Source: Bacteriovoracia bacterium
GTDB lineage: Bacteria > Bdellovibrionota > Bacteriovoracia > Bacteriovoracales > Bacteriovoracaceae
Length of the DNA: 33,993 nucleotides
Direction: 5' to 3'
Assembly (NCBI GenBank): GCA_030426585.1
Contig: JAUHYH010000005.1
Coordinates: forward strand, 1 to 33,993
Both the position numbers and the translations under genes were made by a program. The notes below the pieces were generated by a model that made no database searches, was not told the DNA's origin, and was given only the letters and a program-made list of their open reading frames with translations. Shown here piece by piece: positions 1 through 33,993 of the stretch. Positions within the stretch are counted from its first letter, which is position 1; each line of letters opens with the position of its first letter.

Positions 1-835
1 CTCTATGCAGAAAGGGTGCGCTTGTAAAGATAATGATGCCTAGCCAAACAAGGATATAGGCCCAAATTTGATAAGGTTCAAATTGCTCATCATACCAAAA
101 TCGTCCTACTAAGAATTGTCCAAGAGGAGCGATGTATTGCATGGTACCCAAGCTAGAGAGAGGAATTTCCTGAGCGGCCTTAGCAAAATAATGAAGGGGA
201 AGATAAGTGAAAAAGCCAATCAGGCTAAATACAACCCAACTTTCATTGGATAACCCCGAGAGAGAGGAATCGACAGAAACAAGATAGAGAAGACAAAAGG
301 GAAGCAAGATTAAGGTTTCAAAGAAAAGCGTGACTTGAGGGATGAGCTTAATTTGCTTTTTTATAAGTCCGTAGATCGCAAAGGTAAGTGCAAGAGAAAG
401 GCTTAGCCAAGGGACTCCTGCTTTTAAAGTAAGAATTAAAACAGCGATCAAAAAACATACAAGAGAAAGGTATCGAATCGAAGAGATTGATTCTTTAAGC
501 CAAATGATTCCTATGAAGAAGGTAAAAAGGGGACCCATGAAATATCCAAGACTCCCTTGGAGAACCTGAGATGAGTTCACTGCATAAACGAAAAGAATCC
601 AATTGATTCCAATAAGGAAGCTTGCGAGGGCGAGCTGTTTTAAAGGTTTTGATTGAGGCTTTATTTGCCAAAATTTCTTCTGGGCCAATAAAATAATCAC
701 AACACTTAGAAAAGTTAAAATAATTCTCCAAGCAATGAGTTCTGTTGCGGGAATGACCTTTAGTTGTTTCCAAAAGATTGGAGAGATTCCCCATAAGCCA
801 AAAGCGATTAAGGCATAGGATATCCCCTTAGACAT
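1..835 (-). CDS. rarD: RarD-type EamA/DMT permease (3' end beyond window)
   Basis: Open frame read on the minus strand from ATG at 835-833 to the window edge, giving 278 visible residues. It starts MSKGISYALIAFGLWGISPIFWKQ and is hydrophobic throughout, with about ten membrane segments. The opening pattern (G-Y-x-L-x-A-F-x-x-W-G-x-x-P-x-x-W-K), the internal stretch around QVLQGSLGYFMGPL and the late stretch SLGTMQYIAPLGQFLVG are typical of RarD proteins, about 295 residues long, in the drug/metabolite transporter superfamily. Only a short C-terminal tail should therefore be missing. The start codon follows immediately after the stop of the upstream ABC ATPase gene, so the two are probably cotranscribed. 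RarD was named from a chloramphenicol-resistance phenotype, but the substrate is unknown and cannot be deduced here. Confidence 0.85.
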   Translation of the reverse strand, partial: MSKGISYALIAFGLWGISPIFWKQLKVIPATELIAWRIILTFLSVVIILLAQKKFWQIKPQSKPLKQLALASFLIGINWILFVYAVNSSQVLQGSLGYFMGPLFTFFIGIIWLKESISSIRYLSLVCFLIAVLILTLKAGVPWLSLSLALTFAIYGLIKKQIKLIPQVTLFFETLILLPFCLLYLVSVDSSLSGLSNESWVVFSLIGFFTYLPLHYFAKAAQEIPLSSLGTMQYIAPLGQFLVGRFWYDEQFEPYQIWAYILVWLGIIIFTSAPFLHR

Positions 836-1807
836 TTAAACCTCGGGAAGTAGGTAAGAGGAATCGAGGTTAATTGAAAAAGAAACCATTTGATTGGGTT
901 TTAAGGCCTTATAAGAAGTGCCTATGAAGGTTCTTTCATCTACTTTTAAAACATTTAAATAGCGTCCATAGTCATAATAAGATTCAATAACCTTTGCTTT
1001 AAAATCACCTTCGCCACAAGAGAAAGGTTCTAACACGAGAAGCCCTTCGCTATCGAGTTCTTGATCAAGAGGGATTTTACCGAATAAAGTTTCATTGGTT
1101 TTTGGTTGAACAACGATAAGGTTTTTCTTACCTACAAATTTAGCAACAAATTGATTTTTGGGTGTTTCAATTAAATCTCGGGGAATTCCCACTTGTTGGA
1201 TTCTTCCGTAGTTAAGAAGAACAAGCTCATCACAAAAACGAATGGTTTCTTCCAAGAGTTGGGTAGCCCAAATAAGAGTGATCTTTTTTTCAATACTAAT
1301 TCTCTTTAAAGTTTGGAGCATGTTCTGGCGATTTTGCCAGTCAAGACCATTAAAAGCTTCATCCAGTAGGATTAATTTCGGGTCATTCATAAGAAGTCCC
1401 GCCATCCATAAACGTTGACCTTCGCCTCGAGAAATTTGATTAATATTTTGTTGGATAATATGAGTGATTTCAAAATCACTTAAAAGATCTCGCGCCTTAT
1501 TGATAGCCTCATATTCTTCGGTTTCTTCTTTGGTATAAAGCTCAACTAAGTATTCTTGAACATTGGTATTTTCATCTCCCAAGGTGAGTTGGTTTGAAAA
1601 AACAATATCTGAAAGAGGAGGGAGTTCTAAAGTTCCTTCTTGGGGCCTTATTTCGCCGGTTAAAACTTTTAATAGAGTCGACTTTCCTGAACCACTAGGA
1701 CCAATCAACCCAATAAATCGCCCTTTGGAAATTTCAAGGTTGATTTTACTCACTCCAGCCGGTGAACGAGGGTCATAAAGAAATTGGGCATTATTAAGCT
1801 GAATCAT
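836..1807 (-). CDS. Orphan ABC transporter ATP-binding protein
   Basis: A 323-residue ATPase. An N-terminal nucleotide-binding domain occupies about residues 1-225, with Walker A GPSGSGKST at 36-44, a Q-loop glutamine near 73, signature ISRGEGQR at 125-132 and Walker B LILLDE at 145-150. About 100 C-terminal residues look like a TOBE-type regulatory extension, as in importer ATPases. Two features are odd. The signature is ISRGEGQR rather than LSGGQQQR, and the switch histidine normally found in a V-T-H-D motif is replaced by Gln183 (WATQ). No ABC permease or binding protein is adjacent. The neighbours are a YdcZ-type transporter (4-base ATGA overlap upstream) and RarD (zero spacing downstream). 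Membership of the ABC ATPase superfamily is certain; the transported substrate, and even a transport role, are not. Confidence 0.85.
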   Translation of the reverse strand: MIQLNNAQFLYDPRSPAGVSKINLEISKGRFIGLIGPSGSGKSTLLKVLTGEIRPQEGTLELPPLSDIVFSNQLTLGDENTNVQEYLVELYTKEETEEYEAINKARDLLSDFEITHIIQQNINQISRGEGQRLWMAGLLMNDPKLILLDEAFNGLDWQNRQNMLQTLKRISIEKKITLIWATQLLEETIRFCDELVLLNYGRIQQVGIPRDLIETPKNQFVAKFVGKKNLIVVQPKTNETLFGKIPLDQELDSEGLLVLEPFSCGEGDFKAKVIESYYDYGRYLNVLKVDERTFIGTSYKALKPNQMVSFSINLDSSYLLPEV

Positions 1808-2256
1808 CTTTTCGTAATCATCCCTAAACCGATTATGAGAAAAAAGACTCCAGACAATCGTAAAGAATTAACAGGACTTTGAGGGATTCCGAAAAGGCCA
1901 TAATGATCAATAACCAAAGACATGATGAGTTGTCCGGTTACAAAACTTCCAAGAAGTATCGTGGCTCCAATCTTTCCAATAAGAAGAATCGATGTGATGA
2001 CAAAGCAAGAACCAAGCAACCCTCCTAAGAAATACCATAACGGGGCTTGTTTCAAACCTTGTAATGAGAAACTTTGCTTCGTTGCGAGTGAGGCAATGAG
2101 ACAAATCAAAGTTCCGACAAGAAAAGATATAAAAGCGCTTTGAAAAGGATGGTTTAAAACTTCTGCAAGTTTAGAATTGATTACACCCTGAACAGGCATA
2201 AGTGTTCCAACAAGAACAGCAATGAAAACAAGAACAGAAATATTAGCAAGGTTCAT
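1804..2256 (-). CDS. YdcZ/DUF606 DMT-family transporter
   Basis: A 150-residue, highly hydrophobic protein with about five membrane helices. The N-terminal pattern L-M-P-V-Q-G-V-I-N-S-K-L and the central G-G-L-L-G-S-C-F-V-I-T-S are characteristic of the DUF606/YdcZ family, whose single-domain members are about 140-150 residues and are thought to pair as homo- or heterodimers. Only one copy is visible here. Its stop overlaps the start of the ABC ATPase by four bases (ATGA), and it begins two bases after the stop of the small upstream gene, so it sits in the middle of a four-gene run. The substrate is unknown. Confidence 0.8.
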   Translation of the reverse strand: MNLANISVLVFIAVLVGTLMPVQGVINSKLAEVLNHPFQSAFISFLVGTLICLIASLATKQSFSLQGLKQAPLWYFLGGLLGSCFVITSILLIGKIGATILLGSFVTGQLIMSLVIDHYGLFGIPQSPVNSLRLSGVFFLIIGLGMITKR

Positions 2257-2258
2257 TT

Positions 2259-2483
2259 TTAAGGGAGAAAAGTGTCCTGAGTTAAAGAGCTCACTTTTTC
2301 TTTAAAGTCACTGAAAGCCACTTCGTCAGTTGTGATTCCAAGCTCTGCTTTAATCACTTCCTTTTTGATCCCTGTAACTTGTTCCAATAGATCTAAGGAA
2401 ATGGGCTGGTTATTTTGAGCGTTCGCAGAGTTCAGAAGTTCATCAATCACTAGAGTTGCCTTTGCTGAGGTTAATTTCCTCAC
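2259..2483 (-). CDS. Small hypothetical protein
   Basis: A soluble 74-residue frame opening with GTG at 2483. It contains Leu- and Lys-rich helical segments and the stretch LLEQVTGIKKEVIKAELG, and has no recognisable family. A better-placed start may be GTG at 2450, which would give 63 residues: AAAGG lies eight bases upstream of it, while the 2483 start has no clear Shine-Dalgarno. Weak promoter-like hexamers on the minus strand (TTGCTT at 2512-2507 and TTTAAG at 2489-2484, spacer 17) would also place transcription initiation downstream of the 2483 start. The gene lies two bases upstream of the YdcZ-type gene, so it is probably the first gene of that run. Confidence 0.55.
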   Translation of the reverse strand: MRKLTSAKATLVIDELLNSANAQNNQPISLDLLEQVTGIKKEVIKAELGITTDEVAFSDFKEKVSSLTQDTFLP

Positions 2484-2546
2484 CTTAAATCACATTCCCC
2501 TGGTTAAAGCAAGAAACAGTTCTGAGTTTTTCCCTACTGTGTAGTG

Positions 2547-4046
2547 TTACCTTAACCCTGGAATTTCATCGAGTGATGAGCTCGTGTCTTTTGTTTCGAG
2601 GCTTGCGAGCGCATGAACGGTAGAGTCAATCATCGAAACACCAGCTGGACGGAAATTTCCAGATGATTTAACGCCTCCGAAAGGAAGCTTCGCATTTGCG
2701 CCTACAGTCGATCGGTTCCAATTAAAAATTCCAACATCAAGCTCTTGGCAGCAATATTTATAGTGGGCTGCGTTGTTAGTGAAGAGAGCGCCGGCCAAAC
2801 CATATTCAGTAGAGTTGGCAATTTGAACGGCCTCTTCAAGATCATTATAGGGGATAAGTGTGCAGTGAGGAGCGAAGACTTCATCGAGGACAAAGCTATG
2901 TTTCCCTGGATCAAATGAAGAGATTTCATGAATCGCAGGAGTGTAATAGTAACCTTCAAATTTTGTTGAAACTTTTTCAAAAGGAAGGATACTTGTCGCA
3001 CCCTGCTGCTCCATATTTTTTACATAATCATGATAAAGTTTCCCCGCGTGTTCATCAATCACGGGACCCATAAAAGGCATCTGTTCAAACTCGATGGGAT
3101 GATCAACAATGATTCTCTGACTTAAACTTTTAAACTTCTCTGCGAATTCTTGATAAATTTTTTGATGCACAAGAATCGTTCCAGTAGAAGTACAGCGTTG
3201 TCCTGAAGTGAGAAAACAAGCTTTAATCAGTTCACTGAGGGCATGCTCGAGGGGAGCATCTTCGTGAATAATGGAACTGTTTTTGCCTCCAAGTTCTAAA
3301 GCAACAAGCTTATCAAGTGAGTGAACAGTGGCTTCCTTTATTTTGAGACCAACATTTTTAGAACCCGTGAAGAAAATACCTTTGATTTTTGGATGAGTGA
3401 TAAGAGCTTGCGCCACATCACCGCCTCCAATCACAAAATTCACAACTCCTTTTGGAAATCCTGAATTGGCTAAACATTCAAACATAAGTTGAGAAGAGTA
3501 GAGCGTTTTCTCTGAAGGTTTAAAGATAATGCTATTCCCCATCAGAAGAGCACTGATAATTTGTCCATTAGCGAGGTGGCAAGGAAAGTTAAAAGGGCCA
3601 ATAACAAAACAAGCCCCCAAGGGTTTATAGAGAATATGCCCCTCAATATTGGGCATGATTTCGGGATAGTTTTTATTTTTGACTCGAGGAAGTGAATGGT
3701 TAATCGTGACACTGACTTTATTAGCGAGAGCCGCTGCTTCTGTCTTCGCTTCCCAGAGGGGTTTTCCAACTTCTAGAGCAATAGCAATAGCGATATCATC
3801 TTCTCGCTTTTTAACTTCTTCTTGAAACTTTACGAGGCAGACTTTTCTTTCTTCAAGAGACATTCTTTTCCAAGTATGAAATCCAGAGTTGGCAGATTCC
3901 GCAATTTCTTCGCAGACTTTAGGATCATAAGAAGTTTCCCATAAAAGGTCTTGAAGGTTCGCAGGGCTATACTTTTTTAAGCTTTGACTTCCTTCTGATG
4001 CATGAAACTGTCCATTGTAATAATGACCTTTAAGCTGGTATCTCAT
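2547..4046 (-). CDS. astD: Aldehyde dehydrogenase, succinylglutamate-semialdehyde dehydrogenase (AstD) type
   Basis: A 499-residue NAD(P)-dependent aldehyde dehydrogenase. Visible active-site elements are the oxyanion Asn153 in GPFNFP, FKPSE around 175-179, the cofactor-loop FTGS around 226-229, the general base Glu251 in LELGG, and the nucleophile Cys285 in SGQRCTS. The C-terminal stretch NWNRSTVGANAKLPFGG followed by SGNFRPAG closely matches the AstD signature, so succinylglutamate semialdehyde or a related substrate is likely. No other gene of the arginine succinyltransferase pathway is in the window, so the exact substrate is inferred from sequence type alone. The start overlaps the coaE stop by four bases (ATGA), indicating translational coupling with coaE and mazG. 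Confidence 0.82.
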   Translation of the reverse strand: MRYQLKGHYYNGQFHASEGSQSLKKYSPANLQDLLWETSYDPKVCEEIAESANSGFHTWKRMSLEERKVCLVKFQEEVKKREDDIAIAIALEVGKPLWEAKTEAAALANKVSVTINHSLPRVKNKNYPEIMPNIEGHILYKPLGACFVIGPFNFPCHLANGQIISALLMGNSIIFKPSEKTLYSSQLMFECLANSGFPKGVVNFVIGGGDVAQALITHPKIKGIFFTGSKNVGLKIKEATVHSLDKLVALELGGKNSSIIHEDAPLEHALSELIKACFLTSGQRCTSTGTILVHQKIYQEFAEKFKSLSQRIIVDHPIEFEQMPFMGPVIDEHAGKLYHDYVKNMEQQGATSILPFEKVSTKFEGYYYTPAIHEISSFDPGKHSFVLDEVFAPHCTLIPYNDLEEAVQIANSTEYGLAGALFTNNAAHYKYCCQELDVGIFNWNRSTVGANAKLPFGGVKSSGNFRPAGVSMIDSTVHALASLETKDTSSSLDEIPGLR

Positions 4047-4648
4047 GAATATTTCTCCAAAATTTGATTTTTTAAAGTGAAAAGTTTGTTCGTAAATTCT
4101 TCTTTGGTGCCGTTGTTCTCAATAATGTAATCCGAGTACTTAGCCTTCGTCTCCCAAGGTAATTGCGCTTGAACAATCCTGATTGCCTCTTGTTCTCTAA
4201 CCTGGCTTCTTTCTCTTAAGCGTTTGATTTGAATGTCATGATCACAGGTGATGAGTACAATCGTGTCAAAGAGATCTTGTTTCTTTTTTTCAAAAAGTAA
4301 GGGGATTTCATAAAAAAGAAATTCAGGTAAAGCTTCAGGCAGGAGTTCTCTAAATTCTGATTCCATCTGAGGATAAAAAAAGTTTTCTAATTCTTCGAGT
4401 AATTTGGCATCTTGAAAGGCTTCTTGACTTAATTTTTTAAAGTTCAATTGATCTGCCTCAACAAACTCAGGAAACTTCTCTTTGAACCATTCAAGCGTTT
4501 CTTCCCTCTGGTAAAGAGTTTTAATAATAGAGTCAGCAGAGATAACAAGAAAACCTTGGTCTTGAAAGTATTGAGAGGCAGTGGATTTTCCTGAAGCCAC
4601 ACCGCCTGTTATTCCTATAATGGGGCAGTCTAAATTATAAAGTCTCAT
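4043..4648 (-). CDS. coaE: Dephospho-CoA kinase
   Basis: Catalyses the last step of coenzyme A synthesis, phosphorylating the 3'-hydroxyl of dephospho-CoA. The P-loop GGVASGKST falls at residues 15-23. The later stretches FYEIPLLFEKK and DTIVLITC are standard for the family, as is the 201-residue length. I chose ATG at 4648 (MRLYNLDC), preceded by AAGG nine bases upstream, over the longer frame opening at 4723, because the extra 25 residues would lie inside mazG and precede the normal N-terminus. With this start the gene overlaps the end of mazG by 14 bases and overlaps the aldehyde dehydrogenase start by four. Confidence 0.93.
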   Translation of the reverse strand: MRLYNLDCPIIGITGGVASGKSTASQYFQDQGFLVISADSIIKTLYQREETLEWFKEKFPEFVEADQLNFKKLSQEAFQDAKLLEELENFFYPQMESEFRELLPEALPEFLFYEIPLLFEKKKQDLFDTIVLITCDHDIQIKRLRERSQVREQEAIRIVQAQLPWETKAKYSDYIIENNGTKEEFTNKLFTLKNQILEKYS

Positions 4649-5438
4649 CTTGTTTAACCTTCTTCCAGTATTCTTCTTTTTCATTTCGGGAGAGTTTATT
4701 GAAGTCTCTTCCTTCTTCTTCAACTTTTTGGATAAGTTTTTGGAACCTATTTAAAAACTTTTTATTCGCCTTATGGAGAACAACTTCAGGTTCGTAACCT
4801 AAGTGTCTGGAAAGTTGGGCTGCTGTAAAAAGAAAATCTCCCAATTCTTCTTCTACCTTATTTTCAAAAAGGTTATTTTTACTCGCTTGAGATTTCTTAG
4901 CCTCTTTTAACTCTGAAAACTCTTCTTCAACTTTTTGGTAAACTTCATGAGCGGTTTCCCAGTCGAAATCAATCTTATTTGATTTTTTACCAATCTTATT
5001 GGCGGCCATGAGTGAGGGGTTATTAAGGTCTTTCTCTGGAAAGTACTTTTGCTCTTTCTTCCCCTCTGCTTTTTTTATTTTTCCCCATTGTTCGTGAAGG
5101 TCGTTCATACTGGGTTTTTTACCTGATTCATTATTAAAAACATGAGGGTGGCGGCGAACCATTTTTTCAGCAAGAGTGTTACAGACATCTTCGATTGAAA
5201 ACTGACCCTCTTCAGACTTTATTTGAGCATGGAGTAAGATCTGAAGTAGCACATCCCCAAGTTCCTCTTTGATATGAGGACCATCATTTTTAAGCAAAGC
5301 TTGTAATAGCTCATAAGACTCTTCAATCAGATAGGGAGTGAGAGTTTCATGAGTCTGCTCTAAGTCCCAAGGGCAGCCCCCATTTGGGTCTCTAAGCTTG
5401 GCGATGATATCTTTGACGTTATCAAAATAGTGTTGCAT
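4635..5438 (-). CDS. mazG: Nucleoside triphosphate pyrophosphohydrolase MazG
   Basis: A 267-residue MazG of the full-length two-domain type; the Escherichia coli protein is about 263. The N-terminal domain has the RDPNGGCPWDLEQTHETL opening and the metal-binding acidic helices EESYELLQAL and EELGDVLLQILLHAQ. The C-terminal repeat has KVEEEFSELKEA and EELGDFLFTAAQLSRHL. MazG hydrolyses NTPs to NMP and pyrophosphate and acts as a house-cleaning and stress-modulating enzyme. It is the first gene of the minus-strand mazG-coaE-astD run and is divergent from ybeY, with only 27 bases between the two starts. Its promoter must therefore overlap the 5' part of ybeY. Confidence 0.95.
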   Translation of the reverse strand: MQHYFDNVKDIIAKLRDPNGGCPWDLEQTHETLTPYLIEESYELLQALLKNDGPHIKEELGDVLLQILLHAQIKSEEGQFSIEDVCNTLAEKMVRRHPHVFNNESGKKPSMNDLHEQWGKIKKAEGKKEQKYFPEKDLNNPSLMAANKIGKKSNKIDFDWETAHEVYQKVEEEFSELKEAKKSQASKNNLFENKVEEELGDFLFTAAQLSRHLGYEPEVVLHKANKKFLNRFQKLIQKVEEEGRDFNKLSRNEKEEYWKKVKQDETL

Positions 5439-5465
5439 CTTCTCGTCAGTATAACGAGGATTACT

Positions 5466-5981
5466 ATGAATTCACAATTTGACTTAGAGATTTCTGGCTT
5501 ACAGTTGACGACTGAGCTTTTGGGGAAAGACCCTAGTGTAACTAAAAATCTCTTAGTTTCAGCTAGTGACTTTTTCCTCAAGGATTATTTCTCTTCTTTA
5601 GATGAAGAGCACCGCTTCACATGTCACTTAAAAATTGTAGACTCTGAAGAAATTCAAACTTTAAATCGAGAGTATCGAGATAAAGATAAAGCTACCGATG
5701 TTTTGAGTTTTCCTGTGATGGACGATCTTCGCAATCAACCGGAGCTTCTTAGGAGTTTTAAAGAAATTGAGCTAGGAGATGTCTTCATTTGTTGGGATGT
5801 TTTAGTGGCCCAAGCAACAGAGTTTGAGCTGCAAAACTGGGAAGAGCTGCTTCATCTCTATATCCATGGATTCCTCCATTTGACAGGTTTTGATCACGAA
5901 ATCAGTGCTAGTGAACAAAAATTGATGGAAGACTGGGAAAATAAAATCTTACAGCATAGCTCTGACTTATTAAGTCATTGA
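5466..5981 (+). CDS. ybeY: Endoribonuclease YbeY (rRNA maturation)
   Basis: A 171-residue zinc-dependent endoribonuclease involved in 16S rRNA 3'-end processing and ribosome quality control. The metal-binding motif is H134-G-F-L-H138-L-T-G-F-D-H144, preceded by the family's N-R-x-Y-R-x-x-x-x-A-T-D-V-L-S-F-P block at about residues 67-83. I chose ATG at 5466 because GAGG lies about eight bases upstream. The longer frame from 5430 would overlap mazG's first codons and add an unrelated N-terminus. The gene is divergent from mazG. No clear terminator follows; a weak 5-base-pair hairpin (GCACC/GGTGC) sits near 6018-6035. Confidence 0.94.
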   Translation: MNSQFDLEISGLQLTTELLGKDPSVTKNLLVSASDFFLKDYFSSLDEEHRFTCHLKIVDSEEIQTLNREYRDKDKATDVLSFPVMDDLRNQPELLRSFKEIELGDVFICWDVLVAQATEFELQNWEELLHLYIHGFLHLTGFDHEISASEQKLMEDWENKILQHSSDLLSH

Positions 5982-6061
5982 AATTATTGATAAATTTAGG
6001 GTTCATTTAGACTATCCGCACCGTGGAAAAGGTGCATAATTTCCCCTGTTCTAAGGCCTGA

Positions 6062-6070
6062 TGGTAGAAT
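6062..6070 (+). promoter_or_regulatory. Possible extended -10 promoter for the barrel-lipoprotein module
   Basis: TG at 6062-6063, one base, then TAGAAT at 6065-6070 resembles an extended -10 element (five of six matches to TATAAT). No good -35 hexamer is seen at the proper spacing. Transcription would start near 6077, upstream of the ATG at 6096. This is a motif read only. Confidence 0.3.
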
Positions 6071-6095
6071 AAATGTAGGAAATTCAAGTACCTGC

Positions 6096-7460
6096 ATGCT
6101 TGAGGGGGGAGTTATTAAGCTGGCAGTTCAGGATCTAGGGAAGGTCCATCTTTTATTCACACTAATTTTTAGCACTTCATTACTTGCAAGGCCTGTTAAA
6201 AGGCATACGACAAACTTTGCTTTTAGGCATAACGATTCGCTTGGTCAGATTGGCGAGATCGACGGTAACAAGTGGTGGGCTGATCTCAATTATTCTTATT
6301 ACTACCGACAGCCTTTCGTTGATCGTGAAGCTAAAGTTGAAATTGAAACTCGCTATAATGATGCAAACTTTCTTCAATACTCCGTTAAAGAACTCAGTAT
6401 GACTCATTTGTGGAATCAGGCAGAGCTTAGTTATGGGCGGATTATGATTGATTGGGTTGAGATTGATAAAGTTTGGGGGTTGGGAAAAATTAATAACCGA
6501 GTGAACTTTGATTTTTTTCGACCAGGGCAAGAGGGGTTAGTTGGGCTTCGTTATAAATACCAAATTTCAAAAAATTTCATGATTGATTTTTATGGCTCAC
6601 CCATATTTGTCCCTGAACTTAATCCTCCTCTAAACATCGATTCAGATAAAGGGACGATTACTTCTAAAAGCCCCTGGGCCCAAGTTCCCGATGCAACCGC
6701 AGATATTAATGGAACGAGCTCAGTTAACCTTTTTTATGATGTAAATATGCCTGATACGGCTGATATTGTTTTTAATGAGTCTTATGGGATCAACTTTCGC
6801 TATTCTCCTAAAGAGGATCTTCACATCACGAGTTTCTTTTTGAGAAAGCCCGAGAATAAACTTTCAAACTCTGCGACGGTTGAATATGTTCCCGCTGCAG
6901 ATCGAGCGGAAGTTAATGTTAACCCGCAACTTTTTTATCATACGCTTTATGGTGCCCAAATTACTTGGGAGCCCAATCGTTCCTGGAAACTCTATGCCAG
7001 TTATTACACTTCAATTCCTGGTGATAAGCCCGCGGATGATACTACGATTATCAACAATGATATTGGGGTTGGTATCGCGATTGAAAAATTCCAAGAACGA
7101 TACTTTGGGACCGGTTTTCATTATACCGGGGAGAACATGCGAGGAGGCTTTAGTTTCCTTAATCGTGTAAGTGATTTTGAAAAGAGCAGTATTTTGACTC
7201 AGATTCCAAGATGGAGTCAGGCCGTGAATGCTGTTTTTGAATATGTTTATAGTCAGACGATACAGGTCTCTTTTGATCTGAAGTATGACACTTTGACCTT
7301 TGATCGATTGTATAGTTTTTCAGTCGTGTATAAGCCAGATTACCAGTGGGATTTCGAGATTGGCGCTGACATTATCGGAACTCCAGACATCGGAGACGGC
7401 TATTGGGTGGTGTTTAGGGACAATGACTCACTCTTTGCCCAGATGAGGTATTTATTTTAG
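6096..7460 (+). CDS. Predicted outer-membrane beta-barrel protein, unknown function
   Basis: A 454-residue exported protein. The signal peptide has hydrophobic core LLFTLIFSTSLLA, with cleavage expected near LLA-RP around residues 31-32. The rest alternates polar and hydrophobic residues in short strands rich in Tyr, Phe and Trp (for example KWWADLNYSYYYRQ, YGAQITWEP, WKLYASYYTS). It ends in RYLF with a terminal Phe, the usual recognition signal for BAM-assembled barrels. I do not recognise a named porin family. The start at 6096 is tentative, as the nearest AGGA is about 15 bases upstream. Only 30 bases separate it from the first lipoprotein gene, so the two are probably cotranscribed and may form a complex at the outer membrane; that last point is inference. 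Confidence 0.75.
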   Translation: MLEGGVIKLAVQDLGKVHLLFTLIFSTSLLARPVKRHTTNFAFRHNDSLGQIGEIDGNKWWADLNYSYYYRQPFVDREAKVEIETRYNDANFLQYSVKELSMTHLWNQAELSYGRIMIDWVEIDKVWGLGKINNRVNFDFFRPGQEGLVGLRYKYQISKNFMIDFYGSPIFVPELNPPLNIDSDKGTITSKSPWAQVPDATADINGTSSVNLFYDVNMPDTADIVFNESYGINFRYSPKEDLHITSFFLRKPENKLSNSATVEYVPAADRAEVNVNPQLFYHTLYGAQITWEPNRSWKLYASYYTSIPGDKPADDTTIINNDIGVGIAIEKFQERYFGTGFHYTGENMRGGFSFLNRVSDFEKSSILTQIPRWSQAVNAVFEYVYSQTIQVSFDLKYDTLTFDRLYSFSVVYKPDYQWDFEIGADIIGTPDIGDGYWVVFRDNDSLFAQMRYLF

Positions 7461-7490
7461 AAGGATGCAGGAAGCATCGATAAGGTAACC

Positions 7491-10022
7491 ATGGAACGGA
7501 TTTTTGTAATTATCTCAATGCTTGCGCTAGTGCTTTCAGGTTGTGGAGACTTGAATGACGGGAAGGCGATGAACCCTGATAGGGTAATTGCGGAACTTCA
7601 AGCGACAAACTGTGAAGTGAATACAAAGAATCTCGAAAAAATTCTCAGCGAACCCATTCCAAACGAAATTAACTGTATCTACGATCAACTTAACGTCTTG
7701 ATGAAGTTGGTCCGTACAGAGAGACCGGAGCTTGGTGGAAAAAATATCACGCGTGCGACATTGGAAACTTTTATTCGGAAGTATGTTCCCAATGCTGTAG
7801 AGGCGCTCGATTATTTCGATATGTTTTTTACACTAAATGGATTTATTTTTGGTGTGGCCGACGACATTCTTATTCAAGAAGACTTCAGACGTCTTAGAGA
7901 TTTTCTTCTTATGATGAATCGTGAAGTTTCTGAAATCTATCCTTATTTAGAGAAACTTGGAGATGATGAAAGAATAGGAATCAAGTTTCATCAAAACATT
8001 AAAGAGCAAAAAATCATTAAAACCTTCGACTATATTGTTAATGGCGCTCGAACTAAGGATGGAGAAGATATTTCCCTACTGGGGCTCCTTGAAGTTCGTC
8101 CCACAACTCAACGAAGTATGGATATCACTCGACTGGTAGGTTTCTTTGAAAATGATGATAACGGTGAAACGATTGAAGAAATTAAAGCATTCGTTTTTCT
8201 AAAGAGAGTGATTTTTGGCGGATCCAAAAATATTATTAACAATACTGAGTTTGCGAACTTCTTGAGAAACCAATTAAAAAGTTTTTTAAGCTCTTTTTAT
8301 GATGTTTACAGACATCCCAATCTTTCTTTTGATAGTGAGTCCAAGCGATATGAACTCTATGGTGAAAACATTGAAAATATTAAGAATCTTATCTTTAATG
8401 CTGGTGAAGAGTCTCTCGTCGATTTCTCTGATCTCTTCAATCTTCTCAATATCTACCGAGAAGACATTTTGGGTAAGTATAGTGAACTCGATTTCCACAC
8501 CCTTGGTTTAGAAGTTTTAAGAATTAAACAAATTCTCATAGGTCAATCGAAAGAAAATCTCAAGGAGATTTTTACTTACCAAGACTTTCAAACTCTTCTT
8601 TTAGAGGGGAGTAAAGTCGTAGAGAGAAGTCGGGTTAACTCAATCATTTTTAATGAAAACAGAGATTACCTTTTAAATGAAAAAGGTAAAATCGTTGATG
8701 ACAGAATGATTAGGACGAGTGTCAATCGTAGTAGCGATGACTTTCTATCCTTTATGAACACAATCAAGAGATATCGCTATTTCAAAGGAAATAATGAACT
8801 GCCTTTTTACGGGGATGACATCCATCGAAACATAGAAACGATTAACTTGATTGGTGCTTTAGATTATGCCGCTGATAAAATTTATCGCTTCTATGAGAAT
8901 GAGTATCCTTGTCATTCTTCGGAAGTGTTTGACGTTTGGAACTTTAAGCCAACTCAAATTCATAGTGATCATCGTTGTAAAGGAACCGAAGATAATAATG
9001 CAACTCTTAATGCGGGACAGTTAATCTTTGTAGTTCAGGAATTTAGAAAAATTCTTTATGAAACAAAAATTATCGGTGAAACGCGTGAAGATAAGGCTGG
9101 GGAAAATGTGATGAACATTCCCGATCTTTTTATGGAGACAGGAAATGATGATGGGTTCTCTGAGCCTACAGAATTTATAGAATTCGTTTTAAGTCTTTTT
9201 GATAGTATGGGTGTTCGTAAGAAGGTGATGCCAATAATACAAGAAAACTGCCCCGTGGTGGATGAACTCCCTGAGTTTGGTGGAGAGCGCTTTTTAACAA
9301 AATGTGTGCGTGATCAATTTTATGGAACTTTATCAAAGAGTTTCGAGGACGAAGGTAAGATTTTTCGTTATTTTGATTCATTGCCTAAATTCGAAGAAAA
9401 ATATTTGGATTGGAAAAGTTACGATGATGCGGATCGAAGACTTCGCCGATACACTCTTTTACTAGAGGGTTTTACCAAAGTTTGTGCTCCTTATGACAAT
9501 ATTCCTTATAGCGAAGCAGATATTATGGGGCTTTATACGAGTATTTTTACCGTAGAGTCTACTTTTAATAAGTTTGATCTCAATGGTGATAATAAGATTG
9601 ATAAACACGAATCAAAAAAGGCCTACCAGCATTTTGAAAGAGGATTGAAATCCATTCTTGATACGATGATAAATGGGATTAAACTGGGGTTCTTGTCTAA
9701 GAACTTCTTTAAGTTTCTCGTTGATAAAAAAAGGGCTCCACTTTCATCGAGTGCATTTTTTAAAGATGTTGGTGATGTGTTGAATGTTCTTTTGATTTAC
9801 AACTTTAAACCTTTCCCTGAAATTGATCGTGAAAAAATCATTACTGTTCTTACGACTCTGCAAGATACCGGTGAGCCAAAGAGGAAAAAGAGACTCGGTG
9901 ATGCCTACGAAGATAAAGAAACTTTCTGTGGTCGGACAAACAATACAACGACTTTTGAGAGAAATGAGTGGAAGTGTTACGTTGAAGGCAAGCAAGATGC
10001 TTGCGAAATCCTTGAACCTTAA
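7491..10022 (+). CDS. Large lipoprotein with EF-hand-like loops (paralogue 1)
   Basis: 843 residues starting at ATG 7491 with AAGG five bases upstream. A lipoprotein signal peptide ends in LVLSGC, so Cys18 would be lipidated. The mature protein is mainly helical and charged. Two loops fit the 12-residue EF-hand calcium-binding pattern: residues 550-561 (N, D, D-G, terminal E; preceded by PDLFM) and 696-707 (DLNGDNKIDKHE, with acidic or Asn ligands at 1, 3, 5 and 9 and Glu at 12). Several more degenerate helix-loop-helix units share a hydrophobic-Gly-loop-Ile-x-x-x-(E/D)-F-x-x-hydrophobic pattern, near 118-139, 241-258 and 349-370. It is a clear paralogue of the next gene, sharing G-C-x-D-x-N-D-G-K-A after the lipobox and many blocks along its length. 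No named family recognised; function unknown. Confidence 0.8.
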   Translation: MERIFVIISMLALVLSGCGDLNDGKAMNPDRVIAELQATNCEVNTKNLEKILSEPIPNEINCIYDQLNVLMKLVRTERPELGGKNITRATLETFIRKYVPNAVEALDYFDMFFTLNGFIFGVADDILIQEDFRRLRDFLLMMNREVSEIYPYLEKLGDDERIGIKFHQNIKEQKIIKTFDYIVNGARTKDGEDISLLGLLEVRPTTQRSMDITRLVGFFENDDNGETIEEIKAFVFLKRVIFGGSKNIINNTEFANFLRNQLKSFLSSFYDVYRHPNLSFDSESKRYELYGENIENIKNLIFNAGEESLVDFSDLFNLLNIYREDILGKYSELDFHTLGLEVLRIKQILIGQSKENLKEIFTYQDFQTLLLEGSKVVERSRVNSIIFNENRDYLLNEKGKIVDDRMIRTSVNRSSDDFLSFMNTIKRYRYFKGNNELPFYGDDIHRNIETINLIGALDYAADKIYRFYENEYPCHSSEVFDVWNFKPTQIHSDHRCKGTEDNNATLNAGQLIFVVQEFRKILYETKIIGETREDKAGENVMNIPDLFMETGNDDGFSEPTEFIEFVLSLFDSMGVRKKVMPIIQENCPVVDELPEFGGERFLTKCVRDQFYGTLSKSFEDEGKIFRYFDSLPKFEEKYLDWKSYDDADRRLRRYTLLLEGFTKVCAPYDNIPYSEADIMGLYTSIFTVESTFNKFDLNGDNKIDKHESKKAYQHFERGLKSILDTMINGIKLGFLSKNFFKFLVDKKRAPLSSSAFFKDVGDVLNVLLIYNFKPFPEIDREKIITVLTTLQDTGEPKRKKRLGDAYEDKETFCGRTNNTTTFERNEWKCYVEGKQDACEILEP

Positions 10023-10034
10023 GTTTAAGGATTT
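10006..10034 (+). other. Long hairpin with the stop codon in its loop
   Basis: AAATCCTTGAAC (10006-10017) can pair with GTTTAAGGATTT (10023-10034) through 12 base pairs, one of them G-T, leaving loop CTTAA. That loop contains the TAA stop of paralogue 1. No U-tract follows directly, so it does not look like an ordinary intrinsic terminator. It could be an RNA-stability or processing element between the paralogous lipoprotein genes. Confidence 0.5.
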
Positions 10035-10184
10035 GAAATGACTCGTTTTGCTATTTTCGCCCTCTCAAAAAAAACTTTAAAATTCCTATAAAAACTACAC
10101 GCTTTTTTCTAGTTATTTCAATAGCTTGGGTCTACTGAAGCGCCCCCTTGAGTGATCCCCTCAAGTGTTGCTAATATACCGCAA

Positions 10185-12911
10185 ATGATGTTTTTAAGGG
10201 GATTCACTACCATTGGCCTATTATGCTGTCTGTTTTTACAGGGGTGTAGTGATATCAATGATGGTAAGGCCAAGGGAACTGGGCAAAATCCAGGTTTTCC
10301 AGAATGTGATGTTAACTCAGCAAACTTTGAACTTCTTTTAGAAAAGCCCATCCGTTCAGATATTGAATGTGCCTATGAGAAAATAAACTGGCTTGTTAAT
10401 AATGTTCGTGAAGAGCAAGAAGAGAAGGGAAATACCAACATCCTCTCTAAAGAAAATCTTAAGCTTTCCATTGAAAATCGTGAGCCTGAAGCGAGAAAAG
10501 TTTTAGAATACTTAGATCTTTTCTTCGACCTCAACCGTTTCGTCCTTGGTTCAGAAGAAGGGCTTATTATTGAAGATGACTTTCGGGCCTTGAGAGATTT
10601 TCTAATTGTGTTTAACGGAGAGTTTTCTAAGATCTATAAGCATTTCGCTGCTGAAACTCGAAATAATGAAACTCTTTATAACATCCATTATAATTCTCTG
10701 AATGAAATCCTTTCAACTCTTCGTTATATTATCCTTGAAGCAAAAACCGCAGACGGAGAAGACATCTCGCTTAAAGGGCTTTTGAGCCGGCACACTGATA
10801 CAAACCGCGAGATTAATCTTTCTGAACTATTCGACTTATTAAAGGTTGAAGAAGAAGGGAAGTCTTGGCTCTTCTTGAAAAAACTTATTATCGGTGGAGA
10901 TTCAAACGTTATCACCAATACTGAGTTCCTTGAGTTCTTAGAAAAAGAAATCGAAGATGAGAGTGGCAAAAAGGTTGGGGTTGAGAATAAAATTCTTAAA
11001 GTGGTCGAGGTTGGATACAATCTCTATCGACAATTAAAGCTTCGTTTTGATACTCCTCAAAAGCGTTATTCTTTTCAAAATGCAAACTACGAACTCGCTA
11101 AAGAGTTAATTTACAGAGAGTGTATAAAGAATTGTAAGAGTTCTGTACTGGAACGGAGAGTTTATAAAGAAGAGTCTCTGGTAAATATGATGGAGATTGC
11201 TCGTTGGATAAATTACTTCTTTGCAGAGGATTTAAAATTCAGTGGCAAAACTATTAATCTTTTGAATTACGATTGGGAAATTGGAAGGATTAAAGAAATT
11301 TTCCTTGGAAATAATTCAAATGAAATTACATATAAAGATGTCGAAAAGTTGTTTGACCTGCTTTCAGAAATAACAGATATCGGAGACGACTTCTCTGTTC
11401 TATTCACTCACAATCAAGACCTTATGCTTGATAAACAGCAGCGAATTACCGAAAAAACTCCGATTAAAAACCTTGTGAAGAAACAAAAGAGTCTCTTGAA
11501 GGACTCAGATAATTATAATCTTTTTAAATATGTTCTTAAAACATTCAGATATTTTGAAGGGCAGAACAGAATACCGATTTATAGTTCTGAATACCATAGA
11601 GATAATAAGAGCATTGTTTTTTATGGACAGTTTGAGCACCTTTTAAGAAAAGTCGCGAAATTCTATGAGCGACAATACCCTTGTGATAAACGAAAAATCT
11701 ATTACATCTATAATTTCGAAACAGGAAAGAAAGAGCCAGAGAAGCTTTTCCACGACTATTATTGTGATGTTGGCTGGCGAAAGAGAAAAGAGGATTATGC
11801 GGGTAATGTCGATTTAGGGCAGCTTTATCTCATTATTCTAGAGTTTAGACAGCTTTTCAGAGAAGCCGGGATTATCGAGAAAGGTAAAGAGGACAGCTCG
11901 GCTGAAAATGCTTTAACAATTCCAGATCTCTTCATTTATTCGGCGAATGATGATGGTAAGATCCAAGTCAGTGAACTTCTTGAATTCTTTTTTGGAATTT
12001 TTAGTGCTGTTGAAATTAAAGACGATATCGTTTCTCAATTGAGAGTAAACTCTGACCAGAATGTGCCTAAGGATGTTTATTTTGCTAAAGCTGATTGTCA
12101 GATTGTGGATATCTATAAAGGAGAGCCTCGGTATGATACGAAGTGTATCCGAGATCATTTCTATTTCTTTTTAAGACAAAAAAATGCAAAACATAATGAT
12201 ACGCATTTTAAGTATTTACCAAACCTAGAGAAGTTCTATGATAAATATCGATCGGTAGATCCCAATGATACTTCACTAACAAAAGAGTTGAGAAGATACA
12301 CTTTATTACTCGAGGGTTATACCAAGTCCTGTGCTTACGATAATGTCCCTTACAGTGAGAGTGATATCATGGCGGTTTATACGGGTATGTTTAGTATTGA
12401 ATCGACAATGGGAAAATTTGATCTCAATGGGGATAATATCCTTAATGAGTATACCAATGATGCTGGCGAGAAAATTAATGAAGTAGAGCTTGCGTACCAG
12501 AACCATTTTAAGCCAGGCCTTTGGGCGATAGTCCAGGATTTCATCAAAGGCGAGGCTGAAGAACAAGACAACTTTAAGCCTTATGATCCCTCCAAGGATC
12601 CTTGGATTGTTAGACAAGTTTTTCAGTATCTTGCAAAACACAAGTCACTACCCGATGAGTTCACCTGGAAAACACTTGTTAAAGGGGTTGGAGTCGTAAC
12701 TGGGGGCTTTCCTTCAATTGGGCGTGATGGGATTGCTAGTATTCTTGTTGTTCTCCAGAATCTAACTGAGCCTAAAAGAAAAATCCGCTACGAGAGAGCT
12801 GGGAAGCGTTATTTCACACCTGAAGAGAAATGTATGAAGGAATTGCCTCCGGGTGAGACAAAACTCATTAGAAAACAGCAAGATTGTCTTGTGGATGGTA
12901 ACTGTTCTTAG
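10185..12911 (+). CDS. Large lipoprotein with EF-hand-like loops (paralogue 2)
   Basis: 908 residues from ATG 10185; an in-frame GTG at 10152 would add 11 residues. I prefer 10185 because MMFLRGFTTIGLLCCLFLQGC is a compact lipoprotein signal with lipobox LQGC (Cys21), but neither start has a clear Shine-Dalgarno. The protein matches paralogue 1 along its length, including N-D-G-K-A after the lipobox, KTADGEDISLKGLL, the TNTEF block, and R-R-Y-T-L-L-L-E-G near the C-terminal third. One EF-hand-like loop (about 11944-11979) keeps N, D, D-G and the terminal Glu. The second (from 12419) begins DLNGDN but is interrupted by roughly 12 inserted residues before its terminal Glu. The C-terminal tail is Cys-bearing, as in paralogue 1. 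The pair probably arose by tandem duplication; function unknown. Confidence 0.8.
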   Translation: MMFLRGFTTIGLLCCLFLQGCSDINDGKAKGTGQNPGFPECDVNSANFELLLEKPIRSDIECAYEKINWLVNNVREEQEEKGNTNILSKENLKLSIENREPEARKVLEYLDLFFDLNRFVLGSEEGLIIEDDFRALRDFLIVFNGEFSKIYKHFAAETRNNETLYNIHYNSLNEILSTLRYIILEAKTADGEDISLKGLLSRHTDTNREINLSELFDLLKVEEEGKSWLFLKKLIIGGDSNVITNTEFLEFLEKEIEDESGKKVGVENKILKVVEVGYNLYRQLKLRFDTPQKRYSFQNANYELAKELIYRECIKNCKSSVLERRVYKEESLVNMMEIARWINYFFAEDLKFSGKTINLLNYDWEIGRIKEIFLGNNSNEITYKDVEKLFDLLSEITDIGDDFSVLFTHNQDLMLDKQQRITEKTPIKNLVKKQKSLLKDSDNYNLFKYVLKTFRYFEGQNRIPIYSSEYHRDNKSIVFYGQFEHLLRKVAKFYERQYPCDKRKIYYIYNFETGKKEPEKLFHDYYCDVGWRKRKEDYAGNVDLGQLYLIILEFRQLFREAGIIEKGKEDSSAENALTIPDLFIYSANDDGKIQVSELLEFFFGIFSAVEIKDDIVSQLRVNSDQNVPKDVYFAKADCQIVDIYKGEPRYDTKCIRDHFYFFLRQKNAKHNDTHFKYLPNLEKFYDKYRSVDPNDTSLTKELRRYTLLLEGYTKSCAYDNVPYSESDIMAVYTGMFSIESTMGKFDLNGDNILNEYTNDAGEKINEVELAYQNHFKPGLWAIVQDFIKGEAEEQDNFKPYDPSKDPWIVRQVFQYLAKHKSLPDEFTWKTLVKGVGVVTGGFPSIGRDGIASILVVLQNLTEPKRKIRYERAGKRYFTPEEKCMKELPPGETKLIRKQQDCLVDGNCS

Positions 12912-12947
12912 CTTTTCGATACCTTTTTTTCCTGATATTTTGATGTC

Positions 12948-14073
12948 ATGTCTAGTTCAATAGAGCTTTTAAAAGAGCAATCAAACGTTCTTAAAGAATA
13001 CAAAGAGACTCTCGATAAAATTCGGAGGTCACTTTGACATTGAAAAGAAATCCCAGCGTCTAAAAGAGATTGAAGCTCTCGAAACTGATCCTAGTTTTTG
13101 GGACGATAATAATGCAGCTTCAAAGATTCAAAAAGAAAAGTCTCTGCTCCTTAATGTGATAAATTCCTTTGCTCAACTCAATGACAAGTTTGATGAGTTT
13201 GATATTCTTCAAGAATACGCAAAAGAAGGGGATGAAAGTTCTGCACAAGAAGCACTCATGTTACTTGAAAAGATAAGCCCAGAGCTTGCGGCTCAAGAAC
13301 AGAAAGCTTTTCTCTCTGAAGAAACCGATGGGAATAATGCAATCGTCTCTATCAACGCAGGAGCCGGGGGGACCGAGTCATGTGATTGGGCCTCAATGCT
13401 TCAGCGTATGTTGATGAGATGGGCAGAGAAAAACAAATTTAAAACGAAACTTTATGATTTTCAGGATGGTGATTCAGCTGGAATAAAGTCTTGTACTTTC
13501 TCTGTCGAAGGGGACTTTGCTTACGGGCTTTTGAAATCTGAGACCGGTATTCATCGATTAGTGAGAATTTCACCTTTTGACTCCAATGCAAGAAGGCATA
13601 CTTCTTTTGCGTCTGTTTTTGTTTCTCCTGAAATTGATGATGATATAGAAATTGATATTCCTGATAGTGACATTCGTATTGATGTTTATCGTTCTGGTGG
13701 GGCTGGTGGCCAATCTGTTAATACCACTGACTCTGCGGTACGAATTACTCACAACCCAACAGGGATCGTTGTTACCTGTCAGAATGAACGTTCTCAACAT
13801 CAAAACAAAGCGACAGCTTTAAAAATTCTTCGTTCTCGGCTCTATGAAAAAGCGATGGAAGAGAAAAAAGCGGAACAACAAAAAGTAGAAGACAGTAAAA
13901 AAGAAATTGGCTGGGGATCTCAAATCCGCTCCTATGTTCTTCATCCTTACAAGATGGTTAAAGACCATCGAACCAATGAAGAGATGGGATCCGCTGAACG
14001 AGTATTAGATGGTGATATTGATCCTTTTATCAGGGCGTACCTCCAGTGGAGAACGACAGGGGGGACTGAATGA
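12948..14073 (+). CDS. prfB: Peptide chain release factor 2, programmed +1 frameshift
   Basis: RF2 terminates translation at UGA and UAA. The first 29 codons (12948-13034) end at an in-frame TGA (13035-13037). Skipping T13035 continues in frame from 13036 to 14073, giving a protein of about 374 residues against 365 in Escherichia coli. After the shift come the RF2 N-terminal helix (DIEKKSQRLKEIEALE), the stop-recognition tripeptide SPF in RISPFDSNARRH, and the peptidyl-hydrolysis motif GGQ in RSGGAGGQSVNTTD. The frame from 13156 (GTG) is internal to this gene, not a separate start. The coding end overlaps the lolC-type start by four bases (ATGA), so RF2 abundance could influence the downstream envelope genes through coupling. 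Confidence 0.96.
13024..13038 (+). promoter_or_regulatory. RF2 programmed +1 frameshift site
   Basis: GGAGG at 13024-13028 is a Shine-Dalgarno-like stimulator placed three bases before the slippery codon CTT (13032-13034). The stop TGA followed by C (13035-13038) comes next. This reproduces the CUU-UGA-C arrangement and spacing of the classic prfB recoding site. When RF2 is scarce, the peptidyl-tRNA slips one base forward and RF2 is made, so the gene regulates itself. Confidence 0.96.
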
Positions 14074-15257
14074 ACCTCTCCTTTTGGGCGCTTTTAAAAA
14101 TTTTACTAGAAGGGAAAAACACTCTGGTTTTTCTATTTTTTACAATTCTTGGTCTTTCTTTTTCTATGGGGGTTATCCTTTGTAACTTTGGTTTGATGGA
14201 TGGCTACGAAGTTCTATTGAAAAAAGGATTGAGAAAGAACTCCTCGGATCTAGAAGTTACATCCCAGTTTGGTTTCTTTTCTATTAATAAGAGTTTTAGA
14301 GAGTCTATAGATCAAGAGAAGATAAAAAAGTTTGCAGGTGTTATCAGAACAGAAGGTTTTTTAATTGCGAACCAAAAGAGTAAAGGTGTTCTTGTTAATG
14401 GTATAGATTCCGAAGAATTCAAAACAGTTTCAGCCCTGGACTTCGAGTTTAAAATTGAAGATGGAATTGTTATTGGAACAGCTCTTGCTAAGGAGCTCAA
14501 CGTTCAAGAGGGAGATGATGTCGTTCTCGCTTTTACGAGAGGAAATCAAAACATTGATGACCTGCCATACCTGAATAGTGTTAGAGTCGAAAAAGTTATT
14601 TCTCATGGAATTTATAAAAAAGACTTAAGAGTTGTTTATATGCCGAGAACACAACTTGAAAAATTTGCAAACACAGAAGATCGGGTGAATACAGTATTGA
14701 TTAAACTCGAGGATGTTTCTGAGACTGAGCTTAAAAAAGTTCAAGCTCGTCTTGAAACGAGCCTTGGTTATGGTTTTCTTGTAAAGCCTTATTGGAGTGG
14801 TTTTAAAACGTTAATTGATGCAGTTAAAGTTGAGAAATTTTCAATCACAATTATCCTTCAATTGATTATTGTGATTGGTCTTTTTAATATTGTGGCGTTT
14901 ATTAATTTTAACACAATTAAAAAGTCTCAAGAATTTTTTATGTTAAGGGCCTTAGGAGTAAGTGCTAAAGCGATTCATCAATTTTGGGTTGGGCTAATTA
15001 TTCTCATTTGGTTGAGCTCTTGTGTACTTTCATTACTGATGACTTTTTTTATAGATAATGTTGTCCTCAAGCTTCCCTTCTTAAAGCTTCCAGGAAGTAT
15101 CTATGAGTTAGATTATCTTTCTTTATACCTAAAGCCTTCAGGGGTTTTTATTGTCTTTGCTCTGACTTTTCTTTGGTCTCTTGGAGTGATTCTCTTTATA
15201 CTATGGCGTGAGAGAAGAAAAAGTATTCTTGCGGGATTAAGACAAAGGTTTGCATGA
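14070..15257 (+). CDS. LolC/LolE-family lipoprotein-releasing ABC permease
   Basis: 395 residues with the MacB/FtsX permease layout. One N-terminal membrane helix spans about residues 18-40, with the following MDGYE close to the M-N-G-F-E of LolC/E. A large periplasmic domain covers roughly 45-260, and three C-terminal helices follow. It is directly followed, with ATGA overlap, by an ATPase carrying the Lol-specific motif, which supports a role in extracting outer-membrane lipoproteins from the inner membrane. Only one permease gene is present, so the complex may be a homodimer or the partner may be encoded elsewhere. I therefore leave the C/E assignment open. Confidence 0.85.
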   Translation: MNLSFWALLKILLEGKNTLVFLFFTILGLSFSMGVILCNFGLMDGYEVLLKKGLRKNSSDLEVTSQFGFFSINKSFRESIDQEKIKKFAGVIRTEGFLIANQKSKGVLVNGIDSEEFKTVSALDFEFKIEDGIVIGTALAKELNVQEGDDVVLAFTRGNQNIDDLPYLNSVRVEKVISHGIYKKDLRVVYMPRTQLEKFANTEDRVNTVLIKLEDVSETELKKVQARLETSLGYGFLVKPYWSGFKTLIDAVKVEKFSITIILQLIIVIGLFNIVAFINFNTIKKSQEFFMLRALGVSAKAIHQFWVGLIILIWLSSCVLSLLMTFFIDNVVLKLPFLKLPGSIYELDYLSLYLKPSGVFIVFALTFLWSLGVILFILWRERRKSILAGLRQRFA

Positions 15258-15907
15258 TCCAGGTTATTGACTTAAGAAAATCATACTCAGAAGTAGAGGT
15301 ATTAAAGGGGATTAATCTTCAGCTTGAAGACAAAAGCCAGTCGGTAATCCTAGGAAGTTCAGGCTCTGGTAAGTCGACACTTCTTTACCTGGTTGGAGGG
15401 CTTGAAACTCCAACATCGGGAAAAATTTCAGTTGGGGGAAAGGATTATTCAAAGCTTTCAGATGGAGAACTTTCTGAATTTAGAAACAATCAAATAGGAT
15501 TTGTTTTTCAGTTTCACTTTTTATTATCGAGTTTAACTTGTGAACAAAATATATTGCTCCCTGTTAAAATAGCTGGAAGGAAACAAAAACCATTTATTGA
15601 GCTTACTGAAATGCTGGCCAAATACTTAGGAGTAACTCATTGCCTCAAAAAATACCCCTATCAAATCTCAGGAGGAGAGCAGCAAAGGGTTAATATTATT
15701 AGGGCCTTGATTTTAAAGCCTAAGCTACTACTCTGTGATGAGCCTACTGGAAATCTCGATTCTAAAAACTCTGAGAAAGTAATTGGCCTTCTTAAAGAGC
15801 TTGCGAGTGAGCTTGGCTCTACTTTGGTTGTTGTTACCCATGACCTCAAAATAGCATCACAATTTCCTTACAAAATAACCATTGAAGATGGTCAACTAAT
15901 TCGCTAA
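15254..15907 (+). CDS. lolD: Lipoprotein-releasing system ATP-binding protein LolD
   Basis: 217-residue ABC ATPase with Walker A GSSGSGKST (34-42), Q86 in the stretch FVFQFHFLL, signature ISGGEQQR (138-145), Walker B LLLCDE (158-163) and H-loop VVTHD near 195. The Q-loop region FVFQFHFLL closely matches the LolD-specific FVYQFHHLL motif that contacts LolC/E, which separates it from generic MacB-type ATPases. Its start overlaps the permease stop by four bases. It powers transfer of lipoproteins to LolA for outer-membrane delivery. The two large lipoproteins encoded just upstream are plausible clients. Confidence 0.9.
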   Translation: MIQVIDLRKSYSEVEVLKGINLQLEDKSQSVILGSSGSGKSTLLYLVGGLETPTSGKISVGGKDYSKLSDGELSEFRNNQIGFVFQFHFLLSSLTCEQNILLPVKIAGRKQKPFIELTEMLAKYLGVTHCLKKYPYQISGGEQQRVNIIRALILKPKLLLCDEPTGNLDSKNSEKVIGLLKELASELGSTLVVVTHDLKIASQFPYKITIEDGQLIR

Positions 15908-15942
15908 AATTTTTTGATATCGACGTCTTTGCACAAAGCAGT

Positions 15943-18246
15943 ATGTACATGAAGTTATTGGTATTTTGTGTTTTGATGGGCGCCTATTCCCTGCCGATCT
16001 GGGCGCAAGGAAAAAACGGAATCGGCCCCGAAAAAACACTCTTTAAAATTCAAAAAATTAAGATCGAAGGATTGAGAAAAATAGAGCCGGAGGCCATCCT
16101 CGATAAGATCAAGTCATCACCGGGTCGGCGAATTACGAACTACCAGCTTCGTTCAGACATTAAAAAGATTTATGAAATGCAATTTTTTGAAAGCGTTGAA
16201 GCCCACCAACAAGGTGAGACGCTTGTTTTTAAGATTAAAGAAAAGCCAATCGTAAAAAAGATTTTCATCGAAGGTAATGATGAGATTGGTGATGATGAGC
16301 TGAAGGAACAAATTTCTCTTAAAGAGTTCAATATAATTAATGTTAGCAACCTTAAAAATGACGTTGTTACAATTCAAAAAATGTATGAAGAGAAAGGTTA
16401 TTATCTTTCTCAAGTTGATTACGAAATTAAACCCGTAAATAATGAAACGGTTGTTGTTACTTTTAGTATCAAAGAGTTTGATAAGGTTAAAGTTAAAAAA
16501 GTCACTTTCCTTGGGAACAAAGATCTTCCAGATGATGAACTTAAAAACTTCATGATGACTCAAGAGGATTCTACTTTCTCAGGTCTTTCAGACTCAGGGA
16601 GTTTTAAAGAGTTTAACTTTCAGGCTGATATTGAGCGACTTTCTTATTATTATCGAACCAAAGGTTACTTACAGGTTAACGTCGGGAACCCCGTTATTAC
16701 GGTTTCTGAGGATCGGAAGTGGATTTTCATCACTCTCAATATTACGGAAGGACCTCAATACGAAGTTCGCGAGATTAACTATCGTGGAGATCTCCTTTTT
16801 ACGGAAAGTGAATTAGCTGAGAAAACAAGCCTTAAAACGGGAGAGACCTATTCAGAAGAAAGCCTTCGGAAGGATATTCAAAACCTCACCGAAATGTACC
16901 AAGATCTTGGTTATGCTTTCGTAAACGTTCTTCGAACATTAACTCCTGTTGAGGAAGACGGTAAGAACAAAGTTGATATCAATTTCTCATTTGAGAAAGG
17001 TAAGATTGCCTATTTTGGTAATATCAATGTGCGAGGAAATACTAAGACTCGTGATAAGGTTGTTCGTCGAGAGTTACGAATCCTTGAAGGGATGAAGTTC
17101 TCAGGATCTAAGCTTAGAATCTCAAAAGAAAATGTTAATCGATTAGGATTTTTTGAACCGGGTAGTGTTGTCTTCAATACGGTTTCAAGAAAAAACCGAG
17201 ATAATATTCTTGATGTTAATATCTCTGTAAAAGAACGTCAGACCGGACAAATTTCCATTGGGGCTGGTTACTCGACGGGGACGAGAGGGTTTTTACAAGC
17301 TTCAATCCGTCAGAATAACTTTAGAGGTTTAGGACAGAACTTAAATTTCAACTTAAGCTTTTCTGATGTTGAGCAAAACTACAGCCTTGGTTTAACTGAG
17401 CCTTATTTTAATGATACCCAATTCACCGTTGGAGGGCTTGTTTATCGTAACCGCTCAACGCTTGTTGAAGATTATACCTTTGTAAAAGAAGGAGGAGAGG
17501 TTCGAGTCGGTTATCCGATTTTTGAATACACTCGTCTCTTTGTTACTTACGGTCTTGAAGAAACAGAAGTTAAAAATGCTCCCAACCCATCAATTGTTGA
17601 AGAAGATGAGAATGGGATTGCTTCAGGGGTTGAAGTTTCCCTCGTTACTGATAAAAGAAATAACGCATTTGAGCCGACAGATGGATACTATACTCGGTTT
17701 GCCGTTGAATATGTTGGGCTTGGGTTTGATCAAAGGTGGTTAAGCACTCAAATCGACGGAAGGATCTACCAGCCTATTTGGAATGATCTTATCTTTCGTT
17801 CACGTTTAAGAGTTTCTCAGCTTTTTGAAACATCCGAAAATCGAAATATTCCAAGAACAGAAAAATACCAAATGGGTGGAGCTCGGAACCTAAGAGGTTA
17901 TGTTATTGGTGATATTGGACCTCAAAGAGAGTTTACTGACCCGGCAACATCTCAGCCTCGTCTTTATAATGTTGGTGGACTTCATTCAGTGCTTGGAACG
18001 ATTGAGCTTGAACATCCTCTCGTTAGAGAAGCGGGTCTTAAGTGGGCCGTCTTCTATGACTTTGGGAATGTTTTTGAGGATTATATTGGTAAAGATGGTG
18101 ACTATAGTATGAAACAGGACTGGGGGTTTGGAGTGAGATGGTTCTCTCCAATCGGAGTTCTACGATTTGAGTTTGGTTATCCAATCAATCGTGAAGATGG
18201 AATCTCTGCCAATCAGTTCTTTTTTGATATTGGACAAATATTTTAG
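15943..18246 (+). CDS. bamA: Outer-membrane assembly factor BamA
   Basis: 767-residue Omp85 protein. A signal peptide ends near IWAQ around residue 22. POTRA repeats follow over about residues 30-420 (recurring I-x-G-x-x-x-x x D/E-x-E-L blocks such as VKKVTFLGNKDLPDDEL and YRGDLLFTESEL). A C-terminal 16-strand barrel then carries the lid-lock loop motif LRGY in GGARNLRGYVIGD and a terminal Phe (IGQIF). BamA inserts beta-barrel proteins into the outer membrane. The start could be ATG 15943 or the in-frame ATG 15949; neither has a strong Shine-Dalgarno. It lies 35 bases after lolD and 14 before the Skp-type chaperone gene. Confidence 0.95.
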   Translation: MYMKLLVFCVLMGAYSLPIWAQGKNGIGPEKTLFKIQKIKIEGLRKIEPEAILDKIKSSPGRRITNYQLRSDIKKIYEMQFFESVEAHQQGETLVFKIKEKPIVKKIFIEGNDEIGDDELKEQISLKEFNIINVSNLKNDVVTIQKMYEEKGYYLSQVDYEIKPVNNETVVVTFSIKEFDKVKVKKVTFLGNKDLPDDELKNFMMTQEDSTFSGLSDSGSFKEFNFQADIERLSYYYRTKGYLQVNVGNPVITVSEDRKWIFITLNITEGPQYEVREINYRGDLLFTESELAEKTSLKTGETYSEESLRKDIQNLTEMYQDLGYAFVNVLRTLTPVEEDGKNKVDINFSFEKGKIAYFGNINVRGNTKTRDKVVRRELRILEGMKFSGSKLRISKENVNRLGFFEPGSVVFNTVSRKNRDNILDVNISVKERQTGQISIGAGYSTGTRGFLQASIRQNNFRGLGQNLNFNLSFSDVEQNYSLGLTEPYFNDTQFTVGGLVYRNRSTLVEDYTFVKEGGEVRVGYPIFEYTRLFVTYGLEETEVKNAPNPSIVEEDENGIASGVEVSLVTDKRNNAFEPTDGYYTRFAVEYVGLGFDQRWLSTQIDGRIYQPIWNDLIFRSRLRVSQLFETSENRNIPRTEKYQMGGARNLRGYVIGDIGPQREFTDPATSQPRLYNVGGLHSVLGTIELEHPLVREAGLKWAVFYDFGNVFEDYIGKDGDYSMKQDWGFGVRWFSPIGVLRFEFGYPINREDGISANQFFFDIGQIF

Positions 18247-18260
18247 AATCGGAGGATACG

Positions 18261-18770
18261 ATGAAGAAAATTTTAATAGGAATACTTTTGCTTTCAAGTG
18301 CAGCTGTTTTCTCAGCTGATTCAGTGACAATTGGAGTGATTAATATACAGCAAGTTCTTGACTCAATTAAAGAAGGGAAGAGGGTAACTTCTAAGCTTAA
18401 AAAGTCGTTTGATAACAAGAAAAAGACAATCAAAAAGGAAGAAGAAAAGCTTAAGAAGAAAAGAGATGATCTTATGAAACAAGCTTCCCTTCTAAGCGCT
18501 GAAGCACGAGGGAAGAAAGAACGTGAACTTCAAGCTGATTTCATGAAACTTCAGCAGCAAACGATGGGTTATCAAAAAGAGATTCAGAAGCAAGAAGCTG
18601 AATTAAAAAAGCCAATCCTTGAAAAAATTAAAAAGATCGTTGATCAAGTTTCTCAAAAATCTGGTGTTGATTTCACGGTTGAAGTGAGTGCTTCTCCGGT
18701 TGTTTTTGCAAAATCTAAAAAAGACCTAACTGAAGAAGTCATTAAAATTTACGATTCAAAATATAAGTAG
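18261..18770 (+). CDS. skp: OmpH/Skp-family periplasmic chaperone
   Basis: 169 residues starting at ATG 18261 with GGAGG six bases upstream. A Sec signal peptide MKKILIGILLLSSAAVFSA precedes an OmpH core beginning IGVINIQQVLDSIKEGKR. A long Lys/Glu/Gln-rich coiled-coil arm covers about 45-120, and a short C-terminal core strand follows. Skp trimers hold unfolded outer-membrane proteins in the periplasm for BamA. The order bamA-skp-lpxD-fabZ-lpxA is widely conserved in Gram-negative bacteria. Its stop shares one base with the GTG start of lpxD. Confidence 0.93.
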   Translation: MKKILIGILLLSSAAVFSADSVTIGVINIQQVLDSIKEGKRVTSKLKKSFDNKKKTIKKEEEKLKKKRDDLMKQASLLSAEARGKKERELQADFMKLQQQTMGYQKEIQKQEAELKKPILEKIKKIVDQVSQKSGVDFTVEVSASPVVFAKSKKDLTEEVIKIYDSKYK

Positions 18771-19777
18771 TGAACTTAAAAGACCTCAAATCAATTAAGC
18801 TTGAACAGGGGAAGGCTCTTATGGCCAACTCTGTTTCACTACCGAAGGAGCCCCAGAATGGGTCTCTTTGCTTTGTGAAATCAAAAAGATTTCTAAAAGA
18901 GTTATTTGAGGGTATTGAAAGAAATCAGGCTAAAGACCTTGGCCTGATTGTGCCAGAAGATCTTTGGAGTGCTGAAAAGAAAAATCTTTCCGCTCATAAA
19001 TCATTTACTTGGGTCGCGACAACAAAAAACTTTGATCAAGCCATGATCGATGTATCGAAGGTTTTTTATGATCAGAAGTTTGAAGGTATTCAACATTTAG
19101 TTGATGGGCGACAACTAGGAACTTGTGAAATCGATCCTAGTGCTGAAATTTCTCAAAATGTTTTTCTAGGGGATAATGTAAAGATCGCTGAAGGTGTAAA
19201 GCTTTATCCAGGTTGTGTGGTTGGCTCTAATGTTTCAATTGGAGCAGGAACAATCCTCTTTCCTAATGTCACAATTTATTCCTTTACGAAGATTGGTTCT
19301 CAATGTCGAATTCATTCAGGAGTCGTGATTGGGGGAGATGGTTTTGGTTATAATTTCATTGAAGGTATGCATAAAAAGGTTTGGCATTTTGGTGGAGTTG
19401 AAATTGGAAATGATGTAGAGATTGGAGCTAATACGACAATTGATATGGGGACCTTTACTCCGACAAAAATTGGAGAGGGTTCTAAACTCGATGATCAAGT
19501 TATGATTGCTCACAATGTTCAACTTGGAAGAGGGGTTGTCATTTGCGGGCATACGGGATGTGCCGGAAGTTCAGTCATCGGTGATTTTACTTTTATTAGT
19601 GGAAATTGCTCTATTTCAAATGACACAAAGGTTGGTTCTGGTTGTCAGGTTGCAGGAGCAACGATTGTGACCAAGGACATTCCTGATGGGCAAACAGTTG
19701 CGGGTTATCCTGCCACTGATATAAAAGAATGGCGCCGAAGTATTATTCACTTTCAAAAACAAGGCCAAAGGTCGTAG
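18770..19777 (+). CDS. lpxD: UDP-3-O-(3-hydroxyacyl)glucosamine N-acyltransferase LpxD
   Basis: 335 residues from a GTG start at 18770 that overlaps the last base of the preceding stop. The N-terminal uridine-binding domain covers about 1-100. A left-handed beta-helix of hexapeptide repeats spans about 120-290, including VVIGGDGFGYNF and GANTTIDMG. The catalytic histidine is His248 in MIAHNV, matching His239 of the Escherichia coli enzyme. A short C-terminal helix is typical. The enzyme adds the second hydroxyacyl chain during lipid A synthesis. Where the canonical enzyme has IDRG, this one has IDMG, a small deviation near the active groove. Confidence 0.95.
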   Translation: MNLKDLKSIKLEQGKALMANSVSLPKEPQNGSLCFVKSKRFLKELFEGIERNQAKDLGLIVPEDLWSAEKKNLSAHKSFTWVATTKNFDQAMIDVSKVFYDQKFEGIQHLVDGRQLGTCEIDPSAEISQNVFLGDNVKIAEGVKLYPGCVVGSNVSIGAGTILFPNVTIYSFTKIGSQCRIHSGVVIGGDGFGYNFIEGMHKKVWHFGGVEIGNDVEIGANTTIDMGTFTPTKIGEGSKLDDQVMIAHNVQLGRGVVICGHTGCAGSSVIGDFTFISGNCSISNDTKVGSGCQVAGATIVTKDIPDGQTVAGYPATDIKEWRRSIIHFQKQGQRS

Positions 19778-20284
19778 ATGCTCTATAATAAAGCCGCTGT
19801 CCTCGATTTTCTTCCCCATCGACCTCCCTTTCTTTTTGTGGACTCTATTGAAGAGGTCCACCTAACAGAGGGTTGGGGGGAATCAATTTCTAATATAAAT
19901 TCGAAGAGTTTTGTTGGTTCGTATGCAGTCGGTGACTTTAAAATACGGCCTGATCTTGAAATTTTAAAAGGCCATTTCCCGGGGAATCCAATTTTACCAG
20001 GCGTGGTACAAGTGGAAATGGGTGCTCAGGTTTGCCCTTTTATTTTTATGAATGCTTTTGAAGATCAAATGTCTGACTATGTTTTAGATGTCTCTCTACT
20101 TGGTGTAGATAAGACTCGCTTTCGAAAACCAATTGTACCTGGAATGAATATTCGTTTTCGGGGGAAACTAATCAAAACTCGAGGGCCTTATATGACTTTT
20201 GAGTGTGAGATGGAATGTGCAGGAGAGATCGTTTCCTCTTCTGAAGTTTTTGCATTGTTAAATTTTAATAAGAAAGAGGGGTAA
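19778..20284 (+). CDS. fabZ: 3-hydroxyacyl-ACP dehydratase FabZ
   Basis: 168 residues, hot-dog fold, starting directly after the lpxD stop with AAAGG suitably upstream. The active site is His66 in GHFPGNPILPG with Glu80 in QVEMGAQ. The N-terminal stretch DFLPHRPPFLFVD is diagnostic. It is about 17 residues longer than the Escherichia coli protein, with the extra residues around 35-60. FabZ dehydrates 3-hydroxyacyl-ACP and so competes with LpxA and LpxD for the same hydroxyacyl-ACP pool, which is the usual explanation for its place in the lpx operon. Confidence 0.95.
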   Translation: MLYNKAAVLDFLPHRPPFLFVDSIEEVHLTEGWGESISNINSKSFVGSYAVGDFKIRPDLEILKGHFPGNPILPGVVQVEMGAQVCPFIFMNAFEDQMSDYVLDVSLLGVDKTRFRKPIVPGMNIRFRGKLIKTRGPYMTFECEMECAGEIVSSSEVFALLNFNKKEG

Positions 20285-20287
20285 TTC

Positions 20288-21079
20288 ATGGCGAATAATA
20301 TTCATACAAGTGCTGTCGTTGAGTCAGGAGCTGAGATTGCTGATAACGTTCAAGTTGGTGCTTTCTGTTATATTGGTCCAAAGGTAAAAATTGGAGAAGG
20401 TACTATTTTACTCCCTCATACTGTAGTTGATGGGAATACAACAATTGGAAAAAATAATCATTTTTCACCTCATTGTAGTATTGGTTCTTATCCTCAAGAT
20501 ATTTCCTATAAAGGAGAAGATACCAAGGTTATTATTGGTGACAATAATATCTTCAGAGAGTTTGTTTCTGTTAACAAAGGAACTCTTAAACAAGACCAAG
20601 TAACAATTATTGGAAATGATAATATGTTTATGGCCTATGCTCATATTGGTCACGATGTTGTTATTGAAAATAGAGTAAGGCTGGTGAACGCTAGTAACCT
20701 TGGTGGGCACGTTCGAATTGGAGAGGGAGCAATTTTAAGTGGAGCGACCAACGTGTCTCAATTTGTAACAGTTGGTAAAGGTGCTTTTATAGGTGGTGAA
20801 ACGGCTATTGATAGAGATATCCCATGCTATTGTACGGCGCTTGGGAACCGAGCTCGGTTAAAAGGTGTTAATATTATAGGTTTAAAGAGACAAGGGTATG
20901 ATAAAACAGTAATTTCAGAGGTCGTGGATTTCTATCGAAGTATGGAAGCCTCAGCCTTGTCACCACGTTCTTTTGTTGATTCTCAGGAAACAATTGATGA
21001 ATATGGAGGCAACCCTATTATTGATGAGATGATGAAGTTTATTCGTGAGAGTCGAATTGGTATCCCTTCTTTTATGTAG
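20288..21079 (+). CDS. lpxA: UDP-GlcNAc (or UDP-GlcNAc3N) O/N-acyltransferase LpxA
   Basis: 263 residues of hexapeptide-repeat beta-helix with an alpha-helical C-terminus, the first committed enzyme of lipid A synthesis. It aligns with the Escherichia coli enzyme without gaps at a constant offset of three. The general base is His122 (equivalent to His125), and His141 (His144) and Arg201 (Arg204) are kept. The residues equivalent to Lys76 and His160 are Ser73 (QDISYKGE) and Ser157 (NVSQFV). Both positions contribute to substrate binding in the model enzyme, so substrate preference may differ. The adjacent Gfo/Idh gene makes a 3-amino sugar nucleotide acceptor a reasonable hypothesis. Confidence 0.94.
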   Translation: MANNIHTSAVVESGAEIADNVQVGAFCYIGPKVKIGEGTILLPHTVVDGNTTIGKNNHFSPHCSIGSYPQDISYKGEDTKVIIGDNNIFREFVSVNKGTLKQDQVTIIGNDNMFMAYAHIGHDVVIENRVRLVNASNLGGHVRIGEGAILSGATNVSQFVTVGKGAFIGGETAIDRDIPCYCTALGNRARLKGVNIIGLKRQGYDKTVISEVVDFYRSMEASALSPRSFVDSQETIDEYGGNPIIDEMMKFIRESRIGIPSFM

Positions 21080-21085
21080 TTAATT

Positions 21086-21973
21086 ATGAATAAAGTTAAA
21101 GTCGCTCTTATTGGTTATGGTCACCTAGGTAAATGGCATGCTCAAAAAGCTGAAGCTCTCAACTTTTCAGAGCTTGTTGGAATTGCCGATTTAAGTGATG
21201 AGCAATTAAGCATGGCCAAAGAAAATCATCCAGACGTCATTCTCACTAAAGACTTTAAAGAGCTTTATTCAAAAGTGGATGCTTTTGTTATTGTGACAAC
21301 GACATCAAGTCATCACTTTCTTTTAAAAGAAGTTGTTCAAGCGGGAAAGCATGTTTTTTGCGAAAAGCCGCTTTGCCAGACCTATGAGCAGGCAAAAGAA
21401 ATCCTCGGGATGAAGCAAGATAAAGTCTATATGACGGGGCATAGTGAAAGATGTCACGAAGTATGGCAAAGTAAAATGTTTAATTTAGATGGCGCCTTAG
21501 ATGTACACTTTAAAAGAGTCACCCCTTTTAAAGGAAGGGCAGCTGATGTTGATGTGCTCCAAGATCTTACTATTCACGATATTGATCTCGCCACGTATCT
21601 TCTCAATGAAGATATTGAGTCAATTGTAGTAGAAAAGATGGAAAAGAGTGTTACTGAATATACTGATACTCTTGAGGCCGTTGCGACAATGCAATCGGGT
21701 CGCAAGGTTAGATTTACGACGGATCGAAATCATGATCATGAAGAGCGTTCTGTTCATATTAGAGGGGCCCACGATATTTATATTGATCTTATGAATACGA
21801 AAATAAGAGTTGATGGAGAGGAAAGTGATTATAATAAAAGAGATCACCTCTTGATTGAACATGAATCTTTTTACAAAGCAATATTGACCGGGAGTGATCC
21901 TCTCACAAGCTTTGAAGAAGGTGCTCAAGCTCTTAAGAATTTAGAAATGATCTATAAGGCTTCTCAAAAATGA
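21086..21973 (+). CDS. Gfo/Idh/MocA-family oxidoreductase in lipid A operon (GnnA-like candidate)
   Basis: 295 residues. The N-terminal Rossmann fold has the dinucleotide motif GYGHLG (10-15), the family E-K-P motif at 93-95 (FCEKPL), and the active-site block H164-D-I-D167 in LTIHDIDLATYL. The gene lies six bases after lpxA and overlaps lpxB by four bases, so it belongs to the lipid A operon. In Acidithiobacillus and Leptospira, GnnA of this family oxidises UDP-GlcNAc at C3 so that the aminotransferase GnnB can make UDP-GlcNAc3N for LpxA. Bdellovibrio lipid A is reported to contain 2,3-diamino-glucose. A GnnA role is therefore plausible but unproven, and no GnnB-type aminotransferase is in the window. 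Confidence 0.85.
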   Translation: MNKVKVALIGYGHLGKWHAQKAEALNFSELVGIADLSDEQLSMAKENHPDVILTKDFKELYSKVDAFVIVTTTSSHHFLLKEVVQAGKHVFCEKPLCQTYEQAKEILGMKQDKVYMTGHSERCHEVWQSKMFNLDGALDVHFKRVTPFKGRAADVDVLQDLTIHDIDLATYLLNEDIESIVVEKMEKSVTEYTDTLEAVATMQSGRKVRFTTDRNHDHEERSVHIRGAHDIYIDLMNTKIRVDGEESDYNKRDHLLIEHESFYKAILTGSDPLTSFEEGAQALKNLEMIYKASQK

Positions 21974-23082
21974 TGAAAGAGTCATGCCTGATTATTGCGG
22001 GGGAGAAGTCAGGTGAAGAACATGCAGAGACCTTTTTACCTCAAGTATTAGAGGCATTCCCTGAAATGAACTTTTTTGGAGTTGGAGGAGATTATTTCCG
22101 AAAACTTGGAGTTGAAGTTCTTTATGATCTCAAAGATTTTTCAACATTTGGTTACTCTGAAGCTCTTTTGAAAATTAAATTCTATTTTGATGCTCGAAGA
22201 CGCTTGGTCGAAGAGGTAAAAAAAAGAAAAACAAAATTTGCTATACTGATAGATTTTCAGAGTTTTAATCTAAGCCTTGCTAAAAAGCTGAAGAAAGAAG
22301 GCGTTGAGATTTTATATTACGTTGCTCCTCAAGCCTGGGCATGGAAAGAGTATCGTGCGAAGTCATTGGCAAAAGCAACCTCTAGTTTGTACTGCATTCT
22401 ACCATTTGAAAAAAAATGGTTCGGAGAAAGAGGAGTTCATAATATTGTGACGGTAAAACATCCGGTTTATCGCCAGTATCGTGACAAATTAACGAAAGCT
22501 GCTAAAGATTCAAAAAATATCCTTTTTTTACCAGGGTCCAGAGATAGTGAAGTTAAATTTCATCTTCCCGTTTTTGCTGAAGTGATTAAAATGATAAAGG
22601 ACATGGGTTATCAGTTTCATTTGGTAAAGACAGAAAGTGCAAAACAGAAATTCTACGAACCCTATGACCATCTTTTTGATAAAGTGTATGCTTCAACAGA
22701 GTTAGAGAGTGCATTGAAAAGTAGCTGTTTAGCTGTCGCTTCAAGTGGAACGGTGACTCTTACTTGTGGCCTTTTCGGTGTTCCTACAATTGTTTGTTAT
22801 CAAGTTTCAGAGTTTAATAAATTTATCAATTACACTTTTATCAACTATGATAAGTTTGTGAGCCTGCCAAACGTCATCTTTAACCAAGAGGTCTTCCCTG
22901 AGCTATTAGGAGAGAGGTTTAGACCGTATTACCTGCTAAAGAAAATTAAAAGATTCCTTCAGACAGATACTTATGAAAAAGTTCAAAAAAAGTTAGAAGA
23001 ATTAAAAGCAATGTTTGAAAGCGCAGAAGATAGTGCTGCCCCTCATATGATCCAGTCAATGAAAGAGAGACTAAATAAGTGA
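21970..23082 (+). CDS. lpxB: Lipid A disaccharide synthase LpxB (divergent)
   Basis: 370 residues, GT19-type glycosyltransferase that condenses UDP-2,3-diacylglucosamine with lipid X. Recognisable blocks are AGEKSGE (10-16), YVAPQAWAWK (117-126), LPFEKKWF (144-151), LPGSRDSE (187-194), ASSGTVTL (257-264) and SLPN later on. Several normally conserved residues differ. The first motif has Glu in place of the final Asp of GExSGD, I-D-x-P-D-F-N reads IDFQSFN (94-100), the Glu after SGTxTL is Thr265, and the G of the G-H-P motif is Lys (VKHP). Start overlaps the preceding gene by ATGA, and its end overlaps lpxK by four bases. Context makes LpxB the best name. Confidence 0.88.
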   Translation: MMKESCLIIAGEKSGEEHAETFLPQVLEAFPEMNFFGVGGDYFRKLGVEVLYDLKDFSTFGYSEALLKIKFYFDARRRLVEEVKKRKTKFAILIDFQSFNLSLAKKLKKEGVEILYYVAPQAWAWKEYRAKSLAKATSSLYCILPFEKKWFGERGVHNIVTVKHPVYRQYRDKLTKAAKDSKNILFLPGSRDSEVKFHLPVFAEVIKMIKDMGYQFHLVKTESAKQKFYEPYDHLFDKVYASTELESALKSSCLAVASSGTVTLTCGLFGVPTIVCYQVSEFNKFINYTFINYDKFVSLPNVIFNQEVFPELLGERFRPYYLLKKIKRFLQTDTYEKVQKKLEELKAMFESAEDSAAPHMIQSMKERLNK

Positions 23083-24134
23083 AAGGGTTTTTTTCTTTTT
23101 TCTTAACACCTTTAAGTCAACTGTGGGCGGGTGTCTACTCCTTAAGAAGAACCCTTTATCGTTGGAGATTTTTGAGCTCTCATAAAGTAAAAGTCCCTGT
23201 CATTTCAATTGGTAATATTGCTTTTGGCGGTACTGGAAAAACCCCCCTAGTCATTTGGTTAGCTGAGTATCTGAACAAACATGACAAAACAGTTCTTGTG
23301 TTAACGAGAGGTTATAAAGGAAAACTTGAGGGAGGGGCAGGTATTTTGCGATCAGAAGATCGCTTTAAATCAGATGCCTCACATTTTGGAGATGAGCCTT
23401 TATTAATCTCACATAAAATTTCAAAAGGGGCAGTGGTTGTAGGCAAAGACCGCTATCAAAATCTTTTGAGATATTTTGAGTCAGTTCAGCCAGACGTTGT
23501 TTTACTTGATGATGGTTTTCAACATCTCAAACTTCAACGTGACCTTGATATCGTGTTAATTGATTCGACATTGCCTCTATCGCAATTTGAAACCGCCCCC
23601 CGAGGATACCTCAGAGAAGGGGTGTCAGCATTGAAAGAAGCGGAAGTCATACTTTTTACCCGTGAGAATCAAGCCTCAACAAACCAAAAATCAGAAGTTA
23701 AAAAATTCTTAGAAAACTCTGCTAGTAAGCAAGTCACCTGGGGAGGGATTTCCTATGGTTTTGAAGGTTTTTATAGTTTTGCTCATACTAAACAAGAACT
23801 AAACTCAACAAATGAAATAGAGTGTCTCGCGGTAACGGGAATCGCAAACCCTCAGTCTTTCTTTAGGTTGTTAAAGGAGCAAGGGCTCAAGGTTTTAGAA
23901 GAAGTGACCTTTCCTGATCATTATCCTTATGATGATGATCGAATCGAAAAAATTCTAGAGAAGTGCACTCAGGAAAAATATTTTCTCATATGCACAGAAA
24001 AAGATATGGTTAAAATTAGAAGGAAAGTGAATTCTAATCTATTATTGTACGTAAAGATTGGTGTACAGTTTTCCCATGGAGAGGAACCATTAAGAAAAAA
24101 AATCGATCAATTATGCGGTATTTCCCCGTCTTAG
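23079..24134 (+). CDS. lpxK: Tetraacyldisaccharide 4'-kinase LpxK
   Basis: 351 residues starting at GTG 23079, overlapping the lpxB stop by four bases. A membrane-associating N-terminal helix is followed by Walker A in GNIAFGGTGKTP (45-56), VLVLTRGYKG, and the catalytic-acid region DVVLLDDGFQHLKLQRD, all diagnostic of LpxK. It phosphorylates the 4' position of the lipid A precursor. Its presence suggests that this organism makes at least a transient 4'-phosphate, even if the mature lipid A is later modified as in Bdellovibrio. The stop lies 21 bases inside the following lipoprotein gene. Confidence 0.94.
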   Translation: MKGFFSFFLTPLSQLWAGVYSLRRTLYRWRFLSSHKVKVPVISIGNIAFGGTGKTPLVIWLAEYLNKHDKTVLVLTRGYKGKLEGGAGILRSEDRFKSDASHFGDEPLLISHKISKGAVVVGKDRYQNLLRYFESVQPDVVLLDDGFQHLKLQRDLDIVLIDSTLPLSQFETAPRGYLREGVSALKEAEVILFTRENQASTNQKSEVKKFLENSASKQVTWGGISYGFEGFYSFAHTKQELNSTNEIECLAVTGIANPQSFFRLLKEQGLKVLEEVTFPDHYPYDDDRIEKILEKCTQEKYFLICTEKDMVKIRRKVNSNLLLYVKIGVQFSHGEEPLRKKIDQLCGISPS

Positions 24135-25159
24135 TCCTCGTACTATCGTGTTCATCCTCTGAGGTTGAAAAAGGAACCATGGGAGATCACAAGCCTGCTG
24201 AAATAAAAGAAATTGAAGACCATCTAAAAGACAAGTTTAAGACTGTTCGGAAAGAAGAGCCTGAGAAACCTAAAGTTGAAACAAAGGTCGTAAATGTCTC
24301 TGCAAAAAAAGAAACTAAAAAAGAAAAGAAGAAAGAAGCTGAAGAAGAGATTGTTATAGTTAAAAACCCAGAGGTTCAGCTGCCAGCAACTAAACAGCTC
24401 TCAAAAGATGATAAGAAATCTAAGAATTTCTGGAAACTTTTTAATCCTAAATATATTTTTATTGGTGAAGAAACTGTTTTGAATGCAACTTATCTTGGAG
24501 TTCATGCAGGTGATGTTTCTGTTCGAGTTAAAGAAAATGCTAAAGTTGGTGAAGAGGATGTGTATTATTTTTATGCGAGAGCCACTTCAGCGAAATTTTA
24601 TAAATGGGTCTATCAAATTGATGATGTCGTAGAGTCTTTTGTCAAAGTGAAAGACTTTGTTCCTTTGAAGTATTCAATCTCTCAAAAAGAGTCAAAGAAG
24701 ATGGTCGATCATATTGAACTTTATGATCGTGAAAAACTAATGACCTACTTCCGCTATAAGAAAATAAAAGGGGAGGAAGTCACTTATAAAAAAGAAGATG
24801 TTTCAATCCCTTATTTTTCTCAGGATTTCTTGTCAGCCTTTTTCTTTATTAGAGGTATGCCACTAAGGCCAGGGGATGTTTATCTGATCCCGACAACGAC
24901 CAAGGGTAAGACTTGGACGATGAGAACTGAAGTTGTTAAGAGAGAGAAAATTCGCCTGACTGCTCATGGTCACTTTAAGGCCATCAAAATGAAAATTATT
25001 ACTAAGTATGATGGTGAAATTGCGAAAGAAGGGGATATGTACGTTTGGATCTCAAATGATAAATATCGAAGAATCCTAAAATTTCAATCAGACTTTAAGA
25101 TTGGAGCCGTCACGGGAGAGCTCCAATCTTATTCGATTCAGGGCAAGAAAATTCTCTAA
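24113..25159 (+). CDS. DUF3108-type lipoprotein at end of lpx operon
   Basis: 348 residues from ATG 24113. An extremely short signal, MRYFPVLVLVLSC, puts the lipobox Cys at residue 13. A Lys/Glu-rich, probably disordered linker covers about 40-105. A beta-rich domain follows, beginning YIFIGEETVLNATYLGVHAGDV, which resembles the DUF3108 domain of periplasmic envelope proteins. The gene overlaps lpxK by 22 bases and ends four bases into the convergent gene. The signal lacks the usual positively charged n-region. An in-frame ATT at 24089, preceded by GGAGAGG, would add IKKNRSI and repair this; see findings. Function unknown, but its place in the operon suggests envelope assembly. Confidence 0.78.
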   Translation: MRYFPVLVLVLSCSSSEVEKGTMGDHKPAEIKEIEDHLKDKFKTVRKEEPEKPKVETKVVNVSAKKETKKEKKKEAEEEIVIVKNPEVQLPATKQLSKDDKKSKNFWKLFNPKYIFIGEETVLNATYLGVHAGDVSVRVKENAKVGEEDVYYFYARATSAKFYKWVYQIDDVVESFVKVKDFVPLKYSISQKESKKMVDHIELYDREKLMTYFRYKKIKGEEVTYKKEDVSIPYFSQDFLSAFFFIRGMPLRPGDVYLIPTTTKGKTWTMRTEVVKREKIRLTAHGHFKAIKMKIITKYDGEIAKEGDMYVWISNDKYRRILKFQSDFKIGAVTGELQSYSIQGKKIL

Positions 25160-25629
25160 AGAATATCTTGGCAATTCGGAAGTTTATCTGCTGAAATGAT
25201 CCCAAAGTTTGGGAGCTTAGGATTATTCAAGCTCGGATCAATTTGAGAAAGAAGTTCCTCTCTTTCAGAAATCGTAGTTGCCTTTGCTGCTCTTCTTTTT
25301 AAGTCCAGATTCTCAGGATGAATCTTCGATGGAAGATTTACGTAGACATCGTATCTCTTACTAAAACCAGAATCATGGAAAAGTCGCACACTGTAATGAA
25401 CCAAATCGCCTAGGATATAAAAGTCCCAGTATGGAACTCTATAACTCACACTAAAGGGAGCTTTTTTTAATCCCTTTCTTGTCTCAGGAATCGAGTATCC
25501 TTTACTCTCTAGGATTTCAAGAACTTCAGGATCCATTTTACTTCTTTTAGTAAAATTGTAACTCAATGAACATTGAGAGTAAGTATTAAAGCTTGTGAGT
25601 AAAATCGTAGTAAATAATAATTTTTTCAT
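25156..25629 (-). CDS. Small secreted protein, unknown
   Basis: 157 residues starting at ATG 25629 with AAGG about five bases upstream. The Sec signal peptide MKKLLFTTILLTSFNTYS is followed directly by QC. Two cysteines remain in the mature protein, one at its start and one near the end (LPNCQDIL), so a disulphide is possible. The middle is rich in aromatic strands (FSVSYRVPYWDFYILGD). No family recognised. It is 12 bases downstream of another small secreted gene on the same strand and converges with the DUF3108 gene, the two stops overlapping by four bases. No separate terminator is visible at this junction. Confidence 0.72.
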   Translation of the reverse strand: MKKLLFTTILLTSFNTYSQCSLSYNFTKRSKMDPEVLEILESKGYSIPETRKGLKKAPFSVSYRVPYWDFYILGDLVHYSVRLFHDSGFSKRYDVYVNLPSKIHPENLDLKRRAAKATTISEREELLSQIDPSLNNPKLPNFGIISADKLPNCQDIL

Positions 25630-25641
25630 TTTTTCCTTTTT

Positions 25642-26124
25642 TTAAAAATTTCCCCATTCGTCACCAGTTCCCCAGTCACCGTCGTCATTATCCCAGTCGT
25701 CGCCCCAGTCACTGTCATCATCAGCCCAGTCATCATTACTTGAGTGAAAAGTTTCGCAAACAACAGGTGTACTTAAAGTAGAGCCTGCTTTGACAAGAAT
25801 CTTCCCTTTTAATTGGATACCAGGAGGGTTTGAAAAGTCATCATCAGCTTGAAGAATAACCGTTAAGCTCTTGCCATCTGAATTCTTAAAGTTTGTGACT
25901 GAGAAAAAGAGACCAAAATCATTTTCAAAATCGACATAACGATTTGGGATCATAGCGACAACATCAGTCCATTTACCGTTTCTCATTTCAAAAAGAAAAT
26001 CTTTATCTCTTGGAGTGATAATAAATGATTGATAACCTTCGGAGTCTTTACAAACAACTCGGTCAAGCGCCATCGATGCATTCGATAAACTGATTAAAAC
26101 GACTAAAAACAATAGTTTTTTCAT
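25642..26124 (-). CDS. Small secreted protein with Asp/Trp-rich C-terminal tail
   Basis: 160 residues starting at ATG 26124 with GAGGAG upstream. The signal peptide is MKKLLFLVVLISLSNASMA, with cleavage near SMA-LD. A compact beta-rich domain of about 105 residues begins with DRVVCKD and ends with VVCETF, so the two cysteines bracket the domain. The last 30 residues or so are a low-complexity tail of 13 Asp, 5 Trp and several Gly residues (units such as DDW, SDWGDDW and GDWG). No family recognised. The tail could bind calcium or basic partners, or mediate surface adhesion; none of this is demonstrated. Cotranscribed with the following secreted gene. Confidence 0.75.
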   Translation of the reverse strand: MKKLLFLVVLISLSNASMALDRVVCKDSEGYQSFIITPRDKDFLFEMRNGKWTDVVAMIPNRYVDFENDFGLFFSVTNFKNSDGKSLTVILQADDDFSNPPGIQLKGKILVKAGSTLSTPVVCETFHSSNDDWADDDSDWGDDWDNDDGDWGTGDEWGNF

Positions 26125-26140
26125 GAGGTCTCCTCTTTTA

Positions 26141-26170
26141 ATTAAGCTAAATTTAAGCCCTTACTATCAA
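26141..26170 (-). promoter_or_regulatory. Possible promoter for the two minus-strand secreted genes
   Basis: On the minus strand TTGATA (26170-26165, five of six matches to TTGACA) and CTTAAT (26146-26141, four of six to TATAAT) are 18 bases apart. Transcription would start about ten bases upstream of the ATG at 26124, close to the GAGGAG Shine-Dalgarno. Confidence 0.35.
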
Positions 26171-26194
26171 AAAACCGGAGTCGGCTAAAGGTTT

Positions 26195-26224
26195 CTGTAA
26201 TTTTTACTCCAACCTTCCTATAAT
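26195..26224 (+). promoter_or_regulatory. Promoter upstream of EamA transporter gene
   Basis: A perfect TATAAT at 26219-26224. The -35 region is weak (CTGTAA at 26195-26200, spacer 18). Transcription would begin near 26231, just before a six-codon mini-ORF (MTMAFK, 26234-26254) whose stop overlaps the GAGG that serves the transporter gene. Confidence 0.5.
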
Positions 26225-26276
26225 AGTGTATTAATGACTATGGCTTTTAAATGAGGACCTTCTGATAAACTATATA

Positions 26277-27110
26277 TTGCTCTTTATTGCAGCTATCTTT
26301 TGGGGTTTGGGCTTTATTGGGACGAGATGGACCTTTGAAGCCTTCGACCCCTTATGGGCCCATGCGATTCGTTTTTTTATTTCAGGAGGGATTGTTCTTC
26401 CTCTTATTATTATCAACCGTAAGAGACTCCATTATAAAGAAGCTTTTATCGCTTCTCTCTTTCTAGGGGGAGGTCTTATCCTTCAAACTTATGGGTTGAA
26501 CTTAACAACGGTTGCAAAGAGTGGGTTTCTCACAACTTTTTATGTAATCTTTACTCCTATCATTCTAGGAGTGGTCAACAAAGTTCGTTACCCTCTCATC
26601 TTTTGGTTTTCAGTTTTTCTCGCCATGGTTGGTATGGCCATGCTTTGTGAACTGAGTATTCATCATTTGAATCTTGGAGATTGGCTCACGATTTTATGTG
26701 CCCTGATTTTTTCTTTCCACATTATCTACGTTGATAAAAAGGCAAAACAGGTTGATCCTTTTCTCTTTAATGCCCTCCAATGTTTATACATGGGATTATG
26801 GGGGGGGGCTGTCGCTTTTATTGGGGAAGGGGTTCCTGCTCCGGTTGAAGTAACAAGTCAGCTGGTGTGGGGATTTGTTATTGTCTCCATTTTCTCAGCT
26901 CTTATCGCTTTCACCATTCAAGTTAAGGCTCAGAAAACCATCCCTCCACACGTGGTGGGAGTCACTTTTCTTTTGGAATCTCCGTTTGCAGCGATCTTTG
27001 GCTATTGGTTTTTTAATGAAAAGCTCTCTCTACTCTCAATTTCAGGGGCTATAGTGGTTTTTCTCGCTCTTTGTCTCCTTATATGGAGCCAGCGAGGAGA
27101 AAGCTCTTGA
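26277..27110 (+). CDS. EamA/DMT-family permease
   Basis: 277 residues from TTG 26277 with about ten hydrophobic helices in two EamA repeats. Family features include LFIAAIFWGLGFIGTRWTFE at the start, the end of the first repeat at AMVGMAMLCEL, and the second-repeat block FLLESPFAAIFGYWFFNEKL before the last helix. The start is uncertain: GAGG at 26253-26256 is five bases from an in-frame CTG at 26262, which may be the real initiator (five extra residues), while TTG 26277 has no Shine-Dalgarno at proper distance. Substrate unknown. It is a different DMT branch from the RarD-type and YdcZ-type genes at the left end of the window. Confidence 0.82.
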   Translation: MLFIAAIFWGLGFIGTRWTFEAFDPLWAHAIRFFISGGIVLPLIIINRKRLHYKEAFIASLFLGGGLILQTYGLNLTTVAKSGFLTTFYVIFTPIILGVVNKVRYPLIFWFSVFLAMVGMAMLCELSIHHLNLGDWLTILCALIFSFHIIYVDKKAKQVDPFLFNALQCLYMGLWGGAVAFIGEGVPAPVEVTSQLVWGFVIVSIFSALIAFTIQVKAQKTIPPHVVGVTFLLESPFAAIFGYWFFNEKLSLLSISGAIVVFLALCLLIWSQRGESS

Positions 27111-27170
27111 CTCATTGGACCATCATCACTATTCTGCCAACTCATTTCCAGTAGGAAATCTAATGACACT

Positions 27171-27191
27171 GAAGCTGCTCCTGCAGTCTTC
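27171..27191 (+). promoter_or_regulatory. Hairpin in the rpsA leader next to the Shine-Dalgarno
   Basis: GAAGCTGC (27171-27178) pairs with GCAG (27183-27186) and CTTC (27188-27191) around one bulged T, with loop TCCT. It ends immediately before AAAAAGAGG, the ribosome-binding site of rpsA. Ribosomal protein S1 represses its own mRNA through leader structure in gammaproteobacteria, so this could be an autoregulatory element; that is inference. Confidence 0.4.
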
Positions 27192-27207
27192 AAAAAGAGG
27201 TAATCAA

Positions 27208-28935
27208 ATGACAAAAGGAACTATCCCGAGCTGGGTTGAACAGTTCGACGTTGTCACAACTTTCGACGACGACAAAGACAACACAAAGGACATCGACGCG
27301 TTTTTAGGCGACGTAGGTGCTCCGAAAGAATTCACCGAAGGTGAAGTCTTTAAAGGACTCGTTGTAGGAATCAACGATGACTTTGTAACGATTGATATCG
27401 GTTACAAACAAGAAGGACTTGTATTCGCTAAAGAATTCAAGAATTACGATGGAACGTTAAAAGTAAAACAAGGCGATGAGATTGATGTTTATGTTGAAAA
27501 ACTAGAATCAGCTCTTGGAAACCTTGTTCTTTCTAAAGATAAAGCTGAAATTCTTCAAGCATGGGATCGAATCTCTGAAGCTTGTGAAAATGGTAACCCT
27601 GTTAAAGGGACTGTTATGGCCAAGGTTAAAGGTGGTCTTTCAGTTGATATCGGCGTTAAGGCCTTCTTGCCAGGTTCGCAAGTTGACCTTAGAGCTGTGA
27701 AGAACCTTGATAAGTACATTGGTAAAACAATGGAATTCAAAGTGATTAAGTTCAATAAGAAAAGAGGGAACATCGTTCTTTCTAGAAGAGCGATCCTCTC
27801 TGATGAGAGAGATAAGCTAAGAGGTGAAACTCTTGGTCAGATCCAAGAAGGAATGATTGTTAAAGGGATCGTTAAAAACATCACTGATTATGGTGTGTTT
27901 ATTGATCTTGGTGGTGTTGATGGACTTCTTCACATCACTGATATGTCTTGGGGCCGTGTAAAACACCCAAGCAACATCCTTTCTGTTGGTGATGAAATTG
28001 ATGTTAAAATCTTGAAGTACGATTCAAACAAAGAAAGAGTCTCACTTGGTCTTAAGCAAGTTCAGCCTAACCCATGGGAAAGTGCTCATGAGAAATATAC
28101 TGTTGGATCTAAAGTTGCTGGTGAAGTTGTCAGCATTAAAGATTACGGTGTTTTCCTAGAACTTGATGATGGAATTGAAGGTCTGATCCATGTCTCAGAA
28201 ATGAGCTGGACTCAAAAGCCTAAAAACCCATCTAAAGAATATGCTGTTGGTGACAGAGTTGAAGCGGTTGTTGTTGAAGTTGATGTTGAAAACAAGAGAA
28301 TCTCTCTTGGGGTTAAACAACTTCTTCCTAACCCTTGGGATGGAATCGAAGCGAAGTACTCTGTCGGTATGACAGTTGAAGGTAAAGTTAAGTCTATCGT
28401 AGACTTCGGAGCTTTCGTTGACCTTGGAGAAGAGGTTGATGCCCTTATCCACGTTTCAGATATTTCTTGGACAAAGAAAAACATCAACGCAAATGAATTC
28501 TTCAACGAAGGTGACACTGTTAAAGGTGTGATCCTTACAGTTGATAGCGAAAACCAAAAATTCTGTATCGGTATCAAGCAACTTGAGGAAGATCCTTGGA
28601 AGAGAATCGATGAAAGACTTCCTGTTGGTTCACAAGTTGAAGGTGAAGTTGTGAGAGTGACTGAATTTGGTGCTTTCGTAGAACTTGAAACAGGAATTGA
28701 AGGAATGATTCACATTTCTGAACTTTCTGAAGAAAGAGTTGAAAAAGCGACTGACGTTATCAATAAAGGTGATACGGTTAAGCCGGTTGTTATCAGTATT
28801 GATAAAGAAGCGAAAAAAATCGCTCTTTCACTTAAAGCTGCCTCTGGAGACATGGGAAGCTACAAGCCTGAGAAAGTTGAAGCAGCCACTCTGGCCGATA
28901 AACTTCAAGGCTTCAGTCTTAATAACGACGAGTAA
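27208..28935 (+). CDS. rpsA: 30S ribosomal protein S1
   Basis: 575 residues from ATG 27208, chosen because AGAGG lies seven bases upstream and the longer frame from 27115 has no such site. Six S1 OB-fold repeats are visible. The first starts near residue 45 (GEVFKGLVVGI) and the second near 130 (GNPVKGTVMAK). Repeats three to six have the closer consensus G-x-x-V-x-G-x-V-x-x-I-x-x-x-G-x-F-(V/I)-x-L (about 216, 301, 388, 475). This is the six-domain architecture of proteobacterial S1, which binds mRNA and helps initiate translation. It is followed by a strong terminator. Codon use is noticeably more optimised (GGT, GTT, AAC-rich) than in neighbours, as expected for a highly expressed gene. Confidence 0.96.
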   Translation: MTKGTIPSWVEQFDVVTTFDDDKDNTKDIDAFLGDVGAPKEFTEGEVFKGLVVGINDDFVTIDIGYKQEGLVFAKEFKNYDGTLKVKQGDEIDVYVEKLESALGNLVLSKDKAEILQAWDRISEACENGNPVKGTVMAKVKGGLSVDIGVKAFLPGSQVDLRAVKNLDKYIGKTMEFKVIKFNKKRGNIVLSRRAILSDERDKLRGETLGQIQEGMIVKGIVKNITDYGVFIDLGGVDGLLHITDMSWGRVKHPSNILSVGDEIDVKILKYDSNKERVSLGLKQVQPNPWESAHEKYTVGSKVAGEVVSIKDYGVFLELDDGIEGLIHVSEMSWTQKPKNPSKEYAVGDRVEAVVVEVDVENKRISLGVKQLLPNPWDGIEAKYSVGMTVEGKVKSIVDFGAFVDLGEEVDALIHVSDISWTKKNINANEFFNEGDTVKGVILTVDSENQKFCIGIKQLEEDPWKRIDERLPVGSQVEGEVVRVTEFGAFVELETGIEGMIHISELSEERVEKATDVINKGDTVKPVVISIDKEAKKIALSLKAASGDMGSYKPEKVEAATLADKLQGFSLNNDE

Positions 28936-28948
28936 TCGTTCTTATATG

Positions 28949-28976
28949 GCCCCGGCTTTGTCCGGGGCTTTTTTTT
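28949..28976 (+). terminator. Intrinsic terminator after rpsA
   Basis: GCCCCGG (28949-28955), loop CTTTGT, CCGGGGC (28962-28968), then eight T. The T-tract is immediately followed by AGGAG, the ribosome-binding site of the next gene. Confidence 0.92.
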
Positions 28977-28988
28977 AGGAGTTTATTC

Positions 28989-29348
28989 ATGAAAAAAATT
29001 ATTTTCATCTTATCAATTCTAGTGAGTTCAAATGTTCTTGCGATTGGATTAACTTGTGATATTTCAATCCGAGACAATGGGGTAATCACTAAGACATCAA
29101 ATGTTGAATTTTCATTTGATAAAGAGATTACAGAGACATTTAGTCTCGAGGATTTCAAACTTGTTGTTACTTATAATGGAGACAAAGAGCCTGAGTCTGA
29201 TTTATCCATGAACCTTTACACAGTTGAAGTCGTGAATGGGGATGCCATTTCTCATGCTGTTTATAATTCAAAGGATCTTTTTATTATGACAGGTCTAATG
29301 GTTAAGAATCAGAACTTCAGTGTTTTATGTAATTTCAAAAGAAATTAA
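28989..29348 (+). CDS. Small secreted protein, unknown
   Basis: 119 residues from ATG 28989 with AGGAG seven bases upstream. The signal peptide MKKIIFILSILVSSNVLA precedes a small beta-rich domain that opens IGLTCDISIRD and closes VLCNFKRN, giving one cysteine near each end. The layout (Cys right after the signal, Cys followed by an aromatic near the C-terminus) resembles the other small secreted proteins in this window, although overall sequence similarity is low. It starts 12 bases after the end of the rpsA terminator, so no separate promoter fits in between. Expression would need read-through or a promoter inside rpsA. No family recognised. Confidence 0.7.
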   Translation: MKKIIFILSILVSSNVLAIGLTCDISIRDNGVITKTSNVEFSFDKEITETFSLEDFKLVVTYNGDKEPESDLSMNLYTVEVVNGDAISHAVYNSKDLFIMTGLMVKNQNFSVLCNFKRN

Positions 29349-29372
29349 TCACTCTATGAAGTGGTTTATCTG

Positions 29373-29399
29373 GCCCCTACTCCGGTAGGGGCTTTTTTT
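29373..29399 (+). terminator. Intrinsic terminator
   Basis: GCCCCTAC (29373-29380), tetraloop TCCG, GTAGGGGC (29385-29392), then seven T. GGAG of the next gene's ribosome-binding site begins at once after the T-tract. Confidence 0.92.
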
Positions 29400-29408
29400 G
29401 GAGAAAAA

Positions 29409-29732
29409 ATGAAATTTCTAACAATTATTGTGCTGGTCTTACTTTCTGCAAAGTCTTTTGCAAATGAAAACTATGATCAAGCCGTAAAGGCAATTGAACT
29501 TGGCTATGATGCTAAATGTGAAAATGCTTTGGTCTATGAACCATCAAGTAAATCTTCGGACACTCTTTATGTAATCAAATGTACTAAAAACGATTCTGTT
29601 GCGACTTTACCCATCATTCGATTGGAATTCTGGATTCGAAAAAATGGAACTATCAGCCCTGTCACTTATAAACAGTGTCGAACACTGGTAGTGACTGAAA
29701 GTTTTTGGAAAAAAACGGCTCGCTGTCGATAA
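29409..29732 (+). CDS. Small secreted four-cysteine protein, unknown
   Basis: 107 residues from ATG 29409, chosen over a longer frame from 29361 because GGAG sits six bases upstream and the signal peptide MKFLTIIVLVLLSAKSFA then falls at the N-terminus. The longer frame would translate through the terminator. The mature part has four cysteines (AKCEN, VIKCTK, YKQCRT and the terminal ARCR), enough for two disulphides, and is basic near its end. No family recognised. It lies between two strong terminators with no room for a promoter of its own directly upstream. Confidence 0.7.
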   Translation: MKFLTIIVLVLLSAKSFANENYDQAVKAIELGYDAKCENALVYEPSSKSSDTLYVIKCTKNDSVATLPIIRLEFWIRKNGTISPVTYKQCRTLVVTESFWKKTARCR

Positions 29733-29750
29733 ACGAACTTGTCTTAATAT

Positions 29751-29780
29751 GGCTCCTAACTTTAATAGGGGCCTTTTTTT
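29751..29780 (+). terminator. Intrinsic terminator
   Basis: GGCTCCTA (29751-29758) pairs with TAGGGGCC (29766-29773) with one T-G wobble, loop ACTTTAA, then seven T. It is similar in core sequence to the terminators at 28949 and 29373. Confidence 0.9.
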
Positions 29781-29809
29781 GTAAAAATTTCAAAAATCTA
29801 GTACCGCTC

Positions 29810-29839
29810 TTGAATAGTGATAGGATCTTTACATTAAAT
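29810..29839 (+). promoter_or_regulatory. Possible promoter for secreted gene at 29853
   Basis: TTGAAT (29810-29815, four of six to TTGACA) and TTAAAT (29834-29839, four of six to TATAAT) with an 18-base spacer. It lies in the 72-base gap between the terminator and the next start. Confidence 0.3.
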
Positions 29840-29852
29840 TGAGGAGGATTTT

Positions 29853-30293
29853 ATGAGATTTATAATCACTGTATTGGCTTTCTTATCAATCATAAATTCA
29901 AATGCGAAAGCTTCTGAATATATTTTATGTTCAGGATCTCATTATTTTGGAGCTATTGGCTGGGAGTATATTGCAGTTGTCATTAAGAAGATGAATGACG
30001 GACGTTATTTAGGAACAAGAAATAACGGTCGTAAAAAGAATATGTATAAACTAGAGTTTTTACCGATTACTGAATTTAAAGTATCAGAGAATGGAACTGT
30101 ATTCACTGGAAAGTTTGATGCAAAAATAACTTGGGTCAGGCTCGATCTAAATGATAGATATGGCGAACAAGGCAGTTCTTTGGAACAAGATGACTATCCA
30201 CCTATTTATGATGTTAATTGTTTTAGTTCTGTTGAAGAGGCATGGTTTAGTACAGATGATGAAAATGTGAGAAAACTCATTGAAATGAACTAA
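29853..30293 (+). CDS. Small secreted protein, unknown
   Basis: 146 residues from ATG 29853 with GAGGAGG upstream. The signal peptide MRFIITVLAFLSIINSNAKA is followed by SEYILCSGSHYFG. A second cysteine lies in YDVNCFSSVEEAW. The cysteine positions (just after the signal, and near the end followed by Phe) parallel the secreted proteins at 25642 and 28989. The mature protein has Gly/Tyr-rich beta segments and an acidic C-terminal helix. No family recognised. It has a plausible promoter of its own upstream and a strong terminator six bases after the stop, so it looks monocistronic. Confidence 0.72.
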   Translation: MRFIITVLAFLSIINSNAKASEYILCSGSHYFGAIGWEYIAVVIKKMNDGRYLGTRNNGRKKNMYKLEFLPITEFKVSENGTVFTGKFDAKITWVRLDLNDRYGEQGSSLEQDDYPPIYDVNCFSSVEEAWFSTDDENVRKLIEMN

Positions 30294-30298
30294 TTATA

Positions 30299-30325
30299 AG
30301 CCCCTCAATCGAGGGGCTTTTTTTT
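30299..30325 (+). terminator. Intrinsic terminator before clpS
   Basis: AGCCCCTC (30299-30306), loop AATC, GAGGGGCT (30311-30318), with eight T from 30318 to 30325. Confidence 0.93.
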
Positions 30326-30336
30326 GTCCTGATTTC

Positions 30337-30345
30337 TGATATCAT
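30337..30345 (+). promoter_or_regulatory. Extended -10 promoter for clpS, possibly leaderless
   Basis: TG at 30337-30338, one base, then TATCAT at 30340-30345 forms an extended -10 element (five of six matches). Transcription would begin about seven bases later, at or next to the A of the clpS ATG (30353). No Shine-Dalgarno is present in between. Confidence 0.5.
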
Positions 30346-30352
30346 TTTTTCC

Positions 30353-30688
30353 ATGAGTGACGAGAACGACCACGACGGGGGAGAACCCGGCGAAAAAACT
30401 GACATAATGACTTTGCCAAAAACCAAGGTTCAACAACCTCGGATGTACAAAGTCATTATGCATAATGATGACTACACAACAATGGATTTTGTTGTGCATG
30501 TTTTAAAACGCTTCTTTAAAAAGAACGACACTGAATCACATTCTATAATGCTTAAAATACATAATGATGGTCAGGCCATCTGTGGAATATTCACATTTGA
30601 GATAGCAGAGTCAAAAGTAATGAAGGTAAACCGGTATGCCAGAGAAAAAGGGCACCCTTTAAAAACCTCCACAGAACCAGCTGATTAA
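30353..30688 (+). CDS. clpS: ATP-dependent Clp protease adaptor ClpS
   Basis: 111 residues. After a flexible acidic N-terminus of about 30 residues comes the ClpS core MYKVIMHNDDYTTMDFVVHVL, containing the N-D-D and T-M-x-F-V elements of the N-degron pocket. A later stretch G-x-A-x-x-G-I-F-T-F-E-I-A-E is also family-typical. ClpS delivers N-end-rule substrates to ClpA, the next gene. The start has no Shine-Dalgarno, and a promoter element sits so close that the transcript may be leaderless. About 85 bases separate it from clpA. Confidence 0.93.
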   Translation: MSDENDHDGGEPGEKTDIMTLPKTKVQQPRMYKVIMHNDDYTTMDFVVHVLKRFFKKNDTESHSIMLKIHNDGQAICGIFTFEIAESKVMKVNRYAREKGHPLKTSTEPAD

Positions 30689-30728
30689 CTAACTCCTTGA
30701 AATTAGACTAAATACAGACACCCTACCA

Positions 30729-30758
30729 TTGACTCTTATAAAAGTGATACCATATTAG
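30729..30758 (+). promoter_or_regulatory. Possible clpA promoter
   Basis: TTGACT (30729-30734, five of six to TTGACA) and TATTAG (30753-30758, four of six to TATAAT) with spacer 18. The start site would be near 30765, giving a very short leader that begins close to the AGAGG ribosome-binding site. Confidence 0.35.
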
Positions 30759-30774
30759 AAGCAGAGGTATGTCT

Positions 30775-33084
30775 ATGATTAGCAGCGATTTAGAAGTCAT
30801 TTTTAACAAATCCATAAAACTAGCGAATGAAAAGAAACATGAGTTTTTAACACTGGAAAATGTTCTCTTGGGAATGTTGACTGATCCAGCTGTCGCTCAG
30901 TGTTTGTCAGAAATTGGAGCAGATATTGATCGCCTAGAATCAGAACTCACTGACTTTATGAATGAAGATAAAAACTTCTCCATTCTTTCTGATGAAGAAG
31001 TTGAAGACTTGAATAAAAACCAATTTGTGAATGATCATCTTCGTAAAGTTGCTGAAGAAAATGGCGTTCGTTATCAACCCGAAATTAGCATGGCCCTTCA
31101 GAGAGTTATTCAAAGGGCGGCACTTCATGTTCAATCCTCTGGAAAAAAATCAATTCAGCCTATTAACTTATTAGTAGCAATGTTTAGTGAGAAAGAATCT
31201 CATGCTGTGTATTTTTTAGAAAAAGAAGGAGTGACTCGCATCCAAGTCGTTGAAAAAGTTGCTCATGGATTTGATAAGGCTTCCAACAAGCAGATCGAAG
31301 GTGGCTTTGATCCTCTTAAGAAAGAGGAGAAATTCGAAAAAGCGTTGGCTGAGTTCACAGTGAATCTCACGAAGCAAGCGGCTGAGGGGAAAATTGATCC
31401 TATTATTGGGCGAGAGACTGAAATTAGAAGGATGGTTCAAATTTTAAGTCGTCGTAGAAAAACGGCACTCGCTGAAGGTCTTGCTCTTAAGATTTATGAA
31501 GGCGATGTTCCTGAGCAACTCAAAGATACTGAAATTTTTGCCCTTGATATGGCATCACTTCTAGCGGGAACCAAATTTCGAGGAGACTTCGAAGAGAGAT
31601 TAAAAGTTGTCGTTCAAGCACTCAAAGGTGACCAAGGAAGTAAGAAAATTCTCTTTATTGATGAAATCCACACCATTATTGGGGCAGGATCGACCAGTGG
31701 GGGAAGCTTAGATGCTTCTAATTTGCTGAAGCCGGCACTTAGCAAAGGTGAACTCCGATGTATCGGCAGTACAACCTATGATGAATTCAGGAAATTCTTT
31801 GAGAAAGACCAGGCATTAACTCGAAGATTTCAAAAAGTGGACGTGGATGAACCTTCAAAAGAAGATACTTTAAAGATTCTCGAAGGACTTAAGTCTAAAT
31901 TTGAGGATCATCATGGTGTGAAATACTCTTCAGAGGTCCTGAAAACAGCAGTGGAACTTTCCACAAAACACCTTCACGAACGTAAGCACCCAGATAGGGC
32001 CATAGACGTTATTGATGAAGTTGGGGCTTACCTAACTCTTTTGCCTGCTGATAAGAAGCGTACAGAGGTAACAACGGGCGATGTTGAGCACATTATTTCG
32101 ATGATGGCGCGAATTCCGGAAAAATCAGTCTCTGTTCATGAAAAAGATAAGCTTAAAAACCTCGAAAGAGATCTTAAGTTACTGATATATGGACAAGATA
32201 ATGCAGTTGAGAAAGTATCGAATGCAATCATCTTATCAAGATCTGGTTTGAGGGATGAGAACAAACCCATTTCTTCTTTCCTCTTTACTGGTCCAACCGG
32301 TGTTGGGAAAACGGAACTTGCCAAACAACTGAGTCATATTCTTGGTCTTCACTTTGAAAGAGTTGATATGTCTGAATATATGGAGAAGCATTCAGTGGCA
32401 AAATTAATTGGCGCTCCTCCAGGTTACGTGGGATTCGACCAAGGAGGGATCCTCACTGAGAACATTAACAAGCATCCTTACTGTGTTCTCCTTCTTGATG
32501 AGATTGAAAAGGCTCACCCTGATATTTTTAATATCCTTCTTCAGGTTATGGACCACGGAAAACTTACTGACTCGAATGGAAGAACCACTGATTTTAGAAA
32601 TGTTGTTCTTATTATGACCAGTAACGCTGGTGCAAAGGAATACGAATCAGGAAGTATTGGTCTCAGCGAAGGCTCAGCAGAAGTGAACACTGTTAAGCGA
32701 GATCAAGCTATAAAGCGGTATTTCACGCCTGAATTCAGAAATAGAATTGATTCTATTATTAACTTCAACAAGCTTGAGAAGAACAATATCGATAATGTTG
32801 TAAAAAAATTCCTTATGGAAGTAGAGAACCAATTGCTAGAAAAAGGTTATGACCTTGAGATTGATAAAGCGGTTGTTGCTTGGATTGCTAAGGAAGGATT
32901 TGATTCCAAACTAGGTGCAAGGCCTCTCGCGAGAGTGATAAGTGAGAAGATTAAGAAACCTTTAGCGAATGAATTACTCTTCGGTAACTTCGAAAAAGGT
33001 GGAAAAATTCTCGTGAAACTAGAAAAAGATGAAATTAAATTTGAATTTAAAGAACAAAAAACACGAGAAAGCGTCAAAAACTAA
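30775..33084 (+). CDS. clpA: Clp protease ATPase subunit ClpA, first Walker A deleted
   Basis: 769 residues from ATG 30775, which has AGAGG seven bases upstream and gives MISSDLEVIF, matching the usual ClpA N-terminus; ATG 30769 is too close to the Shine-Dalgarno. The ClpN domain covers about 1-140. The first AAA+ domain has DPIIGRETEIRRMVQIL, Walker B LFIDE and the arginine-finger region ALTRRF. But its Walker A is missing: RRRK is followed at once by TALAEGLALKIYEGD, whereas relatives have about 13 residues (NNP-x-L-V-G-E-x-G-V-G-K) between them. The second AAA+ domain is intact (GPTGVGKTE near 506, LLLDEIEKAHPD). A ClpP-docking IGL loop is present (SIGLSEG). It forms the unfoldase of ClpAP with ClpS upstream. 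Confidence 0.93.
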   Translation: MISSDLEVIFNKSIKLANEKKHEFLTLENVLLGMLTDPAVAQCLSEIGADIDRLESELTDFMNEDKNFSILSDEEVEDLNKNQFVNDHLRKVAEENGVRYQPEISMALQRVIQRAALHVQSSGKKSIQPINLLVAMFSEKESHAVYFLEKEGVTRIQVVEKVAHGFDKASNKQIEGGFDPLKKEEKFEKALAEFTVNLTKQAAEGKIDPIIGRETEIRRMVQILSRRRKTALAEGLALKIYEGDVPEQLKDTEIFALDMASLLAGTKFRGDFEERLKVVVQALKGDQGSKKILFIDEIHTIIGAGSTSGGSLDASNLLKPALSKGELRCIGSTTYDEFRKFFEKDQALTRRFQKVDVDEPSKEDTLKILEGLKSKFEDHHGVKYSSEVLKTAVELSTKHLHERKHPDRAIDVIDEVGAYLTLLPADKKRTEVTTGDVEHIISMMARIPEKSVSVHEKDKLKNLERDLKLLIYGQDNAVEKVSNAIILSRSGLRDENKPISSFLFTGPTGVGKTELAKQLSHILGLHFERVDMSEYMEKHSVAKLIGAPPGYVGFDQGGILTENINKHPYCVLLLDEIEKAHPDIFNILLQVMDHGKLTDSNGRTTDFRNVVLIMTSNAGAKEYESGSIGLSEGSAEVNTVKRDQAIKRYFTPEFRNRIDSIINFNKLEKNNIDNVVKKFLMEVENQLLEKGYDLEIDKAVVAWIAKEGFDSKLGARPLARVISEKIKKPLANELLFGNFEKGGKILVKLEKDEIKFEFKEQKTRESVKN

Positions 33085-33275
33085 CCACTTTTTTAAGCTT
33101 TCTAACTCATTTTTGTAACTTTTGTTCTGTTTTTTAGAAAAATTGCGGAGTTTTTTTTAATTTTCACAAGTTTTTTGCTGTTTTTTCCTTAAATTTGAAA
33201 AATTGTAAAAAAAATTTTCAATCTTCCGATCATTAAAAAAAAGTAAAAAAACACTAAAAAAATTGTTTTTTTCCA
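33085..33275. other. A/T-tract-rich intergenic region
   Basis: No gene is seen. The stretch is almost all A and T, with many runs of five to nine A or T. An inverted repeat TTGAAAA (33195-33201) / TTTTCAA (33215-33221) lies within it. It may act as curved DNA or an UP-like element for the following promoter, or contain a poor terminator for clpA. No GC-rich hairpin is visible. Confidence 0.6.
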
Positions 33276-33304
33276 TTGCACTAAAATAAAATTGTGTTTA
33301 TGCT
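33276..33304 (+). promoter_or_regulatory. Promoter of the histone-H1-like gene
   Basis: TTGCAC (33276-33281, four of six to TTGACA) and TATGCT (33299-33304, four of six to TATAAT) with the ideal 17-base spacer. The start site would be near 33311, giving a leader of about 30 bases with GGGAGGA at 33329-33335 ahead of ATG 33341. Confidence 0.5.
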
Positions 33305-33340
33305 TTTTGTATACCAAATATTTTTATTGGGAGGAAGATT

Positions 33341-33658
33341 ATGGCAGTAAAAAGAAAAAAGAAAGCTACTACAAAAAAGAAGACTTCTAAGAAGAAGGCA
33401 ACTAAAAGAAAAGTAGCTAAGAAAAAGAAAAAAGTAGCTAAGAAGAAAAAAGCTACGAAAAAGAAAAAGAAAGTAGCTAAGAAGAAAAAAGCTACTAAGA
33501 AGAAAGCTACTAAGAAAAAGAAAGCTACTAAGAAAAAGAAAGCGACTAAGAAGAAGGCTACTAAGAAAAAGCGTAAAGCTAAGAAGAAGTCTACTAAGAA
33601 AAAAGCCGCTAAGAAAAAGCCAGCTAAAAGAAAAAAAGCTGCTAAGAAAAAGAAGTAA
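33341..33658 (+). CDS. Lysine-rich histone-H1-like DNA-binding protein
   Basis: 105 residues, of which I count 64 lysines and 4 arginines; the remainder is mostly Ala, Thr and Val. The sequence is built of short units such as A-T-K-K-K, A-T-K-K-K-K and V-A-K-K-K-K, with a slightly different, Ala/Pro-bearing end (AAKKKPAKRKKAAKKKK). This resembles the C-terminal tails of eukaryotic histone H1 and bacterial H1-like proteins (chlamydial Hc1/Hc2, and similar proteins in myxobacteria and Bdellovibrio relatives), which compact DNA without sequence specificity. It has a strong Shine-Dalgarno (GGGAGGA), its own promoter and a strong terminator, so it is a well-expressed single gene. The DNA is internally repetitive, which permits copy-number change of the units. 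Confidence 0.88.
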   Translation: MAVKRKKKATTKKKTSKKKATKRKVAKKKKKVAKKKKATKKKKKVAKKKKATKKKATKKKKATKKKKATKKKATKKKRKAKKKSTKKKAAKKKPAKRKKAAKKKK

Positions 33659-33685
33659 TCTAGATTATTCTAGTATCTTTAATGA

Positions 33686-33713
33686 GGGGACCTATCAGGT
33701 CCCCTTTTTTTTT
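33686..33713 (+). terminator. Intrinsic terminator after histone-H1-like gene
   Basis: GGGGACC (33686-33692), loop TATCA, GGTCCCC (33698-33704), then nine T. Confidence 0.93.
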
Positions 33714-33739
33714 GCTCTAAATCCCCGTAAGATCTAAAT

Positions 33740-33993
33740 ATGTTTGCAAGATTATTCTGGAAAGGCCTTGTCGTTATTCTCCCGATCTCCATGTCGATTG
33801 CTCTACTATTTTGGATTACTGTTAAAATAGAGGGTTTGCTTGGGGGGTTTTTGCAATCGGTCATAGGAGAGCAGAATTATATACCTGGCTTCGGAATTGT
33901 TGTTTCTTTCATCCTTATCATTCTAACGGGCTCTCTTGTGAGTAATTATATTACTCGTCGTTTTGTTCAGTATTTCCTCGATCAGTTTGGACG
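33740..33993 (+). CDS. DUF502-type membrane protein (3' end beyond window)
   Basis: The frame from ATG 33740 runs off the right edge; 84 residues are visible. It begins MFARLFWKGLVVILPISMSI, with a first membrane helix at about 8-29. A short extramembrane loop contains IPGFG (after EQNY), and a second helix follows with the block VVSFILIILTGSLVSNY, then ITRRF. This order (G-L-x-x-x-L-P at the start, I-P-G-x-G before helix two, G-x-x-x-x-N-x-x-x-x-R after) fits the DUF502 family of inner-membrane proteins of unknown function. No clear Shine-Dalgarno is seen. It lies 26 bases after the preceding terminator. Confidence 0.75.
   Translation, partial: MFARLFWKGLVVILPISMSIALLFWITVKIEGLLGGFLQSVIGEQNYIPGFGIVVSFILIILTGSLVSNYITRRFVQYFLDQFG

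Follow-up and report, generated by a model that had tools for sequence, protein, structure and literature searches.

A predicted outer-membrane β-barrel and an EF-hand-like lipoprotein encoded as a gene pair across Bdellovibrionota

What is encoded by a locus at which a predicted β-barrel gene is followed, on the same strand, by two genes for unusually large lipoproteins? The question arises from a stretch of DNA of 33,993 nucleotides (referred to here as the window), which represents contig 54 in the draft assembly (2.65 Mb) of a member of Bdellovibrionota, a phylum known for bacterial predators.

Gene content of the locus

A preliminary description, made from the letters of the window, had proposed an uncharacterised envelope module of three closely spaced genes, and all three ORFs were found as described (Table 1). 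The gap between P0001 and P0002 amounts to 30 nt, while 129 nt separate P0002 from the longest version of the third ORF (10152-12911, GTG start). For P0003, ATG 10188 is more likely to be the start codon than GTG 10152, because a compact signal peptide and a lipobox result from it. The lipoboxes of P0002 and P0003 are of the type that characterizes bacterial lipoproteins, and both products are thus classed here as putative lipoproteins. As had been suggested from shared sequence blocks, P0002 and P0003 are paralogues from end to end, aligning over residues 5-834 at 37% identity (E=3e-117), and they are the only lipoprotein copies that were found in the source genome.

Table 1. Positions of genes and sequence features of the barrel-lipoprotein locus within the window
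Feature	Position	Strand	Description or basis
Barrel gene P0001	6096..7460	+	454 aa: signal peptide, then predicted ~20-strand β-barrel without plug domain, C-terminal Phe
First lipoprotein gene P0002	7491..10022	+	843 aa, predicted all-helical, EF-hand-like repeats
P0002 lipobox cysteine C18 (LSGC)	7542..7544	+	Invariant in alignment of 51 sequences
P0002 residues 45-395: three homologous ~100-aa units S1, S2 and S3	7623..8675	+	Profile self-comparison
P0002 EF-hand-like loop, residues 550-561 (TGNDDGFSEPTE)	9138..9173	+	Family alignment; E at position 12 in 51/51
P0002 canonical EF-hand loop, residues 696-707 (DLNGDNKIDKHE)	9576..9611	+	Family alignment and EF-hand_5 match
Second lipoprotein gene P0003	10188..12911	+	907 aa from ATG 10188; tandem paralogue of P0002
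P0003 lipobox cysteine (LQGC)	10245..10247	+	Sequence
P0003 EF-hand-like stretch, residues 586-600, within SANDDGKIQVSE	11943..11987	+	Pfam-type domain scan

Predicted folds of the barrel and the lipoproteins

The AlphaFold2 single-chain model of P0001, based on an alignment of 43 sequences, reached a pLDDT of 88.2 and a pTM of 0.83, and its predicted antiparallel strands, together with a C-terminal aromatic residue (F454, nearly invariant in the family alignment), are those of an outer-membrane β-barrel. Foldseek placed the model among porins, Occ channels, chitoporin and AlgE (porin E ~5e-10), in agreement with the outer-membrane barrel initially predicted. The best TM-scores did not exceed ~0.54, and since they stay below 0.55, the likeness to porins and AlgE is to be read at the level of fold only.

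No Pfam or NCBIfam family was matched by P0001 or by 36 barrels from relatives, and a sequence-profile search of the PDB with the barrel returned no credible homologue and no convincing chain match. The closest approach to a named family was a weak match to Wzi (PF14052) in one of the 36 barrels, which covered ~75 profile positions and scored 23.7 bits against a cut-off of 30.1 bits; when the Wzi family was searched back against the relatives, the window barrel was not matched, and P0001 was rejected as a Wzi protein. The plug and receptor domains of SusCD/TonB-dependent receptors were likewise absent from the 36 barrels in the Pfam scan. Slam (surface lipoprotein assembly modulator), which combines a periplasmic TPR domain with a barrel of its own family, was not matched in Pfam, and the predicted barrel begins directly after the signal peptide.

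P0002 was modelled from 51 aligned sequences as an all-helical protein (pLDDT 86.8, pTM 0.84), in which ~11 EF-hand-like helix-loop-helix units were counted from the secondary structure, and short strands occur in the loops of several of them; the units expected from the preliminary description are therefore present in the model. Profile self-comparison of the N-terminal units linked S2 to S3 (probability 95.8, E=7e-9) and S1 to S2 (E=1e-4), and, by inspection, this type of ~100-aa repeat appears multiplied in longer homologues of up to 1346 aa.

The EF-hand-type loops that had been noted earlier were borne out in at least two places with conserved ligand positions, but most of the other loops are degenerate and, by inspection, lack canonical ligands. 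Loop 696-707 follows the EF ligand pattern (acidic or amide residues at positions 1, 3 and 5, Glu/Asp at position 12), with D at position 1 in 49 of 51 sequences and E or D at position 12 in all 51, whereas position 1 of loop 550-561 is most commonly Q (39/51), with T also occurring. In P0003, the second loop is split by an insertion. The EF-hand_5 match at residues 689-707 of P0002 (E=2.9e-5) scored 23.8 bits, and because this is below the curated Pfam cut-off of 25.9, the protein is called EF-hand-like here rather than a superfamily member, its predicted helix-loop-helix units notwithstanding. Among 39 lipoproteins from relatives, up to ten matched one EF-hand model at E<=0.05.

Calcium responsiveness, raised in the preliminary description, is plausible for the putative EF-hand lipoprotein, and since most loops are degenerate, calcium may be structural or absent. 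Cysteines C41, C62, C587 and C665 are invariant and C605 and C838 nearly so, a conservation that suggests disulphides.

Apart from these EF-hand matches, the lipoproteins of the window and the 39 from relatives were without a named Pfam or NCBIfam family, and, as with the barrel, the initial impression that no named family is recognisable was upheld. In Foldseek, P0002 gave no significant full-length match, its local matches being penta-EF-hand proteins, calpain small subunit and sorcin, and the PDB sequence-profile search yielded only EF-hand loops near E=0.03 and no convincing homologue. The lipoprotein resembles penta-EF-hand proteins and Pfam EF-hand families in these local structure matches and in conserved loop residues, and differs from them in being far longer, mostly degenerate in its loops, and predicted to be secreted and lipid-anchored.

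Conservation, synteny and duplication of the gene pair

The barrel and lipoprotein genes were compared across a panel of 192 Bdellovibrionota genomes, many of which are drafts. Both genes were present in 142 genomes and neither in 47; three genomes contained the barrel only (two of them 71-75% complete, the third a weak match), and none the lipoprotein only. The pair had initially been regarded as lineage-specific, a view which is superseded by this distribution, as Bdellovibrio is among the carriers. Within Bacteriovoracaceae, the family to which the window belongs, seven genera likewise lack both genes; two of these are represented by genomes of 5.6 Mb at 94-95% completeness.

Adjacency of the two genes is near-constant in the loci recovered by iterated profile searches. 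In 47 of 48 named loci the lipoprotein gene lies directly downstream of a complete barrel gene, the exception being a locus (L123) at which the contig ends 0.2 kb beyond the barrel. The pair is co-directional in the Bacteriovoracaceae nearest to the window; in a second group of this family it is divergent, with a gap of 106-373 nt, and still together. Of 67 co-directional pairs, 30 show an overlap of the two ORFs by 11 nt, and they range from Bacteriovoracaceae to Bdellovibrio; such an overlap is consistent with translational coupling. Lipoproteins without a nearby barrel were encountered at five loci (L068, L071, L077, L080 and L097), and a barrel without a nearby lipoprotein at one (L075).

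A search of an 84,980-species collection with P0002 as a single protein returned no match. A pattern scan for barrel relatives was built from a narrower alignment, the full barrel alignment being too diverse for patterns; the best GTDB matches of the window barrel were Bacteriovoracaceae draft genomes, and all 50 matches were named as Bdellovibrio/Bacteriovorax-type, Oligoflexia or unclassified Proteobacteria, an absence outside Bdellovibrionota that applies to close relatives only.

The two proteins were also shown to diverge in parallel. For 83 pairs, the correlation between the two distance matrices is r=0.94, compared with 0.18 at most in shuffled data, and the partial correlation remains at 0.73-0.86 once YbeY, PrfB, LolC, MazG or BamA distances are removed. 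Where a genome contains two pairs, each barrel type stays with its matching lipoprotein type. These comparisons show that the barrel and lipoprotein genes are encoded together, present or absent together and diverging together. A neighbourhood comparison found no third gene common to loci across lineages, and at the level of genes the barrel and lipoprotein are a unit of two.

Shared surroundings might account for such a pattern if the two proteins were neighbours by synteny alone and did not act jointly. In Bacteriovoracaceae, ybeY, prfB and lolC are indeed also conserved around the pair: upstream, mazG and ybeY are each retained at 45 loci; downstream, prfB is retained at 37 and lolC at 34. 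However, only the barrel and lipoprotein genes stay together phylum-wide, through the divergent layout and in duplicated copies, and their joint absence and partial co-divergence further argue against this explanation, which we consider highly improbable. The near-constant adjacency is indicative of an envelope complex made up of two dedicated components.

The position of the module upstream of Lol/Bam genes had been taken as a sign of a functional tie to the machinery that would export its products. This tie was not sustained, as prfB stands between the module and the Lol/Bam genes and the surroundings of the pair differ in Bdellovibrio and other families. Because the arrangement is conserved within Bacteriovoracaceae and absent elsewhere, it represents old synteny and says little on function or export. 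LPS-type neighbours (lpx genes on the window side, KdtA-like genes in Bdellovibrio) are not common to lineages and were set aside as a functional clue.

Regarding the second lipoprotein, a tandem copy was present in at least eight of the 47 named loci; as some contigs stop short of the relevant position, the true count may be higher. In the tree, at least four independent tandem duplications were resolved, among them that of the window (support 0.94). Judged by this topology, P0003 is a local tandem duplication and not part of the core module; of the three-gene module first proposed, co-occurrence thus holds for the barrel and one lipoprotein, while the second lipoprotein reflects repeated independent duplication.

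For Bdellovibrio, the genomes compared were taken to be those of B. bacteriovorus HD100, B. bacteriovorus Tiberius and B. exovorus JSS. HD100 was found to carry two barrel-lipoprotein pairs. For one pair, the lipoprotein and barrel would correspond to Bd2364 and Bd2365, respectively, as deduced by counting genes between Bd2354 (THIF family) and Bd2368 (start of the gliding cluster), two anchors (PMC12546842) that agree. In a full-text search of a collection of articles, none was found to mention Bd2363-Bd2367.

Possible function and relation to known systems

We consider it probable that the module is an obligate outer-membrane complex, in which a porin/AlgE-like barrel would be joined by a helical lipoprotein scaffold that is stabilised by Ca2+; of this explanation, the physical union of the two proteins, the involvement of calcium and the cargo are conjectural. 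The large barrel would sit in the outer membrane, and the lipid-anchored superhelix of EF-hand-like pairs would dock on it. Calcium bound by the intact EF loops, of which there are one or two, may act with the conserved cysteines to rigidify the lipoprotein, which could then serve as a scaffold or lid of a barrel that moves some substrate across the outer membrane. Duplicated and orphan lipoproteins would represent alternative partners, which fits with several lipoproteins using one and the same barrel.

In an alternative reading, the barrel would export a polysaccharide or lipid, with the helical lipoprotein as its periplasmic scaffold, as in the AlgE-AlgK alginate export system of Pseudomonas. 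The two systems have in common a large barrel, a large helical lipoprotein partner and a resemblance in barrel fold: among the matches listed, AlgE2/AlgE had the top query-normalised TM-scores (0.46-0.47), level with chitoporin (0.46). Some copies in Bdellovibrio-type genomes are, moreover, located near glycosyltransferase or KdtA-like genes, by names recognised from sequence. Conversely, no sequence relation was found: the alginate-export Pfam family was without a match in the 36 barrels, alginate genes are absent here and an alginate context is not common to the loci, no synthase or glycosyltransferase neighbour is common to lineages, and the lipoprotein units are EF-hand-like, not TPR. Export of this kind is therefore considered unlikely.

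The lipoprotein is the fastest-diverging of the proteins compared (mean identity 0.31-0.34, versus 0.42-0.45 for the barrel and 0.64 for BamA), ranges in length from ~720 to 1350 aa among homologues and has been duplicated repeatedly. These traits would suit a surface adhesion or motility platform for prey contact or gliding, in which the barrel anchors an exposed, Ca2+-dependent lipoprotein, and one HD100 pair is positioned 2.7 kb from the gliding cluster Bd2368-2377, which is reported to be raised at the prey-exit stage (PMC12546842). Against this, an agl/glt-type cluster of the kind that encodes the gliding outer-membrane complex of Myxococcus and Bdellovibrio is nearby in three closely related Bdellovibrio genomes only, and this neighbourhood was consequently set aside as a clue; domain scans of the window proteins and the 39 relatives' lipoproteins found no adhesin domain. 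We regard such a platform as doubtful, to the same degree as alginate-type export, and a role in prey contact as speculation. The likelihoods given to these two readings and to the obligate Ca2+-stabilised complex belong to readings that overlap in part.

The SusC-SusD and RagA-RagB systems offer a parallel in that they are obligate pairs of a barrel and a lipoprotein with genes side by side, whereas the barrel described here is plugless, about half the size and without a TonB-dependent receptor match, and its lipoprotein is unrelated. Wzi resembles the barrel through the partial, sub-threshold match in a single relative and differs in that the window barrel itself is not matched. PopA (Bd0427), described as a pentameric porin-like major outer-membrane protein of Bdellovibrio (PMC12228718), likewise has a porin-like barrel and comes from these predators, but the portion of that article consulted mentions no lipoprotein partner for it, and the barrel profile gave no convincing match to any PDB chain, PopA among them if it is represented there.

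Taken together, the initial view of an uncharacterised envelope module is retained for a barrel with EF-hand-like lipoproteins, none of which falls into a named family. A two-gene module that is kept in most of the phylum, bears no family name and yielded no paper under its inferred HD100 tags constitutes a clear gap in envelope knowledge. A more specific picture, which we advance tentatively and hold to be less probable than the obligate complex outlined above, is that of an undescribed, phylum-wide class of outer-membrane system with two components, of which the lipoprotein, through a calcium-loaded EF-hand superhelix, would gate or cap the porin-like barrel, with repeat number and duplication tuning its specificity. 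As the model predator HD100 carries two copies of the module, deletion of the genes offers a test of its role. Should calcium prove relevant, the module could also bear on why the buffers used for predator culture contain calcium.

Release factor gene and putative envelope biogenesis genes downstream of the module

Downstream of the barrel and lipoprotein genes, prfB (release factor 2) contains the classical programmed +1 frameshift, and the ORF listing presents only a later start codon for this gene. The ORF group that follows looks like a lipoprotein, OMP and LPS biogenesis cluster. Its products include a permease resembling LolC/E, BamA, a Skp-like protein and a hexapeptide protein of LpxD-like type; one ORF occupies the LolD position, and additional small ORFs are present. 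Pfam supports three of these assignments (permease, BamA, hexapeptide protein).

Coordinates of features in the window and on the HD100 contig
Feature	Position	Detail
prfB	window 12948-14073	release factor 2
prfB frameshift site	window 13026-13038	AGG TCA CTT TGA C
prfB in-frame stop	window 13035-13037	TGA; reading goes on in +1 frame
prfB later start	window 13156	GTG
Biogenesis ORF group	window 14070-21973	
HD100 pair (L163)	HD100 contig 14064-18545	

Lipoprotein loci in relatives

Full-length lipoproteins of the EF-hand-like family lacking a nearby barrel gene were observed at loci L068, L071, L077, L080 and L097, and also at L085, which sits at a contig end. L068 and L071 have conserved neighbours in common, which code for proteins of 92 aa and 730 aa and for a Cys-rich protein. 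The lipoproteins of loci L078, L081, L083, L090 and L179 are 1160-1346 aa long and seem to contain additional EF-like repeats. A distance of 2.7 kb separates one barrel-lipoprotein pair of Bdellovibrio bacteriovorus HD100 from a gliding cluster, Bd2368-2377, the first gene of which encodes a predicted VWA-type lipoprotein.

Non-carrier genomes

Two Bacteriovoracaceae genomes (G019 and G025; 5.6 Mb each, completeness 94-95%) were found to possess neither the barrel nor a lipoprotein gene, and would make good non-carriers to set against carriers in a comparison of lifestyle.
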